A DNA stretch of 64,000 nt from NCBI RefSeq assembly GCF_025655475.1, contig NZ_JAHTIK010000001.1, forward strand, positions 4,456,451 through 4,520,450. Reading direction: 5' to 3'. Source of the DNA: Kitasatospora sp. DSM 101779. Lineage in GTDB: Bacteria; Actinomycetota; Actinomycetes; Streptomycetales; Streptomycetaceae. This document shows positions 1 to 64,000 of the stretch, in pieces (position 1 is the stretch's first letter; each line of letters begins with the position of its first letter). The notes beneath the pieces were generated by a model, which was not told the origin of the DNA, ran no database searches, and worked only from the letters and a program-made list of their open reading frames with translations. Position numbers and translations under genes: made by a program.

Positions 1-273
1 CAGCCGCAGCCGGCCGCCCCGCCGCAGGCCGCGGCCCCGCAGCCGCCGGCCCCGGTGCAGCCGCAGCGTCCGGCCCCCCAGGCCGCGGCCCCGCAGCCGC
101 AGGCCGCACCGTCGCCGGCCGCCGGTGCGTACCAGCCGACGCCGGTCGCGCCGGAGGACGACATCCCGGAGGACGACGACCCGGACCTGACCGAGGAGGC
201 GTTCTCCGGGCAGGAGCTGATCATCCGTGAGCTCGGGGCGACCGTCCTGGAGGAGATCCACCACAACACCTGA
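1..273 (+). CDS. dnaX: DNA polymerase III gamma/tau subunit, C-terminal end (partial)
   Basis: This is the tail of a gene that begins before the window; the frame is open from base 1 and ends with TGA at 271-273. The visible 90 residues are a Pro/Ala/Gln-rich linker followed by an acidic patch and a conserved-looking end ([16 protein letters not shown]-like). Actinobacterial DnaX proteins have such a low-complexity tail after the AAA+ clamp-loader domain, and dnaX-ybaB-recR is a widespread bacterial gene order. The ATPase domain itself is outside the window, so the call rests on the tail and on the two downstream genes. The clamp loader loads the beta clamp at the replication fork. Confidence 0.8.
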
Positions 274-416
274 TCCGCGCCGCCCGGGCCCGCCGCGGGC
301 CACGGCCGACCCGGCGCGGGCCGTCGGCGGGCCGGGGCCGGGCAGGTCCGCCACGGCGGTCGTCCGGGCCGCGTAGGCTCGGGGACGACGATGTCGTACA
401 GGACAGGAGATGTGCC

Positions 417-755
417 GTGTTCCCTGGTGGCCAGCCCAACATGCAGCAGCTGCTGAAGCAGGCGCAGAAGATGCAGGAGGAGCTCGGCAAGGTCCAGAAG
501 GAGCTGGCCGAGACCAAGGTGAGCGGTTCGGCGGGCGGCGGCCTGGTCGAGGCGACGGTGACGGGCTCCGGCGAGCTGGTGGCGCTGGCGATCGCGCCGG
601 CCGCGGTCGACCCGGAGGACACCGAGACCCTGGCCGACCTGGTGCTGGCGGCCGTGCGGGACGCCAATGCGGCGGCCCAGAAGCTGCAGGCCGAGCGGAT
701 GGGCCCGCTGACCCAGGGCCTGGGCGGCGGCGGCATCCCCGGCCTCCCGTTCTGA
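417..755 (+). CDS. YbaB/EbfC family nucleoid-associated protein
   Basis: A 112-residue protein with the family layout: Met/Gln-rich start, a long amphipathic helix (residues about 8-35), a central sheet with a Gly-rich turn, and a C-terminal helix followed by a Gly-rich tail ending [10 protein letters not shown]. YbaB/EbfC proteins are dimeric DNA-binding factors encoded between dnaX and recR in many bacteria, exactly as here. The GTG start is supported by an AGGAGA ribosome site about 7 bases upstream. A strong terminator hairpin (902-932) separates it from recR, so recR is probably not simply co-transcribed with it. Confidence 0.92.
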
Positions 756-901
756 TCCGGGGCCCGCTCGGGCACCGGCGCCCGGCCGCCCGCCCGGTGC
801 ACGCTGCAGGGTGGGTGCACGCTGCGCGGTGCACGGCGGGTGGTGCTCCGGTCGCGTGCAGTGTGCCGACACGCGCCGGTGCTGTGTGATTTATGGGTGA
901 G

Positions 902-932
902 TCGGGCGCCGGACGGTGTGTCCGGCGCCCGA
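902..932 (+). terminator. Hairpin terminator between ybaB and recR
   Basis: A perfect 13-base inverted repeat (tcgggcgccggac at 902-914 and its complement at 920-932) with a 5-base loop. No U tract follows, as is usual for this group. It sits 147 bases after the ybaB stop and 82 before the recR start. Confidence 0.65.
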
Positions 933-1013
933 TCCGTTGGATGATGGCACCGGAGCGACGGGCCCCGGAGCACTGGGTTCCGGGCCGTGGCCCCGGCCGA
1001 AGGAAGGCGTGAC

Positions 1014-1613
1014 GTGTACGAGGGCGTGGTTCAGGACCTGATCGACGAACTGGGCAGGCTGCCCGGCGTCGGGCCCAAGAGCGCTCAGCGGATCGCCTTC
1101 CACGTCCTGCAGGCCGACCCGGTGGACGTCCGGCGGCTGGCCGGCGCGCTGATGCAGGTGAAGGAGAAGGTCCGGTTCTGCGCGGTCTGCGGCAACGTCG
1201 CGGAGTCCGAGCAGTGCCGGGTCTGTCTGGACCCGCGCCGCGACCTCGCGGTGATCTGCGTGGTCGAGGAGCCGAAGGACGTGGTGGCGATCGAGCGGAC
1301 ACGCGAGTTCCGCGGCCGCTACCACGTGCTGGGCGGCGCGATCAGCCCGATCGAGGGCGTCGGCCCGGACGACCTGCGGATCCGGGAGCTGATGACCCGG
1401 CTCGCGGACGGCACGGTCACCGAGCTGATCCTGGCCACCGACCCCAATCTGGAGGGGGAGGCGACCGCCACCTACCTGGCCCGGCTGTGCAAGCCGATGG
1501 GCCTGAAGGTGACCCGGCTGGCGAGCGGCCTGCCCGTCGGCGGGGACCTGGAGTACGCCGACGAGGTCACCCTCGGCCGGGCCTTCGAAGGGAGACGACT
1601 GCTCGATGTCTGA
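1014..1613 (+). CDS. recR: Recombination mediator protein RecR
   Basis: A 199-residue RecR, which with RecF and RecO helps load RecA on gapped DNA. Visible features are the N-terminal helix-hairpin-helix ([11 protein letters not shown], residues 16-26), a four-Cys zinc finger (Cys56, Cys59, Cys68, Cys71) and the Toprim domain beginning near [10 protein letters not shown]. Length matches the family. I use the GTG at 1014, preceded by AGGAAGG, rather than a GTG nine codons upstream, because RecR proteins start close to this residue. The stop codon overlaps the next gene start by 8 bases, suggesting translational coupling. Confidence 0.95.
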
Positions 1614-2247
1614 CCACAGGGACACCGCCCACACCAGCGAGCCCGACGACTTCGCCGTGCAGATCGCCGATTCGGTGGAGAGCTTCGTGCTCGCCGTCAC
1701 CGAGGTGGCCAAGGGCGACGAGCCGGGCAGCGCGATCTCGCTGCTGCTGCTGGAGGTCTCGCAGCTGCTGCTGGCGGGCGGCCGGCTGGGGGCGATCGAG
1801 GACGTCGTGCCGGAGGACCGCTTCGAGCCGGACACCGGGCCGGAGCCGGACGGCGTCGAGCTGCGCGAGCGGCTGGCCGAACTGCTGGCGCCGATCGACG
1901 TCTACCACGAGGTCTTCGACCCGTACGGGCCGCCGGAGAAGCCGAGCGCCTTCCGGATCTCGGACGACCTCGCGGGTGTCGTCGCCGAGCTGCGGCACGG
2001 CCTGGTGCACTACCGGGAGGGCCGGGTCAGCGAGGCGCTGTGGTGGTGGCAGTTCTCGTACCTGTCCAACTGGGGCTCGACCTGCACCGCGGTGCTGCGG
2101 GCGCTGCAGTCGCTGATCGCGCACGTCCGGCTGGACAGCCCGATCGGTGCGGCGGTGGACGGTGCGGACACCGACCAGGACGGGCTCACCGACGAGCAGC
2201 TGGAGCAGCAGGCCGGCGACCTGATGGCCGCCGAGCTGGGGCTGTGA
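1606..2247 (+). CDS. DUF5063 domain protein
   Basis: A 213-residue acidic, mostly helical protein resembling the DUF5063 family that accompanies recR in Streptomyces-type genomes (family name from memory, not searched). It has no signal peptide or membrane segment and carries a Trp-rich stretch ([13 protein letters not shown], near residues 145-157). Its ATG lies inside the last codons of recR, so the two are almost certainly one operon. Function is unknown; position suggests a link to recombination or simply conserved co-transcription. Confidence 0.8.
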
Positions 2248-2485
2248 CGAAGGTTCCATCGAATCTCCACAACGTGAAATCCGGGGTCGGGCTGGTGCCC
2301 GGCCCCGGATTTTCTTTCGGCGGACGGCGCCCGGCCCGCAGACCTGCCTGTTCCTGCTGCTCACCAGGCGATATGGTCGTCTCGTCATATGGATGGCTCC
2401 GGTCGCCCGCGCCCCGCTCGATAGACTGGCCGCGACCGCAGAAGGGGGCCACCACCCCCGAAACGACACAAGTCGAGGAGCGCAC

Positions 2486-3766
2486 GTGGGCCTTGTCGTG
2501 CAGAAGTACGGCGGCTCATCCGTTGCGGATGCCGAAGGCATCAAGCGAGTCGCCCGACGGATCGTCGACACCAGGAAGGCCGGCCATGAGGTCGTCGTCG
2601 TGGTGTCCGCGATGGGAGACACGACGGACGAGCTCATCGAACTCGCGGAACAGGTGACCCCTATTCCGTCCGGCCGTGAGTTCGACATGCTGCTGACCGC
2701 AGGAGAGCGCATCTCCATGGCGCTGCTGGCCATGGCGATCAAAACGCTGGGCTTCGACGCCCAGTCCTTCACGGGCAGCCAGGCGGGCGTCATCACCGAC
2801 GCCACGCACAACAAGGCACGCATCATCGACGTCACGCCCGGCCGGATCCGCAACGCCCTGGACGAGGGCAACATCGCGATCGTGGCCGGCTTCCAGGGCG
2901 TGTCGCAGGTCAGCAAGGACATCACCACGCTGGGCCGCGGCGGCTCGGACACCACGGCCGTCGCCCTGGCGGCGGCGCTCGGCGCCGAGGTCTGCGAGAT
3001 CTACACCGACGTGGACGGTGTGTTCTCCGCGGACCCGCGCGTGGTGAAGAAGGCGCGGAAGATCGACTGGATCTCCTTCGAGGACATGCTGGAGCTGGCC
3101 TCGTCCGGCTCCAAGGTGCTCCTCGACCGGTGCGTCGAGTACGCCCGCCGCTACAACATCCCGATCCATGTCCGCTCGTCGTTCTCCGGTCTGCCGGGGA
3201 CTATCGTGAGCGCCGACAACCCCAACAAGCCCGAAGGGGGCGAGATGGAGCAGGCCATCATCTCCGGAGTCGCCCACGACACGTCCGAGGCGAAGATCAC
3301 CGTCGTCGGGGTACCGGACAAGCCGGGCGAGGCGGCCCGGATCTTCCGCGCCATCGCGGATGCCGAGGTCAACATCGACATGGTGGTGCAGAACGTCTCC
3401 ACCGCGTCGACCGGTCTCACCGACATCTCCTTCACCCTGCCGAAGACCGACGGCCAGAAGGCCATCGACGCCCTCGGCCGGGTCAAGGACGGCATCGGCT
3501 ACGAGTCGCTGCGCTACGACGACGCCATCGGCAAGCTCTCGCTGGTCGGCGCCGGCATGCGCTCCAACCCGGGCGTCACCGCCACGTTCTTCGAGGCGCT
3601 CTCCGAGGCCGGGGTCAACATCGAGCTGATCTCCACCTCCGAGATCCGCATCTCGGTCGTCACCCGCTCCGAGGACATCCCGGAAGCCGTGCGCGCCGTG
3701 CACACCGCCTTCGGCCTCGACTCCGAGACCGACGAGGCCGTGGTCTACGGCGGCACCGGCCGCTGA
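2486..3766 (+). CDS. lysC: Aspartate kinase (aspartokinase)
   Basis: A 426-residue enzyme that phosphorylates aspartate, the first step toward lysine, threonine, methionine and diaminopimelate for the cell wall. It begins with the family signature [11 protein letters not shown], has the kinase motif FQGVSQ and [16 protein letters not shown] (residues about 140-165), and ends in two ACT domains that bind the feedback amino acids. The GTG at 2486 follows GAGGAG. An in-frame ATG at 3245 after gaaggggg would give a 173-residue beta subunit as in Corynebacterium. Unusually for this group, asd does not follow: a strong terminator and a sigma-factor gene come next. Confidence 0.96.
3245..3766 (+). 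other. Probable internal start for an aspartokinase beta subunit
   Basis: ATG at 3245 is in frame with lysC and is preceded by the purine run gaaggggg about 5 bases away. Translation from here would give 173 residues starting [20 protein letters not shown], covering both ACT domains. In Corynebacterium glutamicum the beta subunit is known to start at the equivalent residue, so an alpha2-beta2 enzyme is likely here by inference. Confidence 0.6.
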
Positions 3767-3771
3767 CGCAC

Positions 3772-3813
3772 CGGGCGGGCCGGGGCACCCACCGCGGTGC
3801 CCCGGCCCGCCCG
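3772..3813 (+). terminator. Strong hairpin terminator after lysC
   Basis: A perfect 18-base inverted repeat (arms 3772-3789 and 3796-3813, six-base loop) starts five bases after the lysC stop. It has no U tract but is one of the most stable hairpins in the window and isolates lysC from the sigma-factor gene. Confidence 0.85.
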
Positions 3814-3992
3814 CAGTCGGTCGGCCGGCAGCCCGCCGGCCCGCGATCGGGGCGACCGTCACGGTTTCTCCCGATCCTTCCGAGACAATCCGTCAGAATC
3901 ACCCGCTGTCCCGCTGGAGCGGGCTCCGGTCCGTACGGAAGAATGGCAGGCCGTCCGGGCAACCATGACGGGGGATCGAGTGTCCAACAGGC

Positions 3993-4583
3993 GTGTCGAA
4001 CGTGATCGAAGCGGTGCCGGTGGTGTCGCTGCCGGTGCGCCGGTCGGCAGCTAGTCGGATGGGCTCGGCCGCGGCGGCGGACGCGACAGGGGCCAGCGTC
4101 GACCAGCTCACCGAGACGTACCAGGCCCACTACCGGTCCTTGCTGCGCCTCGCCGCGCTGCTGCTCGACGACCTGTCCTCGTGCGAGGACGTCGTCCAGG
4201 AGGCGTTCATCCGGGTCCACGCGGCCCGGCGGCGGGTGCGTGAACCCGAGAAGACCCTCGCCTACCTGCGGCAGACCGTCGTCAACCTGTCCCGCTCCAC
4301 CCTGCGCCGGCGCATCCTCGGCCTGCGAGTGCTCCCCAAGCCCATGCCTGACATGGCCAGTGCAGAAGAAGGGGCCTACGATGCGCTGGAGCGCGATCAG
4401 CTGAGGACCGCGCTGCGGGGACTGCAGCGCCGTCAGCGGGAGGTGCTCGTGCTGCGCTACTACGCGGACCTGACGGAGGCTCAGGTGGCCGAGGTGCTCG
4501 GCGTCTCCGTCGGCTCGGTGAAGGCGTACGGCTCCCGCGGTCTGGCCGCGCTGCGCGTCCTGATGGAGGGCAGCCATGACTGA
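3993..4583 (+). CDS. SigE-family ECF-type RNA polymerase sigma factor
   Basis: A 196-residue sigma-70-family factor. Region 2 is visible at residues about 38-105 (YQAHYRSLLRLAALLLDD, then EDVVQEAFIRVH) and region 4 at 130-190 (LERDQLRTALRGLQRRQREV, LTEAQVAEVLGVSVGSVKAY). It would direct RNA polymerase to a dedicated promoter set. The downstream membrane gene overlaps it by 8 bases, the arrangement of a sigma factor and a cognate regulator. The GTG at 3993 is a choice among several close starts; about 35 N-terminal residues before region 2 are low complexity and the true start could be internal. Confidence 0.9.
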   Translation: MSNVIEAVPVVSLPVRRSAASRMGSAAAADATGASVDQLTETYQAHYRSLLRLAALLLDDLSSCEDVVQEAFIRVHAARRRVREPEKTLAYLRQTVVNLSRSTLRRRILGLRVLPKPMPDMASAEEGAYDALERDQLRTALRGLQRRQREVLVLRYYADLTEAQVAEVLGVSVGSVKAYGSRGLAALRVLMEGSHD

Positions 4584-5601
4584 CGATCAGCCGGGCTCCG
4601 CCCGCGCCGAGAACGAGCTGCGGACCCTCCTCCACCGGGCCGTGGCCACCGTCGAACCCGATCCGACCGCCCTCGGCCGGATCCGGCACGCGGTGCCCCG
4701 CCGCCGCGCCCGCCGCCGGAACGCCTGGACGGGCGCGGTCGCCGCCACCCTGCTCGCCGCGGCCGCCGTACCCGCCCTGCACGCCGTCCGGCCGTTCGAC
4801 CTCTCCGGTGGGACGACCGCCGGCAGCACCGACGCGCACGGCGCCGACCGCACCCCGCGCGCCACCCGCGGCTCCACCGGCGGCCCGCGCACCGCCCCGC
4901 TCCCCGCCCACCCGGACGCGCGGCCCACCCCGTCCACCGGCACCAGTGGCAGTGCCGTCGCCACCGACCCGGGCAGCAGCACCGCGAGCGCGCCCGTCTC
5001 CGTCCCCGCCTGCCTGCGCACCGACCTGGGCCGCGGCACCGCCCACGTGGACCCGGCCGACAGCGCGGGCAGCACCTACGGTTTCTTCACCGTCCGCAAC
5101 ACCTCGGCCCGCAGCTGCGGGGTCACCGGGCCCGGCATCGTCGCCGCCACCGCCGGCGGCCCCGCCGACCAGACCCGGATCAAGGTCGTCGACCACATCG
5201 CGGGTGACGCCGCCACGGCCCTGCCCGCCCCCGGGCCGGTCGCCCTGCCGATGGTCCTCCGTCCCGGCGAGGGATACCGGGTGCGGTTCGGCTGGGTGCC
5301 CGAGGGCGCCTGCCCGAGCAGTGCCCCGCGGGCCGCCGTCGCCGCACCGGAGGCCCCGGCCACCCCCGCGGCCGGCAGCGGCCCGGTGGTGCCCGCCGCC
5401 GCCACCACGGACCCCAGCCCCAGCCCCACGCCCACCGCGGACCCGCCGAGCGTCACCGTCGCCCACACCCCGGTCGGCGGCGACCCCACGGCGGCCAGCA
5501 CCGTGATCACCGGCAGCTGCGGCGGCACCGTCTACCGCACCGCTCCGGAGGCCGTCCCGGCCGAGTCGGCGACGGCCACCGCCACGCCGGGCAAGAGCTA
5601 G
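4576..5601 (+). CDS. One-span membrane protein, putative sigma-factor partner
   Basis: A 341-residue protein. Residues 1-45 form a charged cytoplasmic part ending in an Arg-rich run, residues about 50-70 a single membrane segment, then a Thr/Ser/Pro/Ala-rich linker, and an outside domain (about 140-330) with four Cys residues and a second Pro/Ala-rich stretch. The topology and the 8-base overlap with the sigma-factor gene suggest a membrane-bound modulator, but I see no recognisable ZAS or other anti-sigma motif, so that role is inference. The outer domain vaguely resembles DUF4232-type modules. Confidence 0.75.
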   Translation: MTDDQPGSARAENELRTLLHRAVATVEPDPTALGRIRHAVPRRRARRRNAWTGAVAATLLAAAAVPALHAVRPFDLSGGTTAGSTDAHGADRTPRATRGSTGGPRTAPLPAHPDARPTPSTGTSGSAVATDPGSSTASAPVSVPACLRTDLGRGTAHVDPADSAGSTYGFFTVRNTSARSCGVTGPGIVAATAGGPADQTRIKVVDHIAGDAATALPAPGPVALPMVLRPGEGYRVRFGWVPEGACPSSAPRAAVAAPEAPATPAAGSGPVVPAAATTDPSPSPTPTADPPSVTVAHTPVGGDPTAASTVITGSCGGTVYRTAPEAVPAESATATATPGKS

Positions 5602-5968
5602 TACCGCGTCACGCCACCTGCGCCCCGTCGCGACGTGCCGTTCCCCGCACCACCGGGCCGACAGCACGCACCGGACGCCGCTCCTGGACGGGCAAGGTTG
5701 CCTGACGCGGCACTGGGCCGCGTCCTCGGAGGGCGCGCGGCCGTTCACGAGCGGCGTGGACCGTCCCCCGCGCGCCGGGGTGCGGTCGGCCTGGTGGTGC
5801 GGGGAACGGCGCGGCGCGGACCGTTCGGCACACTTCCCCAGGTCCGCGCCGTTCGGCCTGGCCTGCACCGTTCGGCTCGGGCCGGGCCCGGCGCGTGACC
5901 CCGTGCGGCCCGCCGGAACGGCGCGGGGGAGACCCCGGCCGCAGGGGCAGCCGTAGGAGGTGGTTACC
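5602..5968. repeat. Gene-free gap with large inverted repeats
   Basis: No credible gene lies between the membrane protein and SURF1. The gap holds a 26-base inverted repeat with one mismatch (5637-5662 and 5785-5810, core ccgttccccgcaccacc) enclosing about 120 bases, and directly after it a perfect 10-base inverted repeat (ggcgcggacc at 5813-5822 and complement at 5841-5850). These could fold into one long hairpin plus a terminator-like one. It may be a miniature repeat element or a complex terminator; no target-site duplication is evident. Confidence 0.55.
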
Positions 5969-6757
5969 GTGGTGGGTGTGTACCGGTTTCTCCTGACTCC
6001 GCGGTGGATCGCCGCCACGGCCGTCGGCGTGGTCGCCATCGTGGTCTGCCTGCTGCTCGGCACCTGGCAGCTCGGCCGCTTCGAGTCCCGGGTCGACACC
6101 CACCGGAACACCACCGCCGCCGCGGCGGCGGCCCAGGCGGCCGCCGCCGTCCCGCTCGGCGAGGTGCTCACCGCCGGCCGCCCGCAGGTCGGCACCGACA
6201 CCCTCGGCCGGGCGGTCACCGTCACCGGTAGCTACGACACCGCCCACCAGCTCCTGGTGCCCGGCCGCACCCTCGACGGCCGGCAGGGCTACTACGTGCT
6301 CACGCCGCTGCGCACCGCCGAGGGGCGGGCCGCCGCCGTCGTCCGCGGCTGGGCGCCCGGCGAACCGGGCAGCGGCCCTGCCGTCCCGGTGGCCCCCGCC
6401 GGCGAGGTCACCGTCACCGGCCGGCTCCAGGCCCCGGAGAACAGCGGCAGCGGCGGCGCCGTCGCGGGCGGGCTGCCTGCCGGCCAGCTCGGCACCATCA
6501 GCCCGGCCACCCTGATCAACGTGCTGCCGTACCCGGTCTACGACGGCTGGATCGCCGCCGACCGGGTGCCCGCCCCGCTGACCGCGGTGCCCACCGTCGA
6601 GCCGCAGGGCGGTGACGGCCTCACCCTGCGGGCCTTCCAGAACCTCGGCTACACGCTGGAGTGGTTCGTCTTCGCCGGCTTCGTGGTCTTCATGTGGTTC
6701 CGCCTCGTCCGCCGTGAGGCCGAGGCCGCCCAGGACCGGGCCCTGGGGCTCGTCTGA
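5969..6757 (+). CDS. SURF1 family cytochrome oxidase assembly protein
   Basis: A 262-residue inner-membrane protein with the SURF1 layout: an N-terminal membrane segment (about residues 13-33, ending LGTWQLGRFE, the family signature), a periplasm-side beta domain with the motif YYVLTPLRT and GWAPGEP, and a C-terminal membrane segment (about 233-252). SURF1 proteins assist heme a insertion into cytochrome c oxidase. I place the start at the GTG eight bases after TAGGAGG; a GTG three codons upstream overlaps that site and is less likely. It converges with the lipoprotein gene. Confidence 0.9.
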   Translation: MVGVYRFLLTPRWIAATAVGVVAIVVCLLLGTWQLGRFESRVDTHRNTTAAAAAAQAAAAVPLGEVLTAGRPQVGTDTLGRAVTVTGSYDTAHQLLVPGRTLDGRQGYYVLTPLRTAEGRAAAVVRGWAPGEPGSGPAVPVAPAGEVTVTGRLQAPENSGSGGAVAGGLPAGQLGTISPATLINVLPYPVYDGWIAADRVPAPLTAVPTVEPQGGDGLTLRAFQNLGYTLEWFVFAGFVVFMWFRLVRREAEAAQDRALGLV

Positions 6758-6781
6758 GCCCGGGGCCGGCGGCCCGCGCGG

Positions 6782-7252
6782 TCAGCGCTTCGTCGGCAGC
6801 GGGGTCTTCGCCGTCGGCAGCGGCGAGCGCGGCGAGGGCAGCACGCCACCGGCGACCGCACCCGGCGAGGCGCTCGGGAAGGACCACGACCCGCTCGGTG
6901 ACGGGCTCGGCGAGGAACCGCAGCCGTAGCCGCTCGACCCGGAGGTCGACCCCGACGTGGTGCTGCTGTGGTAGTGGTGCACCGTCCGGCTGCTCTTCGA
7001 CTTCTTCGCGCTCCGCCCGGTCTTGGCCAGCAGCTGCGCGGACAGGTCGCCGCCGAGTGCACCGCCCGCCGCGGCGTCGTCCGCGGCGGTGCCGTCCTCA
7101 GCGGTTCCGGCCACCGCGAACGCGTCCACCGAGATCGTCGGCCGGCCCGCCGCGTCGTAGTCGCACGGGTCGTCGCTCTCGTCCGAGCACGCGGTCGCCG
7201 TCAGCAGCACGGTCAGGGCCGCGGCGGTGGCCAGGGCGGTGCGTCTGCTCAT
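6782..7252 (-). CDS. Putative small lipoprotein
   Basis: A 156-residue secreted protein with a lipoprotein signal: two Arg at residues 3-4, hydrophobic core, and lipobox LLTATAC with Cys22 as the acylation site. The mature part is low complexity, with a Lys/Ser/His patch (KKSKSSRTVHHYHSS) and a Ser/Pro tail, so it probably tethers to or lies in the cell wall. Its ATG overlaps the stop codon of the upstream S9 peptidase gene (ATGA), so it is translated with it. Function unknown. Confidence 0.78.
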   Translation of the reverse strand: MSRRTALATAAALTVLLTATACSDESDDPCDYDAAGRPTISVDAFAVAGTAEDGTAADDAAAGGALGGDLSAQLLAKTGRSAKKSKSSRTVHHYHSSTTSGSTSGSSGYGCGSSPSPSPSGSWSFPSASPGAVAGGVLPSPRSPLPTAKTPLPTKR

Positions 7253-9084
7253 CTGCCGTCTCCCCCGAGCGCGGGGCCCTCGAGGTGGCGCCGTGCGAAG
7301 TCGATCTCCAGCCTCAGCTGCCGGATCCGTTCGTCCACCACCAGCGAGCCGTGGCCGGCGTCGTAGCGGTAGACCTCGTGCACCTTACCCAGCTCCTCCA
7401 GCCGGCGGACATAGTTGTCGATCTGCCGGATCGGGCAGCGCGGGTCGTTCACCCCGGCGCTGATGTACACCGGGGCCTTCACCCGCTCCACGTAGGTGAG
7501 CGGCGAGGACGCCCGCCAGCGGTCCGGCACCTCTTCCGGGGTGCCGCCGAACAGCGTGCGGTCCAGCGACTTCAGCGCCTCCATCTCGTCGTCGTACGCG
7601 GTGAGGTAGTCCGCGACCGGGACGGCCGCCAGGCCAAGCGTCCAGTCGTCCGGCTGCACGCCGAGGCCGAGCAGGGTCAGGTAACCGCCCCACGATCCGC
7701 CGGACAGCACCAGCCGCGCCGGGTCGGCGAGCCCCGACTCCACCGCCCACGCCCGGACGGCGCCGATGTCCTCCAGCTCGATCAGGCCGACCCGCTCGCG
7801 CAGCGCGTCCGTCCACGCCTGGCCGTAGCCGGTCGATCCCCGGTAGTTGACCCGGACGACGGCGAAGCCGTGGTCAAGCCAGGCCGCCGGCCCGGCCGCG
7901 AAGGAGTCGCTGTCGTGGTGGGTCGGGCCGCCGTGCACCTCGAACACCGTCGGGAACGGGCCCTCGCCGGCCGGCCGCTGCACCAGCGCGTGCACCCGCC
8001 CGCCCGGACCCTCCACCCAGACGTCCTCCACCGGCACCGACCCCGGCGGCACCGGCCCGGGGGCCCGCAGCACCACCGTGCCCGCCGTCGAGCGGACGAC
8101 CGAGGGCTCCGCCGCCGAGGACCACAGGAACTCCACCGTGCCGTCCGGCCGCGCCGTCGCCCCCGCGACCGTGCCCCGCGGCGTGTCCAGCCGGGTCAGC
8201 CGGCCGCTCGCCAGGTCGTACGAGAACAGCTCGCTGCGCGCCTCGTACTCGTGCTCGATCAGCAGCGACTGCGCGCCCGGCCGCCACTGCGCCGACAGGT
8301 CGCCCGGGAACTCCCGGCCCTGCTCGTCACGCAGGCCCAGCTCGGTCTCCGAGCCGGTGGCGACGTCCCACAGCATCGGCTCCCAGCGCCCCCGCCGCTG
8401 GTGCGCGACCAGCAGCCGGGTGTCCCCGTCGGCCGGCGCGAAGCCGAGGCAGGCCACCCCGCGCGGCTCCTCGCAGCCGGTCACCTCGTCCAGCTCGGCG
8501 AGCACCGCGCCGTCCGAGAGCCGCAGCACCCGGATCGCCGAGTGCATCGCGTCACCGTGCTCGGTGTGGTCGACAGCCAGCAGCGAGCCGTCGTACGAGA
8601 GGTCGCCGATGCCGCCGTACTCGGCGTGCCGGTACACCACCTCCACCCCGGCAGCACCGGGGCGGCGCAGGAACAGCGTGGTGCCCTCGTCGTCCGTGGA
8701 GGTGCCGACCACCACCGTGCCGTCCCGGCCCAGCGCCAGACCGGCCGAGTACGCGGCGGGCACGCCCGGCACCGCCTCCTCGTCCGGGCCGCCCGCGAAC
8801 GGCTGACGGCGCCACACCCCGAACTCGTCGCCGTCGGTGTCGTCGAACCACCACACCCAGGCGCCGTCCGGGCTGAGCTCGGCGTCCGTGGTGCCGTTGG
8901 GGCGGTCCGTCACCCGGCGGTGCGCGTCCGCGGCCCGGTCCCAGGCGTACACCTCGTAGGTGCCCGTCGAGTTCGACACGTACAGCGCCCGCTCCGGGGC
9001 GTCGTCCGCCCAGTCCGGCAACGACACCCGCGCCGCCCGGAACCGCTGCTCCCACGCCGGTGCGCTGCTCTTCTCCTCGCTCAT
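7249..9084 (-). CDS. S9 family prolyl-oligopeptidase-type peptidase
   Basis: A 611-residue serine peptidase or acyl-peptide hydrolase. Residues 1 to about 350 form a WD/beta-propeller-like domain with repeated DG/W motifs, and the C-terminal alpha/beta-hydrolase domain carries the nucleophile motif GGSWGG, the acid in AGVNDPRCP and the histidine in GHGSLV. There is no signal peptide, so it is probably cytoplasmic and trims peptides. The ATG at 9084 follows a run of G; the open frame continues upstream but without homology. It overlaps the lipoprotein gene by four bases. Confidence 0.9.
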   Translation of the reverse strand: MSEEKSSAPAWEQRFRAARVSLPDWADDAPERALYVSNSTGTYEVYAWDRAADAHRRVTDRPNGTTDAELSPDGAWVWWFDDTDGDEFGVWRRQPFAGGPDEEAVPGVPAAYSAGLALGRDGTVVVGTSTDDEGTTLFLRRPGAAGVEVVYRHAEYGGIGDLSYDGSLLAVDHTEHGDAMHSAIRVLRLSDGAVLAELDEVTGCEEPRGVACLGFAPADGDTRLLVAHQRRGRWEPMLWDVATGSETELGLRDEQGREFPGDLSAQWRPGAQSLLIEHEYEARSELFSYDLASGRLTRLDTPRGTVAGATARPDGTVEFLWSSAAEPSVVRSTAGTVVLRAPGPVPPGSVPVEDVWVEGPGGRVHALVQRPAGEGPFPTVFEVHGGPTHHDSDSFAAGPAAWLDHGFAVVRVNYRGSTGYGQAWTDALRERVGLIELEDIGAVRAWAVESGLADPARLVLSGGSWGGYLTLLGLGVQPDDWTLGLAAVPVADYLTAYDDEMEALKSLDRTLFGGTPEEVPDRWRASSPLTYVERVKAPVYISAGVNDPRCPIRQIDNYVRRLEELGKVHEVYRYDAGHGSLVVDERIRQLRLEIDFARRHLEGPALGGDGR

Positions 9085-9164
9085 CCCCCCATCCAACCCG
9101 ATGCCCGGCGCGGAACGGAACGCGTCCGACCGCGCCGGCCACCGGGCCGGTGCCGCGGCCGCCC

Positions 9165-9527
9165 TCAGGCGCCCGGCACCTTGTCCAGGAACCCGGCCAC
9201 CGAGGCGATCCGTCCCGCGCCGTCCAGGGCGAGCACGTCGAAGCCCTCCACCAGCGGCTCCGCGCCCGCCGGCCCCAGGCCCCAGGTGAACCGGGCGACG
9301 TGGTGGTGCGCGTCGACCGGGCCCAGGGTGAAGACGAACCCCGGGAACTGCGCCTGCACCGCCGCCACCGTCGCGTCCAGCCCGTCCCGGCCGGCCACGT
9401 CCACCAGCGGGTCGGTGTAGCTGCCGTCCTCCGCCCACAGGCCCTCGAGCACGGCCCGGCGGGCCTCGCCGTCGGTCTCGTTCCAGACGGCGATGTACTG
9501 CTCCACGATCTGCTGAAGGTCGCTCAC
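9165..9527 (-). CDS. NTF2-like / SnoaL-fold protein
   Basis: A 120-residue single-domain protein with the cone-shaped NTF2-like pattern: an N-terminal helix (LQQIVEQYIAVWNETD), the motif LWAEDGSYTDPLVDVAGRDG and a strongly beta C-terminal half with adjacent His residues (VDAHHHVARF). Such proteins range from ketosteroid isomerases and polyketide cyclases to binding proteins; the pocket residues do not decide between them. The GTG start follows GGAGGA by seven bases. It stands alone between the peptidase and the LuxR regulator. Confidence 0.85.
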   Translation of the reverse strand: MSDLQQIVEQYIAVWNETDGEARRAVLEGLWAEDGSYTDPLVDVAGRDGLDATVAAVQAQFPGFVFTLGPVDAHHHVARFTWGLGPAGAEPLVEGFDVLALDGAGRIASVAGFLDKVPGA

Positions 9528-9648
9528 GGTGGTGTCCTCCGGTTCCGTCGCGGGTCGTTCCCGCTGCTCACGAAGGTAGGCGGGATCCGCGCCCGGCGAA
9601 TCCGTCAGCCATAGGCAAGTACCGCGCCCCGCAACGGAATCGGCTGGG

Positions 9649-9654
9649 TAGGGT
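9649..9654 (+). promoter_or_regulatory. -10-like hexamer of a probably leaderless transcript
   Basis: TAGGGT ends seven bases before the ATG at 9662, with no separate ribosome site. This spacing is that of a -10 element whose transcript begins at the start codon. Confidence 0.5.
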
Positions 9655-9661
9655 GACGGTC

Positions 9662-12334
9662 ATGCTGTACGGCAGGGCGGGGGAGCAGGCACAGGTCCGG
9701 GCACTGCTGGACGCGGCACGCGGCGGGGCCAGCGGTGCACTCGTCCTGCGCGGCGAGGCGGGCATCGGCAAGACCGCTCTGCTCGACGCCGCCGCCCGGG
9801 ACGCCGAGGGCTTCCGGATCGTCCGCACCGCCGGCATCGAGTACGAGGCCGAACTCCCCTTCGCCGGGCTGCACCTGCTCCTCGCCCCCGCCCTCGACCG
9901 GCTGGACGCCCTGCCCGCCCCGCTGCGCCGCGCCCTGCAGGGCGCCTTCGGCCTCGCCGACACGGGCCCCGGCGACCGCCTGCTGCTCGGCCTCGCCGCC
10001 CAGCATCTGCTCGCCGAACTCGCCTCCGAGCAGCCGCTGCTGTGCCTGGTGGACGACGCCCAGTGGCTGGACTCCGCCTCCGCCGAGGCGCTGCTCGTCG
10101 CCGCCCGGCGGCTCCGAGAGGAGGGCGTCGTGCTGCTGTTCGCCGCCCGTGACGGCGAAGGCGCCTTCCCCGCCGGCGGACTACCGGAACTGCGTCCCGC
10201 CCCGCTCGGACCGGCCGACGCCGAACACCTGCTGCCCGCCGCCCTCGACCCGGCCGTCCGCCGCCGGGTGCTCGCCGAGGCCCACGGCAACCCGCTCGCC
10301 CTCACCGAACTCCCCTCCGCACTCGGCACCGACGCCGGCAGCGGCCCGCTGCCACTGCCCGGCCGACTGCAGCTCGCCTTCCACGGACGGCTCACCCGGC
10401 TGCCCGCCGCCACCCAGACCCTGCTGCTGGTCGCCGCCACCGAGGAGACCGGCGACGCCGCCACCGTGCTCGCCGCGGCCGCCACCCTCGGCGCCGGTCC
10501 CGCCGACCTGCCGCCCGCCGAACAGGACGGCCTCGTCCGGGCCGACGACAGCCGGATCGCCTTCCACCACCCGCTGCTGCGCGCCGCCGTCCTCCACCGC
10601 GCACCGCTCGACCAGCGGATCGCCGTCCACCGTGCCCTCGCCGGCGCCGTCGACGGCGACCGCCGCACCTGGCACCTCGCCCTCGCCGCCACCGGCCCCG
10701 ACCCCGCCCTCGCCGACGCCCTGGAGGAGGCCGCCCGCCACGCCGAGGCCCGCGGCGGACACGCCGGCGCCGCCGCCGCGTACGAGCGCGCCGCCCGGCT
10801 CACCGCGGACCCCGACAGTCGCACCCGCCGCCTCGTCCTCGCCGCCGAGGCCGCCGCCGACGCCGGCGAGACCGACCGCGCCGAACGGCTCGCCGTCCGC
10901 GCCAGGGCCCGCACCGCCGACCCCCTCGCGCTCGCCCTGATCGACCACCTGCGGGCCACCGCCGCCTTCCTGCGCGGCGACCACCCCGCCGCCTTCCGGC
11001 TGCTCCTCGACGCGGCGGCCGGCGACATCGCCGCACCGCACGCCGCCCGGATGCTCTTCCAGGCCTGCCACGCCGCCTGGTACCTCGGCGAGGCCGAACT
11101 CGCCGCCTTCGCCGACCGCCTGGCCGCACTCGACCTGCCGCCCGAGGACCCGGTAGCACCGATCGCCGACTACCTGCTGGCCGGCACCCTGCCGCTGCTC
11201 GGCCGCCCCGCCCAGGCCCCGCCCGACGCCGCCGAAGCCGTCGAACGCGCCCGCCGGGCCGGCGCCGACGTCGTCCGCGACTTCACCCAGCTGAGCGGCA
11301 TCACCCTGGTGCTCGGCCGGGACGAGGAGACCCACCGCGTCACCGCCGACCTCATCGACGAGGCCCGCCGCCAGGGCGCCGTCGGCGCCCTGCCCGCCCT
11401 GCTCTTCTTCCATGCCGAGGCACAGCTCTTTCACGGCCGTCACCGGGACGCCGAGATCACCGCGGACGAGGGCCTGTCGCTCGCCCGCGACACCGGCCAG
11501 CACCAGTGGACCAGCCAGCTCGCCGCGCTGCCGGCGCTGCTCGCCGCCCTCGCCGGGGACGCCGAGCGGTGCGCCGCCCGGGTGGCCGAGGCGCTGCAGG
11601 GCGGCGGCCCGGCCCGGCCCGCCGGGCGCGCCTGGACGCAGTGGGCACTCGGCCTGCTCGACCTCGGCGAAGGCCGCGCCGCCGAGGCCCTGGACCGGCT
11701 CGCCGAACTGACCGGTGGCCCCCAGCGCCACCACGTCTCCGGCACCCGGGCCGTCCCCGACCTGGTCGAGGCCGCCGTCCGGCTCGGCCGGCCCGAGCAG
11801 GCCGAGGAGCCGTACCGGCGGTTCGCCCGCTGGGTGGAGGCCTGCGACCGTCCCTGGGCACGGGCGCTGCTGCTGCGCTGCCAGGCCCTGCTCGGCCCCG
11901 ACGAACTCGCCGAGAGCGCCTACCTGGCCGCCCTCGACCTGCACCGCACGACGGAGCGGCCGTTCGAACAGGCCCGCACCGCACTGCTCTACGGCGAGTG
12001 GCTGCGGCGGACCCGCCGCCGCACCGACGCCCGGCCGCACCTGCGGGCCGCCCTGGAGGTCTTCGACCTGCTCGGCGCCCGGCCCTGGGCCGACCGGGCC
12101 CGCACCGAGCTCACCGCCACCGGCGTCGGCGCGCCCGCCGCGCCGGCCGCCGGGCCGCTCGCCGCACTGACCCCGCAGGAACTGCAGATCGTCCGGCTCG
12201 CCGGGCAGGGGCTGACCAACCGCGACATCGCGGCCCAGCTCTTCCTCAGCCCGCGCACGGTCGGCCACCACCTCTATAAGGCCTACCCGAAGCTGGGCGT
12301 CACCTCCCGTCAGGAGCTCGCCGACCTGCTCTGA
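9662..12334 (+). CDS. Large AAA-ATPase LuxR-type regulator (LAL family)
   Basis: An 890-residue transcription regulator. Walker A (GEAGIGKT) lies at residues 31-38 and Walker B (LCLVDDAQWLD) near 125; a long helical TPR-like middle follows, and the last 60 residues form a LuxR-type helix-turn-helix (LTPQELQIVRLAGQGLTNRDIAAQL). LAL regulators usually activate pathway genes such as antibiotic or maltose genes in response to a ligand; no obvious target cluster is adjacent. I use the ATG at 9662 rather than a GTG three codons earlier because family members begin at this residue and TAGGGT sits just upstream. Confidence 0.9.
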   Translation: MLYGRAGEQAQVRALLDAARGGASGALVLRGEAGIGKTALLDAAARDAEGFRIVRTAGIEYEAELPFAGLHLLLAPALDRLDALPAPLRRALQGAFGLADTGPGDRLLLGLAAQHLLAELASEQPLLCLVDDAQWLDSASAEALLVAARRLREEGVVLLFAARDGEGAFPAGGLPELRPAPLGPADAEHLLPAALDPAVRRRVLAEAHGNPLALTELPSALGTDAGSGPLPLPGRLQLAFHGRLTRLPAATQTLLLVAATEETGDAATVLAAAATLGAGPADLPPAEQDGLVRADDSRIAFHHPLLRAAVLHRAPLDQRIAVHRALAGAVDGDRRTWHLALAATGPDPALADALEEAARHAEARGGHAGAAAAYERAARLTADPDSRTRRLVLAAEAAADAGETDRAERLAVRARARTADPLALALIDHLRATAAFLRGDHPAAFRLLLDAAAGDIAAPHAARMLFQACHAAWYLGEAELAAFADRLAALDLPPEDPVAPIADYLLAGTLPLLGRPAQAPPDAAEAVERARRAGADVVRDFTQLSGITLVLGRDEETHRVTADLIDEARRQGAVGALPALLFFHAEAQLFHGRHRDAEITADEGLSLARDTGQHQWTSQLAALPALLAALAGDAERCAARVAEALQGGGPARPAGRAWTQWALGLLDLGEGRAAEALDRLAELTGGPQRHHVSGTRAVPDLVEAAVRLGRPEQAEEPYRRFARWVEACDRPWARALLLRCQALLGPDELAESAYLAALDLHRTTERPFEQARTALLYGEWLRRTRRRTDARPHLRAALEVFDLLGARPWADRARTELTATGVGAPAAPAAGPLAALTPQELQIVRLAGQGLTNRDIAAQLFLSPRTVGHHLYKAYPKLGVTSRQELADLL

Positions 12335-12478
12335 CACCCGCGGACGGGCCGTCGGCCCGGTGTCAGCCCGGTGTCCGCCCGTGCCGCGCCGACGCGCGGG
12401 GCGGTGGCCTGGCGCGCCGCAGGGGGCCTTTCGGGTTATCAATGAATCCGGATGAAACCGGACAAAAGGATCAGAGCC

Positions 12479-13024
12479 ATGCCCGTCTCCAACCTCATCG
12501 TCGGTCCGCCGCCCCCACTGACCGTCACCGCCGACGGCTCCGCCCTGATCGCCGAGATCGAGGACTACCTCGCCTCGCTGCCGCCCTCCGCCCGCGTCCC
12601 CGTTCCGTACGTCTGCCCGCTCGGCCGGGTCCTCCAGCCGTGGAACGCCGACCAGCCGCTGCCCCGCCGCTCGGTGCTCGACCGGCTCGCGCACCGCCCG
12701 CCGCGGCCCGTCCAGGTCTCCGTCGCCGGGCACCTGCAGCTGACCTCGCGCTACCTCACCGCCTTCGGCTGGCTGCAGGGCGCCCTGTGGGACTCCCGCG
12801 GCCGGGTGTGCCTGCTCGGCGCGCAGGCCGCCGTCCTCGCGCACGGCTACGGCACCCCGCAGACCGTGCGCCGGGCCCGCACCCAGGTCATGGAGGTCCT
12901 GCACGCCAAGGGCATCCCCGTCAGCTCGCCGGACGTCTTCAACGACGCCCCCACCACCCGCGAGGCGGACGTCCACCGGGTGCTCGCCGCGGCCGCCGCC
13001 CGCGCCCACACCCTGGGCATCTGA
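12479..13024 (+). CDS. Conserved hypothetical protein, DUF6197-like
   Basis: A 181-residue soluble protein. The C-terminal half (from about residue 80) has a pattern I associate with DUF6197 proteins: GRVCLLGAQAAVLAHGYGTP followed by a helix and a short DVFND segment. The N-terminal half is Pro-rich. No catalytic motif or membrane segment is visible. The ATG at 12479 is eight bases after AAGGA and is preferred to an ATG nine codons upstream. Terminated by the hairpin at 13097-13130. Confidence 0.7.
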   Translation: MPVSNLIVGPPPPLTVTADGSALIAEIEDYLASLPPSARVPVPYVCPLGRVLQPWNADQPLPRRSVLDRLAHRPPRPVQVSVAGHLQLTSRYLTAFGWLQGALWDSRGRVCLLGAQAAVLAHGYGTPQTVRRARTQVMEVLHAKGIPVSSPDVFNDAPTTREADVHRVLAAAAARAHTLGI

Positions 13025-13096
13025 CCCGCCGCCACGGACGCCGGGCCGCACCCACCCCACCTGAGGTGAAGTCACTCGGCGTGTCGCACAACGAGG

Positions 13097-13130
13097 AAGG
13101 GCCCTACCGGATCTCTCCGGCAGGGCCCTT
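13097..13130. terminator. Bidirectional hairpin between hypothetical gene and tRNA-Pro
   Basis: Arms aagggccctaccgg (13097-13110) and ccggcagggccctt (13117-13130) pair over 14 bases with one G-U. It lies 17 bases past the tRNA 3' end on the minus strand and 73 bases past the stop of the plus-strand gene, so it can serve both. Confidence 0.8.
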
Positions 13131-13146
13131 ACCTGCATCTACGAAG

Positions 13147-13220
<74 letters not shown>

Positions 13221-13320
13221 GTCCTGCTTTGTTGCCTTCCGTCTCCGGCGCAACGAGTAGAACTCTACAGGAGGTGCGCCGAGAGACGAAATCCGATTCC
13301 GCCGGGGGCGTCGGAGCAGG

Positions 13321-14262
13321 TCAGCGACCCGGGGTGAGGGTCAGCAGGGTGGCCTCCGGCGGGCAGGCGAAGCGGACGGGGGTGTAGCGGTTGGTGCCGC
13401 ACCCGGCCGAGACGTGGAGGTACGAGCGGTGGCCGCCGGCCTTGTGGGTGGAGAGGCCCTTCACCCGGTCGGTGTCGATGTCGCAGTTGGTGACCAGGGC
13501 GCCGTAGAAGGGGATGCAGAGCTGTCCGCCGTGGGTGTGCCCGGCGAGGATCAGCGGGTAGCGGTCGGCGGTGAAGGCGTCCAGCACTCGCAGGTACGGG
13601 GCGTGCACGACGGCCAGCGACAGGTCGGCGTCCGCGGACGGCCCGCCCGCAACCTTGGCGTACTTGTCGTGCCGGATGTGCGGGTCGTCCAGTCCGGTGA
13701 ACTCGACGTCGAGGCCGGCGATCGTGAGCCGGCCGCGGGCGTTGTTGAGGTTCAGCCAGCCGGCCTCGTCGAAGCCGTCGCGGAGCTTCTGCCACGGGTT
13801 GTGGACGGCGCCCTTGATGCCGCGGCGACCGCTGCCGTCCGGGTTGTTGAGGCCGTGGACGCCGGTGCGCAGCGCGGTGAGGTAGCGGGTGGGGCTCTTG
13901 CGGGCCGGCCCGTAGTAGTCGTTGGAGCCGAAGACGTACACGCCGGGGAAGTCCATCAGCGGCCCGAGTGCGTCCAGGGTCGCGGGGACGCCGAGCGGGT
14001 CCGAGAGGTTGTCGCCGGTGTTGACCACCAGGTCGGGGCGGAGTCCGGCGAGGCTCTGCAGCCAGCGCTGCTTCTTGTGCTGCCCGGTCACCATGTGGAT
14101 GTCGGAGACCTGCAGGATCCGGATCGGCCGCGCACCGCGCGGGAGGATCGGAACCTCGACGCGGCGCAGGCGGAAGGCCCGGACCTCGTAGCCGGCGGAG
14201 TAGGCGAGGCAGGCGGCGCCGGCGGCGGCGATACCGAGCGGGACGGAGTACAGCGGTCGCAT
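13321..14262 (-). CDS. Metallophosphoesterase
   Basis: A 313-residue calcineurin-like phosphoesterase with an N-terminal membrane segment (about residues 5-25) that would anchor it with the catalytic domain outside or at the membrane. The metal motifs are in order: DIH (QVSDIHM), GDN (VVNTGDNLSD), a GSND variant of GNH(D/E), and the C-terminal GHTHGGQ. The family includes YkuE-type membrane phosphodiesterases. In Streptomyces a close relative precedes the PBP/wblA region, matching this context. Substrate cannot be told. Confidence 0.92.
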   Translation of the reverse strand: MRPLYSVPLGIAAAGAACLAYSAGYEVRAFRLRRVEVPILPRGARPIRILQVSDIHMVTGQHKKQRWLQSLAGLRPDLVVNTGDNLSDPLGVPATLDALGPLMDFPGVYVFGSNDYYGPARKSPTRYLTALRTGVHGLNNPDGSGRRGIKGAVHNPWQKLRDGFDEAGWLNLNNARGRLTIAGLDVEFTGLDDPHIRHDKYAKVAGGPSADADLSLAVVHAPYLRVLDAFTADRYPLILAGHTHGGQLCIPFYGALVTNCDIDTDRVKGLSTHKAGGHRSYLHVSAGCGTNRYTPVRFACPPEATLLTLTPGR

Positions 14263-14319
14263 CGGTCCATGCTCTCAGACACCGATGAGGGCCGTGCACG
14301 GGCAGGTCGCCAAATGATC

Positions 14320-14396
14320 GCCCCGGACCAGCCCCGGACCAGCCCCGGACCAGCCCCGGACCAGCCCCGGACCAGCCCCGGACCAGCCCCGGACCA
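14320..14396. repeat. Seven perfect 11-base tandem repeats
   Basis: The unit gccccggacca is repeated seven times without a mismatch, followed by a partial eighth unit. It lies between the metallophosphoesterase start and the end of the convergent-side methyltransferase gene, upstream of the former. An 11-base period is not codon-phased and close to one helical turn. It looks like a variable-number repeat. Confidence 0.95.
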
Positions 14397-14458
14397 GCCC
14401 GGCCCGACCGCGCGTCGCCCCCCGCATCGGCCCGCATCGGCCACGGCCAGGCCCCGGC

Positions 14459-15061
14459 TCAGCCCCCGTGCCGCCGGACCGCGACGATGCTGCTGAGGTC
14501 GGCGGCGAGCGGCAGGTCGACGGTGCGCAGCGCGGGGTGTCGGAGCCAGTGCAGCCGGGCCTCGTCGGGCTGCCCGTCGAACAGCGGCGGCCAGCCGTCG
14601 GCCGGGGTGAAGTCGTCCACCACCAGGACCCCGCCCGGGGCGAGCAGCCGTTCCGGGTCGGCAGCCCCACCGCCCTTGCCCTGTCCGCCGCCGTCCAGCA
14701 CCAGCAGGTCGTACGGGCCGTGGGCGTGCAGCTCCGTCCAGTCGGCGGCGAGGACCCGTACCCGCGGGTCGTCGGCGAAGAGCGCCGCGGCCGCCGCGGC
14801 CCTGGCCGGGTCGCGTTCCACGCTGACCAGTTCGACCCCGGGCGCGGCTCCGGCGGCGAGCCAGGCCAGCCCGACGCCGTACCCCGTGCCGCTCTCGCCG
14901 ATCCGCAGCCGCGCCCCGCCGGCGAGCACCTGCAGCAGCCGCCCCTGTTCCGGACGGCAGGAGTACGGGAACCCGGCCCTCCGTGCGGCCGTCACGGCCC
15001 GCGCGACCCCGTCCGGGAGGCCGCCCACGGCCCGGTACGCGTCCGTCCCCGTCATCGCCAT
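14459..15061 (-). CDS. Class I SAM-dependent O-methyltransferase-like protein
   Basis: A 200-residue Rossmann-fold methyltransferase. The SAM-binding loop is seen as LRIGESGTGYGVGLAWLA (residues about 55-72), an acidic residue ends strand 2 (VSVERDPA), and the post-strand-4 motif is YDLLVLDGGG. The size and the ending (LPLAADLSSIVAVRR) resemble the O-methyltransferase/DUF1442 group. The ATG at 15061 follows GAGG by eight bases. Substrate unknown; divergent from yqeY. Confidence 0.85.
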   Translation of the reverse strand: MAMTGTDAYRAVGGLPDGVARAVTAARRAGFPYSCRPEQGRLLQVLAGGARLRIGESGTGYGVGLAWLAAGAAPGVELVSVERDPARAAAAAALFADDPRVRVLAADWTELHAHGPYDLLVLDGGGQGKGGGAADPERLLAPGGVLVVDDFTPADGWPPLFDGQPDEARLHWLRHPALRTVDLPLAADLSSIVAVRRHGG

Positions 15062-15245
15062 GCCGGGATCCTCGCACGCACCCGTTCGGCCCGTCCGGCG
15101 TCCTCCGCAAGCCCGTCGCGGGCCGGCCGCGGCCGGGCCGGAGCCGTGGTGCACGGCGACGTCCCGCCGGCCCCTGCCGGGTGCGGCAGCCGGGCCGCCC
15201 CAAATTGGTGCGCGGAATGCGGCCCGGGCTGCGAGGATTTGCGCC

Positions 15246-15701
15246 ATGACGACGCTCAAGGAGCAGCTGCAGGAGGACCTCACGGCTGCGATCAAGGCCC
15301 GGGACGAGCTCCGCTCGTCCACTCTCCGGCTGACGCTGGCCGCGGTCACCTCCGAGGAGGTGGCGGGCAAGACCAAGCGGGAGCTCTCGGACGGCGAGGT
15401 GCTGAAGGTGATCGCCCGCGAGGCGAAGAAGCGCCGGGAGGCCGCGGAGGCGTTCGAGAACGCCGGCCGTGCCGAGTCGGCCGCGCAGGAGCGGGCGGAG
15501 GGCGTGGTGCTCGCCGGGTACCTGCCGCAGCAGCTCTCGGACGAGGAACTGGCCGCGATCGTCGCCGAGGCGGTGGCGGAGAGCGGTGCGTCCGGTCCGC
15601 AGGCGATGGGCGCCGTGATGAAGCTGGTGCGCCCGAAGGTGGGTGACCGGGCCGAGGGCGGCCGGGTGGCCGCCGCGGTGAAGGCCGCGCTGACGGGCTG
15701 A
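15246..15701 (+). CDS. GatB/YqeY domain protein
   Basis: A 151-residue helical protein matching the YqeY family, related to the C-terminal domain of the GatB amidotransferase subunit that grips tRNA. It starts MTTLKEQLQEDLTAAIKARDE and contains the usual LRLTLAAV, VIAREAKKRREA and AAGYLPQQLSDEE-like segments, ending with the MGAVMKLVRPK signature. Length is normal for the family. It is followed by a short repeat array and a strong hairpin terminator shared with the convergent PBP gene. Confidence 0.93.
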   Translation: MTTLKEQLQEDLTAAIKARDELRSSTLRLTLAAVTSEEVAGKTKRELSDGEVLKVIAREAKKRREAAEAFENAGRAESAAQERAEGVVLAGYLPQQLSDEELAAIVAEAVAESGASGPQAMGAVMKLVRPKVGDRAEGGRVAAAVKAALTG

Positions 15702-15721
15702 CCGCGCACCACCCCAGGCCG

Positions 15722-15801
15722 GGCCGACACCGACCCGCGACGGCCGACACCGACCCACTGCGGCCGACGCCGAGCCGCAGCGGCCTGCAGCGACCCGGGA
15801 C
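15722..15801. repeat. Four imperfect 20-base direct repeats
   Basis: Units ggccgacaccgacccgcgac (15722), then copies at 15742, 15762 and 15782 with increasing divergence, lie just after the yqeY stop. They are noncoding and precede the terminator hairpin. Confidence 0.85.
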
Positions 15802-15829
15802 GAGCAGGTGGGACAGCAGGACGGGAACG

Positions 15830-15870
15830 CCGGAGGGCGGCCACCCCGATGCGGGGTGGCCGCCCTCCGG
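15830..15870. terminator. Bidirectional hairpin between yqeY and the PBP gene
   Basis: A perfect 18-base inverted repeat (15830-15847 and 15853-15870) with the five-base loop gatgc, placed 20 bases from the PBP stop and between two convergent genes. No U tract on either strand. Confidence 0.88.
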
Positions 15871-15889
15871 CGTGGGCCGGGTCGGTCGC

Positions 15890-18127
15890 TCAGTGGCGGG
15901 GCCGGCCGGTGTTCCCGCCGAAGGTGCCGGGCGGCAGGGTGAAGCCGCCGTTGATCAGGCCGGTGCTGTTGCCGTTCCCGCCGTTGCCGTTCCCCCCGTT
16001 CCCGTTGCCGTTGCCGCCGGTGGCGCCGGGCGGCGGGGCCGGGGAGTCGGTGGGTGTTGGGTTGACCTCGGGGACGTTGACCGTGGTGAAGCTGCTGCGC
16101 TTGGTGCCGACGAGCACCTCGTTCATGGCCTTCTGCCAGATCGGGCCGGGGCCATCGGCGCCGTAGACCGAGGAGTAGTAGCGGCCGCCGATGCGGATGT
16201 TGCGCATCGAGATGTTGCCGGTGGGGCCGCCGAGCCAGACCGAGGTGGCCAGGTCGGGGGTGTAGCCGGTGAACCAGGCGGCGTACCGGTTGTCGGTGGT
16301 ACCGGTCTTGCCGGCGATCTGGCGGCCGTCCGAGATGCTGATGCCGGAGGCGGTGCCCTTCTCGGTCACGCCGAGCAGCAGGGTGTTGATGCCGTCGGCG
16401 GTGGTCTCGGCCATCACCTGGCTGCAGTCGGCCTTCGGTACCGGGAGCTTCTTGTTGTCGGGGTTGACCACCGAGGTGATCGCGATCGGCTTGCAGTACT
16501 TGCCGCGGGCGGCGAAGGCGGCGTAGGCGCTGGCCATGGTGAGCGGGCTGACCTCCTGGGTGCCGAGCACCATGGAGGGGACCTGCTTGATCGCGCTGCC
16601 GTTGGCGAGCTTGCCGATGCCGAGCTTGGTGGCCATCTGCTTCATCGCGCAGAGGCCGACCTCCTCCTCCATCTGCACGAAGTAGGTGTTGACCGACTTC
16701 GCCATGGCGTCCTTGAGCGTGAACGGGCCCTGCTCGCTGGAGCTCTCGTTCTCGACCGGCACGCCCTTCTCGTTCCAGGTGCCGTCGCAGGTGGTCATCT
16801 TCGGGTAGGTCATCTGGTACGGCGAGGGGTACTGCTGGTCGATCGGGACGCCGGACTCCAGCGCGGCCGCGGCGAGGATCGGCTTGAAGGTCGAACCGGG
16901 GGCGAAGCCGTTGCCGCCGCCCATGGCCGCGTCGACGTTGAGGTTCAGGACGGTCTGGTTCTGCTTGGAGTCCAGGCCGTAGGGGCGGGTCTGGGCCATC
17001 GCGAGGATCTCGCCGGTACCGGGCTTGACCATGGTCATCGCGGCGGAGACCGAGTCGGTCACCTTCACCTTGCTGGTGACCGCGTCGTGCGCGGCCTCCT
17101 GCTTGGCCGGGTCGATGGTGGTGTAGATCTTGAGGCCGCCCTGGCTCCACAGCTTCTGGCGCTCGGCCGCGGTCTTGCCGAAGACCGGGTCCTGCTTGAC
17201 CACGTGGCGGACGTAGTCGCAGAAGAAGCCCATGCCGGACTGCGCGGTGATGCAGCCGTTCAGCGGCTCCTTGTACTTGATGCCGAGCGGCGCGGCCAGG
17301 GCCTCCTTGGCCTGCTCCGGAGTGATGTGCTTGTACTCCAGCATCTTGTTGATCACGGTGTCCCGGCGGGCCTGCGCGGCCTTGGGGTGCAGGACCGGGT
17401 CGTACGCCGAGGGGTTCTGCACCAGGCCGGCCAGCATGGCGGCCTCGGGGACCGTGAGGTCCTTGGCGCTCTTGCTGAAGTAGCGGTTGGCGGCGGCCTC
17501 GATGCCGTACGCCTGGTGGCCGTAGAAGGTGATGTTCAGGTAGTTGGTGAGGATCTGGTCCTTGGTCAGGTCCTCCTCCAACTTGATGGCGATCTTCAGC
17601 TCCTTGACCTTGCGGCCGAGGCTCTTGCGGGTGGCGTCCAGGAAGGCGTCCTGGTTGTCGCCGGCCTGCTCGACGAAGACGTTCTTCACGTACTGCTGGG
17701 TCAGCGTCGAGGCGCCCTGGGTGGCGGACCCGGCCTCGGCGTTCTTGGTGGCCGCGCGCAGCACGCCCTTGAGGTCGACGGCGCCGTGCTCGTAGAACCG
17801 GTTGTCCTCGATGTCCACCTGGGCCTGGCGCATGATCGGCGCCATCTGCTCCTTGGTGAGGATGGTCCGGTCGCGGTCGTAGACCTTGGCGATCACGCCG
17901 CCCTTGGAGTCGTAGATCGTCGACGCCTGGGAGAGGGCGGGGGTGGTGAAGTCGCTCGGGATGTCGTCGAAGCTGTCCGCGGTGTCCTTGGCGGTCAGAC
18001 CGAGCGCGCCCACGGCCGGCAGTGCCATGCCGGCCACCAGGATCCCGGCCAGCACGCTGGTGCCCAGGAGCTTGATGCCGAGGCCTGCCTTGTCGAGTGC
18101 GGAGCCCGCGGGTCGCTGAGTCGCCAT
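15890..18127 (-). CDS. Bifunctional penicillin-binding protein (transglycosylase/transpeptidase)
   Basis: A 745-residue class A PBP that polymerises and cross-links peptidoglycan outside the membrane. An N-terminal membrane anchor lies near residues 20-44. The GT51 domain shows EDNRFYEHGAVD and QGASTLTQQ, and the transpeptidase domain has the nucleophile motif STFK near residue 412, SVN near 480 and KTGTT near 607. The end is a Gly/Asn/Pro-rich tail, typical of actinobacterial class A enzymes. The ATG at 18127 lacks a clear ribosome site. It is divergent from wblA, sharing a 400-base control region. Confidence 0.96.
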   Translation of the reverse strand: MATQRPAGSALDKAGLGIKLLGTSVLAGILVAGMALPAVGALGLTAKDTADSFDDIPSDFTTPALSQASTIYDSKGGVIAKVYDRDRTILTKEQMAPIMRQAQVDIEDNRFYEHGAVDLKGVLRAATKNAEAGSATQGASTLTQQYVKNVFVEQAGDNQDAFLDATRKSLGRKVKELKIAIKLEEDLTKDQILTNYLNITFYGHQAYGIEAAANRYFSKSAKDLTVPEAAMLAGLVQNPSAYDPVLHPKAAQARRDTVINKMLEYKHITPEQAKEALAAPLGIKYKEPLNGCITAQSGMGFFCDYVRHVVKQDPVFGKTAAERQKLWSQGGLKIYTTIDPAKQEAAHDAVTSKVKVTDSVSAAMTMVKPGTGEILAMAQTRPYGLDSKQNQTVLNLNVDAAMGGGNGFAPGSTFKPILAAAALESGVPIDQQYPSPYQMTYPKMTTCDGTWNEKGVPVENESSSEQGPFTLKDAMAKSVNTYFVQMEEEVGLCAMKQMATKLGIGKLANGSAIKQVPSMVLGTQEVSPLTMASAYAAFAARGKYCKPIAITSVVNPDNKKLPVPKADCSQVMAETTADGINTLLLGVTEKGTASGISISDGRQIAGKTGTTDNRYAAWFTGYTPDLATSVWLGGPTGNISMRNIRIGGRYYSSVYGADGPGPIWQKAMNEVLVGTKRSSFTTVNVPEVNPTPTDSPAPPPGATGGNGNGNGGNGNGGNGNSTGLINGGFTLPPGTFGGNTGRPRH

Positions 18128-18528
18128 GGGGAGAACACTACGTCGCCGATTCCCGTACAGGGGGGCAGGTGTTCGCCTACGCTTGTCACAGAACTGCGAC
18201 AGCTTCTCTCTGTTCATCATCATCACTCTTGTGAGTGATGAGGTTTGTCCAATTTGGGTCGGTTTGTTGCCGACTGTCCGGGTGTGGCGAGCGGTGCCTG
18301 ATTGCGCAGTGTGACGGAAGTGGCGGAACCGGTCCTGGCAAGCCTTGCGACCTGCGATCACTCCAACGAGTGAGCTTCCGGGCACCCATAGTCCGATTGG
18401 GCCATCTGAGATTGAGCCCGAAGGGGCTGTTGCTCGCTGCCGTTCTTCCGTAACGTCCTCAACTGGCAGCGGTGAATATGCCGTTGCCGCCGTGGGGGAG
18501 CCCCGATTCGGGAGAGGACGGCGCCGAA
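18128..18528. promoter_or_regulatory. Long divergent control region between the PBP gene and wblA
   Basis: No gene is seen in these 401 bases. The stretch 18180-18280 is markedly less GC-rich than its surroundings and contains a perfect 9-base palindrome with a four-base loop (tcatcactc at 18220-18228, complement at 18233-18241). The wblA leader is long. In Streptomyces wblA is controlled by developmental regulators, so this region probably holds several binding sites. Confidence 0.6.
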
Positions 18529-18852
18529 ATGGGCTGGGTGGACGACTGGAGTGCGCAGGCGGCCTGCCGCACGAGTGATCCGGACGAGCTGTTCGTGCAG
18601 GGGGCGGCACAGAACCGCGCCAAGGCCGTGTGCAGCGGCTGCCCGGTGCGGACGGAGTGCCTCGCCGACGCACTGGACAACCGGGTGGAGTTCGGCGTCT
18701 GGGGAGGGATGACCGAGCGCGAGCGCAGGGCGCTGCTCCGCCGCAGGCCCACGGTGGTCTCGTGGCGCCGGCTGCTGGAGACGGCCCGCACCGAGTACGA
18801 GGCCTCGCTGGCCACCGGTGTGGTGCTGACGGACTACGCGCAGGCGGGCTGA
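18529..18852 (+). CDS. wblA: WhiB-like regulator WblA
   Basis: A 107-residue WhiB-family iron-sulfur transcription factor. The four cluster-binding cysteines are Cys13, Cys35, Cys38 and Cys44 (C-x21-C-x2-C-x5-C), followed by the GVWGG turn at 56-60 and a basic C-terminal segment (RERRALLRRRP) that contacts DNA. Sequence and neighbourhood (PBP upstream, ArsA-like pair next door) match Streptomyces wblA, which represses antibiotic production and is needed for sporulation. I take the ATG at 18529, starting MGWVDDWSAQ; the frame is open 19 codons further upstream but family members start here, after GGAGAGGA. Confidence 0.95.
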   Translation: MGWVDDWSAQAACRTSDPDELFVQGAAQNRAKAVCSGCPVRTECLADALDNRVEFGVWGGMTERERRALLRRRPTVVSWRRLLETARTEYEASLATGVVLTDYAQAG

Positions 18853-18909
18853 CCGGGCGGCGGGCCGACGGTCCGCCCCCGGCGGCACACCACCACACCT
18901 GGCGGGCGC

Positions 18910-20100
18910 TCAGTTCACCGCGCCCGCGGGGTCGGTGGATCCCAGGCGGTCGCCGACGGTCCGCAGCCCGTCGAGGTCGTGCACGTCGCCGGCCAGCGCG
19001 GCCACCTCGACGATCGGCACGTCCGGGTAGACCGACACGAACCGGTCGCGGGTGCGACGCTCCCGCGCCATGATCTGCATCCGCTCGGCGTGCAGCCTCA
19101 GCAGGCCCGCCGCCAGCGTCTCCGCGGCCACCGTCGAGGTCTGCGAACCGTTCTCCTCCAGCGCCTCCGCCGCCGCCAGGGCCCGCTCCGCGGTCAGCTG
19201 CGGCGCCCCCGTGCTGTGCACCCGGTTGAGCACCAGCCCCGCCAGCGGCATCTCGTCCGCGGCCAGCCGGTCCACGAAGTACGCCGCCTCGCGCAGGGCG
19301 TCCCGCTCCGGTGCCGCCACCACCAGGAAGGCCGTGCCCGGCGCCTTGAGCAGCTGGTAGGTGCGGTCGGCGCGCTCCCGGAACCCGCCGAACATCGAGT
19401 CCATCGCCGAGACGAAGGTCTGCACGTCGGTCAGCAGCTGGGCGCCGAAGATCTTGCCGAGCGTGCCGGTGAGCAAGCCCATGCCCACGTTCAGGAACTT
19501 CATCGCACTGCGCCCGCCGACCTTGGCCGGCGCGGTCAGCAGCCGGATGACCTTCCCGTCCAGGAAGGAGCCCAGGCGGCTCGGCGCGTCCAGGAAGTCC
19601 AGCGCCGACCGGGACGGCGGGGTGTCCACCACGATCAGGTCCCAGCGGTCCTCGGCGCGCAGCTGGCCGAGCTTCTCCATCGCCATGTACTCCTGCGTGC
19701 CGGCGAAGCCGGCCGACAGGGACTGGTAGAAGGGGTTCGCCAGGATCGCCTTCGCCCGCTCCGGTTCGGCGTGGGCCAGCACGACCTCGTCGAAGGTCCG
19801 CTTCATGTCGAGCATCATGGCCTGCAGCTCGCCCGGCCCCTGCGCGCCCTTCACCACCCGCGGGGTGTTGTCCAGTTCGGTCAGGCCCATCGACTGGGCG
19901 AGCCGGCGCGCCGGGTCGATGGTCAGCACCACGACCTTCCGGCCGCGCTCCGCGGCCCGCAGCCCGATCGCCGCCGCCGTGGTGGTCTTGCCGACGCCGC
20001 CGGAGCCGCAGCACACCACGATCCGGGTCTCCGGGTCGTCGATCAGCGCGTCCACGTCCAGCGCGGACGTCGTCCGCTCCTTGCGGGTGTCCGCCGTCAT
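18910..20100 (-). CDS. ArsA-like P-loop ATPase (second of a pair)
   Basis: A 396-residue ArsA/Get3-family ATPase with the deviant Walker A motif CCGSGGVGKTTTAAA near residue 30, the DPAR motif (VLTIDPARRLAQSMG) and the switch region LIVVDTPPSRSALDF. Family members load metals or tail-anchored proteins or act as partner ATPases; there is no arsenite pump gene nearby. It overlaps the upstream ATPase gene by four bases (ATGA). The adjacent pair next to wblA is characteristic of Streptomyces. The two probably form a heteromer by inference. Confidence 0.92.
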   Translation of the reverse strand: MTADTRKERTTSALDVDALIDDPETRIVVCCGSGGVGKTTTAAAIGLRAAERGRKVVVLTIDPARRLAQSMGLTELDNTPRVVKGAQGPGELQAMMLDMKRTFDEVVLAHAEPERAKAILANPFYQSLSAGFAGTQEYMAMEKLGQLRAEDRWDLIVVDTPPSRSALDFLDAPSRLGSFLDGKVIRLLTAPAKVGGRSAMKFLNVGMGLLTGTLGKIFGAQLLTDVQTFVSAMDSMFGGFRERADRTYQLLKAPGTAFLVVAAPERDALREAAYFVDRLAADEMPLAGLVLNRVHSTGAPQLTAERALAAAEALEENGSQTSTVAAETLAAGLLRLHAERMQIMARERRTRDRFVSVYPDVPIVEVAALAGDVHDLDGLRTVGDRLGSTDPAGAVN

Positions 20101-21164
20101 GCCGCCCCCTGCCGCTTCAGCTCGCCCGCCAGCCGGTACAGCCCGCCCAGGTCCACGCCCTCGCCCAGCAGCGGCAGCTCGTACGTCGGCAGCTTCGCCC
20201 GCTGCAGGTCCGCCCGCTGCGCGCGCTCCAGCTCGACCCGCTCGGCGTGCTCCCGGGCCTGCTCCAGCAGCGGGGCGAGCAGCGGCTCGACCGCCGCCCG
20301 GACGGTCTCCGGCTTGCGCGAGCGGCCGCCAAGCCCCGCCTCGCCGAGCGCCACGGCGACCTCCTCCCGGTGGTCGCCGTCGACGGCCGCGACGGCGGCC
20401 GCGTCCAGCACCGGCGGCCGGACCATGTTGACCACCACCCCGCCCACCGGCAGCTGCGCCGCCCGCAGCTCGGCGATGCCGTCCACGGTCTCCTGCACCG
20501 GCATCTCCTCCAGCAGGGTCACGAAGTGCACCGCCGTCTCCGGGGACTTCAAGACCCGCATCACGGCCTGCGCCTGACCGTGGATCGGGCCGAACCTGGC
20601 CAGCCCGGCCACCTCCTCGTTGACGTTGAGGAAGCGGGTGAGACGCCCGGTCGGGGGCGCGTCCATCACGATGGCGTCGTACGCGCGGCGCCCGTCCGGG
20701 CCCTTGCGCCGGGCCGCCTCGCAGGCCTTGCCGGTCAGCAGCACGTCCCGCACGCCCGGCGCCACGGTGGTCGCGAAGTCGACGAAGCCGACCTTCTGCA
20801 GCGCCTTCCCGGCGCGTCCGAGCTTGTAGAACATCTCCAGGTACTCGAGCAGCGCCAGCTCGGTGTCGATCGCCAGCGCGTACACCTCGCCCTGGCCGGT
20901 GCCGGGCAGCCCCAGGCGGGACGGCGAGACGGTGGCGACCTTGCGCTCCTCGTACGGCAGCGCGGCCATCCCGAACAGCTCGGCGATGCCCTGCCGCCCC
21001 TCGACCTCGATCAGCAGCGTCCGCCCGCCCTCGGCGGCCAGCGCCAGGGCCAGGGCCGCCGCGACGGTGGTCTTTCCGGTGCCGCCCTTGCCGCTGACGA
21101 CGTGCAGCCGGACCCCCTCCCAGTCGGGGTCGGCCTGCGCCGATGGGCCGGGGGTGCTCGCCAC
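20097..21164 (-). CDS. ArsA-like P-loop ATPase (first of a pair)
   Basis: A 355-residue relative of the downstream gene. The P-loop is VVSGKGGTGKTTVAAAL near residue 28, followed by the LIEVEGRQGI segment where ArsA has DPA, and the switch motif IVMDAPPTGRLTRFLN. I choose the GTG at 21164, giving the N-terminus MASTPGPSAQ, because the open frame upstream lacks family similarity and the codon follows purine-rich ggagacggag. First gene of a two-gene operon, divergent from the DUF4177 gene. Confidence 0.9.
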   Translation of the reverse strand: MASTPGPSAQADPDWEGVRLHVVSGKGGTGKTTVAAALALALAAEGGRTLLIEVEGRQGIAELFGMAALPYEERKVATVSPSRLGLPGTGQGEVYALAIDTELALLEYLEMFYKLGRAGKALQKVGFVDFATTVAPGVRDVLLTGKACEAARRKGPDGRRAYDAIVMDAPPTGRLTRFLNVNEEVAGLARFGPIHGQAQAVMRVLKSPETAVHFVTLLEEMPVQETVDGIAELRAAQLPVGGVVVNMVRPPVLDAAAVAAVDGDHREEVAVALGEAGLGGRSRKPETVRAAVEPLLAPLLEQAREHAERVELERAQRADLQRAKLPTYELPLLGEGVDLGGLYRLAGELKRQGAA

Positions 21165-21373
21165 GCTCCGTCTCCGTCCTGCGTCGACCGGGCACCGCAG
21201 CGGGTGCCCCCTCCTTGGCGAGGGTAACCAGCAGACGCCGCCGATGGCGGGACCATCCGGGTGCCCGGCCGGATTCATGCCCTCTTTGTGTCCCACCTCA
21301 CACCGCGGTCCGCCGCGGGCGGGGGCCCGGCCGCGGGCCCCGTGGCGTCGCCGGGCCCGGTGGTCGGACGGTC

Positions 21374-21379
21374 TAGAGT
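21374..21379 (+). promoter_or_regulatory. -10-like hexamer of a probably leaderless transcript
   Basis: TAGAGT ends exactly seven bases before the ATG at 21387, with only caccccc between, so no ribosome site can exist. Confidence 0.6.
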
Positions 21380-21386
21380 CACCCCC

Positions 21387-21545
21387 ATGACCAAGTGGGA
21401 ATACGTCACCGTGCCGCTTCTCGTGCACGCCACCAAGCAGATCCTGGACACCTGGGGCGAGGACGGCTGGGAGCTCGTCCAGGTCGTGCCCGGCCCGAAC
21501 AACCCCGAGCAGCTCGTGGCCTACCTCAAGCGGGAGAAGAGCTGA
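21387..21545 (+). CDS. Small DUF4177-type protein
   Basis: A 52-residue protein starting MTKWEYVTVPLL and containing ILDTWGEDGWELVQVV, the pattern of DUF4177 small proteins found across actinobacteria. It is soluble and probably beta-alpha-beta. Its stop overlaps the next start by one base (TGATG), so it is coupled to the RidA gene. Function unknown. Confidence 0.88.
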   Translation: MTKWEYVTVPLLVHATKQILDTWGEDGWELVQVVPGPNNPEQLVAYLKREKS

Positions 21546-22015
21546 TGAGCAAGGTTGAGGAGAAGCTGGCCGAGCTCGGCCTGACCCTCCCCGACGTGGC
21601 CCCGCCGGTGGCCGCCTACGTGCCGGCCGTCCGCTCCGGCGACCACGTCTTCACCTCCGGCCAGCTGCCCATGGTGGCCGGCAAGCTCCAGCACACCGGC
21701 AAGGTCGGCGCCGAGGTGACACCGGAGCGGGCCAAGGCGCTCGCGCAGATCTGCGCGTTGAACGCGCTCGCCGCCGTCAAGTCCGTGATCGGCGACCTCG
21801 ACCGCGTCGAACAGGTCGTCAAGGTGGTCGGCTTCGTCGCCTCCGCCCCCGACTTCACCGGCCAGCCCGCCGTGATCAACGGCGCCAGCGAACTGCTCGG
21901 CGAGGTCCTCGGCGCGGCCGGCGTGCACGCCCGCAGCGCCGTCGGCGTCACCGTCCTGCCGCTGGACGCCCCGGTCGAGGTCGAGATCCAGGTCCGGGTG
22001 CGGGCCGGGGCCTGA
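21545..22015 (+). CDS. RidA/YjgF/YER057c family protein
   Basis: A 156-residue RidA-fold protein of the chorismate-mutase-like subgroup. RidA enzymes hydrolyse reactive enamines or imines from pyridoxal-phosphate chemistry; other members have catabolic roles. Visible segments are VRSGDHVFTSGQLPM, QICALNALAAVKSVIGDLDRV and the C-terminal SAVGVTVLPLDAPVEVEIQV strand. The canonical Arg that binds the substrate carboxylate is not obvious at the usual RxxxxVxxLP position, where S-A-V-G-V is seen, so deaminase activity is uncertain. Confidence 0.9.
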   Translation: MSKVEEKLAELGLTLPDVAPPVAAYVPAVRSGDHVFTSGQLPMVAGKLQHTGKVGAEVTPERAKALAQICALNALAAVKSVIGDLDRVEQVVKVVGFVASAPDFTGQPAVINGASELLGEVLGAAGVHARSAVGVTVLPLDAPVEVEIQVRVRAGA

Positions 22016-22071
22016 GCCCCCCGGCAACCCTGTGCGGGGGTGGGCCCTGTCCAAGGCCACCCCCGCACGCT

Positions 22072-22077
22072 TAGCAT
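22072..22077 (+). promoter_or_regulatory. -10-like hexamer of a probably leaderless transcript
   Basis: TAGCAT ends seven bases before the ATG at 22085, separated only by ccggggc. Confidence 0.55.
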
Positions 22078-22084
22078 CCGGGGC

Positions 22085-22945
22085 ATGGATGATCGCGCAC
22101 CGTCGGCCCCCATGCCGCCCGGCTGGCCCGCCCGGATCCGGGCCCTCGCGGCCGGCGAGCTGACCCCGGCCGAGCCCAGGGCCGCGGCCACGGTCGTGCT
22201 GCTGCGCGACACCGCCGACGGCCCCGAGGCGTACCTGCTGCGCCGCCGCACCTCGATGGCGTTCGCCGCCGGCATGTACGCCTACCCGGGCGGCGGCGTC
22301 GACCCCCGGGACGCCGACGCCGAGATCGCCTGGGCCGGCCCGTCGCCCGAGGAGTGGGGCGCCCGTCTCGGCACCGACCCCCGGACGGCGCAGGCCGCCG
22401 TCTGCGCGGCCGTCCGGGAGACCTTCGAGGAGTCCGGCGTGCTGCTCGCCGGACCCGACGCCGGCTCCACCGCCGAGGCTCGCGACTGGTCCGCCGAGCG
22501 GGCCGCGCTGGAGGCCCGCGAGTTCTCCTTCGCCGAGTTCCTGCACAAGCACGGCCTGGTGCTGCGCAGCGACCTGCTCGGCGGCTGGGCCCGCTGGATC
22601 ACCCCGGAGTTCGAGGAGCGCCGGTTCGACACCTGGTTCTTCGTGGCCGCGCTGCCCGCGGGCCAGGCCGCCGCCTCACAGGTCGGCGAGGCCGACCGGG
22701 TGGCCTGGCTGACCCCCGCCGAGGCCGTCGCCGGGCACGCCGAGGGCCGCTACGGCATGCTGCCGCCGACCGTGACCGTGCTGCGCGAACTGCTGCCGGT
22801 GCGGACGGCCGCCGAGGCCCTGACGGCCGCCGGCCGGCGCACCGTCGCGCCGGTCCTGGGACGGGCCGAGGTCGACGGCGACCGAATGACCGTCCGCTGG
22901 CCCGGGTATGACGAACTGACCATCGACGGAGACTTCCCGGCGTGA
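22085..22945 (+). CDS. Nudix hydrolase, NUDT19-like
   Basis: A 286-residue Nudix-fold protein. The box is split by an insertion: FAAGMYAYPGGGVDP at the start and, about 45 residues on, AAVRETFEESGVLL with the metal-binding RExxEE pattern. Split boxes and larger size are typical of the NUDT7/NUDT19 CoA-diphosphatase-like group. A second half (WARWITPEFEERRFDTWFFVAALP) is also characteristic of that group. It probably cleaves a CoA or nucleotide diphosphate in the cytoplasm; the substrate is inference. Confidence 0.88.
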   Translation: MDDRAPSAPMPPGWPARIRALAAGELTPAEPRAAATVVLLRDTADGPEAYLLRRRTSMAFAAGMYAYPGGGVDPRDADAEIAWAGPSPEEWGARLGTDPRTAQAAVCAAVRETFEESGVLLAGPDAGSTAEARDWSAERAALEAREFSFAEFLHKHGLVLRSDLLGGWARWITPEFEERRFDTWFFVAALPAGQAAASQVGEADRVAWLTPAEAVAGHAEGRYGMLPPTVTVLRELLPVRTAAEALTAAGRRTVAPVLGRAEVDGDRMTVRWPGYDELTIDGDFPA

Positions 22946-22991
22946 TCCCGCGCCGGGCGACCCACCCGAACACACGGAAGGAAACTGGCCG

Positions 22992-23156
22992 ATGAACCAC
23001 AACGACGTGGCTCGCCGGACGGAGCACGACCTGCCCGCCCGCAGTATCACCCCCAAGGCCGTCGCCTGCGACGGCCGCGTCGAGGAGCGCGCCGCTCCGC
23101 GCAGGCTCACCCGCGCGCTGCCGGCGCGGGACCTGGTGCGCGAGGGCAGCCGGTGA
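22992..23156 (+). CDS. Small basic protein, coupled to the next gene
   Basis: A 54-residue ORF starting MNHNDVARRTEHDLPARS and ending RDLVREGSR, with about a quarter Arg/Lys/His and one Cys. AAGGAAA lies about ten bases before the ATG, and its stop overlaps the GTG of the metallo-hydrolase gene by four bases (GTGA). Those two signs favour real translation. I recognise no domain. The Arg-rich composition suggests nucleic-acid contact at most as a guess. Confidence 0.55.
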   Translation: MNHNDVARRTEHDLPARSITPKAVACDGRVEERAAPRRLTRALPARDLVREGSR

Positions 23157-23974
23157 GCGGTCTTCTTCCGGGCGACCCCGCCGCCACCGTCGGCGGCGGG
23201 GCCACCCCGCGGGCGCACTGCGTGCTGGCGCCCAACCCCTCACCGATGACCCTGGACGGCACCAACACCTGGCTGCTGTCCGAACCCGGCTCGGACCTCG
23301 CCGTAGTGATCGACCCGGGCCCGCTCGACGAGGGCCACCTGCGCCGCGTCGTCGACACCGCCGAACAGCAGGGCAAGCGGATCGCGCTGACCCTGCTCAC
23401 CCACGGCCACCACGACCACGCCGAGGGCGCGGCCCGCTTCGCCGAACTCACCGGCACCCACGTGCGCGCGCTGGACCCGGCCCTGCGGCTCGGCGACGAG
23501 GGGCTGCGGCACGGCCAGGTCGTCGAGGTCGGCGGCCTGGAGATCCGGGTCGTCGGCACCCCCGGGCACACCGCCGACTCGCTGACCTTCCACCTGCCCG
23601 CGGACGGCGCGATCCTCACCGGCGACACCGTGCTCGGCCGCGGCACCACGATGGTCGCCCACCCGGACGGCCGGCTCGGCGACTACCTCGACTCGCTGCG
23701 CCGCCTGCACACCATGGCGGCGGAGCACGGCGTGCGCACCGTGCTGCCCGGGCACGGCCCGGTGCTCGCCGACGCGCTCGGCGCCGTCGACTACTACCTC
23801 GCCCACCGGGCCGCCCGACTCGCCCAGGTGGAGACGGCCGTGGAGGCCGGCTGCCGCACCGCCGAGGAGGTGGTGGCCCGGGTGTACGCCGACGTGGACA
23901 AGGCCCTGTGGCCGGCCGCCGAACTGTCCGTCCGGGCCCAGCTCGGCTACCTGGAGGACCACGGGCTCATCTAG
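23153..23974 (+). CDS. Metallo-beta-lactamase-fold hydrolase, LACTB2-like
   Basis: A 273-residue MBL-fold enzyme with the zinc motif THGHHDHAEG (HxHxDH), a second histidine in VGTPGHTADS, the bridging Asp in ILTGDTVLG and the last His in LPGHGP. The N-terminal NPSPMTLDGTNTWLL and C-terminal winged-helix part (CRTAEEVVARVY) match the LACTB2 subgroup, whose human member is an endoribonuclease; glyoxalase-II-like thioesterase activity is the other possibility. It converges with crp across a shared hairpin. Confidence 0.92.
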   Translation: MSGLLPGDPAATVGGGATPRAHCVLAPNPSPMTLDGTNTWLLSEPGSDLAVVIDPGPLDEGHLRRVVDTAEQQGKRIALTLLTHGHHDHAEGAARFAELTGTHVRALDPALRLGDEGLRHGQVVEVGGLEIRVVGTPGHTADSLTFHLPADGAILTGDTVLGRGTTMVAHPDGRLGDYLDSLRRLHTMAAEHGVRTVLPGHGPVLADALGAVDYYLAHRAARLAQVETAVEAGCRTAEEVVARVYADVDKALWPAAELSVRAQLGYLEDHGLI

Positions 23975-23989
23975 GGGCCGGGCCACCAC

Positions 23990-24023
23990 TCAGGGGCGGG
24001 AGGTGGCCCCCACGCGCCCCTGA
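23990..24023. terminator. Bidirectional hairpin between the MBL gene and crp
   Basis: Arms tcaggggcg (23990-23998) and cgcccctga (24015-24023) pair perfectly over nine bases between two convergent genes. An overlapping alternative pairing involves ggccacc and ggtggcc. Confidence 0.7.
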
Positions 24024-24057
24024 CCGGTCTGCCCCGCGCCTCCGGGCGGTCGCCCGG

Positions 24058-24732
24058 TCAGCGCGAGCGGCGGGAGAGGCGCTCGACGTCCAGCAGGACG
24101 ACCGCGCGGGCCTCCAGCTTCAGCCAGCCGCGGCCGGCGAAGTCGGCCAGCGCCTTGTTGACGGTCTCGCGGGAGGCGCCGACCAGCTGGGCCAGCTCCT
24201 CCTGGGTGAGGTCGTGGGAGACGTGGATGCCCTCCTCCGACTGCACGCCGAAGCGGCGGGAGAGGTCGAGCAGCGCCTTGGCGACACGGCCGGGCACGTC
24301 CGAGAAGACCAGGTCGGACATGACGTCGTTGGTGCGGCGTAGCCGGCGGGCGATGGCGCGCAGCAGCGCGATCGACACCTCGGGGCGGGCGTGCAGCAGC
24401 GGCAGCAGGTCGCCGTGGCCGAGGCCGAGCAGCTTGACCTCGGTCAGTGCGGTGGCGGTGGCGGTGCGCGGGCCCGGGTCGAACAGCGACAGCTCGCCGA
24501 TCATCTCGCTGGGGCCGAGCACGGCGAGCATGTTCTCGCGGCCGTCCGGCGAGGCCCGGTGCAGTTTCACCTTGCCCTCGACGACGACGTACAGCCGGTC
24601 GCCCGGGTCGCCCTCGTGGAACAGCGACTCGCCGCGGGCGAGGGTCACCTCGGTCATGGAAGCGCGCAGCTCGGCAGCCTGGTCGTCGTCGAGGGCCGCG
24701 AACAGCGCGGCGCGGCGAAGAACGTCGTCCAC
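24058..24732 (-). CDS. crp: Crp/Fnr family transcription regulator
   Basis: A 224-residue cyclic-nucleotide-binding regulator. The beta-barrel domain (about residues 20-115) includes GDPGDRLYVVVEGKVKL and MIGELSLFDPGPRTATA, the cAMP-contact segment; the long dimer helix follows and the winged helix contains LTQEELAQLVGASRETVNKAL. Length and sequence match Streptomyces Crp, which controls germination, development and antibiotic output. I use the GTG at 24732, six to seven bases after AGGAGGAA; the frame stays open 14 codons upstream without support. Confidence 0.95.
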   Translation of the reverse strand: MDDVLRRAALFAALDDDQAAELRASMTEVTLARGESLFHEGDPGDRLYVVVEGKVKLHRASPDGRENMLAVLGPSEMIGELSLFDPGPRTATATALTEVKLLGLGHGDLLPLLHARPEVSIALLRAIARRLRRTNDVMSDLVFSDVPGRVAKALLDLSRRFGVQSEEGIHVSHDLTQEELAQLVGASRETVNKALADFAGRGWLKLEARAVVLLDVERLSRRSR

Positions 24733-24880
24733 GTGCTTCCTCCTGCATCGTCCGGTGGTGTTTCTCACCACCAAGGATGGCGCATGTCGCTCCGATCATA
24801 TGAGGAGGGGTCGGCCGTCGAGCGCCCTACGGGGCCATTCGCACCCGCCCGTACCAGCGGTGCCGCCCCGACCGGGCCGG

Positions 24881-25792
24881 TCAGGCGGGCATCCCGGCGT
24901 GCGGCGGAGCGGGCAGCAGGGCGAGTTCGGCGGGCTCCAGGACGGTGCCGGCGGCGGCCGCGGAGTCCCGGACGGAGGCCGGCCGGCTGGCACCGGGGAT
25001 GGGGACGACCACCGGGGAGAGCGCGAGCAGCCAGGCCAGGCAGATCCGCTGCGGCGAGACGCCACGGGCCGCCGCGACCCGGTGGAAGGGCGTGTCCGCG
25101 GGGCCCGCACCGGACGGGTCCGGCGCGGACGGGCCGTCCAGCGAGCTGCGGGAGATGCCGCCGAGCGGGCTCCACGGCAGGAAGGCGAGCCCGAGCTGCT
25201 CGCAGAGCCGCAGCTCCGGCTCGGCGGAGCGGTCGGCCGGGGAGTAGCGGTTCTGCACCGAGACCAGGCCGGCACCGAGGATCGCGTGCGCCTCGCGGAT
25301 CTGCGCCGCGTCGGCGTTGGAGATCCCGGCGGCGCGGATCTTCCCGGCGTTCAGCAGCTCCCGCAGGGCGCCCACCGATTCGGCCCACGGCACCTGCGGG
25401 TCCGGCTTGTGCAGCTGGTAGAGGCCGATCGCCCCGGTGCCGAGGCGCCGCAGCGACTCCTCGCAGGCCCGCCGCAGGTGCTCGGGCCGGCCGTCGACCG
25501 TCCAGGAGCCGTCGCCGGGGCGGCCGCGGCCGCCCTTGGTGGCCACCAGCACCCGGTCGCGGTCGCCGGCGCGGCGGGCCAGGGCACGGGCGATCAGCCG
25601 CTCGTTGTGGCCGCGCTCCCCGGCGTGCCAGTGGTAGGAGTCGGCGGTGTCGATCAGGGTGACGCCCGCGTCGAGGGCGGCGTGGACGACCGCGACGGCG
25701 TCCTCCTCGGTGGGACGGCCCTCGACGGAGAGCGGCATCGCGCCGAGGCCGATCGGGTGGACGGCGGTGCCGCCGATGCTGCGCCGGTGCAT
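24881..25792 (-). CDS. Aldo/keto reductase
   Basis: A 303-residue NADPH-dependent TIM-barrel oxidoreductase. The catalytic tetrad is visible as Asp and Tyr in LIDTADSYHWH, Lys in LVATKGG and His in LYQLHKP; the cofactor segment near the end is VVPIPGASRPASV. The substrate is a carbonyl compound or sugar. Its start codon lies one base after the epimerase stop, so the two genes are one operon, divergent from a LysR regulator. Confidence 0.92.
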   Translation of the reverse strand: MHRRSIGGTAVHPIGLGAMPLSVEGRPTEEDAVAVVHAALDAGVTLIDTADSYHWHAGERGHNERLIARALARRAGDRDRVLVATKGGRGRPGDGSWTVDGRPEHLRRACEESLRRLGTGAIGLYQLHKPDPQVPWAESVGALRELLNAGKIRAAGISNADAAQIREAHAILGAGLVSVQNRYSPADRSAEPELRLCEQLGLAFLPWSPLGGISRSSLDGPSAPDPSGAGPADTPFHRVAAARGVSPQRICLAWLLALSPVVVPIPGASRPASVRDSAAAAGTVLEPAELALLPAPPHAGMPA

Positions 25793-25793
25793 G

Positions 25794-26744
25794 TCAGTGC
25801 TCCGTTCCGGGTGCGGCCGCGGCGGCCTCGTCGATCGCCCCCGGCAGCCAGTCGGCCGTCCGGGAGAGCGGGAGGCCGAGTGCGGCGGCCCGGCCGTTGT
25901 CCATGGCGTACGAGCGGTCGAAGGAGTACGGGGAGGTGTCGTCGCCGTCCGCCGTCCGGTAGCGGGCCGTGGTGCCGAGGCGGTCGGCGATCAGCTCGGA
26001 GAGTTCGACGGCGGTGAGCGCGCCGTGCGAGCAGGCGTTCAGCGGGCCGGCGGCCTCGGAGGCGGCGGCCCGGGCGAGCACGGCGGCGATCTCCCGGTGG
26101 TGGACGAAGGAGGTGGGCCGGGCGTCCCGGTGGACGGCGACCGGGCGGCCGGCCGCGATCCGCTCGACGTAGTGCGCCAGCCGTCCGGTGAAGTCCTGGG
26201 CTCCGCCGCCGAGCACGTGGGCGCTGCGGACGCTCGCCCAGGAGAACGGCGCGGACCGCGCGAGCACCGCCTCGGCTTGCCGCTTGCCCTCCGCGTAGCC
26301 GGTCGCCCCGTCGAAGTGCCGGGCCAGCGCCTGCGGGTCGTGCCAGGGCAGGCCGGGGTCGACGGGCCAGGACGCCGGGTCGACGAGGTCTTCGGCGACC
26401 GGGGTGTCCGAGGCGGGGACGAGCGGGGAGGTCGCCGGGTCGTAGACCTCCATGGTCGAGGTCATCACGTACCGCGGGGTGCGGCCGGCGAAGACCCGGC
26501 AGGCCACCGCGGCCTGCACCGGGGTGTAGAGCACCTGGTCGACCACCGCGTCGAAGGTCCGTCCGCCGAGCGCGGCCGTCAGTGCGGCCTCGTCCGAGCG
26601 GTCCGCGCGGACGTGGTCGACGCCCGGCGGCGGGGCGGCCGAGCCGCGGTTGACGAGGGTGACCGCCACCCCGGCGTCCCGGAACAACGACACCAGGTGC
26701 AGACCGAAGTACCGGCTTCCGCCGATGATGCAGACGTTTCTCAT
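25794..26744 (-). CDS. NAD-dependent epimerase/dehydratase family protein
   Basis: A 316-residue extended short-chain dehydrogenase-like protein. The nucleotide loop is CIIGGSRYFGLHLV (a GGxxxxG variant), an acidic/Asn segment VNRGS follows strand 2, and the catalytic pair is in YAEGKRQAE with TSTMEVYD upstream as the Ser/Thr. The loop form resembles plastid CSP41-type and reductase relatives. It is first in an operon with the aldo/keto reductase. Confidence 0.88.
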   Translation of the reverse strand: MRNVCIIGGSRYFGLHLVSLFRDAGVAVTLVNRGSAAPPPGVDHVRADRSDEAALTAALGGRTFDAVVDQVLYTPVQAAVACRVFAGRTPRYVMTSTMEVYDPATSPLVPASDTPVAEDLVDPASWPVDPGLPWHDPQALARHFDGATGYAEGKRQAEAVLARSAPFSWASVRSAHVLGGGAQDFTGRLAHYVERIAAGRPVAVHRDARPTSFVHHREIAAVLARAAASEAAGPLNACSHGALTAVELSELIADRLGTTARYRTADGDDTSPYSFDRSYAMDNGRAAALGLPLSRTADWLPGAIDEAAAAAPGTEH

Positions 26745-26833
26745 GGCTCCACTCTCCTGGCGTACCGTCAGTAGTGGAACTGGCGACCTGCTGGAGTGGT
26801 CGTAAGGAGAACTGTCGACCGGGGAGGGGCGCA
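26745..26833. promoter_or_regulatory. Divergent promoter region, epimerase versus LysR gene
   Basis: 89 bases separate the two divergent starts. By analogy with LysR systems the regulator should bind here, between its own gene and its target operon. I see no single convincing LysR box; the related segments taccgtcagtagtggaact and ggagtggtcgtaaggag are candidates. Confidence 0.45.
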
Positions 26834-27736
26834 GTGATCGACGTCCAACGGCTCAGGGTGCTGCAGGCGGTCGCCGAGCACGGCAGCTTCAACCGCGCGG
26901 CGGCCGCGCTGCTGATCACCCCGTCCGCGGTGTCCCAGCAGATCGCGGCGCTCGAACGGGGGCTCGGCACACTCGTGGTGGAGCGCTCCACCCGCGGTGC
27001 GGTGCTGACCGCGGCGGGGCGGCTGATGGTCGAGGCGGCCGGCGCGATCGGCGCCGAACTCCGGTACGCCCGGGAACAGATCGACCGGCTCGCCGCACCG
27101 CGCCCGCGGCTGACGGTGGCCACCTTCACCACCGGCGGCCGGCACCTGCTGCCCGCGGCGCTGGCCCGGTTCGCCGCCGAGCACCCGGAGGCCGAACTGC
27201 ACGTGCTGGAGCGGGAGCCGGAGGACAGCCTGCCGATGGTCCGCGCCAGCGTCGCGGACCTCGCGATCGCCTACCACTTCGACGGCCCGCTGCCGGTGCA
27301 GCCCGGTGACCGCTCCGGCCTCGACTGGACACCGCTGATGGACGACCCGCTCTCCGTGGTCCTCCCCGAGGCGCACCCGCTGGCCGGGCGCGAGGAGCTG
27401 GACCTCGCCGAACTCGCCGACGACCGCTGGGTGGTGGGCTGCTCGAAGACCGAGGCCTTCCTGCAGCGGCACGCCGCGCTGGCCGGATTCGACCTCAGGG
27501 TCGCCGGCAGCACCACCGACTACTTCTTCGCCCGGTCGCTGGTGGCCGCCGGGGTCGGGGTCTCCCTGGTGCCGTACGTGGCGCTGGACCCGCCGCTCCC
27601 GGGCACCCGGGTGGTACCCGTCCGGCGGCCGCGGCCGGCCCGGCACTTCGGCATCGCCGTCGCCCGGCGCCGCCGCCCCCAGCCCTACGCCGAGGCGCTG
27701 GCGCGGATGCTGCAGGCGCGGACGGGCACCGGCTGA
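26834..27736 (+). CDS. LysR family transcription regulator
   Basis: A 300-residue LysR-type regulator. Residues 1-60 form the winged helix-turn-helix (LRVLQAVAEHGSFNRAAAALLITPSAVSQQIAALE), and the rest is the periplasmic-binding-fold effector domain. It is preceded by ggggagggg, which sets the GTG start. Divergent orientation to the epimerase-reductase operon implies it regulates that operon, probably in response to its substrate; this is inference from position. Confidence 0.93.
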   Translation: MIDVQRLRVLQAVAEHGSFNRAAAALLITPSAVSQQIAALERGLGTLVVERSTRGAVLTAAGRLMVEAAGAIGAELRYAREQIDRLAAPRPRLTVATFTTGGRHLLPAALARFAAEHPEAELHVLEREPEDSLPMVRASVADLAIAYHFDGPLPVQPGDRSGLDWTPLMDDPLSVVLPEAHPLAGREELDLAELADDRWVVGCSKTEAFLQRHAALAGFDLRVAGSTTDYFFARSLVAAGVGVSLVPYVALDPPLPGTRVVPVRRPRPARHFGIAVARRRRPQPYAEALARMLQARTGTG

Positions 27737-27742
27737 GGGCGG

Positions 27743-28033
27743 TCAGCGGTGCAGGACGGCGCTGGCGTTGGGGAAGTCGAGACGGGCGCCGCGACGGCGC
27801 GTCCGGGCGCTGTCGGCGTGGGCGCGCCGGCCGGCGGCGGCCAGCGCGTCCTGCGCGGTGAGGGCGCGTACGGCGAAGCTCTGGGTGCCGGCGCGGCCGT
27901 CGTGGTGGGTGGTGGGCACGGTGACCAGCCACAGCGGGTGGTGGTACGCGACCCGGCCGCCCCCGTAGGCGGCGGTGTGGGCGGTGGCGGCGGGGCCCGG
28001 ACGGGCTCCGGCCGGTGGGAGGCCGATGGTCAT
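27743..28033 (-). CDS. Small hypothetical protein
   Basis: A 96-residue protein with a central segment VAYHHPLWLVTVPTTHHDGRAGTQSFAVRALTAQDAL and a basic Arg-rich stretch near the end. The centre looks like a conserved fold rather than shadow translation, and AGGAGGG lies upstream of the ATG at a somewhat long spacing. It converges with the LysR gene at six bases. No domain recognised; moderate confidence that it is a gene. Confidence 0.6.
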   Translation of the reverse strand: MTIGLPPAGARPGPAATAHTAAYGGGRVAYHHPLWLVTVPTTHHDGRAGTQSFAVRALTAQDALAAAGRRAHADSARTRRRGARLDFPNASAVLHR

Positions 28034-28220
28034 GGGGGCTGGCCCTCCTCGGATGGCACGGGCGGTCGCGTGGGGGCGCGACCGTCAGCGGGTGGGGCGG
28101 TTCACCTGCAGGGATGGCACAGGAGGAGGGGCCGCACGGGGTGGCGGCGGCGTGGTCCCGACGATGCGCCCGGCCGGGTCGGGGAGTCAAGGTTACTCGG
28201 AAGTATGAATGTAACTTTCT

Positions 28221-28232
28221 GCAAGACCTTGC
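28221..28232. promoter_or_regulatory. Palindrome in an AT-richer island
   Basis: gcaagaccttgc is a perfect 5-base-arm palindrome inside a comparatively AT-rich stretch (28187-28232) between the LacI-family gene and the 96-residue gene. The half-site resembles operators of MalR-type regulators in Streptomyces. It would lie upstream of the 96-residue gene on the minus strand. Confidence 0.4.
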
Positions 28233-28330
28233 CGTGACCGGGCGCGGCCGGCCCGCGCCGCCGGCCCGGAGAGACGGTGACGCCGCAGCCGACCGTTTCC
28301 GGCCGACCGTTTTCGAAGACCGCCGACCGG

Positions 28331-29362
28331 TCAGACGGCGGGCGGCGGGGCGGTGCTCTTGCGGACCACCAGGCTGGTGGCGAGTTCCAGGCGCGCGGCG
28401 CTGCCGCCCTCGGCGCGCATCCGGATCAGCATCTGCGCGGCCTCCTCCGCCATCTGCCGCAGCGGCTGGTGGACGGTGGTGAGCGCGGGGCTGGTCCACT
28501 GGGCGATCGGCACGTCGTCGTAGCCGACCACCGAGAGGTCGTCCGGGACCTTGAGTCCGTGCACCCGGGCGGCCTCCAGGACGCCGAGCGCCTGCAGGTC
28601 GCTGCCGGCGAAGATCGCGGTCGGCCGCTCGGGCAGGGCCAGCAGCTCCATGGCGCGGCGGCGGCCGCCCTCGACGTGGAAGTCGCCGAAGGAGACGTAG
28701 CCGGGCGGGATCTCCAGTCCGGCCATGCCCATCGCGGAGCGGAAGCCGTCCAGCCGGGCCAGCGAGCAGAGCATGTCCTCGGGCCCGGTGATGATGGCGA
28801 TCCTGCGGTGCCCGCGCTCGACCAGGTGGCGGGTCGCGGCCAGGCCGCCGGCCCAGTTCGCCGAGCCCACCGACGGCACGTCCGGCTCGGGGTCGCCGGC
28901 CGGGTCGATGATGACGAACGGGATCGCGCGGGAGCGGAGTTGCTGCTTGACCTCGAGCGGCAGGCTGGAGAAGACCAGGACCACGCCGAGCGGCCGGCGG
29001 CGCAGCACGCCCTCGATCCAGCCCGGGTCCGGGGCGTGCCGGGTGCCGCTCTCGGTGAGCACCACGCTGGCCTCGTGCTCCTTGGCGACGTTCTCGACGC
29101 CCTTGATCAGCTCCATCGCCCAGAGGTTGTCGAGCTCGGGGAAGACGATCTCGACGAGCGGCGCCTCCCAGGCCGATTTGGGCGTCCGCTGGTAGCCGTG
29201 GACCTCCAGCAGGCGCTCGACCTTGAGGCGGGTCGGGCGGGAGACGTCCTGCCTGCCGTTGAGAACTTTCGAAACCGTGGACACGGAGACGCCGGCCTCT
29301 TCCGCCACCTGGGCGAGCGTGACGCGACCGCTCTCCTCCTCTTCTCGCATGGCGTGCAGCAT
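28331..29362 (-). CDS. LacI family regulator of the xylo-oligosaccharide operon (BxlR/CebR-like)
   Basis: A 343-residue LacI-type repressor. The headpiece (about residues 14-60) contains VTLAQVAEEAGVSVSTVSKVLNGRQDVS, the hinge helix follows, and the ligand domain shows IFAGSDLQALGVLEAA and DDLSVVGYDDVPIAQW. It is divergent from a sugar ABC transporter, GH3 and CE7 genes, which it most likely represses in the absence of xylo-oligosaccharides. Neither the start at 29362 nor the alternative ATG at 29350 has a good ribosome site. Confidence 0.92.
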   Translation of the reverse strand: MLHAMREEEESGRVTLAQVAEEAGVSVSTVSKVLNGRQDVSRPTRLKVERLLEVHGYQRTPKSAWEAPLVEIVFPELDNLWAMELIKGVENVAKEHEASVVLTESGTRHAPDPGWIEGVLRRRPLGVVLVFSSLPLEVKQQLRSRAIPFVIIDPAGDPEPDVPSVGSANWAGGLAATRHLVERGHRRIAIITGPEDMLCSLARLDGFRSAMGMAGLEIPPGYVSFGDFHVEGGRRRAMELLALPERPTAIFAGSDLQALGVLEAARVHGLKVPDDLSVVGYDDVPIAQWTSPALTTVHQPLRQMAEEAAQMLIRMRAEGGSAARLELATSLVVRKSTAPPPAV

Positions 29363-29407
29363 AAGGCACGCGTCCAGGTCACGTTCCGGTAACTGCGCGA
29401 CGGGGGG

Positions 29408-29437
29408 TTGACCCCCCTCGGAGTGCGGATCTAGCGT
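29408..29437 (+). promoter_or_regulatory. Probable promoter of the ABC transporter operon
   Basis: TTGACC (29408-29413) and TAGCGT (29432-29437) are spaced by 18 bases, a good match to a housekeeping sigma promoter. Transcription would start near 29444, immediately before the inverted repeats at 29453-29482. Confidence 0.6.
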
Positions 29438-29452
29438 CGCAGCGCGCCAAGA

Positions 29453-29482
29453 TTTCGGCGAAGATGCCGAAAGATTTCGAAA
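29453..29482 (+). promoter_or_regulatory. Probable LacI-family operator (two adjacent palindromes)
   Basis: An inverted repeat tttcggc/gccgaaa (29453-29459, 29466-29472) is followed two bases later by the palindrome tttcgaaa (29475-29482). The CGAA/TTCG half-sites resemble those reported for BxlR-type repressors. The second palindrome runs into the ribosome site gaaagg before the ATG at 29493, so bound repressor would block both transcription and access to the start. Confidence 0.6.
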
Positions 29483-29492
29483 GGCACCCGCG

Positions 29493-30803
29493 ATGAGAAG
29501 TCACACTCGCCTCTCCCGTTCCCTCGCCGCCGGCAGCGCGGCCGTGGTCCTGGGAATCACCCTGACGGCCTGCGGCAGCGGCTCCGGCTCCTCCGGGGAC
29601 AGCGGTTCGGGTGAGATCCACGTCCTGGTCTACGGGGACGCCACCAACAAGGTCGAGAAGCAGATCGTCGACACCTTCAACAAGACGTCGAAGGTCAAGG
29701 CCGTCCTGGACACCATTCCGGGCGCCGACTACCAGCAGAAGCTGCAGACGATCATCAACACCAAGCAGGCCCCGGACATCTTCTTCAACTGGGGCGGAGG
29801 CAGCATCAAGCCGTTCGTCGACGCGGGCCTGCTGATGCCGCTCGACGACATGATCGCCAAGGACCCCGGCCTCAAGGCCAACTTCCTGTCCTCGGTCTTC
29901 GACACCGCCGTGGTCGACGGCAAGGCCTACGGCGTCCCGATGCGCGGCACCCAGCCGGTACTGCTCTTCAGCAACACCAAGGTCCTCGCCGACGCCGGCG
30001 TGGCCGCACCCAAGACCTTCGACGAACTGCTCGCCGCGGTGCAGACCCTCAAGAGCAAGGGCGTCACCCCGATCGCCCTCGGCGGCGGCGACCAGTGGCC
30101 CACCCTGATGTGGTTCGAGTACCTCTACGACCGCGTCGCCGGCCCCGACCTGTTCAAGAAGGCTCTCGGCGGCGACAAGGCGGCCTGGGCGAGCGAGGAC
30201 AGCAAGAAGGCTCTCGGCATGCTCAAGCAGCTCATCGACGCGGGCGCGTTCGGCACCAACTTCGACTCGGTGAAGTTCACCGACGGCGGCTCGCCGGCCC
30301 TGCTCGCCCGCGGCAAGGCCGCCTTCGAGCTGATGGGCTCCTGGGAGTACTCCACCCAGCAGGACGCCAACCCGGACTTCACCAAGTCCAGCCTCGGCTA
30401 CGGCTCCTTCCCGACCGTCACCGGCGGCAAGGGCGACCCGAAGAACGTCGTCGGCAACACCAACAACTTCTACTCGGTGCTGAAGAAGACCAAGCACCCG
30501 GAGGCCGTCGCGGAGTTCCTCAAGCTCCAGTACTCCGACGAGTTCGTCCAGGGCCAGCTGGCGATCGGCAACCTGCCGACCACCAGCAACACCCCCAAGT
30601 ACCTGAGCAGCGCGGCCAACCCGGCGTACTCCGCCTTCCAGTTCGACCTGGTGAAGGCCGCGCCGTCGTTCCAGCTCTCCTGGGACCAGGCGTACCCGCC
30701 GGCCGCGATCACGCCCATCCACCAGGCCGTCCAGCAGTTCTTCAACGGCCAGATCGACGAGAACGGGTTCATCAAGGCCATGCAGGCCCTGCCGAACTCC
30801 TGA
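29493..30803 (+). CDS. Sugar ABC transporter substrate-binding lipoprotein (BxlE-like)
   Basis: A 436-residue family-1 solute-binding protein. The signal peptide has Arg-rich start, hydrophobic core and lipobox ITLTAC, so Cys27 is acylated and the protein sits on the outer face of the membrane. The mature part begins with a Gly/Ser linker, then IHVLVYGDATNKVEKQIVDTFNKTS and the usual ligand-domain motifs. Context with GH3 and acetyl-xylan esterase genes points to xylobiose or xylotriose as ligand. First gene of the operon, with a LacI-type operator just upstream. Confidence 0.93.
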   Translation: MRSHTRLSRSLAAGSAAVVLGITLTACGSGSGSSGDSGSGEIHVLVYGDATNKVEKQIVDTFNKTSKVKAVLDTIPGADYQQKLQTIINTKQAPDIFFNWGGGSIKPFVDAGLLMPLDDMIAKDPGLKANFLSSVFDTAVVDGKAYGVPMRGTQPVLLFSNTKVLADAGVAAPKTFDELLAAVQTLKSKGVTPIALGGGDQWPTLMWFEYLYDRVAGPDLFKKALGGDKAAWASEDSKKALGMLKQLIDAGAFGTNFDSVKFTDGGSPALLARGKAAFELMGSWEYSTQQDANPDFTKSSLGYGSFPTVTGGKGDPKNVVGNTNNFYSVLKKTKHPEAVAEFLKLQYSDEFVQGQLAIGNLPTTSNTPKYLSSAANPAYSAFQFDLVKAAPSFQLSWDQAYPPAAITPIHQAVQQFFNGQIDENGFIKAMQALPNS

Positions 30804-30821
30804 CACCAGACGGGCCGCACC

Positions 30822-31754
30822 ATGACCACAACTCTTGCCACCGGGGCCGTCACACGGCGCCGACCGGCGAGCCGGGCGGGCACCGCGGTGACCCGCCCCG
30901 GGTTCGCCTGGGCGCTCCCGGCCACGGTCTTCTTCGTCCTCTTCGCGATCGTGCCGCTCGTCCTGGTCGCCGTGCTGTCCTTCACCCGTTGGAACGGCCT
31001 CGGCTCACCGGAGTTCGCCGGCTTCGACAACTGGAACCGGCTGTTCGACGACCCCGTGATGGTCAAGAGCCTGTGGCTGAGCCTGCTGCTCACCCTGCTC
31101 GGCGTGGCCGTCCAGACCCCGATCAGCATCCTGCTCGGGGTCTGGGCGGCCGGGCACCAGCGCAACCGGGCCGTGCTCTCGGCGATCTACTTCGTGCCGC
31201 TGCTGCTCTCCGCCACCGCCGTCTCGGTGCTCTGGCGGGCACTGCTCGACCCCAACTTCGGCATCCCCGCCGAGGCCGGATGGCTGTTCGGCGACGGCAA
31301 CCTGTTCGGCTCGCAGAGCGGCGCGATCGGCGTGCTGGTGGTCGTCGGCGCCTGGCAGTTCACCCCGTTCCACACGCTGATCTACCAGGGTGCGGCCCGC
31401 GCCGTCCCGCCGGTGCTCTACCAGGCCGCCGCGATCGACGGGGCCGGCACCGTGCGGCAGTTCTTCCACATCACGCTGCCGCAGCTGCGCAACGCGATCA
31501 TCACCTCGGTGATCCTCATGGTGGTCGGCGGTCTCACCACCTTCGACACGGTGCTCATCCTCACCCAGGGCGGGCCCGGCACCGACACCACCATCAGCGC
31601 CTACTACATGTACCAGAAGGCCTTCAAGGGCTTCGACTTCGGCACCGGCTCGGCCGTCGCGCTGCTGCTCGTCCTGGTGGCCACCGTCATCTCGCTCGCC
31701 GTCGTCCGGCTCTCCGGCTACGACCGGATGCGCAGCACCTCGGAGGGCCTGTGA
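30822..31754 (+). CDS. Sugar ABC transporter permease (MalF-like)
   Basis: A 310-residue permease with six membrane segments and the EAA loop seen as LYQAAAIDGAGTVRQFFHITLPQLRNA, where the ATPase docks. It is the first of two permeases; its stop overlaps the next start by one base. No ATP-binding subunit is encoded here. In Streptomyces such importers share the ATPase MsiK, encoded elsewhere, and that is the likely case here. Confidence 0.93.
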   Translation: MTTTLATGAVTRRRPASRAGTAVTRPGFAWALPATVFFVLFAIVPLVLVAVLSFTRWNGLGSPEFAGFDNWNRLFDDPVMVKSLWLSLLLTLLGVAVQTPISILLGVWAAGHQRNRAVLSAIYFVPLLLSATAVSVLWRALLDPNFGIPAEAGWLFGDGNLFGSQSGAIGVLVVVGAWQFTPFHTLIYQGAARAVPPVLYQAAAIDGAGTVRQFFHITLPQLRNAIITSVILMVVGGLTTFDTVLILTQGGPGTDTTISAYYMYQKAFKGFDFGTGSAVALLLVLVATVISLAVVRLSGYDRMRSTSEGL

Positions 31755-32572
31755 TGAGGCGACGCCCCAACGTCCTGGCCGGATTCGGCTCGCTGGTCTG
31801 GCTGTTCGTCGTCGGCCTGCCGCTGTACACCATGCTGGCCGCCACCCTGCAGAGCCGCTCCGACTACGCGGCGAGCGGCCCGCTCGGCCTGCCCCGGCAC
31901 CTCACCCTGCAGAACTACCTCGACGACCTGCAGGGCGGCTTCGGTCAGTACTTCCTCAACACCGTGATCGTCACGGTGAGCGTGGTCGCCGTCGTGCTGC
32001 TGGTGGTGCCGCCGCTGTCGTACGCCATCGTGCGCAGCCGCGGCCGGACGACCGACCTGGTGTTCCGGCTGTTCCTGCTCGGCCTCGCGATCCCCGCGCA
32101 GGCGGTGATCGTGCCGATGTTCTACGTCATCAGCAAGGCCGGCCTGTACGACAACCTGATCGGCGTGATCCTGCCGACCGCGGCGTTCTCGCTGCCGGTC
32201 TGCACCCTCGTCCTCACCGGTGTGATGCGCGACATCACCCCCGAGCTCTACGAGGCGATGGCCATGGACGGTGCCCCGCCCTGGCGGGTCTTCGTCCAGC
32301 TGGTGCTGCCGCTCTCCAAGGGCGGGCTCTCCACCATCACCGTCTTCTCCGCCCTCCAGGCGTGGAACGGCTTCCTCTTCCCCCTGGTGCTGACCCAGTC
32401 CGACGAGACCAAGGTGATCACCCTCGGCCTCTACGACTTCCAGACCCAGTACGGCATCAACGTCCCCGGGCTGCTGGCCGCCGTCGTGCTGTCCATGATC
32501 CCGATCCTGCTCGTCTACCTGTTCGCCCGCCGCGCCCTCGTCCAGGGGCTCATGGGCGTCGGAGGAAAGTGA
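31754..32572 (+). CDS. Sugar ABC transporter permease (MalG-like)
   Basis: A 272-residue permease with about six membrane segments and the docking loop LYEAMAMDGAPPWRVFVQLVLPLSKGG. It starts with the ATG inside TGATG at the end of the first permease gene. An in-frame GTG one codon earlier is possible. The pair forms the membrane channel of the importer served by the lipoprotein upstream. Confidence 0.93.
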   Translation: MRRRPNVLAGFGSLVWLFVVGLPLYTMLAATLQSRSDYAASGPLGLPRHLTLQNYLDDLQGGFGQYFLNTVIVTVSVVAVVLLVVPPLSYAIVRSRGRTTDLVFRLFLLGLAIPAQAVIVPMFYVISKAGLYDNLIGVILPTAAFSLPVCTLVLTGVMRDITPELYEAMAMDGAPPWRVFVQLVLPLSKGGLSTITVFSALQAWNGFLFPLVLTQSDETKVITLGLYDFQTQYGINVPGLLAAVVLSMIPILLVYLFARRALVQGLMGVGGK

Positions 32573-32579
32573 CCGACAC

Positions 32580-34949
32580 ATGAACCTGGCCGTAGAGACC
32601 GCCTCCGAAGTCCCCGCCTGGCAGGACACCGCCCGCGACCCGGGCGAGCGGGCCGACGCCCTGATCGCCGCCATGACCCTCCGGGAGAAGATCGCCCAAC
32701 TGTTCGGCGTCTGGGTCGGAGCCTCCGACGAGGGCGGCGAGGTCGCCCCGTACCAGCACGAGATGGAGGAGCCTCCCGCCCTCGACACCCTGCTGCCGCA
32801 CGGACTCGGACAGCTCACCCGGCCGTTCGGCACCGCCCCCGTCGACCCGGCCACCGGCGCCCTCTCGCTGATGCGCACCCAGCAGCGGATCGCCGCCGCC
32901 AACCGCTTCGGCATCCCGGCCGTCGCCCACGAGGAGTGCCTGGCCGGCTTCGCCGCCTGGAAGGCCACCGCCTACCCCGTACCGCTCGCCTGGGGCGCCG
33001 CCTTCGACCCCGCACTGATCCGCCGGATGGCCGCCGCGATCGGCCGCGACATGCGCGCGGTCGGCGTCCACCAGGGCCTCGCCCCCGTCCTGGACGTCGT
33101 CCGCGACGCCCGCTGGGGCCGGGTCGAGGAGACCATCGGCGAGGACCCGTACCTGGTCGGCACCGTCGGCACCGCCTATGTGCAGGGGCTGGAGTCCGCC
33201 GGGATCGTCGCCACCCTCAAGCACTTCGCCGGCTACTCCGCCTCCCGGGCTGGCCGCAACCTCGCCCCCGTCGGCATGGGCGCCCGCGAACGCGCCGACG
33301 TCATCCTGCCGCCCTTCGAGATGGCCGTCCGCGAGGGCGGCGCCCGCTCCGTGATGCACGCCTACACCGACACCGACGGCGTGCCCTCCGCCGCCGACGA
33401 CCGGCTGCTCACCGAACTCCTCCGCGACACCTGGGGATTCACCGGCACGGTGGTCGCCGACTACTTCGGCATCGGCTTCCTGCGGACCCTGCACGGCGTT
33501 GCCGGCGACTGGGCGGAGGCCGCCGGCGCCGCCCTCGCGGCCGGCGTCGACGTCGAACTGCCCACCGTGAAGACCTTCGGCGAACCCCTCGTCGAGGCGA
33601 TCACCACCGGCCGGCTGCCCGAGCGGCTCGTCGACCGGGCGCTGCGCCGCGTCCTCGTCCAGAAGGCCGAACTCGGCCTGCTCGACCCCGACTGGACGCC
33701 CGTCCCGGCCGCCCTCGCCGGCGCCGACCTCACCGACCCGGCCGCCCTGCGCGGTACCGTCGACCTCGACCCGGCCGGCAACCGCGAGCTCGCCCGCGAG
33801 ATCGCCGAGCAGTCCGTCGTCCTGCTCCGCAACGACGGCACCCTGCCGCTCGCCCGGCCCGCCCGGATCGCCCTGATCGGCCCCAACGCCGACGAATCCA
33901 CCGCCGTGCTCGGCTGCTACGCCTTCCCGGTGCACGTCGGCCGCCAGCACCCCGACACCCCGATCGGCCTGCGACTGCCCACCCTGCGCGAGGCACTCGC
34001 CGCCGAGTTCGACGGCGCCGAGATCTTCACCGCCACCGGCACCGGCATCGACGACCACAGCACCGCCGGCTTCGCCGAGGCCGCCGCCCTCGCCCGCCGC
34101 GCCGACGTCGTCGTGCTCGCCCTCGGCGACCGCGCCGGCCTCTTCGGCCGCGGCACCAGCGGCGAGGGCTGCGACGCCGAATCGCTGGAACTCCCCGGCG
34201 CCCAGCAGCAACTGCTCGACACCCTGCTCGACACCGGCACCCCCGTGGTGGTCGCCCTGCTCGCCGGCCGGCCCTACGCACTCGGCCGCGCCGTCGACGA
34301 GGCCGCCGCGATCGTGCAGACCTTCTTCCCCGGCGAGGAGGGCACCGGCGCGCTCGCCGGCGTGCTCAGCGGCCGCGTCGAGCCGTCCGGCCGACTGCCC
34401 GTCAGCGTGCCGCGCCGCCCCGGCGTCCAGCCGTCCTCCTACCTCGCCGCCCGCCTCGCCGGACCCACCGACGTGTCCAGCACCGACCCCACCCCGGCGT
34501 ACGGCTTCGGCCACGGCCTCAGCTACACCGCCTTCGCCTGGTCCGACCTCGCCGTCGAGAGCGGACGGACGGACACCGCCGGAGAGTTCCGGCTCTCCTT
34601 CACCGTCCGCAACACCGGCGGACGGCCCGGCACCGAGGTCGTCCAGCTCTACCTGCACGACCCGGTCGCCTCCGTGGTGCAGCCCGTCCAGCGCCTGATC
34701 GGCTACCTGCGGGTGCCGCTCGGCGCCGGCGAGGAGTGCCGGATCACCGCGACCGTCCCCGCCGAGCTGGCCTCCTTCACCGGCCGGGACGGCCGCCGGA
34801 CCGTCGAACCCGGCGCCTTGGAGCTGCGCCTCGCCGCCTCCAGCACCGACCCGCGGCTCACCGCCGCGGTCGAGCTCACCGGCCCCGTCCGCACGGTCGA
34901 CCACACCCGCCGGCTGCACCCCGTCCTCGACGTCCTCGACGTGCGGTAG
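32580..34949 (+). CDS. Glycoside hydrolase family 3, probable beta-xylosidase
   Basis: A 789-residue cytoplasmic exo-glycosidase without signal peptide. Domains in order: GH3 barrel (about 25-340) with KHFAGYSASRAGRNL and the nucleophile Asp294 in GTVVADYFG; GH3 C-terminal domain (about 390-600) with VVVLALGD and GRLPVSVPR; and a fibronectin-III-like domain at the end (FTVRNTGGRPGTEVVQLYL). It would cleave imported xylo-oligosaccharides. It begins eight bases after the permease stop. Beta-glucosidase is the alternative; the CE7 neighbour favours xylan. Confidence 0.92.
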   Translation: MNLAVETASEVPAWQDTARDPGERADALIAAMTLREKIAQLFGVWVGASDEGGEVAPYQHEMEEPPALDTLLPHGLGQLTRPFGTAPVDPATGALSLMRTQQRIAAANRFGIPAVAHEECLAGFAAWKATAYPVPLAWGAAFDPALIRRMAAAIGRDMRAVGVHQGLAPVLDVVRDARWGRVEETIGEDPYLVGTVGTAYVQGLESAGIVATLKHFAGYSASRAGRNLAPVGMGARERADVILPPFEMAVREGGARSVMHAYTDTDGVPSAADDRLLTELLRDTWGFTGTVVADYFGIGFLRTLHGVAGDWAEAAGAALAAGVDVELPTVKTFGEPLVEAITTGRLPERLVDRALRRVLVQKAELGLLDPDWTPVPAALAGADLTDPAALRGTVDLDPAGNRELAREIAEQSVVLLRNDGTLPLARPARIALIGPNADESTAVLGCYAFPVHVGRQHPDTPIGLRLPTLREALAAEFDGAEIFTATGTGIDDHSTAGFAEAAALARRADVVVLALGDRAGLFGRGTSGEGCDAESLELPGAQQQLLDTLLDTGTPVVVALLAGRPYALGRAVDEAAAIVQTFFPGEEGTGALAGVLSGRVEPSGRLPVSVPRRPGVQPSSYLAARLAGPTDVSSTDPTPAYGFGHGLSYTAFAWSDLAVESGRTDTAGEFRLSFTVRNTGGRPGTEVVQLYLHDPVASVVQPVQRLIGYLRVPLGAGEECRITATVPAELASFTGRDGRRTVEPGALELRLAASSTDPRLTAAVELTGPVRTVDHTRRLHPVLDVLDVR

Positions 34950-34963
34950 CCGCCCCCCGGACC

Positions 34964-35034
34964 CCACCTGCCCCGGCCCCATGCACTCCGGTACCGCTTC
35001 GCCGGAGTGCGGCGGCCGAGGCCGGGGCAGGTGG
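34964..35034 (+). terminator. Nested hairpin between the GH3 and CE7 genes
   Basis: An outer perfect 15-base inverted repeat (34964-34978 with 35020-35034) encloses a second perfect 9-base one (gcactccgg at 34983-34991 and its complement at 35002-35010). It starts 15 bases past the GH3 stop and ends 38 bases before the CE7 start, so it may reduce read-through rather than fully end the operon. Confidence 0.65.
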
Positions 35035-35072
35035 ACCCCGACCGAACGCACCACCGGCCGAAGGAGCCGACG

Positions 35073-36038
35073 TTGTACACCGACCTGCCCGAGGACGAAC
35101 TCCGCTCGTACCGCAGCGCCCAGACCGAGCCCGCCGACTTCGACGCCTTCTGGCGGAAGACCCTGGACGAGGCCCGGGCCGCGGGCGGCGACACCGCCGC
35201 CGTCCCCGTGCCGACCGGCCTCACCACCGTCGACACCTTCGACGTCACCTTCCCCGGGTACGCCGGCGAGCCCGTCCGGGCCTGGCTGCGGCTGCCCCGC
35301 GAGGCCGAAGGCCCGCTGCCCGCCGTCGTCCAGTACGTCGGCTACGGCGGCGGCCGGGGCCACGTCCTGGAGAACCTCGTCTGGGCCTCCGCGGGCTTCG
35401 CCCACCTGCAGATGGACACCCGCGGCCAGGGCTCGGTCTGGAGCCGCGGCGACACCCCCGACTCCGGACCCGCCGGGCCGCAGGTCCCCGGCGTGATGAC
35501 CCGCGGCATCGAGGACCCGCACGGCTACTACTACCGGCGGCTGTTCACCGACGCCGTCCGGGCGGTGGACGCCGTCCGCACGCTGCCGCGGGTGGACCCG
35601 GACCGGGTCGCCGTCCTCGGCAACAGCCAGGGCGGCGGCACCGCCCTCGCCGCGGCCGGACTCGTCCCCGACCTCGCCGCGGTCGTCGCCCACGTGCCCT
35701 TCCTCTGCGACTTCCCGCGGGCCGTGGTGGTCACCGACGCCCACCCCTTCCGGGAGATCGCCGACTACCTGGCCACCCACCGCGGCCACGACGAGCAGGT
35801 GCACCGCACCCTCTCCTACATGGACGGGGTGCACTTCGCCGCCCGCGCCACCGCCCCGGCCCGGTTCTCCGCCGCGCTCATGGACCAGGTCGTCCCGCCG
35901 TCCACCGTGTTCGCCGCCCACAACGCCTACGCCGGACCGAAGGAGATCGAGGTCTGGCGCTACAACGGCCACGAGGCCGGCGGCCCGGACGACGACGCGG
36001 CCGCCCTCCGCTTCCTCCGCCGCCACCTCGGCGCCTAG
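35073..36038 (+). CDS. Acetylxylan esterase, carbohydrate esterase family 7
   Basis: A 321-residue CE7 alpha/beta hydrolase that removes acetyl groups from xylo-oligosaccharides in the cytoplasm. The family signature RGQ is in MDTRGQGS, the nucleophile Ser185 in GNSQGG, and the His in NGHEAGG; YVGYGGGRG supplies the oxyanion region. Length matches the family. The start is a TTG at 35073, six bases after AAGGAG, giving MYTDLPEDELRSY; an ATG 22 codons upstream has no homology. It pairs functionally with the GH3 enzyme. Confidence 0.92.
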   Translation: MYTDLPEDELRSYRSAQTEPADFDAFWRKTLDEARAAGGDTAAVPVPTGLTTVDTFDVTFPGYAGEPVRAWLRLPREAEGPLPAVVQYVGYGGGRGHVLENLVWASAGFAHLQMDTRGQGSVWSRGDTPDSGPAGPQVPGVMTRGIEDPHGYYYRRLFTDAVRAVDAVRTLPRVDPDRVAVLGNSQGGGTALAAAGLVPDLAAVVAHVPFLCDFPRAVVVTDAHPFREIADYLATHRGHDEQVHRTLSYMDGVHFAARATAPARFSAALMDQVVPPSTVFAAHNAYAGPKEIEVWRYNGHEAGGPDDDAAALRFLRRHLGA

Positions 36039-36091
36039 AGCGGCGCCGTCAAAGGCGCACGGGTGGTCACGTCAGGAGCGCGTGGGGGCAC

Positions 36092-36114
36092 CTCCCGGCC
36101 GAAGGCCGGGGGAG
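36092..36114. repeat. Short palindromic intergenic repeat
   Basis: ctcccggcc, gaa, then ggccgggggag form a near-perfect hairpin in the 209-base gap after the CE7 gene. The flanking gggggcacctcccgg context looks like a family of dispersed palindromes common in Streptomyces intergenic regions. It may also serve as terminator for the xylan operon. Confidence 0.55.
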
Positions 36115-36247
36115 AACCGCGCGGTCCGGGAACGGGTGCCCCGCCGGTGCCGGCCAGACCCGTGGTCCGTCCCGCGGCCCCGACCCGGGTGCGCCGCCGC
36201 ACCCCGGGGAACAGGTAACGTCGGCGGGGACGGGGGGAGGACCGGCA

Positions 36248-36808
36248 GTGCGCGTGACATTGATCTCGGCGGCCATGAGCGAGGCCGCCCGGCAGGCCCG
36301 CTTCGACGACGGCGGGCCGCTGGACACCCTCGGGCTGCGTGCCGCCGAGGCCGCCGCCGGCACCCTCCGGCCGGGCGGCACCCCTCTGGTCGCGCCGTCG
36401 CCGCGCTGCCGGCAGACCGCGCAGGCGCTCGGCCTGCCCACACCGACCGACGAACCCGCCCTGGCCGGCTGCGACAACGGCCGCTGGCGGGGCCGCACCC
36501 TCGACGAGGTCGCCGCCGCCGAACCCGAGGCCCTCGCCCGCTGGCTCGCCGACCCCGCCGCCGCACCCCACGGCGGCGAACCCCTGCAGGCCCTGCTGGA
36601 CCGGGTCGCCGGCTGGCTGGCCGCCCTGCCCGGGGACGGGCCGGCGGTGACCGCCGTCGTCGAACCCGACACCGTCCGCGCCGCCGCCGTGCACGCCCTC
36701 GATGCCCCGGCCGCGGCCTTCTGGCGGCTCGACGTCCGACCGCTCACCGCCACGCACCTCACCGGACGATCCGGCCGCTGGAACCTCCGCTGCGGCGAGC
36801 CGCTCTGA
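36248..36808 (+). CDS. Histidine-phosphatase-fold protein lacking the catalytic motif
   Basis: A 186-residue member of the phosphoglycerate-mutase-like group. The N-terminus aligns with the family (RVTLISAAMSE, then FDDGGPLDTLGLRAAEAAA), and APSPRCRQTAQAL matches the second Arg region, but the RHG catalytic triad is replaced by ISA and the later His by VVEPDT. It is therefore probably not a phosphatase and may bind rather than cleave. Similar degenerate proteins occur in Streptomyces. The GTG at 36248 follows ggggggagg. Confidence 0.8.
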   Translation: MRVTLISAAMSEAARQARFDDGGPLDTLGLRAAEAAAGTLRPGGTPLVAPSPRCRQTAQALGLPTPTDEPALAGCDNGRWRGRTLDEVAAAEPEALARWLADPAAAPHGGEPLQALLDRVAGWLAALPGDGPAVTAVVEPDTVRAAAVHALDAPAAAFWRLDVRPLTATHLTGRSGRWNLRCGEPL

Positions 36809-36853
36809 CACGGCGCCACCCACCACGCGCCCACCGGCGTCGGTGCCGCACCC

Positions 36854-36859
36854 TAGGGT
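36854..36859 (+). promoter_or_regulatory. -10-like hexamer of a probably leaderless transcript
   Basis: TAGGGT ends eight bases before the ATG at 36868, with no purine-rich ribosome site between. Confidence 0.5.
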
Positions 36860-36867
36860 GGCCCGCC

Positions 36868-37518
36868 ATGACGACCCTGATGACCGACGCCGGCCCGGTC
36901 GCCCCCGACACCCCGGTCACCCGGACCGGCGGGCTGCCGCTCGCGCCGGCCGGCACCGCCTGGCCCCACTGCGCGACCTGCGGCGGCCCGATGCAGTTCC
37001 TCGCCCAGGTCCTGCTCGACGACCTCGGCCGGCACACCGGCACCGGGGCCGCGGACGGCCGCGGCCTGCTCGCACTGTTCATGTGCCGGAACGACCCCGG
37101 CGGGTGCCGGGAGTGGAGCGCCCGCGCCGGCGGCAACCGGGCCCTGCTGCTCCCCGCCGGGGCCGGCGGCCCGCTGCCCCTGCCCGCGCTCCCCGACGGC
37201 CACGACGAGGACGACGAGGACCCCCGGGTGCTCGGCGCCGTCCGTGCCGTCTCCTACCGGCCGGACCCGGGCGACGACTACGAGGCGGCCCGCCTCCGTC
37301 CGCGCGCCGAAGGCACCCTGGGGCAGCTCGGCGGCGAACCGTGCTGGCTCCAGTACGACCAGACGCCCGACTGCCCGTCCTGCGAGCGGGCCATGGCGAT
37401 GGTCGTCCAGCTGGAGGAGGGACCCGACTGCCTCACCGCGATGAACTTCGGCAGCGGCAGCGCCTACGCTTTCGCCTGCGAGCCCTGCGGCAGCGCGGCC
37501 TTCCTCTGGCAGTGCTGA
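36868..37518 (+). CDS. Cys-rich hypothetical protein, probable zinc binder
   Basis: A 216-residue soluble protein with several Cys pairs: WPHCATCGGPMQFL near residue 35, MCRNDPGGC near 75-82, CPSCERAM near 172 and CEPCGSAAFLWQC at the end. The pattern suggests one or two zinc ribbons; the segment GEPCWLQYDQTPDCPSC resembles DUF1963/YwqG-type proteins. Between the ribbons lies an acidic loop (DEDDEDPR). Function unknown; it stands alone with an apparent leaderless promoter. Confidence 0.78.
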   Translation: MTTLMTDAGPVAPDTPVTRTGGLPLAPAGTAWPHCATCGGPMQFLAQVLLDDLGRHTGTGAADGRGLLALFMCRNDPGGCREWSARAGGNRALLLPAGAGGPLPLPALPDGHDEDDEDPRVLGAVRAVSYRPDPGDDYEAARLRPRAEGTLGQLGGEPCWLQYDQTPDCPSCERAMAMVVQLEEGPDCLTAMNFGSGSAYAFACEPCGSAAFLWQC

Positions 37519-37567
37519 CGCACCCTGCGGCCGGGCCGATCGTTCCCGCGCGGCCTGCCTCGGGGCG

Positions 37568-37573
37568 TAGCCT
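37568..37573 (+). promoter_or_regulatory. -10-like hexamer of a probably leaderless transcript
   Basis: TAGCCT ends six bases before the nth ATG at 37580; the spacer tcgtgc contains no ribosome site. Confidence 0.55.
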
Positions 37574-37579
37574 TCGTGC

Positions 37580-38458
37580 ATGGCAGAGAGCAAGGCCCGG
37601 ACGGCCGGGCCACGGGCGGCGGAGCCGAAGAAGCCGGCGGCGAAGCCGAAGAAGCCGGAGTCCCACCTGGGGATGGTGCGGCGGGCCCGGCGGATCAACC
37701 GGGCGCTCGCGGAGCAGTACCCGTACGCGCACCCGGAGCTGGACTTCGACAACCCCTTCCAACTGCTGGTGGCCACCGTGCTGTCGGCGCAGACCACCGA
37801 CCTGCGGGTGAATCAGACCACCCCGGCGCTCTTCGCGAAGTACCCCACCCCCGAGGACATGGCCGCCGCCGTCCCGGAGGAGCTGGAGGAGATCATCCGG
37901 CCGACCGGTTTCTTCCGGAACAAGGCGAAGTCGCTGCTCGGCCTGTCCGCCGCGCTGCGCGACGACTTCGGCGGCGAGGTCCCGGGCCGCCTGGCAGACC
38001 TCGTCACCCTGCCCGGCGTCGGCCGCAAGACCGCCAACGTCGTCCTCGGCAACGCCTTCGGCGTCCCCGGCATCACCGTCGACACCCACTTCGGCCGCCT
38101 CGTCCGCCGCTTCGGCTGGACACAGGAGGAGGACCCGGAGAAGGTCGAGGCCGCCGTCGCCGCGATCTTCCCCAAGTCCGAGTGGACGATGCTCTCGCAC
38201 CGCGTCGTCTTCCACGGCCGCCGCGTCTGCCACTCCCAGAAGCCCGCCTGCGGCGCCTGCCCGATCACCGCGCTCTGCCCCTCCTTCGGTACCGGCGAGA
38301 CCGACCCGGAGAAGGCCGCGAAGCTGCTCAAGTACGAACTGGCCGGCAAGCCCGGGCAGCGGCTGCGCCCGCCCGCCGACTTCCCCGGGGAGGCCGCGGC
38401 CCGCGCCGAGGCCGACGCGCACGGCGGCGAGGTCGCGGACATGGCGGTCGCCGGATGA
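37580..38458 (+). CDS. nth: Endonuclease III
   Basis: A 292-residue DNA glycosylase/AP lyase that removes oxidised pyrimidines. After a Lys/Ala/Pro-rich extension of about 28 residues come the helix-hairpin-helix [12 protein letters not shown] with the catalytic Lys, the catalytic Asp in ITVDTHFGR, and the iron-sulfur cluster ligands in [17 protein letters not shown] (C-x6-C-x2-C-x5-C). The basic extension is longer than in E. coli, as usual in actinobacteria. It overlaps the Nudix gene by four bases. Confidence 0.96.
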
Positions 38459-39174
38459 CGGTCGCCATCGAACGTGACGGCCTGCCCGAGTGGCTGGTGC
38501 CGGTCCGCTCCGCCGCCGAGACCGTCCTGCCCGAGCAGCTCAGCCGCTTCCTGCCGCCCGCCTCCGGCGGCCGGCCCTCCGCGGTGCTGATGCTCTTCGG
38601 CCACGGCGAGACCGGACCGGACCTGCTGCTCATCGAGCGGGCCCGCTCGCTGCGGTCGCACGCCGGGCAGCCGTCCTTCCCCGGCGGCGCCCTCGACCCG
38701 GAGGACGGTGACCCGGCCGGCGCCGGGCCGGTCGCCGCGGCGCTGCGGGAGGCCCGCGAGGAGACCGGCCTGGACCCGGCGGGGGTGCAGGTCTTCGCGA
38801 CCCTGCCCGCGCTGTACATCCCGGTCTCCGGCTTCGTGGTGACCACCGTGCTGGGCTGGTGGCGCCGGGAGACCCCGGTCGGGCCGGTGGACCCGGCGGA
38901 GACCGGCGCGGTCTTCCGGGTGCCGCTGACCGACCTCACGGACCCGGCGAACCGGGCCAGGCTGCGCCATCCGTCCGGCCACGTCGGCCCGGCCTTCGAG
39001 GTGGCCGGCCGGCTGGTGTGGGGCTTCACCGCCGGGGTGATCGACCGGGTGCTGCACTACAGCGGCCTGGAACGTCCGTGGGACGTCCGGCGTACCCTGA
39101 CCCTCTCCGAGGAGGCGCTGAACCTCACCAGGTCCGACCGGCAGCACGACAGGGGATGGCCCGCACCGCGCTGA
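38455..39174 (+). CDS. Nudix hydrolase, probable CoA pyrophosphatase
   Basis: A 239-residue Nudix protein of the NUDT7/YeaB type. The specificity signature [21 protein letters not shown] precedes the Nudix box, completed by [18 protein letters not shown]. It would hydrolyse CoA or its derivatives to phosphopantetheine products. The ATG overlaps the nth stop (ATGA), so they are translationally coupled; a membrane protease gene follows. Confidence 0.92.
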
Positions 39175-39232
39175 GTCGCCGGACCCGGTGGCCCGTGGCG
39201 GTCCCGGGCCCCGTCCATGGGAGGGTATCGGC

Positions 39233-40417
39233 GTGAATGTCCTGGATCTGCTGTTGATCGCCGCTGCGGTGGGCTTCGCCGTGTCCGGCTACCGGCAGGG
39301 TTTCGTGGTGGGCGTGCTCTCCGTCCTCGGGTTCCTCGGCGGGGGGCTGATCGCCGTCCAGCTGCTGCCGTTGCTGCTGCACCGGCTCGGCCCGGGCACC
39401 ACGGCCTCGGTGGTCGCCGTCGTGGTGGTGATCGTGTTCGCCGCGGTGGGCCAGGCCGTCACCACGCACTTCGGCTGGAAGCTGCGCGGCAGGATCGGCC
39501 GCGGCCGGGCGAAGACCCTGGACGCGATCGGCGGCTCGGTGGTCAACGTGATCTCGATGCTGCTGGTGGCCTGGCTGATCGGCTCGGCACTGGCCGGCAC
39601 CTCGCTGCCCACCGTCTCCAAGCAGGTCCGGACCTCGAAGGTGCTCTCCACCGTGCAGGGCGTGCTGCCCTCGGACGCGCCGAACTGGTTCTCCGACTTC
39701 AGCAAGGAACTGGCCCGCAACGGCTTCCCGCAGGTCTTCAACCCCTTCGAGCACGAGCCGATCACCGAGGTCGAGGCCCCGGACCCGGCCCTGGCCGGCA
39801 GCGAGGCCGTCCAGCGGGCCCGGCAGAGCATGGTGAAGGTGGTCGGCACGGCGCCGTCCTGCGGCAAGACCCTGGAGGGCAGCGGTTTCGTCTTCGCCCC
39901 GCACCGGGTGATGACCAACGCGCACGTGGTGGGCGGCGTCGACGAGCCCACGGTGCAGGTCGGCGGTACCGGCCGGGTCTACGACGCCACGGTGGTCCGG
40001 TACGACTGGCAGCGCGACATCGCCGTGCTGGACGTCCCCAAGCTGAACGCCCCGGCGCTGTCCTTCGCGGGCGAGGCGCACACCAACGACAGCGCGATCG
40101 TCGCGGGCTTCCCGGAGAACGGCTCGTTCAACGTTCAGCCCGCCCGCATCCGCGGCCGGATCCAGGCCAACGGGCCGGACATCTACCACCGCGGCCAGGT
40201 CGTCCGCGACGTGTACTCGGTGCGCTCCCTGGTCCGGCAGGGCAACAGCGGAGGCCCGCTGCTCAGCCCGAACGGCGAGGTGTACGGCGTGGTCTTCGCC
40301 AAGTCGCTGGACAGCGTCGACACCGGCTACGTGCTCACCGCCGCCGAGGTGCTCCAGGACGCCACGCTGGGCGAGAGCGCCACCGCCCGGGTGGACACCG
40401 AGGGCTGCGCGCTCTGA
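39233..40417 (+). CDS. MarP-like membrane serine protease (CvpA domain plus trypsin fold)
   Basis: A 394-residue protein. Residues about 1-165 carry four membrane segments of the CvpA type (starting MNVLDLLLIAAAVGFAVSGYRQG); the outer domain (about 200-390) is a chymotrypsin-like protease with His in MTNAHVVGG, Asp in WQRDIAVLD and Ser in RQGNSGGPLL. Two Cys (PSCGKT and the C-terminal GCAL) may form the disulfide known from mycobacterial MarP, a periplasmic protease needed for acid resistance. The GTG at 39233 follows gggaggg. Confidence 0.93.
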   Translation: MNVLDLLLIAAAVGFAVSGYRQGFVVGVLSVLGFLGGGLIAVQLLPLLLHRLGPGTTASVVAVVVVIVFAAVGQAVTTHFGWKLRGRIGRGRAKTLDAIGGSVVNVISMLLVAWLIGSALAGTSLPTVSKQVRTSKVLSTVQGVLPSDAPNWFSDFSKELARNGFPQVFNPFEHEPITEVEAPDPALAGSEAVQRARQSMVKVVGTAPSCGKTLEGSGFVFAPHRVMTNAHVVGGVDEPTVQVGGTGRVYDATVVRYDWQRDIAVLDVPKLNAPALSFAGEAHTNDSAIVAGFPENGSFNVQPARIRGRIQANGPDIYHRGQVVRDVYSVRSLVRQGNSGGPLLSPNGEVYGVVFAKSLDSVDTGYVLTAAEVLQDATLGESATARVDTEGCAL

Positions 40418-40447
40418 CCGCCGGCCAGGGCGCCACCGGTGCCCGGG

Positions 40448-40654
40448 TCAGCCCTCGCGGCGCAGCCGGGCGCCCACCCAGCGGGCGCGCCGGCCCAGGA
40501 TGCGGGGGATGCCGAGCCCGTGCGCCCCGGTGCCGTCCGGCTGTCCGGGGACGCCTCCCCGGCGCCACTCGGACTGGTGGGACTGGCTCTGCGAGCTGCT
40601 GCTCCCACGGCGGCGTCGGCGCGGTGCGGCATCGCGATCGGGCATCCAGGTCAT
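40448..40654 (-). CDS. Possible small basic protein
   Basis: A 68-residue ORF, MTWMPDRDAAPRRRRRGSS followed by a Ser/Gln stretch and an Arg-rich end. It fills most of the gap between the protease and alpha/beta hydrolase genes and has non-random composition, but no good ribosome site precedes its ATG and the bias of this DNA produces such ORFs easily. Treat as tentative. Confidence 0.35.
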   Translation of the reverse strand: MTWMPDRDAAPRRRRRGSSSSQSQSHQSEWRRGGVPGQPDGTGAHGLGIPRILGRRARWVGARLRREG

Positions 40655-40788
40655 ACCGGGAGGATGCCCCTGGGCCAGGAGGAGTAACCGCCTCCGGACT
40701 TCCCACCTGGCTTATGCGACTGTCATATGAGTGATAGTCAGACTTCCGCGTCCCGTTCTGGATGCCGCTTCCGCCCCGGCCTGAGCCC

Positions 40789-41808
40789 TCAGTCCCTGTG
40801 CTGCCCCACCCAGGCCAGCAGCTCCTCGGTGAACTGGTCGGGGGTCTCCTCGTGCGGGAAGTGTCCCACCCCGGGCAGCAGCCGCCACCGGTACGGCGCC
40901 TCCACGTACTCGCCCGCCCCCAGCGCGGTGTGTGCCAGCAGCACCGGATCGGCGGCGCCCTGGACGTGCAGCGTGGGCGCGGTGATCGGCTTCTTCATCC
41001 GCCGCGCGAACTGCAGACCGTCCGGGCGGGCCATCGACCGCATCAGCCACCGGTACGGCTCGATCGAGCAGTGCGCCGTGGACGGGATCCGGATCGCCTG
41101 CCGGTAGGCCTCGACGGCCTCCGGCTCGATGCCGTTCGGGCCCGTCCAGGCCCGCAGGTACTCGGCGACCAGCGCGGCGTCGTCCGCGACCAGCCGTCGC
41201 TCCGGGATCCACGGGCGCTGGAAGCCCAGCACGTGCTCGAAGGCGGCGATCTGACGCCGGTCGGTGAGCAGGGCGCGGCGCAGGTGCCGCGGGTGCGCCG
41301 CCGAGACCACGGTCAGGCTGCGGATCACCGAGGGCCGCATCACCGCGGCCACCCAGGCCAGCGAACCGCCGGTGGCGTGGCCCACGAGATGGGCGTGCCG
41401 CTCGCCGAGCGACCGGATGACTCCGGTGATGTCCAGCGCCAGGTTGGCCGGGTCGTAGCCGCGCGGCGTGCGGTCGCTGCCGCCGATGCCGCGGAGGTCC
41501 AGGGCGACGGCCCGGTACCCGGCCTCGGCGAGCGCGGTCATCTGGTGGCGCCAGGCCCACCAGTACTCCGGCCAGCCGTGCACCAGCAGCACCAGCGGGC
41601 CGTCACCGGCCTCGGCGATGTGGAAGCGGGCCCCGTTGGCGGCCAGGTCGCGGTGCGTCCACGGCCCCGGCGAGCGGACGCTCCAGGCGGCCCCCGCGCC
41701 CGCCGGGTCCCCGGCAGAGGCGGACACGGGCCGGGCCGGAGCGGGCCGGGAGGTCCCGGGACGGGGCTCGACGGGCTTCGCGGGTACGGGCTTCTGGTCC
41801 AGCGGCAT
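40789..41808 (-). CDS. Alpha/beta hydrolase with an atypical nucleophile position
   Basis: A 339-residue protein related to epoxide hydrolases and haloalkane dehalogenases: oxyanion motif LLVHGWPEYWWAW, the strand LDLRGIGGSDR, acid in VQGAADPVLL and histidine in LLPGVGHFPHEE. At the nucleophile elbow the sequence is GHATGG, which puts Ala where Asp or Ser is expected, so hydrolase chemistry is doubtful. About 45 Pro/Ala-rich residues precede the domain. It is followed on the same strand order by holin-X and nhaA genes upstream. Confidence 0.88.
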   Translation of the reverse strand: MPLDQKPVPAKPVEPRPGTSRPAPARPVSASAGDPAGAGAAWSVRSPGPWTHRDLAANGARFHIAEAGDGPLVLLVHGWPEYWWAWRHQMTALAEAGYRAVALDLRGIGGSDRTPRGYDPANLALDITGVIRSLGERHAHLVGHATGGSLAWVAAVMRPSVIRSLTVVSAAHPRHLRRALLTDRRQIAAFEHVLGFQRPWIPERRLVADDAALVAEYLRAWTGPNGIEPEAVEAYRQAIRIPSTAHCSIEPYRWLMRSMARPDGLQFARRMKKPITAPTLHVQGAADPVLLAHTALGAGEYVEAPYRWRLLPGVGHFPHEETPDQFTEELLAWVGQHRD

Positions 41809-41929
41809 ACCGAGAGCCTGTCATACGCGTGCTACGAACACGTCTCCGGCACTCGCGTCGCTTCGCAACGATCCGGTACGGACACCGGTCCGGACCCGCC
41901 GGCGGACACCGGTGCGCGCCGCCGGCGGA

Positions 41930-42391
41930 TCAGGAGATCCGGCCGAGCGCCCGGTCGATCTCCTCCTTGGTGGCAGGCCGCGGGCGGGCGTTCTTCAGCA
42001 CGTCCGCGGTGGCCTGGGCGCCCTCGATCGTCCGGCGCGGCTTCTCGATCTTCTTGAACGAGCGCATCGCCAGCAGGCCCAGCAGGGCGGCCAGCAGCAG
42101 GTAGGCGCCGCCGACGATCAGGAAGGACCAGCCGAGCGTCAGCCCGAGCGCCTGCAGGCCGTAGGCCGCGGCGAAGCTCAGCATCGGCACCGACGCGAGC
42201 GCCACCACACCGGCCACCGAGACGGAGACGCCGCCGGTCACACCGCGCTTGACGTCGGCCCGGATCTCCGCCTTGGCCAACGCGATCTCGTCGTGCACCA
42301 GGGCGGAGAGGTCGTTGGTCGCCGCCGCGAACAGCTCGCCGATGGAACGCTCGCCCTCGTACGGGGCCCGGCCTGCGGTTCCTGCGGACAT
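41930..42391 (-). CDS. Phage-holin-superfamily (holin-X/DUF1469) membrane protein
   Basis: A 153-residue protein with an N-terminal amphipathic helix (IGELFAAATNDLSALVHDEIALAKAEIRADVKRG), then two membrane segments (about 55-80 and 85-110) and a charged C-terminal tail. This is the actinobacterial holin-X family layout; despite the name these are chromosomal envelope proteins, not evidence of a phage. It lies between the hydrolase and nhaA on the same strand. Confidence 0.9.
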   Translation of the reverse strand: MSAGTAGRAPYEGERSIGELFAAATNDLSALVHDEIALAKAEIRADVKRGVTGGVSVSVAGVVALASVPMLSFAAAYGLQALGLTLGWSFLIVGGAYLLLAALLGLLAMRSFKKIEKPRRTIEGAQATADVLKNARPRPATKEEIDRALGRIS

Positions 42392-42505
42392 CGGCGGTTC
42401 TCCTTCGCGGCGGCTGCACTCGTTCGACAGCTCAGCATCATGCCTCGCCCGGCAGTCCGCACACCACTCCGGCCCCCGGTCGGCGGCGTGTCAGGAGACT
42501 GCGCG

Positions 42506-44041
42506 TCAGTTCGGCCGCTGATAGACGTCCGGAATGCCGTCGTGGTCGGTGTCCGTGTTCTCCTCCTCGTACAGCAGGCGGTAGTGCCGGGTGCGGAGCT
42601 TCAGCAGGACGGTGGCGAACACCGCGCACAGCACCGAACCCGTCAGCACGGCCTCCTTGGCCTGCTCGGCCAATGCGTGGTCGTCGGGGAAGGCCAGCTC
42701 GCTGATCAGCAGGGAGACGGTGAAGCCGATGCCGGCGAGGGTCGAGAGCGCGAACACGTCCCCCCAGCCGAGCTGCGGGTTGAGCTGCGCGCGGGTGTAG
42801 CGCGCCGCCAGCCACGTCCCGCCGAACACACCGACCGACTTGCCCACCACCAGCCCGAGCATCACACCGAGCGGCGTGGCATGGGTGAACACCACGGCGA
42901 GCGCCTCGCCCGACACCGGGACCCCGGCCGCGAACAGCGCGAACAGCGGCACCGCGACCCCCGCCGACAGCGGCCGCACCAGGTGCTCGACGTGCTCGCC
43001 GGGGGAGTGCTCCTCGCCCGGCCGGGTGTGGCAGCGCAGCAGCATGCCCATCGCCACGCCGGCCACCGTGGCGTGCACCCCGCTCTCGTGCATCAGCGCC
43101 CAGATCACCAGCGCCAGCGGCACGTAGACGTACCAGCCGTGCACCTCGCGGCGGTGCAGCAGCCAGAACAGCACCAGCCCCGCCAGCGACAGCCCCAGCG
43201 CCCAGAACTTGATGCCCGAGGTGTAGAAGACCGCGATGATGAGGATCGCGATCAGGTCGTCCACCACGGCGAGCGTGAGCAGGAAGGCCCGCAGGGCGGA
43301 CGGCAGCTGACTGCCCACCACCGCCAGCACGCCGAGCGCGAAGGCGATGTCCGTCGCGGTCGGGATCGCCCATCCGCCGGGGTGGCCGCCGGGTGCCAAG
43401 TTCACCAGGGCGAAGATCACCGCGGGCAGGATCACCCCGCTCACCGCGGCGGTCACCGGCAGCAGGGCCGCACTCGGCGACCGCAGCTCGCCGGAGGTGA
43501 ACTCACGCTTGAGTTCGATGCCCGCCACGAAGAAGAAGATCGCCAGCAGGCCGTCCGCGGCCCAGGCCTCCACGGTGAGATCCAGATGCAGCGGCTCCGA
43601 CGGCCCGATCGTGTGCTCGGTCACGGAGGCGTAGGAGCCCGGCCAGACGTTGGCCCACACGAGGGCGGCGACCGCGGCGAGCAGCAGCAGCACACCGCCG
43701 ACCGTCTCGGTGCGCAGCGCGTCCAGGATGATCCGCCGCTCGGGCAGCGGCAGCAGGCCGAGGAACGTCCGGCGCTGCCTGCCCGGCTCAGTGCTGGTCT
43801 CCGTGCTGGTCTCTGTGCCCGGTTCCGTGCCCGTTTCCGTGCTCGTGCCGGCCCGGTCGTCCGGCGTGGGCCCGTCGGTCCGGGAGGACCGGTCGTCCTG
43901 GGTCTGTCGGTCGTTCTGGGTGGGCCGGTCGGACGGGGGCTGTCGGTCGTTCTGGCCGGGCCGGTCGTTCTGGGCGGGCCGGTCGGACGGGGGCTGTCGG
44001 TCGGGCACGGGCGGCTGGTCGGGCGCGGGCGGTGTGGCCAC
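42506..44041 (-). CDS. nhaA: Na+/H+ antiporter NhaA with extended termini
   Basis: A 511-residue antiporter. The NhaA core (about residues 85-480) shows FFFVAGIELKREF, the ion-site pair in TLAVVDDLIAILIIA, and PTATDIAFALGV. Before it is an N-terminal tail of about 80 hydrophilic residues built from repeats such as DRQPPSDRP and QNDR, followed by Glu/Thr/Ser repeats. The last 17 residues, NTDTDHDGIPDVYQRPN, resemble a calcium-binding thrombospondin-3 loop. The GTG at 44041 follows AGGAGGT, so the tail is translated. Confidence 0.93.
   Translation of the reverse strand: MATPPAPDQPPVPDRQPPSDRPAQNDRPGQNDRQPPSDRPTQNDRQTQDDRSSRTDGPTPDDRAGTSTETGTEPGTETSTETSTEPGRQRRTFLGLLPLPERRIILDALRTETVGGVLLLLAAVAALVWANVWPGSYASVTEHTIGPSEPLHLDLTVEAWAADGLLAIFFFVAGIELKREFTSGELRSPSAALLPVTAAVSGVILPAVIFALVNLAPGGHPGGWAIPTATDIAFALGVLAVVGSQLPSALRAFLLTLAVVDDLIAILIIAVFYTSGIKFWALGLSLAGLVLFWLLHRREVHGWYVYVPLALVIWALMHESGVHATVAGVAMGMLLRCHTRPGEEHSPGEHVEHLVRPLSAGVAVPLFALFAAGVPVSGEALAVVFTHATPLGVMLGLVVGKSVGVFGGTWLAARYTRAQLNPQLGWGDVFALSTLAGIGFTVSLLISELAFPDDHALAEQAKEAVLTGSVLCAVFATVLLKLRTRHYRLLYEEENTDTDHDGIPDVYQRPN
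43922..44003. repeat. 28-base direct repeats inside nhaA
   Basis: The same 28 bases (beginning gggccggtcggacggggg) occur at 43922-43949 and 43976-44003, a 54-base period with a related partial unit between. The period is a multiple of three, so copy changes would add or remove 18 residues in the N-terminal tail of NhaA. Confidence 0.9.
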
Positions 44042-44681
44042 GGCGGGACCTCCTGGGGCTGGGGCGGGCGGTCTCCCCGTACGGGGGACACCTGTCGTAC
44101 GGATGCCGACCAGACTTCCCGGCGCGCCTCGGAGCGGTCCTGACGCCCCACCGCATTCTACGGAGTGCACGACGGCGGCGGATCGGGCGCAGTCTATGCA
44201 GGTCGAAGCCGGTCGCCGGGCGACGCGACCGGGCCCGGAGAGGCCGCCGGCCACCGTCCCCCGGACGGACTGCGACCGGATGCGTGAACCGCGGCTCGTC
44301 CTTATGGTCGGCATCGTGCACCCGCCCGGGTGGCACGGACACGGCAGTTCATCCAGGGCAGTTCACGCAGGTCACAGGGAGGGGCACAGCGGACGGGCCA
44401 GGCAGGACAGCAGCACAGCAGGACGCGAGGGCCATGCACCCGGACACCCCCTCCTCGACGGCCCCGCCTGCACGGCCACCCCGCCGCAGGCCCAGGACCC
44501 GCACCGCCGCCCCGCCGCGGTTACCCGCCACCACCACAGCCACCAGGGCCCCGGGCCGCGACCACCTGCTCGGCCCTCGGGACGCCGCCCCGACGAGACC
44601 GGGCCCCCGACACGACCTCCGTTCCGCCGGACGTCTCCACCTGCTTGCCCGAGACGGCCCGCCGGCCGCGCCCGCCGCTAG
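44042..44681. other. Gene-free gap upstream of nhaA
   Basis: About 640 bases with no convincing gene. It must contain the nhaA promoter. The right half (44430-44680) is C-rich on the plus strand and may be the decayed 5' part of the serine-hydrolase remnant that follows. Confidence 0.5.
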
Positions 44682-45035
44682 GCCTGTGCACCCGTAGCCC
44701 GCTACCTGCAGGCCCACCTGTCGGTCGACGCGGTGCCGACCCCGGAGTGGACGGGCGCCGGGCCGTCGCTGCGGGCCGCACTGCACGAGGTGGCCAGGCC
44801 CCGGGTGGCGCACCGGCGGGACGGCACGGGAATTGGCCTGATCTGTGGTCATCGAATGCCGAAGGACGGCGAACTGCTCTGCCGCCACGGTTCGACCGGG
44901 GGCTTCCCGGCGTTCGCCGGTTTCGACCCGGTCGCCGGGGTCGGACTGGTCGCGGCGGGCAACACCCTGACGACCAACCGCCGGCGCTTCGTCCGGGGCG
45001 CCCACACGACGCTCTGCGCCCTGCGCCACAGCTGA
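44682..45035 (+). pseudogene. Remnant of a serine hydrolase (beta-lactamase family)
   Basis: The frame from 44682 reads VARYLQAHLSVD, then a segment ending LLCRHGSTGGFPAFAGFDPVAGVGLVAAGN. That is the C-terminal part of class-C beta-lactamase-like serine hydrolases, where the HNGGTGGF motif replaces KTG; here it reads RHGSTGGF. The catalytic SxxK and YxN parts are absent, a TAG stop lies just upstream at 44679, and no start with ribosome site is seen. It looks like a truncated gene rather than a small protein. Confidence 0.7.
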
Positions 45036-45068
45036 CCGGACTGTCGCGTACGGCCGCAGAACACGCCG

Positions 45069-45107
45069 CGGGCCGGTCCCCCCGCCGAGAGCGAGGGGAC
45101 CGGCCCG
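45069..45107 (-). terminator. Hairpin terminator after acs
   Basis: A perfect 13-base inverted repeat (cgggccggtcccc at 45069-45081, complement at 45095-45107) with a 13-base loop lies 10 bases beyond the acs stop on the minus strand. Confidence 0.8.
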
Positions 45108-45117
45108 TGGTGGTGTG

Positions 45118-47073
45118 TCAGTCCTCGCTCGGAGCGGTGGGCAGCTGGGCCTGGATGAGGTTCATCACCGAGGAGTCGGCGAGCGTGGTGACGTCGCCGA
45201 TCTCGCGGTTCTCGGCGACATCGCGCAGCAGGCGTCGCATGATCTTGCCGGAGCGGGTCTTGGGAAGCTCGTTGACCAGCAGGATCCGCTTGGGCTTGGC
45301 GATAGGGCCGAGGGTGCGGCCGACGTGGTTGCGCAAGTCGGTGACCAGGTCGTCACCGGCTTCGGCGGTGCCGCGCAGGATGACGAACGCGACGATGGCC
45401 TGGCCGGTGGTGGCGTCGGTGGCGCCGACCACGGCCGACTCGGCGACCGCCGGATGCGAGACCAGCGCGGACTCGACCTCGGTGGTCGAGATGTTGTGGC
45501 CGGAGACCAGCATGACGTCGTCGACCCGGCCGAGCAGCCAGATGTCGCCGTCCTCGTCCTTCTTCGCGCCGTCACCGGCGAAGTACCGGCCCTCGAAGCG
45601 GGACCAGTAGGTGTCCAGGTAGCGCTGGTCGTCACCCCAGACGGTGCGGAGCATGGACGGCCACGGCTCGGTGAGCACCAGGTAGCCGCCGGAGCCGTCG
45701 GGGACCTCGCGGGCCTCGTCGTCGACCACGGTCGCGGCGATGCCGGGCAGCGCGCGCTGGGCGGAGCCGGGCTTGGTCTCGGTGACGCCGGGCAGCGGGC
45801 TGATCATGATGGCGCCGGTCTCGGTCTGCCACCAGGTGTCCACGATCGGGCAGCGGCCGCCGCCGATGTGCTCGCGGTACCAGACCCACGCCTCGGGGTT
45901 GATCGGCTCGCCGACGCTGCCGAGCACCCGCAGGCTGGACAGGTCGAACTTGGCGGGGATGTCGTCGCCCCACTTCATGAAGGTGCGGATCGCGGTCGGC
46001 GCGGTGTAGAGGATGGTCACGCCGTACTTCTGCACGATCTCCCAGAACCGGCCCTGGTGCGGGGTGTCCGGGGTGCCCTCGTAGATGACCTGGGTGGCGC
46101 CGTTGGCCAGCGGCCCGTACACGATGTACGAGTGGCCGGTGACCCAGCCGATGTCGGCGGTGCACCAGTAGACGTCGGTCTCCGGCTTGAGGTCGAAGAC
46201 GGCGTGGTGGGTGTAGGACGCCTGGGTGAGGTAGCCGCCGGTGGTGTGCAGGATGCCCTTCGGCTTACCCGTGGTGCCCGAGGTGTAGAGGATGAACAGC
46301 GGGTGCTCGGCCTCGTGGCCCTCCGCGGTGTGCTCGGCGGACTGGCGGTCGACGACCTCGTGCCACCACACGTCGCGGCCCTCGGTGAACGCGGTGTCCT
46401 GGCCGGTGCGGCGCACGACGAGGACGTGCTCGACGCCCGGGCAGCGGTCGAGGGCCTCGTCGATGGCGGGCTTGAGGGCGGACGGCTTGCCGCGGCGGTG
46501 GCCGCCGTCCGCGGTGATGACGAGCTTGGCGTCGGCGTCCTGGATGCGGGAGGCGACGGCGTCGGCGGAGAAGCCGCCGAAGACCACGGAGTGGGTGGCG
46601 CCGATCCGGGCGCAGGCGAGCATCGAGACGACGGCCTCGGGGATCATCGGGAGGTAGATCGCCACGCGGTCGCCCTTGCGGACGCCGAGCTCGAGCAGCG
46701 CGTTGGCGGCCCGGGAGACCTCGTCCTTCAGGTCGGCGTAGGTGATGATGCGGGTGTCGCCGCCCTCGCCCTCGAAGTGGATCGCCACCCGGTCGCCGAG
46801 GCCGGCCTCGACATGCCGGTCGACGCAGTTGTACGCGACGTTGATCCGGCCGTCGGCGAACCACTTCGCGAACGGCGGGTTGCTCCAGTCCAGGGTCTCG
46901 GTCGGCTCGACGGACCAGGTGAGGCGGCGGGCCTGCTCGGCCCAGAAGGCGAGCCGGTCCTCGGAGGCCTGCCCGTAGGCGTCCGCGGTCACGTTCGCGG
47001 ACGCGGCCAGTGCGGCCGGCGGCGCGAAGCGGCGCTCCTCCTTGAGCAGATTGGCCAGGCTCTCGTTGCTCAA
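45118..47073 (-). CDS. acs: Acetyl-CoA synthetase
   Basis: A 651-residue AMP-forming enzyme that activates acetate. Motifs: P-loop-like FILYTSGTTGKPKG, DTWWQTETG, the adenylate motif YWSRFEGRYFAGDGA, GRVDDVMLVSGHN, and PKTRSGKIMRR with the catalytic lysine that is the site of regulatory acetylation in this family. I place the start at the TTG at 47073 (MSNESLANLLKEERRF), six bases after GAGGAG; the GTG one codon upstream is too close to that site. Acetate supply feeds secondary metabolism in this group. Confidence 0.96.
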   Translation of the reverse strand: MSNESLANLLKEERRFAPPAALAASANVTADAYGQASEDRLAFWAEQARRLTWSVEPTETLDWSNPPFAKWFADGRINVAYNCVDRHVEAGLGDRVAIHFEGEGGDTRIITYADLKDEVSRAANALLELGVRKGDRVAIYLPMIPEAVVSMLACARIGATHSVVFGGFSADAVASRIQDADAKLVITADGGHRRGKPSALKPAIDEALDRCPGVEHVLVVRRTGQDTAFTEGRDVWWHEVVDRQSAEHTAEGHEAEHPLFILYTSGTTGKPKGILHTTGGYLTQASYTHHAVFDLKPETDVYWCTADIGWVTGHSYIVYGPLANGATQVIYEGTPDTPHQGRFWEIVQKYGVTILYTAPTAIRTFMKWGDDIPAKFDLSSLRVLGSVGEPINPEAWVWYREHIGGGRCPIVDTWWQTETGAIMISPLPGVTETKPGSAQRALPGIAATVVDDEAREVPDGSGGYLVLTEPWPSMLRTVWGDDQRYLDTYWSRFEGRYFAGDGAKKDEDGDIWLLGRVDDVMLVSGHNISTTEVESALVSHPAVAESAVVGATDATTGQAIVAFVILRGTAEAGDDLVTDLRNHVGRTLGPIAKPKRILLVNELPKTRSGKIMRRLLRDVAENREIGDVTTLADSSVMNLIQAQLPTAPSED

Positions 47074-47187
47074 CACGCACTCCTCATCGAGTCTCATCTG
47101 CCGGGTCATCCCCTGCGGGATTGTCCCGTGTGTCCCAGCACACAGCTCACCAGGCGAACGGGTGTGTTGACAAGAGCCTCCCGAGAA

Positions 47188-47202
47188 TTGGTGTAGACCT
47201 TT
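47188..47202. promoter_or_regulatory. Possible DasR-like (dre) site upstream of acs
   Basis: ttggtgtagaccttt matches the core of the DasR consensus (tggtctagacca) at about ten of twelve positions. It lies 115 bases upstream of the acs start. A by-eye match only. Confidence 0.3.
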
Positions 47203-47260
47203 GGCCTGTCGCCGCGGAGGGGTCGACCGGCCCGGCCGCCCGGCGGGCCGCCCGGCGGCG

Positions 47261-47331
47261 CGGTGGGCGGTGCGGTGGGCGGTGCGATGGGCGGGATGTG
47301 GGGGCGGGCGTGGGGCGGCGCTCGGGTGGGG
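47261..47331 (+). repeat. G-rich tract with quadruplex potential
   Basis: Repeats of ggtgcggtgggc merge into a run with at least six GGG or longer tracts separated by short loops on the plus strand. Four such tracts are the minimum for an intramolecular G-quadruplex. Confidence 0.6.
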
Positions 47332-47435
47332 GCGCGAGAGGGTGCGAGGTGGTGTGCCGACGAACACCGGGTGGCCCGCCCCGGAGCCGCGGGTGGCCGG
47401 GCAGCTGTCGGACCGGCCGCGGGGCCATACGGTAT

Positions 47436-47482
47436 CCAGGTGCCAGGTGCCAGGTGCCCGGCGAACGGGGAACGGGGAACGG
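47436..47482. repeat. Two short heptamer repeat arrays
   Basis: ccaggtg occurs three times in tandem (47436-47456), and six bases later gaacggg occurs twice plus six bases of a third copy (47463-47482). Both have a 7-base period, are noncoding and prone to slippage. Confidence 0.85.
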
Positions 47483-47781
47483 CGCACGTGGTGCGGCGCA
47501 CGCCGGGTGCACCGTTGTGCGGGTCGCGTGGGTGCTCGGATCGGTAGGCGTGCGCAGGGTGCCTGGTGGGCCGGATGCCCCGGCGGTTGTGGGGTGGCGT
47601 GGGGGTGCCTGCGGCCGGCGGGCTCGGGGGCGGACCGCTGCGACCGGCCGCGGACTGTGGAGCCGATGGTGCAGGAGCTCTTGACGACCTGACGCATCGG
47701 TACTCCACTGACCGGGCGGGCCTGTGGCTTCGGCCGCGGGCCCGACCAACGGCGCACCCTCATGCGACGGGGGTCAGAACC

Positions 47782-48318
47782 ATGTCGGCCACACCTTCTC
47801 CTTCCTCCTCATCACATGCCGCCGCTCCCCTTCCCGGGGATTTCGCCGTCGTCCGGATGGACGGCCGTGTCGGTCGGCTCATCCGGTTCGGTCAATGGCT
47901 CAACGGCGACGGGTTCGCCGACTACGAGCACGCCTTCGTCTTCGTGGGGGACGGGCAGCTGGTCGAGGCACAGCCCGGTGGCGCCGAACTGCGCCCCCTC
48001 TCGGCGTACGACGGCTGCCCGGCGCTCTGGTCCACCGGCAGGTACGCGCTGACGGATGTCCAGCGGGCGGCCGTCGTCACCGCCGCCCGCGGGTACATCG
48101 GCGTTCCCTACAGCGTGGCCGACTACTTGGCGCTGGCCGCACACCGCCTCCGACTTCCGGTCGGTCCGCTCATCAAGGGTTATGTGGCGAGCAGCCGCCA
48201 CATGATCTGCTCCCAGCTGGTTGACCAGTGCTACCTGGACGCCGGCGTCCATCTGTTCTCGGACGGCCGGTGGCCCGGGTACGTCACTCCGGCTGATCTG
48301 GCGAAACTGCTGTCCTGA
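47782..48318 (+). CDS. Permuted papain-fold (YiiX/NlpC-P60-like) protein
   Basis: A 178-residue protein that fits the circularly permuted NlpC/P60 group: PLPGDFAVVRMDGRVGRLIRFGQWLNG at the start, the His in DYEHAFVFVGDGQLVEAQ, and a later Cys in HMICSQLVDQCYLDAG. Such enzymes are amidases or acyl transferases with a His-Cys pair in reversed order. There is no signal peptide, only a Ser-rich N-terminus, so action on peptidoglycan outside the cell is unlikely; the substrate is unknown. ATG follows gacggggg. Confidence 0.82.
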   Translation: MSATPSPSSSSHAAAPLPGDFAVVRMDGRVGRLIRFGQWLNGDGFADYEHAFVFVGDGQLVEAQPGGAELRPLSAYDGCPALWSTGRYALTDVQRAAVVTAARGYIGVPYSVADYLALAAHRLRLPVGPLIKGYVASSRHMICSQLVDQCYLDAGVHLFSDGRWPGYVTPADLAKLLS

Positions 48319-48400
48319 CGAGCGGACGCGAGGCCGCGGAGGGCACGGGGGCCGTCGACATCGCGGACGGGCTGAACCCGGCCGTGGCGCCGACAGGGTG

Positions 48401-50785
48401 TCAGGCGGTCACCGGCGTACGCTCCTGCAGCTGTTCGCTGCAACGGTCGGCCGACACCGGGGCGAACTGGCAGGTGTCGTCGTCCAGTACGTACGCCTGG
48501 GCGGTCGCGAAGTCGAAGTACATTCCGACGAGGCGCAGGGTGCCGGTGGCGACTCGGCGTTCGACGGCGGGGTTGGCCAGCAACTGGTCGAGTTGCTGGA
48601 CCACGTTGGTGATGCAGAGTTCCTCGACCGGATCGGCGGCGGGCCGGTCGGCGAATCGTGCGGGTGCGCGCTTGGAGCGGGCGAGCGAGCCGCGGCCGTT
48701 GCGCAGCCACCGCACGAGCGGGGTCGGCGTGCCGGGTTGCTCGTGGATGCCGTCCAGCAGGGCCTTCATCGCGCCGCAGCCGGAGTGCCCGCAGACCGTG
48801 ATCGAGCCGACCTCCAGCACCTCCACCGCGTACTGCACGGCGGCCGCCACCGAGTCGTCCGCGGCGCCCGGTTCGTAGGGGGCGGGGACGAGGTTGCCGA
48901 CGTTGCGCACCGTGAAGAGGTCGCCGGGCCCGCTGCTGGTGATCATGCTGGTGACCATCCGGGAGTCGGCGCAGGTGAGGAACAGCTGCGAGGGCGTCTG
49001 GCCCTCGCGGGCGAGCCGGGCCAGCTCCTGGCGGACCAGCGGTGCGGTGTGTTCCTGGAAGCCGCGCACGCCGTCGATCAGTCTGCCGTGTGCGTCGCCG
49101 CCGTCCTGCTCGATGCTGTGGTGGCCCATCCACGGCGTCCAGGCGCGGAACTGCTGCGAGCCCGCGGCCGGATCCGGGTCCATCGTGCCGTCGGGGTCGA
49201 GCGCAGCATGCTGGCTGTGCTGATCGGTCACCATTGCGACCCGCCCACCGGCGGCCTGGTACATGGCTCGCCAGGTGTGCAGCGCCTCGTACGCGGCGTG
49301 GTCGAGGAAGGAGCCGTCGTGGTGGACGGTGACCGCCGCGCCGGGCGGGATCTGGGCGAGCGTGCGGCTCAGCCGCGGGACGGCGGCGAAGGTGAGCGGA
49401 CCGTGCGTCCGGATGCGGTGGGTGCCGTCCGGCTCGGCGGTGACGTCGACCCGGGCGCGGGTCAGCCGGTGGAGGGCGAGCAGGCCGGCGACCGTTCCGC
49501 CGAGCGCCACGCCGAGCGGGACGCCCAGGGCGACCACACCGAGCACGGTGACCACATAGACCGGGAACTCGCGGTGCCGGTGGATGCGCCGGATGTGCGC
49601 GAAGCTGACCATCTGCACGCCCACGACGAGCACCAGGGCGGCCAGGGCGGCGAGCGGGATGCGGCGCAGTCCGCCGGCCAGGGCCAGCGCGGCCAGCACC
49701 ACCCAGCCGCCGTGCAGTACGGCCGACCACCGGGAGGAGGCGCCGGCCTGCACGTTGGCCGTGCTGCGGACGGCGCCACCGGCCACCGGTAGGCCGCCGA
49801 GCAGGCCGGAGACCGTGTTGGCCAGGCCTTGGCCGCGCAGCTCACGGTCCAGGTCGCTGGAGGTGTGCGTCATGCGGTCGACCGCGACCGAGGAGAGCAG
49901 CGACTCCACACCGGCGACGGCGGTGACCGTCAGGACCACGGCGAGCAGGGCGGGCCAGTGCTCGGCGAGCAGTCGGCCGCTCGGGGCCGCAGCGAGCGCA
50001 TGGTGCTGCCAGCCCGGCAGTTCGACCCGGGCGAGGTGCAGGCCGAGGGTGAGCGAGAGGGCGGTGCCCGAGGCAACGGCGACCAGGGCGGCGGGCAGCC
50101 GGGCGAGCCGCGCGCCCGTCCGGCCGGCGGCACCGGGCAGCCGGCCGAGGCGCGGCCAGCAGAAGAGCACGGCGACGGCGAGCGCGCCGACCGCCAGGGC
50201 CGGCAGGTGCGGCCCGGCCAGCTGGTCGGGGAGCGAGCGCAGATTGGCCAGGGCGGAGCTCTGCGGCGAGCCGCCGAGCACGACGTGGAGTTGGGCGATG
50301 GCGATGGTGAGGCCGACGCCCGCCAGCATTCCGTGCACGACCGCGGGGGAGACGGCCAGTGCCGCGCGGGCCACCCGCAGCGAGCCGAGCAGGAATTGGA
50401 GCAGGCCCGCCGCAACCGTCACCGCGCAGGCGATCTGCCACCCGTACTGCGCGATTACGCCGGCGGTGATCACGGTGAGGGCTGCGGAGGGGCCGCTGAC
50501 CTGCAGGGGAGTTCCGCCGAGCAGCCCTGCTACCAGGCCTCCGGCAGCGGCCGCGACGAGACCCGCGGTCAGTGGGGCGCCGGTGGCGAGGGCAATGCCG
50601 AGCGAGAAGGGCACCGCGATGAGGAAGACGGCCAGCGAGGCCGGCAGGTCGTGGAGGAGCAGGGCGCGGCCTCGGCCGTCGGCCTTTCCGGGGCGGGGTG
50701 CGGGCCCGGTCGACCGGCCGCCGGACGGTGGCGCGTGGTCGGTGGTGTCCGAGGCGATGGGTGCGGAGGAGATGTCGAGGGTCAT
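48401..50785 (-). CDS. SulP family transporter fused to beta-carbonic anhydrase
   Basis: A 794-residue two-domain protein. Residues about 40-430 form a SulP anion transporter with 10-12 membrane segments (GIALATGAPLTAGLVAA, PLQVSGPSAALTV). The C-terminal part from about 560 is a beta-class carbonic anhydrase with zinc ligands in TCADSRM and GHSGCGAMK and the FTVRNVGN segment. The fusion implies coupled bicarbonate transport and CO2/bicarbonate interconversion at the membrane. Between the domains is a short STAS-like stretch (residues about 450-530). Confidence 0.95.
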   Translation of the reverse strand: MTLDISSAPIASDTTDHAPPSGGRSTGPAPRPGKADGRGRALLLHDLPASLAVFLIAVPFSLGIALATGAPLTAGLVAAAAGGLVAGLLGGTPLQVSGPSAALTVITAGVIAQYGWQIACAVTVAAGLLQFLLGSLRVARAALAVSPAVVHGMLAGVGLTIAIAQLHVVLGGSPQSSALANLRSLPDQLAGPHLPALAVGALAVAVLFCWPRLGRLPGAAGRTGARLARLPAALVAVASGTALSLTLGLHLARVELPGWQHHALAAAPSGRLLAEHWPALLAVVLTVTAVAGVESLLSSVAVDRMTHTSSDLDRELRGQGLANTVSGLLGGLPVAGGAVRSTANVQAGASSRWSAVLHGGWVVLAALALAGGLRRIPLAALAALVLVVGVQMVSFAHIRRIHRHREFPVYVVTVLGVVALGVPLGVALGGTVAGLLALHRLTRARVDVTAEPDGTHRIRTHGPLTFAAVPRLSRTLAQIPPGAAVTVHHDGSFLDHAAYEALHTWRAMYQAAGGRVAMVTDQHSQHAALDPDGTMDPDPAAGSQQFRAWTPWMGHHSIEQDGGDAHGRLIDGVRGFQEHTAPLVRQELARLAREGQTPSQLFLTCADSRMVTSMITSSGPGDLFTVRNVGNLVPAPYEPGAADDSVAAAVQYAVEVLEVGSITVCGHSGCGAMKALLDGIHEQPGTPTPLVRWLRNGRGSLARSKRAPARFADRPAADPVEELCITNVVQQLDQLLANPAVERRVATGTLRLVGMYFDFATAQAYVLDDDTCQFAPVSADRCSEQLQERTPVTA

Positions 50786-50940
50786 GGTGTCCCGTCTTTC
50801 CGGGGGAACTTACGCAGTCAGGTCCGGTGGTGGTGCTGTCCGCGGATCGGCTGTCGTGGGTCGCGACGGTTTGGCGGGATGGTGTGGGCGCGGCGGCTTG
50901 TCCGCGGGGCCCAAGGACCATCAGTCCGGTCTGCCAAGAT

Positions 50941-51011
50941 TCGGTAAACCGAGAGTAATGAGATCTTTGCACAGCGTGAATCCGAACGACAGGTCGGAGC
51001 GTTGGATTCAC
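50941..51011. promoter_or_regulatory. AT-richer island with palindrome and hairpin
   Basis: tcggtaaaccga (50941-50952) is a perfect palindrome with 5-base arms around aa; next to it gtgaatcc (50976-50983) pairs with ggattcac (51004-51011), extendable by aacg/cgtt past one bulged base. The island lies between the SulP-carbonic anhydrase start and the end of the ATPase gene and probably contains the SulP promoter. Confidence 0.5.
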
Positions 51012-51055
51012 CTTTACGAGTGGAGGCCGGTCGGGCCGGGAACCCGACAGCCGGA

Positions 51056-51096
51056 AGGGCCGGCGAACGCCCAGCTCAGGGGTGTTCGCCGGCCCT
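51056..51096 (-). terminator. Hairpin terminator after the CooC/MinD-like gene
   Basis: A perfect 13-base inverted repeat (agggccggcgaac at 51056-51068, complement at 51084-51096) located 57 bases past the stop of the minus-strand ATPase gene. Confidence 0.78.
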
Positions 51097-51152
51097 CCCG
51101 GCGGTGGTGTCGCAGCCTGCCGTGCGGCGGCCGCAGGAGTGCGGGGTCGGGG

Positions 51153-52163
51153 TCAGACGCGGGCCGCGCCCAGTCCCACCCTGCTGCGGTCCCCGGCGTC
51201 CCCGAGTCCGAGCACGAACTCCGGGTCGACCTGCCCGGCGAGGTCCCGGCCGACCTTGGCGTTGCCCCAGCTCTCGGCGTTGCGCAGGTGGAAGTGGACC
51301 GCCTGGGCGGTGTACTTCCGCGGGTCGCGCAGCTCGAACGCGGCGTCCGCCGCCGCCTCCAGCTCCTCCAGGACGCCGCGGTTGGCCGGCTCCAGCGAGC
51401 GCAGGGCGGGCTCGGCGCCCTGCTCCAGCCGCCGCACCCAGTCCGAGTGCCCGAAGGTCGTCAGCAGGTCGTCGCCCACCTCCCGGCGCAGGAAGGCCAG
51501 GTCGTCCGGCCCCTGCACCTTGTTGCCGACGACCCTGAGGTCGACGCCGAAGTCGCGCGCGTACTCCTTGTACTGGCGGTAGACGGAGATGCCCTTGCGG
51601 GTCGGCTCGGCGACCAGGAAGGTGAGGTCGAAGCGGGTGAACAGCCCGGAGGCGAAGGAGTCCGAGCCGGCGGTCATGTCGGTGACCACGTACTCGTCCC
51701 GTGCGTCGATCAGGTGGTTGAGCAGCAGCTCGACCGCGCCGACCTTGGAGTGGTAGCACGCGACGCCGAGGTCCTGCTCGGTGAAGGCGCCGGTGGCCAG
51801 CAGTCGGACGGACCCTTCGTCGAGTGCGATCGGGCGGGCGCACGCGGCGTACACCGGGTTCTCCTCGACGATGCGCAGCAGTCGCGAGCCGCGGCCGGGG
51901 GGAGTGGTCTTGATCATCTCTTCGGCCGACCCGATGAGCGGGTTGTCGCCGCGGAGGTACTCCTTGATCTCCGGCAGGTGGGCGCCGAGGGACGGCAGTG
52001 CGGCCGCCTGGTCGTCCGTCAGGCCGAGGGCCGGGCCCAGGTGTTGGTTGATGTCGGCGTCGACGGCGATCACCGGGCGACCAGCGGCGGCCAGGTGGCG
52101 GATGAACAGCGCGGACAGCGTCGTCTTGCCGCTGCCGCCCTTGCCGACGAACGCGATCTTCAT
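51153..52163 (-). CDS. CooC/MinD-type P-loop ATPase
   Basis: A 336-residue SIMIBI-class ATPase. The deviant Walker A is at residues 8-16 (GKGGSGKTT), followed by AVDADINQHLG, the switch-II segment VVTDMTAGSDSFASGLF, and VGNKVQGPDDLAFL for base recognition. It has a C-terminal extension of about 80 residues. CooC relatives insert nickel into metalloenzymes. No nickel enzyme is adjacent, so the client is unknown. A Zur/Fur-like sequence lies about 50 bases before its start. Confidence 0.88.
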   Translation of the reverse strand: MKIAFVGKGGSGKTTLSALFIRHLAAAGRPVIAVDADINQHLGPALGLTDDQAAALPSLGAHLPEIKEYLRGDNPLIGSAEEMIKTTPPGRGSRLLRIVEENPVYAACARPIALDEGSVRLLATGAFTEQDLGVACYHSKVGAVELLLNHLIDARDEYVVTDMTAGSDSFASGLFTRFDLTFLVAEPTRKGISVYRQYKEYARDFGVDLRVVGNKVQGPDDLAFLRREVGDDLLTTFGHSDWVRRLEQGAEPALRSLEPANRGVLEELEAAADAAFELRDPRKYTAQAVHFHLRNAESWGNAKVGRDLAGQVDPEFVLGLGDAGDRSRVGLGAARV

Positions 52164-52211
52164 CTGGGGCTCCGGCTCTCGCTGCGGCGGTCGGTACCGC
52201 CGAAGGGATGT

Positions 52212-52229
52212 TGGAAATCGTTATCGTCA
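52212..52229. promoter_or_regulatory. Possible Zur/Fur-family box
   Basis: tggaaatcgttatcgtca, in a local AT-rich patch, resembles actinobacterial Zur sites (core aaatcattatcat) with two A-to-G changes. It is 49 bases upstream of the CooC-like ATPase start and about 125 bases upstream of the Fic gene. Confidence 0.4.
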
Positions 52230-52340
52230 CCGATAGCGGTCATGCTAGCGGGGGTTTGGCATGCCACGCGGGTGGGAACGGAGGATTGCCTCGATCGGGT
52301 GATGGCGGGGTTGCTGTGCGGGGGGTGGAGGGTGGGTCAT

Positions 52341-52346
52341 TACCCT
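52341..52346 (+). promoter_or_regulatory. -10-like hexamer of a probably leaderless transcript
   Basis: TACCCT ends seven bases before the GTG at 52354; the spacer cgggtac has no ribosome site. Confidence 0.5.
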
Positions 52347-52353
52347 CGGGTAC

Positions 52354-53235
52354 GTGAGCACTGGAACTGATCCCCTCGCCTCGCTGGCCGAGCTGCCCGG
52401 GGTGCCCGAGGCCGTCGCCGAGGTGCGCAAGGCCGTCGACCGGCTCTACGGCCACCGCGTGATGCGCCGCCGTGCCGGCGAGGTGACGTCGGAGGCCGCG
52501 CTCCGCGGCGCCCGCGCGTCGGCAGCCCTCGACGGTGCCGACTGGTCGCTGGAGGAGATCCGGCGACGCACCGACTTCGGCGGCGACGCCGAGGCCCGCA
52601 CGGTGGGCGGTGCGCTGCGGATCTCGGCCGAGGCCGGCCAGCTGCTGGCCGTCTGGCGCCACTCACCGCTGCAGGTGCTGGCCCGACTGCACCTCCTGGC
52701 GGTCGGCGACGCCGATCCGTCCGCCGGTCGGCCCCGACGCGCCGGCGAGCAGGCCGAGCCGCTCTTCCCGGTCGAGCTGCCAGCCTCCGAGGGGCTCGAG
52801 AAGTCGGTGGAGAGCGTGGAACTCCCGCCCGCGCCGGGCGCGGAGGAGGTCGCGGCGCGACTCGACCAGCTGTCACACCTCCTGGTCTCCCGCGCGGAAG
52901 GCGCCGCGAACGGTGCGCCCGCCCTGGTGGCGGCCGCGGTGGTGCACGGCGAGCTGCTGGCGCTGCGGCCCTTCGCCTCCCACAACGGCGTGATCGCGCG
53001 TGCTGCGCAGCGCATCGTCCTCATCGCCGAGGGCCTCGACCCGAAGGCCATCTGCCCGGCCGAGGTCGGTCTCGCCGAGCTCGGCACAGCGGTCTACCGG
53101 GACGCCCTGGCCGGCTACCTCAGCGGTACCGGCGAGGGCATGGCGCGCTGGATCCGGCACTGCGGAGAGGCGCTCCGGCTCGGCGTCCGGGAGAGTACGG
53201 CGGTCTGCGAGGCGATGCAGCGCGGCATGGTCTGA
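52354..53235 (+). CDS. Fic-fold protein with degenerate active site
   Basis: A 293-residue helical protein of the Fic/DOC type. The motif region reads HGELLALRPFASHNGVIAR, aligning with HxxxxxIHPFxxGNGRxxR but with Arg for the catalytic His and Val for the first Arg. A possible N-terminal inhibitory helix is ARASAALDGADW, similar to SxxxEG with Asp for Glu. AMP transfer is therefore unlikely. Acidic inserts separate the halves. Related proteins are conserved at this place in Streptomyces, sometimes labelled oxidoreductase. Confidence 0.8.
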   Translation: MSTGTDPLASLAELPGVPEAVAEVRKAVDRLYGHRVMRRRAGEVTSEAALRGARASAALDGADWSLEEIRRRTDFGGDAEARTVGGALRISAEAGQLLAVWRHSPLQVLARLHLLAVGDADPSAGRPRRAGEQAEPLFPVELPASEGLEKSVESVELPPAPGAEEVAARLDQLSHLLVSRAEGAANGAPALVAAAVVHGELLALRPFASHNGVIARAAQRIVLIAEGLDPKAICPAEVGLAELGTAVYRDALAGYLSGTGEGMARWIRHCGEALRLGVRESTAVCEAMQRGMV

Positions 53236-53701
53236 CGGCGGGACCGGCGCGGGGCATGGTCTGACGGGAGGGGTCGCGCGGGGCGGGCGCGTGCTGCGTC
53301 GGTCGTGCAGCGGGTCGCAGCGCCGTGCCGGTCGGGCTGCGGGCGGTCGGGCGGGGCGGCGAACGGCCCGTGGCATGCAGATGCGGCGGCACCTGATCCT
53401 GCTCGGTGCCGCCGCTGGCACAGGTGTCGGGTTACCAAGCATGCACCGGAAGTGCCCATCAGGTGGGGATCTGGCCCGTTCACCTGGTGCGGCGGCCCGT
53501 CAGCGGGTCGGCTGCATGTGGGTGCCCAGCTGGCTGTGCGCGGTCCGTGGGCCTTAACTGCGTTGTCGGAACGACCCCTTAGGGTCCTGACCGGGTCTCG
53601 CGGGCCGTACGTCCTTTCTATCGCGGATCGCCCCAAAGCGGAACCCGAAACAAGAACTTTTTCCCGTTTGTCCGATATGGCGTCCGGGCCTGGCAGGCAG
53701 G
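53236..53701. other. Gene-free gap between convergent Fic and HAD genes
   Basis: 466 bases with no convincing gene on either strand. The Fic stop region is partly duplicated: gcatggtctgacgg occurs at 53224-53237 and again at 53255-53268. The right part (53600-53690) is less GC-rich (aagaactttttcccgtttg) and may hold a promoter or terminator; no strong hairpin is evident. Confidence 0.5.
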
Positions 53702-54745
53702 TCAGACCACCGGCCGTCGGCGTCGCGCGGAGTACCAGAGCAGACCCGCCGTGAGCGCCGCCGCGCCGACCGCGACGGCCAGCAGCACGGACCGGCTCGG
53801 AGCGCCGAACTCCGGGATCCTGCTGCGGAGTTCGACCGGGCGGTTGAACACCAGCACCGGCCACTCGCGGGCCGCCGCCTCCTTGCGCAGCGCCCGGTCG
53901 GGGTTGACCGCCGACGGGTGGCCGACCGCCTCCAGCAGCGGGAGGTCGGTGGACGAATCGCTGTACGCGTAGGACTCGGCGAGGTCATAGCCCTGCTCCG
54001 CCGCGAGTTCGCGAATGGCCGCCGCCTTGTTCTCGGCGTACGCGTAGTACTCGATCTCGCCGGTGTAGCAGCCGTTCTCGACCTTGAGGCGGGTGGCGAT
54101 CGCGTGGTCGGCGCCGAGCAGCCGGCCGATAGGCTCGACGACCTCCGAACCGGAGCTGCTGACGATCACCACGTCGCGCCCGGCCGCATGGTGCTGCTCG
54201 ATCAGCGACGCGGCCTCCTCGTAGATGATCGGGTCGATCAGCTCGTGCAGGGTCTCCGCGACGATCTCGCGGACCTGCTGGACGTTCCAGCCGCGGGTCA
54301 GCGCCGACAGGTACTGCCGCATCTTCTCCATCTGGTCGTGGTCCGCTCCGCCGACCAGGAAGACGAACTGGGCGTAGGCGCTCTTGAGCACGGCCCGACG
54401 GTTGATCAGGCCGCCCTGGTAGAACGGCCGGCTGAACGCGAGCGCGCTCGACTTGGCGATGATCGTCTTGTCCAGGTCGAAGAACGCGGCGGTGCGCGGA
54501 GCCCCGACGGCCCGGGCCGGGACAGCGGGGGCCGCCCCGGCGGCCTCCTCGACGGATCCGTTCGTCCGGTTCGCGTCGGCGACCGGATCCTGTGCCCCGC
54601 TGCCCGGCGTGCCGGCGTCGGGTTCGGCACTGTCGGCCGACGTGTCCGCCGGGCCGGAGGGGGTCGACGGGGGCGCGTCGGGGGTGGTTGCGCGCCCCGA
54701 GTCGGGACCGTTGTCGACGGTGTCGGCGTTCTCGGTGGTGTCCAC
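53702..54745 (-). CDS. HAD-IB family phosphatase
   Basis: A 347-residue HAD hydrolase. Motif I is FFDLDKTII, motif II VVIVSSSGSEVV, and motif III/IV YAYSDSSTDLPLLEAVG. An acidic Pro/Ser/Asp-rich N-terminal stretch of about 95 residues precedes the domain and a single membrane segment closes the protein (about 318-340, VLLAVAVGAAALTAG) followed by Arg residues. The group includes phosphoserine-phosphatase-like and lysophosphatidate phosphatases. I choose the GTG at 54745 because TATCCT lies seven bases upstream, as in other leaderless genes here. Confidence 0.9.
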   Translation of the reverse strand: MDTTENADTVDNGPDSGRATTPDAPPSTPSGPADTSADSAEPDAGTPGSGAQDPVADANRTNGSVEEAAGAAPAVPARAVGAPRTAAFFDLDKTIIAKSSALAFSRPFYQGGLINRRAVLKSAYAQFVFLVGGADHDQMEKMRQYLSALTRGWNVQQVREIVAETLHELIDPIIYEEAASLIEQHHAAGRDVVIVSSSGSEVVEPIGRLLGADHAIATRLKVENGCYTGEIEYYAYAENKAAAIRELAAEQGYDLAESYAYSDSSTDLPLLEAVGHPSAVNPDRALRKEAAAREWPVLVFNRPVELRSRIPEFGAPSRSVLLAVAVGAAALTAGLLWYSARRRRPVV

Positions 54746-54752
54746 GGGACCG

Positions 54753-54758
54753 AGGATA
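54753..54758 (-). promoter_or_regulatory. -10-like hexamer of a probably leaderless transcript
   Basis: On the minus strand TATCCT ends seven bases before the GTG at 54745. It decides the start of the HAD gene over an ATG 13 codons upstream. Confidence 0.5.
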
Positions 54759-54908
54759 GAGGGCGGGCCGAAACCCCCCGCCATTCGGCGTACTCGGCGG
54801 CGCGCGGGTTTGTGTTTCTGGCCGCTCGGGTACACCATGGAAGTCACGGATCGTTCGCGACCGTGCTAACCCGGTCCGGCTCCTCCCCCCCGAGTCGGGC
54901 CGTGGATA

Positions 54909-54943
54909 GACGACCCCCGCTCTCCCCCCCGGCGGGGGTCGTC
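54909..54943. terminator. Hairpin upstream of the HAD gene and the tad operon
   Basis: Perfect 12-base arms gacgacccccgc (54909-54920) and gcgggggtcgtc (54932-54943) flank a C-rich loop. It lies between two divergent genes, so it may end an unannotated transcript or act as an attenuator. Confidence 0.55.
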
Positions 54944-55053
54944 GCATGTCCGGGCCCGTTTCTGCAGGCTAGTTGACACTGCCGGTGTCCGCCCGGAACG
55001 GATCGGTGACCGTACCGCCCGATGGGTGCACGTGCAGCACCGCCACGCCACTG

Positions 55054-55072
55054 CAGTCACTCTGGGTGACTG
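55054..55072. promoter_or_regulatory. Palindrome upstream of the tad operon
   Basis: cagtcac (55054-55060) and gtgactg (55066-55072) form a perfect 7-base inverted repeat with a five-base loop, in the 638-base gap between the HAD gene and the TadZ-like gene. It is a candidate regulator site. Confidence 0.45.
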
Positions 55073-55165
55073 ATTCATCGGTAATCGCAGATCCTGCAGA
55101 AGGCGTGTTCCCGTACCTATCGCGTCAATTCTGTGATGCATTGCCCCCCGGGCGAGTGAAGCGAC

Positions 55166-55191
55166 TTATCCACAGCCCCGAGTTGTCCACA
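55166..55191 (+). promoter_or_regulatory. Two DnaA-box sequences
   Basis: TTATCCACA (55166-55174) and TTGTCCACA (55183-55191) lie in the same orientation, 17 bases apart start to start. The first is the E. coli consensus and the second the preferred Streptomyces form. A weaker match on the other strand (cgtggatag) is near 54901. They are about 200 bases upstream of the TadZ-like start. Confidence 0.65.
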
Positions 55192-55383
55192 GCGAATGCG
55201 ACGAGCGGATCCGAGGCCCTCCCGGTACGCCACGGTGGTGCCCGGGCCACCGCCGACCCCGCCCGATCGTCGGGCAGGTCGGCGGCCCCGCACCGGCCGT
55301 CGCACGCTTTCCGCGCGCGCCGTCCGGCCCGGACCACTCGGACACCGCCCGGCAGCACCGGGCGCCGCCCTGGGGGAGACCGC

Positions 55384-56493
55384 ATGTCGACACCCACCAC
55401 CGATTCCCGCCCGACGGGCCGCCCCGCGCCCACCGGCCCGCTGATCGTCACCGCGGACGACGCCCTCGCCGACCACCTCGCCCGGATCTGCGCCGCGGCC
55501 GGTGCCGAACCGTACCTGGCCCGTGCCGAACCACCGCGCGCACTCTGGGAGGACGCGCCACTCGTGCTGGTCGGCGACGACCTCGCCGAGTCGTGCGCCG
55601 GGCTGCCGCGCCGGTCCGGCGTGCTGCTGCTCGGGCTCGACCTCGACGACGGCAGCGTCTGGGTGCGGGCCGTGCGCCTCGGCGCCGAGCACGTGCTGTT
55701 CCTGCCGGACGCGCAGGCGTGGCTGCTGGACCGGATCGCCGATGCGGCGGAGGGCGTCGGCCCGCCCGCGCTCACCGTCGGCGTGCTCGGCGGCCGCGGC
55801 GGCGCCGGCGCCTCCACACTGGCCTGCGCGCTCGCCGTGACCGCGGCGCGCAGCGGGCACCGCACCATGCTGGTCGACGCCGACCCGCTCGGTGGAGGAC
55901 TCGACGTCCTGCTCGGCGGCGAGACCGCCGAGGGGCTCCGCTGGCCCGATCTCGCCGGCTCCCGCGGGCGGATCGGCGGAGCGGAACTCGCCGGCGCACT
56001 GCCGGAACTGCAAGGTCTCAGCGCGCTCTCCTGGGACCGCAGCGACTGCCTGGCCATCCCGCCCGAGGCGATGCGCAGCGTGCTCGCCGCGGCCAGGCGC
56101 CGCGGCGGCCTGGTGGTGGTCGACCTGCCCCGCCACCTCGATCCGGCCGCCGCCCAGGCGCTCGAGCAGATCGACACCGGTCTGCTCGTGGTCCCCGCGG
56201 AACTGCGCGCCCTCGCCGCCTCGGACCGCGTCGCCGCCGCCGCCCGGATGCGGCTGACCGACCTCCGCGCGGTGGTCCGCGTCCCCGGCCCGGTCGGCCT
56301 TCCCTCCGCCGAGATCGCCCGCAACCTGAGGCTCGCCTTCGCCGGAGAGCTTCCGTCGGAGCCCGGGCTCGGCCTCGACGTCGAGCGCGGACTGCCGCCC
56401 GGCCTGCGTGAGCGAGGCCCGCTCGCCCGCTTCTGCAACAGCTTCCTGAGCGAGGTCATGCCGCCGGTGGCGGCCGCAGGCGGTGCATCATGA
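55384..56493 (+). CDS. TadZ/CpaE-like septum-site-determining ATPase
   Basis: A 369-residue protein with a receiver-like N-terminal domain (about 18-115) and a MinD/ParA-type ATPase domain. The P-loop is degenerate but recognisable, VLGGRGGAGASTLACALA near residue 140, with Ala and Ser replacing Lys-Thr positions, then LVDADPLGGGLDVLL and VVDLPRHLDP. TadZ proteins localise the pilus machine at a cell pole. First gene of the tad operon; the ATG follows gggggaga, and its stop overlaps the TadA start by four bases. Confidence 0.92.
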   Translation: MSTPTTDSRPTGRPAPTGPLIVTADDALADHLARICAAAGAEPYLARAEPPRALWEDAPLVLVGDDLAESCAGLPRRSGVLLLGLDLDDGSVWVRAVRLGAEHVLFLPDAQAWLLDRIADAAEGVGPPALTVGVLGGRGGAGASTLACALAVTAARSGHRTMLVDADPLGGGLDVLLGGETAEGLRWPDLAGSRGRIGGAELAGALPELQGLSALSWDRSDCLAIPPEAMRSVLAAARRRGGLVVVDLPRHLDPAAAQALEQIDTGLLVVPAELRALAASDRVAAAARMRLTDLRAVVRVPGPVGLPSAEIARNLRLAFAGELPSEPGLGLDVERGLPPGLRERGPLARFCNSFLSEVMPPVAAAGGAS

Positions 56494-57872
56494 CCGACCG
56501 TCTCCCGCGCCGCCGCATGTCCGGCGGTCCTTGGGCCCAGCCCGCGCAGCACCGCCGCCGCCTCGGCGCCGGCCTGCGACTCGGCAGTGGCGGCTCCCTG
56601 CGGACTGCGGCGGCCCTCCGCTCCGACGGACAGCACGGCGAACGCACCACTGCGGTCGGCAAGCAGATCCAGGACGACTCCACGCACCGCCGCGGCACCC
56701 TGCTCGACGCCGTCCGCCTCCATCTGGCCGAGACCGGCGCGCTGCCCACCACCGGGTCCGTCGCCGCCGCGCTGCGTGCCAACCGGCCGCCCCTGGGCGG
56801 CGGGGACGTGCTCGACACCGTACGGGCCATCCAGGCCGAGCTGGTCGGCGCCGGGCCGCTCCACGAGCTGCTCGACCGCCCCGATGTGACCGATGTGCTC
56901 GTCAACGGCCCTGACGAGGTGTGGATCGACTGCGGAAGCGGCCTGCAACCGGCACCGGAGGTCCGATTCCCGGACCGCGAGGCCGTCCGACGGCTGGCCC
57001 ACCGACTGGCGACCGCCGCGGGCCGCCGCCTCGACGACGCGATGCCCTGGGTGGATGCCCGACTCCCGGACGGCACCCGGCTGCACGCCGTCCTGCCGCC
57101 CATCGCCGCCGGCGGCTGCACCCACATCTCCCTGCGGATCTGCCGGGCACGCCCGTTCACCCTGGACGAGCTCGTCGTCGGCGGCACACTGACCGGGCCC
57201 GGAGCCGACCTGCTCCGCGGAGTGCTCCGTGCCAGGCTCTCGCTGCTCATCAGCGGCGGCACGGGCTCCGGCAAGACGACTCTGCTGGCAGCCCTGCTCG
57301 GACTCGTCGGGGCCGACGAGCGGATCGTCGTGGTCGAGGACTCGGCCGAACTCCGCCCCGACCACACGCACGTGGTGCGCCTGCAGAGCCGTCCGCCGAA
57401 CCAGGAGGGCCTCGGTGAGCTTACCCTGCGCGACCTCGTCCGGCAGGCCCTGAGGATGCGTCCCGACCGGCTCGTCGTCGGCGAGGTCCGCGGCGCAGAG
57501 GTCGTCGACCTGCTCGCCGCGCTCAACACCGGTCACGACGGCGGATTCGGCACCGTCCACGCCAATGCGGCGGCCGACGTGCCGGCCCGCCTGGAAGCGC
57601 TCGGGTCGCTCGCCGGCCTCGACCGGCTCTCGCTCCACAGCCAGCTCCGGGCCGCCGTCGACCTGGTCGTCCACCTCGTCCGCGATCCCGCCACCGGGCA
57701 GCGGCGGGTGGCCGAACTCCACACCGTGGAGGGCGATGCCCGCGGCCTCACGACCACGCGACCCGCCCTGCTCTTCCGGCCCGGTGGCCGCTGCGAGACC
57801 GGACCGGGCTGGGCCTCGCTCCAGCACATCTGCGCCGAACGCGGCGTCACCCTTGCGGGGAGGCCGGAATGA
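56490..57872 (+). CDS. TadA/CpaF-type secretion ATPase
   Basis: A 460-residue type II/IV secretion ATPase that powers pilus assembly. After about 70 basic, low-complexity residues come the N-terminal domain (VTDVLVNGPDEVWID), Walker A ISGGTGSGKTTLLAALLG, Walker B-like ERIVVVEDSAEL, MRPDRLVVGEVRGAE and the His box GHDGGFGTVHANAA. The first 70 residues lack homology and the real start may be internal. Overlaps both neighbours by four bases. Confidence 0.94.
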   Translation: MTDRLPRRRMSGGPWAQPAQHRRRLGAGLRLGSGGSLRTAAALRSDGQHGERTTAVGKQIQDDSTHRRGTLLDAVRLHLAETGALPTTGSVAAALRANRPPLGGGDVLDTVRAIQAELVGAGPLHELLDRPDVTDVLVNGPDEVWIDCGSGLQPAPEVRFPDREAVRRLAHRLATAAGRRLDDAMPWVDARLPDGTRLHAVLPPIAAGGCTHISLRICRARPFTLDELVVGGTLTGPGADLLRGVLRARLSLLISGGTGSGKTTLLAALLGLVGADERIVVVEDSAELRPDHTHVVRLQSRPPNQEGLGELTLRDLVRQALRMRPDRLVVGEVRGAEVVDLLAALNTGHDGGFGTVHANAAADVPARLEALGSLAGLDRLSLHSQLRAAVDLVVHLVRDPATGQRRVAELHTVEGDARGLTTTRPALLFRPGGRCETGPGWASLQHICAERGVTLAGRPE

Positions 57873-58006
57873 CGCTCCGCCAACTGGAGGCGCTCTGGGG
57901 CCTGGCGCTCTGCGGGGTGGCCGGACTGGCGTGGTGGCTGCTGGAGTCGGCCGCCGCCTGGCCCAAGGACGACCGGACGGCGTCCGACCGTCGGAGGCGG
58001 CCGTGA
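57869..58006 (+). CDS. Small one-span membrane protein within the tad operon
   Basis: A 45-residue ORF, MTLRQLEALWGLALCGVAGL then AWWLLESAAAW and a charged Arg-rich end. It has one membrane segment (about residues 8-30). Its ATG overlaps the tadA stop (ATGA) and its stop overlaps the GTG of the tadB-like gene (GTGA), so it fills the space between them with no untranslated base. The architecture argues for a real coupled gene. No family recognised. Confidence 0.65.
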   Translation: MTLRQLEALWGLALCGVAGLAWWLLESAAAWPKDDRTASDRRRRP

Positions 58007-59043
58007 GCGGGCTCTCGACGGGCACGGCAGCGCTGGGCCGCCCGCCGGCCGTGCTGCCGGGCGGCGCGGTACGACGTCCATCCGGTGGCGGGCGGGCCAG
58101 GAGGCTGCTCGACGCCCAGGGTGAGGAACGTGCCCGTCGGAGAGGCACGGCCCTCCATGAGCTCGTCCGGCGTGCGGCAGCGAGCGGACGCCGGCCCCGG
58201 TGGCTGGTCCCCGAGCTGGTCCTGTTGCCCATCGGGATCGCTGCCGGCCATGCCACCCACTCTCCGGTCCCGTTCACGGCGGCGGCCGCCGGCATCCTGC
58301 CGCTGCGGCGACTGCGTGCCCGACGCCGGACGGTAGAGGAGGCGCGGCGTCGCTCGGCGGCCGTGATCGAGCTGTGTACCTGTCTGGTCGGCGAGCTCCG
58401 CAGCGGTGCCACCGCCGAGTACGCCCTGCAGACCGTCATCGGCCGCGGGCGAGCACTCCGGGACGACCTCGGCGCCGAACCGTCCGCCCGACTCGCGGCG
58501 GCCCGCTACGGCGCAGACGTCCCGACCGCCCTCCGTCTGGTCGCCGAACTGCCGGGCGGCTGCGGGGCCGCAGCCGTCGCCGCCTGCTGGCAGGTGAGCG
58601 CCGAGAGCGGCACCGGGCTGCTGGCGGGCCTCGATCAGCTCGTCGACGCCCTGCGTGCCGAACGCGCCCTCGCCGAGGAGGTGGCCGGTGAGCTGGCCGG
58701 CTCCCGCGCGACGGTCGCGCTGCTTGCCGTGCTCCCCGTTTTCGGTCTCCTGCTCGGTACGGCCCTCGGTGCTCACCCACTGCCGACGCTGCTCCACACA
58801 CCGGCTGGCCTGGTCTGCCTCGCCGCCGGTGCCGCACTGGAGACCGCAGGCCTGCTGTGGACGGCCCGGATCGTCAGGTCCGCCGAGGACGCTCCCCCGG
58901 TCGACCCGGCCCGGACGGCGGGCGAGGACGGCAGGCCGAGAACGGGGCGGCCGGCCTGCGGGATCTCCCGCCGCCGTGCGGACCGCCTCGGAGGCCCGGA
59001 ACAGCTGCGCCCCCGTACCGCGAGGGGTGGGGTGGCCGGGTGA
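58003..59043 (+). CDS. TadB-like pilus assembly membrane protein
   Basis: A 346-residue T2SSF-domain protein. Membrane segments are near residues 75-105 and 235-290; between them is the cytoplasmic domain with VIELCTCLVGELRSGATAEYALQ and LPGGCGAAAVAACWQVSAESGTGL, typical of TadB. It forms the inner-membrane platform for the TadA ATPase. The C-terminal 50 residues are a disordered Arg/Pro-rich tail. Overlaps the small ORF before it and the TadC gene after it by four bases each. Confidence 0.9.
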   Translation: MSGLSTGTAALGRPPAVLPGGAVRRPSGGGRARRLLDAQGEERARRRGTALHELVRRAAASGRRPRWLVPELVLLPIGIAAGHATHSPVPFTAAAAGILPLRRLRARRRTVEEARRRSAAVIELCTCLVGELRSGATAEYALQTVIGRGRALRDDLGAEPSARLAAARYGADVPTALRLVAELPGGCGAAAVAACWQVSAESGTGLLAGLDQLVDALRAERALAEEVAGELAGSRATVALLAVLPVFGLLLGTALGAHPLPTLLHTPAGLVCLAAGAALETAGLLWTARIVRSAEDAPPVDPARTAGEDGRPRTGRPACGISRRRADRLGGPEQLRPRTARGGVAG

Positions 59044-59840
59044 CCGCCCTGACTGTCGCACTGTCAGCCCTCCTCGGTGTCCTGGCAGTCCTGCCCGGGC
59101 CGGTGCGGCGGCGCGAGCTCAGACGGCGCCTCCGCGGCTGTCTGCCCGACCTCCGGCCCGCCTGCCCCCGGCGACACGCTCGCCGCCCCCGTCGCCCCCG
59201 TCGGACGCGACGGCCGCTGCGCAGCCTGCCTGCCCGAGCCTGGTGCGCGCCACTGGCGGTCGGCCTCGCCACCGCTGCTGCCACCGGCGGGGCGGTGGGC
59301 CTGGTGGCCGGGGCAGTGGCGGCCGCGGCCGCCTACCGCTGGCTGCCCCGGCCCCTGTCGGCCGCCGCACGGCGCGCAGTGGCCGAGGAGGAGCGCCTGC
59401 TGCGCCAAGTGCCCCTCACCGCAGAGCTGCTGGCCGCCTGTCTCGGCTCGGCCTCCGCGCCAGGCCGGGCGGCCGCTGCGGTGGCCGCCGGCGTGGACTC
59501 CCCGATGCGTGACCGGCTGACGGCGGCTGCCGCCCAGCTCGCGCTGGGCGCCCCGCCGGAGGTCTGCTGGGAGCAACTCGGCTCTTCCAGCCCTGTGCTG
59601 GCGCCGCTGGCACGCTGTCTGATCAGGACCAGCCGCAGTGGCACGCCGCCGATGGCAGCGCTGAGCAGCCTCGCCCAGACACAGCGGGCGGCGGCAGCCC
59701 GGGCCGCCCACGCCAGGGTCCGGCGCGCGGGTGTGCTCGCCACCGCCCCACTCGGGCTCTGCTTCCTCCCCGCCTTCGTCCTGATCGGTGTTGCGCCCGT
59801 CGTCATGGGCCTCGCCACGCTCTACGCCCACCGGATCTGA
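59040..59840 (+). CDS. TadC-like pilus assembly membrane protein
   Basis: A 266-residue T2SSF-domain protein, partner of TadB. Membrane segments lie near residues 3-18, 62-90 and 240-262. The cytoplasmic domain includes LLRQVPLTAELLAACLGSAS and ARCLIRTSRSGTPPMAALSSLA. Residues 20-60 are extremely Arg-rich. The GTG start is within the tadB stop (GTGA). Confidence 0.88.
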   Translation: MTALTVALSALLGVLAVLPGPVRRRELRRRLRGCLPDLRPACPRRHARRPRRPRRTRRPLRSLPARAWCAPLAVGLATAAATGGAVGLVAGAVAAAAAYRWLPRPLSAAARRAVAEEERLLRQVPLTAELLAACLGSASAPGRAAAAVAAGVDSPMRDRLTAAAAQLALGAPPEVCWEQLGSSSPVLAPLARCLIRTSRSGTPPMAALSSLAQTQRAAAARAAHARVRRAGVLATAPLGLCFLPAFVLIGVAPVVMGLATLYAHRI

Positions 59841-59901
59841 CGTCCCGCCCACCCGGATCGCCTCCCGACTCGAATCACGGATCTGCCCGAAGGAGTCTGC
59901 G

Positions 59902-60288
59902 ATGTTCCAGCCCACCGTCCGTCTCACCGACCTCCCGTCCCCGACCACCGACACCACCGTGGCGGCCCCCGACCCCGCTGCCCCGGCGGCGGCCCTCGTC
60001 CCCGGCCCCGTACCGACCTCCGTCGCTCCGCCGGTCGCCTTCCGGGTACGCCGCCGACTCGGGCTCCACCGCATGGCCGTGGTCCGTGCCCGTCTCGCCC
60101 GACGTCTCGCCCGGCGGATCCGCGGGGCAACGATCGGCCCGCCGGACGCCGGCATGACGACGGCGGAATACGCCATCGGCACGGTGGCGGCATGCGCCTT
60201 CGCCGCGATCCTCTACCGCGTGGTGACGAGCGGGACGGTCTCCGGGGCGCTCGGGGAACTGCTCGACAGGGCCCTCCATGCGGTCTGA
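59902..60288 (+). CDS. DUF4244 Flp-pilin-like protein
   Basis: A 128-residue protein whose C-terminal 45 residues are a type IV pilin-like segment: DAGMTTAEYAIGTVAACAFAAILY. Cleavage after the Gly would leave Glu at position 5 and Tyr at 6, the Flp prepilin signature, followed by a hydrophobic helix. The long N-terminal leader (about 84 residues, Pro/Arg-rich) is unusual for Flp pilins. Starts seven bases after AAGGAG. It is the likely structural subunit of the pilus; no prepilin peptidase gene is in the window. Confidence 0.9.
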   Translation: MFQPTVRLTDLPSPTTDTTVAAPDPAAPAAALVPGPVPTSVAPPVAFRVRRRLGLHRMAVVRARLARRLARRIRGATIGPPDAGMTTAEYAIGTVAACAFAAILYRVVTSGTVSGALGELLDRALHAV

Positions 60289-60766
60289 CCGCCGTCCACC
60301 AGACCCACGGCGTCCACCAGACCCACGGCGTCCGGGAGACCCACGGCATCCGGGTCGGCGGCGGCCGATCGGAGGCGGCTGGAACGGCAGGCCGTACGAC
60401 GCGGGGACGGCCACCGCGGAGACGGCGGTGGCGATGCCGGCCATGGTGCTGCTCGCGGCCATGCTGATCTGGGGCGTCATCGCAGCCGCAGGCCAGATCC
60501 GTTGCGTGGACGCCGCCAGGATCGCGGCCCGGGCCGCAGCACGCGGAGACACGGACGCGGTGGCGGCGGCTCGCGCGGCCGCCCCGCCCGGTGCATCCGT
60601 CGAGATCGCCCAGGACGACGCCACTGTGCGGGTCACGGTCGAGGCCCCCTTCCCGGCACCCGGCCGGATCGGCGCGGCATTGTCGGTCCGGCTGGGAGCC
60701 TCAGCTGTCGCGGCCCGCGAGGACGCCCCGAGCGGGGCGGAGGGCGGCTCACCATGGCCGCCCTGA
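60278..60766 (+). CDS. TadE-like pseudopilin
   Basis: A 162-residue protein. After an Arg/Pro-rich leader (residues 1-35, with the hexapeptide PPDPRR repeated) comes the TadE signature GTATAETAVAMPAMVLLAAML, one membrane segment, and an outside domain. TadE-like proteins are minor pilins or assembly factors. The ATG lies inside the previous gene, 11 bases before its stop; no other start is in frame upstream of the signature. Confidence 0.85.
   Translation: MRSDRRPPDPRRPPDPRRPGDPRHPGRRRPIGGGWNGRPYDAGTATAETAVAMPAMVLLAAMLIWGVIAAAGQIRCVDAARIAARAAARGDTDAVAAARAAAPPGASVEIAQDDATVRVTVEAPFPAPGRIGAALSVRLGASAVAAREDAPSGAEGGSPWPP
60294..60347. repeat. Three 18-base direct repeats in the tadE leader
   Basis: gtccaccagacccacggc occurs at 60294 and 60312 exactly, and at 60330 with two changes. 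Being a multiple of three it encodes the repeated PPDPRR-type hexapeptide before the membrane segment. Confidence 0.92.
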
Positions 60767-61284
60767 GGACACGACCTGCCACGCCCGACCATCCGCACGA
60801 GCTGTCGCCCGCACCGACCGGCGACGCGGGCTCCGCGACCGTGTGGCTGCTCGCGATGGGCATGCTCGGCTGCGCGGTGTTCGCGGTCGTGCTCGCGGTG
60901 GGATCGGCCGTCGCGGCCCGGCACCGTGCGGAGTCCGCTGCCGATCTCGCAGCGCTGGCGGCTGCCGAGCGCCTGCTGGTCGACCCCGACGCAGGCTGCG
61001 CTCGCGCGGCCGGGATCGCCGCTGCTCACGGCGCCGATCTGGTCTCCTGCGCCCCTCTGCCGGAGGAGGACGCCGTCGAGGTGGTGGTGGAGGTGGCGAC
61101 CAGTCACCTGCCCTTACCGGCAGGCCCTGCCCGGGCACGCGCCCGAGCCGGCCCGGTCTGGGCGCCGGCTGCCGCCGGGGACGCCTCCGTCGACGGCACG
61201 GACGACGCGAGCGGGCCCGCACGGGCCGCGGCTGTCCGGGCGGAACCGCCCACCCCGGTCGACCGACGACGGCGACAGCCGCCC
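60754..61284 (+). CDS. Rv3654c-like TadE-related helical protein (end uncertain)
   Basis: The ATG at 60754 (13 bases inside the tadE gene, after GGAGG) starts a protein with TGDAGSATVWLLAMGMLGCAVF, one membrane segment, and a helical part RHRAESAADLAALAAAERLL, the Rv3654c/TadG-like pattern. Homology ends near residue 140. The frame, however, has no stop until 63712-63714, running antisense through the whole helicase gene; I end the feature where the helicase stop begins. It contains a TTA codon at 61114-61116, so expression may depend on the bldA tRNA. Confidence 0.7.
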
Positions 61285-63678
61285 CTACCGCGGTATCGCC
61301 CCGTGCTGGCCGCCCTCGGTGGTCGGCGCCCCCGTGAGCAGCACGTCCAGCAGCCGGACGGCAGCCGCCTTGTCCAGCGGGTCGTTCCCGTTGCCGCACT
61401 TGGGGGACTGCACACAGGACGGGCAGCCGCGCTCGCATTCGCACGCGGCGATGGCGTCCCGGGTGGCCGTGAGCCACTGCAGGGCCCTGGTGTACCCGCG
61501 CTCGGCGAAGCCGGCCCCACCGGAGTGGCCGTCGTAGACGAACACGGTGGGCAGCCCGGTGTCCGGGTGCAGTGGCACCGAGACGCCGCCGATGTCCCAC
61601 CGGTCACAGGTGGCGAACAACGGGAGCAGACCGATCGAAGCGTGCTCGGCGGCGTGCGCGGCGCCCGGCAGCTGGTCGAACGGGATCTCGGCGTCGAAGA
61701 GCTGGTCCTCCGTCACCGACCACCACACCGCCCGCGTCCGCAGCGTCCGCGGTGGCAGGTCGAGCTTGGTCTCGCCGAGGATCTCGCCGGTGGAGATGCG
61801 CTTGCGCAGGAAGCCCACCACCTGGTTGACCACCTCGACCGAACCGAAGCTCAGCCGGGCCTCGCCCCACTCCTCGGACCTGTCGGTCGACAGCACGGAG
61901 ATGGACGTGATGTCGCGGGCAGCCGTGGTGTACGGCGGGTCGGCCGCCTCCACCAGGGCGACCGAGGTCTCCAGGTCGAGGTCCTGCACCAGGTAGGTGC
62001 GCCCCTGGTGGAGGTGGACGGCGCCGGTGTGCACGGTCGTGTGCGCGGCGGCCGCGTCGACCGTGCCGAGAAGTCGGCCGGTGGAGGCCTCCACGATCTG
62101 GACGGGGTTCCCGCCGCTGCCACGCAGGTCGACCCCGTCGGCGGCCCGCTCCCGCCGGGTCCAGTACCAGGAGCCGTCCGCGCGGCGGCGCAGCAGCCCC
62201 CGCCGCTCCAGCACCGGCAGCAGCTGAGCGGTGGACGGCCCGAAGAGGTCCAGGTCGGCATCGGTGATCGGCAGTTCGGCCGCCGCGGCGCACAGGTGCG
62301 GAGCCAGGACATGCGGGTTGTCCGGGTCGAGCACGGTCGCCTCCACCGGATTGGCGAAGAGCGCCTCCGGGTGGTGCACCAGATAGGTGTCGAGCGGGTC
62401 GTCGCGGGCGATCAGCACCGCCAGCGCGCCCTGCGCCTCCCGTCCGGCCCGTCCGGCCTGCTGCCAGAGCGAGGCCCGGGTGCCCGGGTAGCCGGCCAGC
62501 AGGACGGCGTCCAGACCGGAGACGTCCACGCCGAGCTCAAGGGCGGAGGTGGAGGCGAGACCGAGCAGGCGTCCGGAGTGCAGGTCGCGCTCCAGCGCCC
62601 GACGTTCCTCGGCCAGATAGCCGCCCCGGTAGGCCGCGACCCGCCCGGCCAGCGGGTTGCCCAGCAGGTCCTGCGCCTGCAGGGCGACCAGCTCGGCGGC
62701 CCGCCGGGAGCGGACGAAGGCGACCGTGCGCGTGCCGGACTCCACCAGGTCGGTGAGCAGATAGCCGGCCTCGGCGGTCGCCGTCCGGCGGACGGGCGCG
62801 CCCTGCTCGCCCACGTGCTCGGTCAGCGGCGGCTCCCACAGCGCGAACACCAACGGCCCGCGCGGCGACGCGTCCTCGGTCACGGCGACCGTGGGCAGCC
62901 CGGTCAGCCGCTCGGCCGTGACGGCCGGCTCCGCGGTGGTGGCGGAGGCGAGCACGAACGTCGGATCGGCCCCGTACCGGGCGCAGAGCCGCCGCAGCCG
63001 CCGCAGCACCTGCGCGACGTGCGAGCCGAACACGCCGCGGTAGCTGTGGCACTCGTCAACCACCACGTACCGCAGTGCCTTGAGGAAGGAGGACCAGCGT
63101 GCGTGCGCCGGCAGGATGCCCCGGTGCAGCATGTCCGGGTTGGTGAGCACGTACGAGGCGTACTGCCGCACCCACTCGCGTTCCTCGGGCGGGGTGTCGC
63201 CGTCGTACAGCGCGACCCGCACCCGCGGCGGAACCAGTTCGGCAGCCCGCCTGCGCTGGTCGGCCGCGAGCGCCTTGGTCGGTGCCAGGTAGAGGGCGGT
63301 GGCGCCGCGCCCGTTGCGGGCCTCGGTGCCGTCGAGCAACGCGCTCAGCACGGGCGCCAGGTACCCCAGGGACTTGCCCGAGGCGGTGCCGGTGGCGATC
63401 ACCACGCTCCGCCCGGCCCGGGCCAGTTCCATCGCCTCGGCCTGGTGCGCCCACGGCTCGCGCACACCCAGTTCGCCGGCGGCCTCCCGGATTTCCGGAC
63501 GGATTCCTTCCGGCCAGGAGGAATGGCGGGCGGGGCGGGCGGGAAGGTGCTCCGTATGGGTGAGGCGGTCCGACCGGCCCCGGTTGGTGGACAGGGTCTT
63601 CAGCAGTGCTTCGGGCGCGGTGTGACGGGGCGGCATGAGGACCCAGTGTGTCACCGGCGTGACGGAGAATCGCCGCAA
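61285..63678 (-). CDS. DEAD/DEAH helicase with DUF1998 zinc domain
   Basis: A 797-residue superfamily 2 helicase. Motifs: I ATGTASGKSLGYLAP, Ia YLAPTKALAADQ, II VVDECHSYRG (DECH), III LASATT, V LASTSALELGVDVSGLDAV, VI QQAGRAGRE. The C-terminal DUF1998 domain carries four Cys in CECERGCPSCVQSPKCGNG. It resembles the MrfA/YprA group involved in mitomycin-damage repair. The TTG at 63678 keeps the conserved-looking SVTPVTHWV segment; an ATG at 63636 is the alternative. Divergent from bldG. Confidence 0.92.
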   Translation of the reverse strand: MRRFSVTPVTHWVLMPPRHTAPEALLKTLSTNRGRSDRLTHTEHLPARPARHSSWPEGIRPEIREAAGELGVREPWAHQAEAMELARAGRSVVIATGTASGKSLGYLAPVLSALLDGTEARNGRGATALYLAPTKALAADQRRRAAELVPPRVRVALYDGDTPPEEREWVRQYASYVLTNPDMLHRGILPAHARWSSFLKALRYVVVDECHSYRGVFGSHVAQVLRRLRRLCARYGADPTFVLASATTAEPAVTAERLTGLPTVAVTEDASPRGPLVFALWEPPLTEHVGEQGAPVRRTATAEAGYLLTDLVESGTRTVAFVRSRRAAELVALQAQDLLGNPLAGRVAAYRGGYLAEERRALERDLHSGRLLGLASTSALELGVDVSGLDAVLLAGYPGTRASLWQQAGRAGREAQGALAVLIARDDPLDTYLVHHPEALFANPVEATVLDPDNPHVLAPHLCAAAAELPITDADLDLFGPSTAQLLPVLERRGLLRRRADGSWYWTRRERAADGVDLRGSGGNPVQIVEASTGRLLGTVDAAAAHTTVHTGAVHLHQGRTYLVQDLDLETSVALVEAADPPYTTAARDITSISVLSTDRSEEWGEARLSFGSVEVVNQVVGFLRKRISTGEILGETKLDLPPRTLRTRAVWWSVTEDQLFDAEIPFDQLPGAAHAAEHASIGLLPLFATCDRWDIGGVSVPLHPDTGLPTVFVYDGHSGGAGFAERGYTRALQWLTATRDAIAACECERGCPSCVQSPKCGNGNDPLDKAAAVRLLDVLLTGAPTTEGGQHGAIPR

Positions 63679-63854
63679 GCCATCGTGCGGGCATGGTCAC
63701 AGGTGGTTCAATGAGGCCGTGACGGCCGCACGGCCGAGGGACGCACGCCGATGCTGGTCAGCAGCGGCTTGCCTCGCCCGGCCTGCGACCACGCGGTGGC
63801 GGCCGCCCGGCCGAGGATCGCAATGACGTAGCAAGGCAAGGTGCTGGAGGTTCC
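63679..63854. promoter_or_regulatory. Divergent region between the helicase gene and bldG
   Basis: 176 bases with no gene; it must hold the bldG promoters. ggagg lies four to five bases before the bldG GTG. No single promoter is clear by eye. Confidence 0.5.
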
Positions 63855-64000
63855 GTGGACCTGTCCCTGTCGACCCGTACGGTCGGCGATCGCACGGTCG
63901 TCGAAGTCGGCGGCGAGATCGATGTGTACACCGCCCCCAAGCTGCGCGAGCAGCTTGTCGAGCTCGTCAACGACGGCAACTACCACCTCGTCGTCGACAT
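63855..64000 (+). CDS. bldG: Anti-anti-sigma factor BldG (partial, 5' end)
   Basis: The first 48 residues of a STAS-domain anti-sigma-factor antagonist, [20 protein letters not shown] then [20 protein letters not shown]; the gene runs off the window. From memory it is almost identical to Streptomyces BldG, which when unphosphorylated binds anti-sigma factors and is required for aerial growth and antibiotic production. The phosphorylated Ser lies beyond the edge. The gene order with the helicase matches S. coelicolor. Confidence 0.95.

Follow-up and report, generated by a model that had tools for sequence, protein, structure and literature searches.

What occupies the space between the motor ATPase gene tadA and the platform gene tadB in the tad operon of Kitasatospora sp. 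DSM 101779, and does it add a subunit to the pilus? In the window, by which we mean the whole stretch of 64,000 nucleotides that was analysed, the operon runs in the order ssd, tadA, micro-ORF, tadB, tadC, DUF4244 and tadE (Table 1). The initial annotation had a small ORF filling the space between tadA and tadB exactly, and this placement is confirmed, as the start of the micro-gene overlaps the tadA stop in the sequence ATGA (57869-57872) and its own stop overlaps the GTG start of tadB in the sequence GTGA (58003-58006). The encoded protein of 45 aa, MTLRQLEALWGLALCGVAGLAWWLLESAAAWPKDDRTASDRRRRP, matched no family in Pfam or NCBIfam; C-terminal to its single helix a basic tail can be read from the sequence. 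We consider it likely that this micro-protein is the N-terminal membrane helix of TadB (TM1) made as a separate polypeptide, that it goes back to a one-time duplication and that here it supplies TM1 in trans.

The platforms of type 4 filaments transmit the movement of the motor to the pilins, and in Tad systems the platform is formed by TadB and TadC, which have been modelled bridging subunits of the TadA/CpaF hexamer (PMC11300603, PMC10191384). The TadB of the window has one T2SSF domain (PF00482 at 26.0 bits, just over the cut-off of 25.2); its best fold matches were EpsF, OutF, TcpE and PilC domains at probabilities of 0.97-1.00 and E values of only 0.05-0.75, and a sequence search of the PDB with TadB gave chance matches only. 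As an observation on the neighbouring gene, two Kitasatospora genomes (L190 of G010 and L189 of G017) have tadA broken at nearly the same codon, around residue 352 of the window TadA, with 6.4 and 9.2 kb separating its two parts. The insert in G010 encodes two or more phage-type integrases (PF00589) in tandem and resembles a recombinase-in-trio element.

Table 1. Coordinates of the tad operon and of the micro-gene within the window.
Feature	Position	Strand	Evidence
ssd/tadZ-like gene, upstream of tadA	55378..56493	+	TIGR03815, E 9e-104
tadA, motor ATPase, putative start	56490..57872	+	TIGR03819 (E 1e-143), PF00437
Shine-Dalgarno-like site of micro-gene, GGAGG (in GGGGAGG 57857-57863)	57859..57863	+	5-nt spacer, read from sequence
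Micro-gene, 45-aa one-helix protein, probable detached TadB TM1	57869..58006	+	ORF, helix match, dN/dS
Shine-Dalgarno-like site of tadB, GGAGG inside micro-gene	57993..57997	+	5-nt spacer, read from sequence
tadB, platform protein of 346 aa lacking TM1 at its N-terminus	58003..59043	+	PF00482; N-terminus not membrane-like; AlphaFold
tadC, second platform protein, GTGA start overlap	59040..59840	+	PF00482 (scan from 59025); start inferred from ORF listing
DUF4244 small pilin-like gene	59902..60288	+	PF14029; start inferred
tadE-like minor pilin	60278..60766	+	NF041390, E 1.6e-27

The tadA-tadB junctions were collected from 123 genomes and 121 of them were classified: 67 from the same genus (Kitasatospora being taken in the GTDB sense), 35 from other genera of the family and 19 from more distant actinomycetes, L052 and L187 being left unclassified because their sequence ends too soon. 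Among named organisms, those closest to the window are Kitasatospora and Streptomyces sp. NRRL B-24484. At exactly -4 of the tadA stop there is a separate ORF with a membrane helix in 54 of the 67 same-genus loci, tadB itself with a membrane-helix N-terminus in 12, and in one, L024 (G011), an ORF from which the helix is absent. In 32/35 of the other Streptomycetaceae loci and 16/19 of the more distant ones, all outside the genus, tadB begins at -4, usually with a hydrophobic N-terminus, and the 6 leftover loci had no membrane-helix ORF at -4; most of the named actinobacteria examined, from Nocardioides to Cellulomonas, have the same tadB start at -4. As tadB begins at -4 in other lineages, the position belongs to tadB. 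The proposal that the product is an accessory subunit of actinobacterial pili generally is thereby rejected: a small ORF at the same position was looked for in other actinobacterial tad operons and found neither outside Kitasatospora nor in a sister clade within it, and what stands there is the start of tadB, with TadB's own TM1 as the helix.

A tree of the locus, computed from TadA and the core of TadB without its N-terminal region (support given as bootstrap/SH-aLRT), resolves a fused Kitasatospora clade of 12 loci (100/98) and a micro-ORF clade (100/95; 54 rows in the tree, L024 among them), with all outgroups on either rooting side being fused. The separate one-helix ORF is present in 54/55 classified loci of the micro-ORF clade, where tadB starts further downstream, and the window belongs to a subclade of L001, L002, L032 and L111 (100/99). 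On this tree the distribution is accounted for by one gain plus one loss, showing a single origin of the micro-gene. GC-rich DNA yields many open frames, and a chance ORF, or a sequencing error that split tadB in the assembly, might be suspected; with the same arrangement in 54 genomes of one clade, and with a frame-shifted reading of the window DNA still placing no TM1 in the frame of TadB, this is hardly credible. In what follows, type II denotes the window's half of the micro-ORF clade and type III the other half.

The micro-ORF evolves as coding sequence and is probably translated. Among the 54 homologues the GC content at codon positions 1/2/3 is 0.73/0.57/0.89, and the pooled dN/dS over 16 close pairs is 0.52 (95% CI 0.41-0.65), compared with 0.89 and 1.44 for the same DNA in shifted frames; the constraint is weaker than that on tadA (0.21) and on the tadB core (0.20). 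A Shine-Dalgarno scan, with a match of at least 4 bases at 31/54 micro starts against a background of ~22%, is only suggestive. The small one-span protein of the initial annotation is thus real and, with its presence in 54/67 same-genus loci and its dN/dS, conserved and probably translated. Such a short ORF could also act merely as a coupling leader that carries ribosomes from tadA to tadB and whose product has no function, as would fit the position of the tadB start between -25 and +30 nt from the micro stop in 44/53 loci (L036 and L128 were left out of the spacing statistics for their unreliable TadB frames) and the case of L024, which keeps the bridging ORF without the helix. Nevertheless, 54/55 loci conserve the helix together with its residues, the dN/dS of 0.52 stands against neutral-like values in the other frames and the loss of TM1 from TadB would be left unexplained, so that we regard a functionless leader as quite improbable.

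The overlap of stop and start raises another possibility, a programmed frameshift by which the micro-ORF and tadB would be read as one protein and TM1 would not be truly detached, a shift for which the GGAGG inside the end of the micro-ORF could serve as a stimulator too. However, relative to the micro-ORF tadB is in frame 0 in 5 loci, in +1 in 20 and in +2 in 28, so no single shift serves the clade, and a Shine-Dalgarno sequence with 5-nt spacing fits re-initiation. As tadB starts near the micro stop in all three frames, independent coupled starts fit the data and frameshifting does not, and we reject the frameshift fusion as very improbable. The micro-ORF ends differ among loci in other respects as well. 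In L005, L013, L048, L113, L009 and L047 the open frame of the micro-ORF, lacking an early stop, extends over 186-416 codons and enters or traverses tadB out of frame; in L015 (G013) its tail consists of tandem five-residue units (QGLPKQGLPKQGLPKQGLPGQGLR) immediately before tadB.

The relation of the micro-protein to TadB was scored with a position matrix from 12 fused TadB N-termini, anchored at Met and ungapped, against a null of block shuffles. Type II micro helices matched the fused TM1 at p<0.025 in 26/28 cases (window p 0.0015), the exceptions L036 and L112 failing because their longer N-termini put them out of register, and the residues R4, L14, C15, W22 and L25 are common to the two sets. 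With the helix core alone the window gave p 0.005 and nine representatives together gave z 11.7, a value reached in 0/5000 shuffles; among 364 other hydrophobic segments from the window at most one scores as high. While helices of ~18 residues give a limited homology signal, origin from TadB TM1 is nonetheless well supported by these comparisons. Type III micro helices resemble those of type II (22/26 at p<0.05) and match the fused TM1 weakly. This weak match, and the fact that the TadB N-terminus is also hydrophobic in most clade members, where the micro-protein is an addition, would be expected of an independent accessory subunit of separate (e.g. de novo) origin, recruited to the Tad platform in Kitasatospora and resembling TM1 only in that both are N-terminal helices. 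We consider such an origin unlikely, since the in-register match between type II micro helices and the fused TM1 goes beyond what composition explains, the micro start is exactly the ancestral tadB start and the TadB of the window subclade is without TM1 just where the micro-protein is present.

The TadB of the window lacks the N-terminal TM1 present in its relatives, as judged by membrane score and by AlphaFold. The TadB N-termini of the four window-subclade genomes are not membrane-like (scores of 7 to 13 vs -3.5 to 1.5 for fused TM1), and upstream of their tadB no in-frame stretch was found that could supply a helix. AlphaFold models residues 1-29 of the window TadB as a low-confidence coil with no helix, followed by a linker helix and a membrane hairpin; the TM1-bearing TadB of L064 starts with a helix at residues 2-31, predicted with moderate confidence. 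With TadB TM1 lost in the window subclade, the micro-protein is the only TM1 remaining there. The reverse case is L024, which has lost the micro helix and kept the TM1 of TadB, its 4-nt overlaps to tadA and tadB being intact, and no genome lacking both helices was found among those reliably read. As most TadBs of the clade keep a hydrophobic N-terminus, replacement in trans is argued for the window subclade only; the N-termini of middling hydrophobicity in L038, L114, L005, L013, L048 and L113 may be on the way to TM1 loss. TM1 is retained in the same register by type III TadBs, where RRSRLVLAG often comes next, and by the TadB of L003. The presence of TM1 twice in type III loci favours duplication over simple splitting, and with these TadBs still carrying an in-register TM1 a fission without duplication is the less likely course.

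Based on our data we propose that one Kitasatospora clade inherited from its ancestor a duplicated 5' end of tadB, that the first copy, retaining the coupled start at the tadA stop, became the one-helix micro-gene and tadB gained a new start downstream, and that in the window subclade tadB then lost its own TM1. Coupled initiation would make the micro-protein just ahead of TadB; it would insert N-out/C-in like TM1, leaving the basic tail on the cytoplasmic side, and pack on the membrane helices of TadB at the TM1 site to complete the platform through which TadA is coupled to the movement of pilins, and pilus assembly may well require it. We argue for binding to TadB because the two are one chain in relatives. 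The undescribed accessory subunit of the initial annotation accordingly stands in one part, in that the protein very likely belongs with the platform, but not in the other, as it copies, and here replaces, a part of TadB. It is also conceivable, if rather doubtful, that after the duplication, in the large sister subclade whose TadB has TM1, the micro-protein took on a separate role as an additional platform subunit (e.g. acting on TadC or in pilus retraction), while serving as TM1 in trans in the window subclade; if true, one micro-gene would be caught at both outcomes of duplication.

The closest parallel is subunit IIa of the B-type (ba3) oxidase, a protein of 41 residues that constitutes the N-terminal helix lacking in subunit II (PMC3128077). 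The likeness is one of mechanism and not of membership: each is a separately encoded single helix of about that size, easily missed in annotation, that corresponds to the N-terminal TM helix missing from its partner, and the micro-protein, a small one-helix protein matching a helix absent from the TadB beside it, thus has the features of a detached helix. Unlike IIa, which was shown by mass spectrometry and belongs to an unrelated protein and complex, the micro-protein is a predicted product, and many of its relatives retain both copies of the helix. The platform family itself has been split before, since TadB and TadC arose by gene fission from a two-domain GspF-type platform (PMC6668835); that event also left separately encoded pieces, but it is ancient and separates two T2SSF domains, whereas here a single N-terminal helix was detached in one genus, probably by duplication. 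The fused TadBs of the sister Kitasatospora clade and of other Streptomycetaceae share with the micro-gene the gene position, the 4-nt overlap with tadA and the register of the helix, and differ in having TM1 and the T2SSF domain in one polypeptide. In the literature searched, which excludes most subscription journals, queries on Tad/Flp pili of Kitasatospora or Streptomyces and on detached TadB helices gave no earlier description of the arrangement.

The finding is therefore more specific than the initial proposal and concerns one genus, in which a helix of a known subunit has become detached. It would represent the birth of a one-helix micro-protein whose source is the N-terminal part of an adjacent membrane protein and not non-coding DNA, with the fused, two-copy and split states all extant in one genus, and an annotation that omits the small ORF here would present an incomplete TadB. 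With TadB indicated as the partner by the fused relatives, experiments with the helix in cis or in trans can address what TM1 does in the Tad/GspF platform, which is poorly understood.
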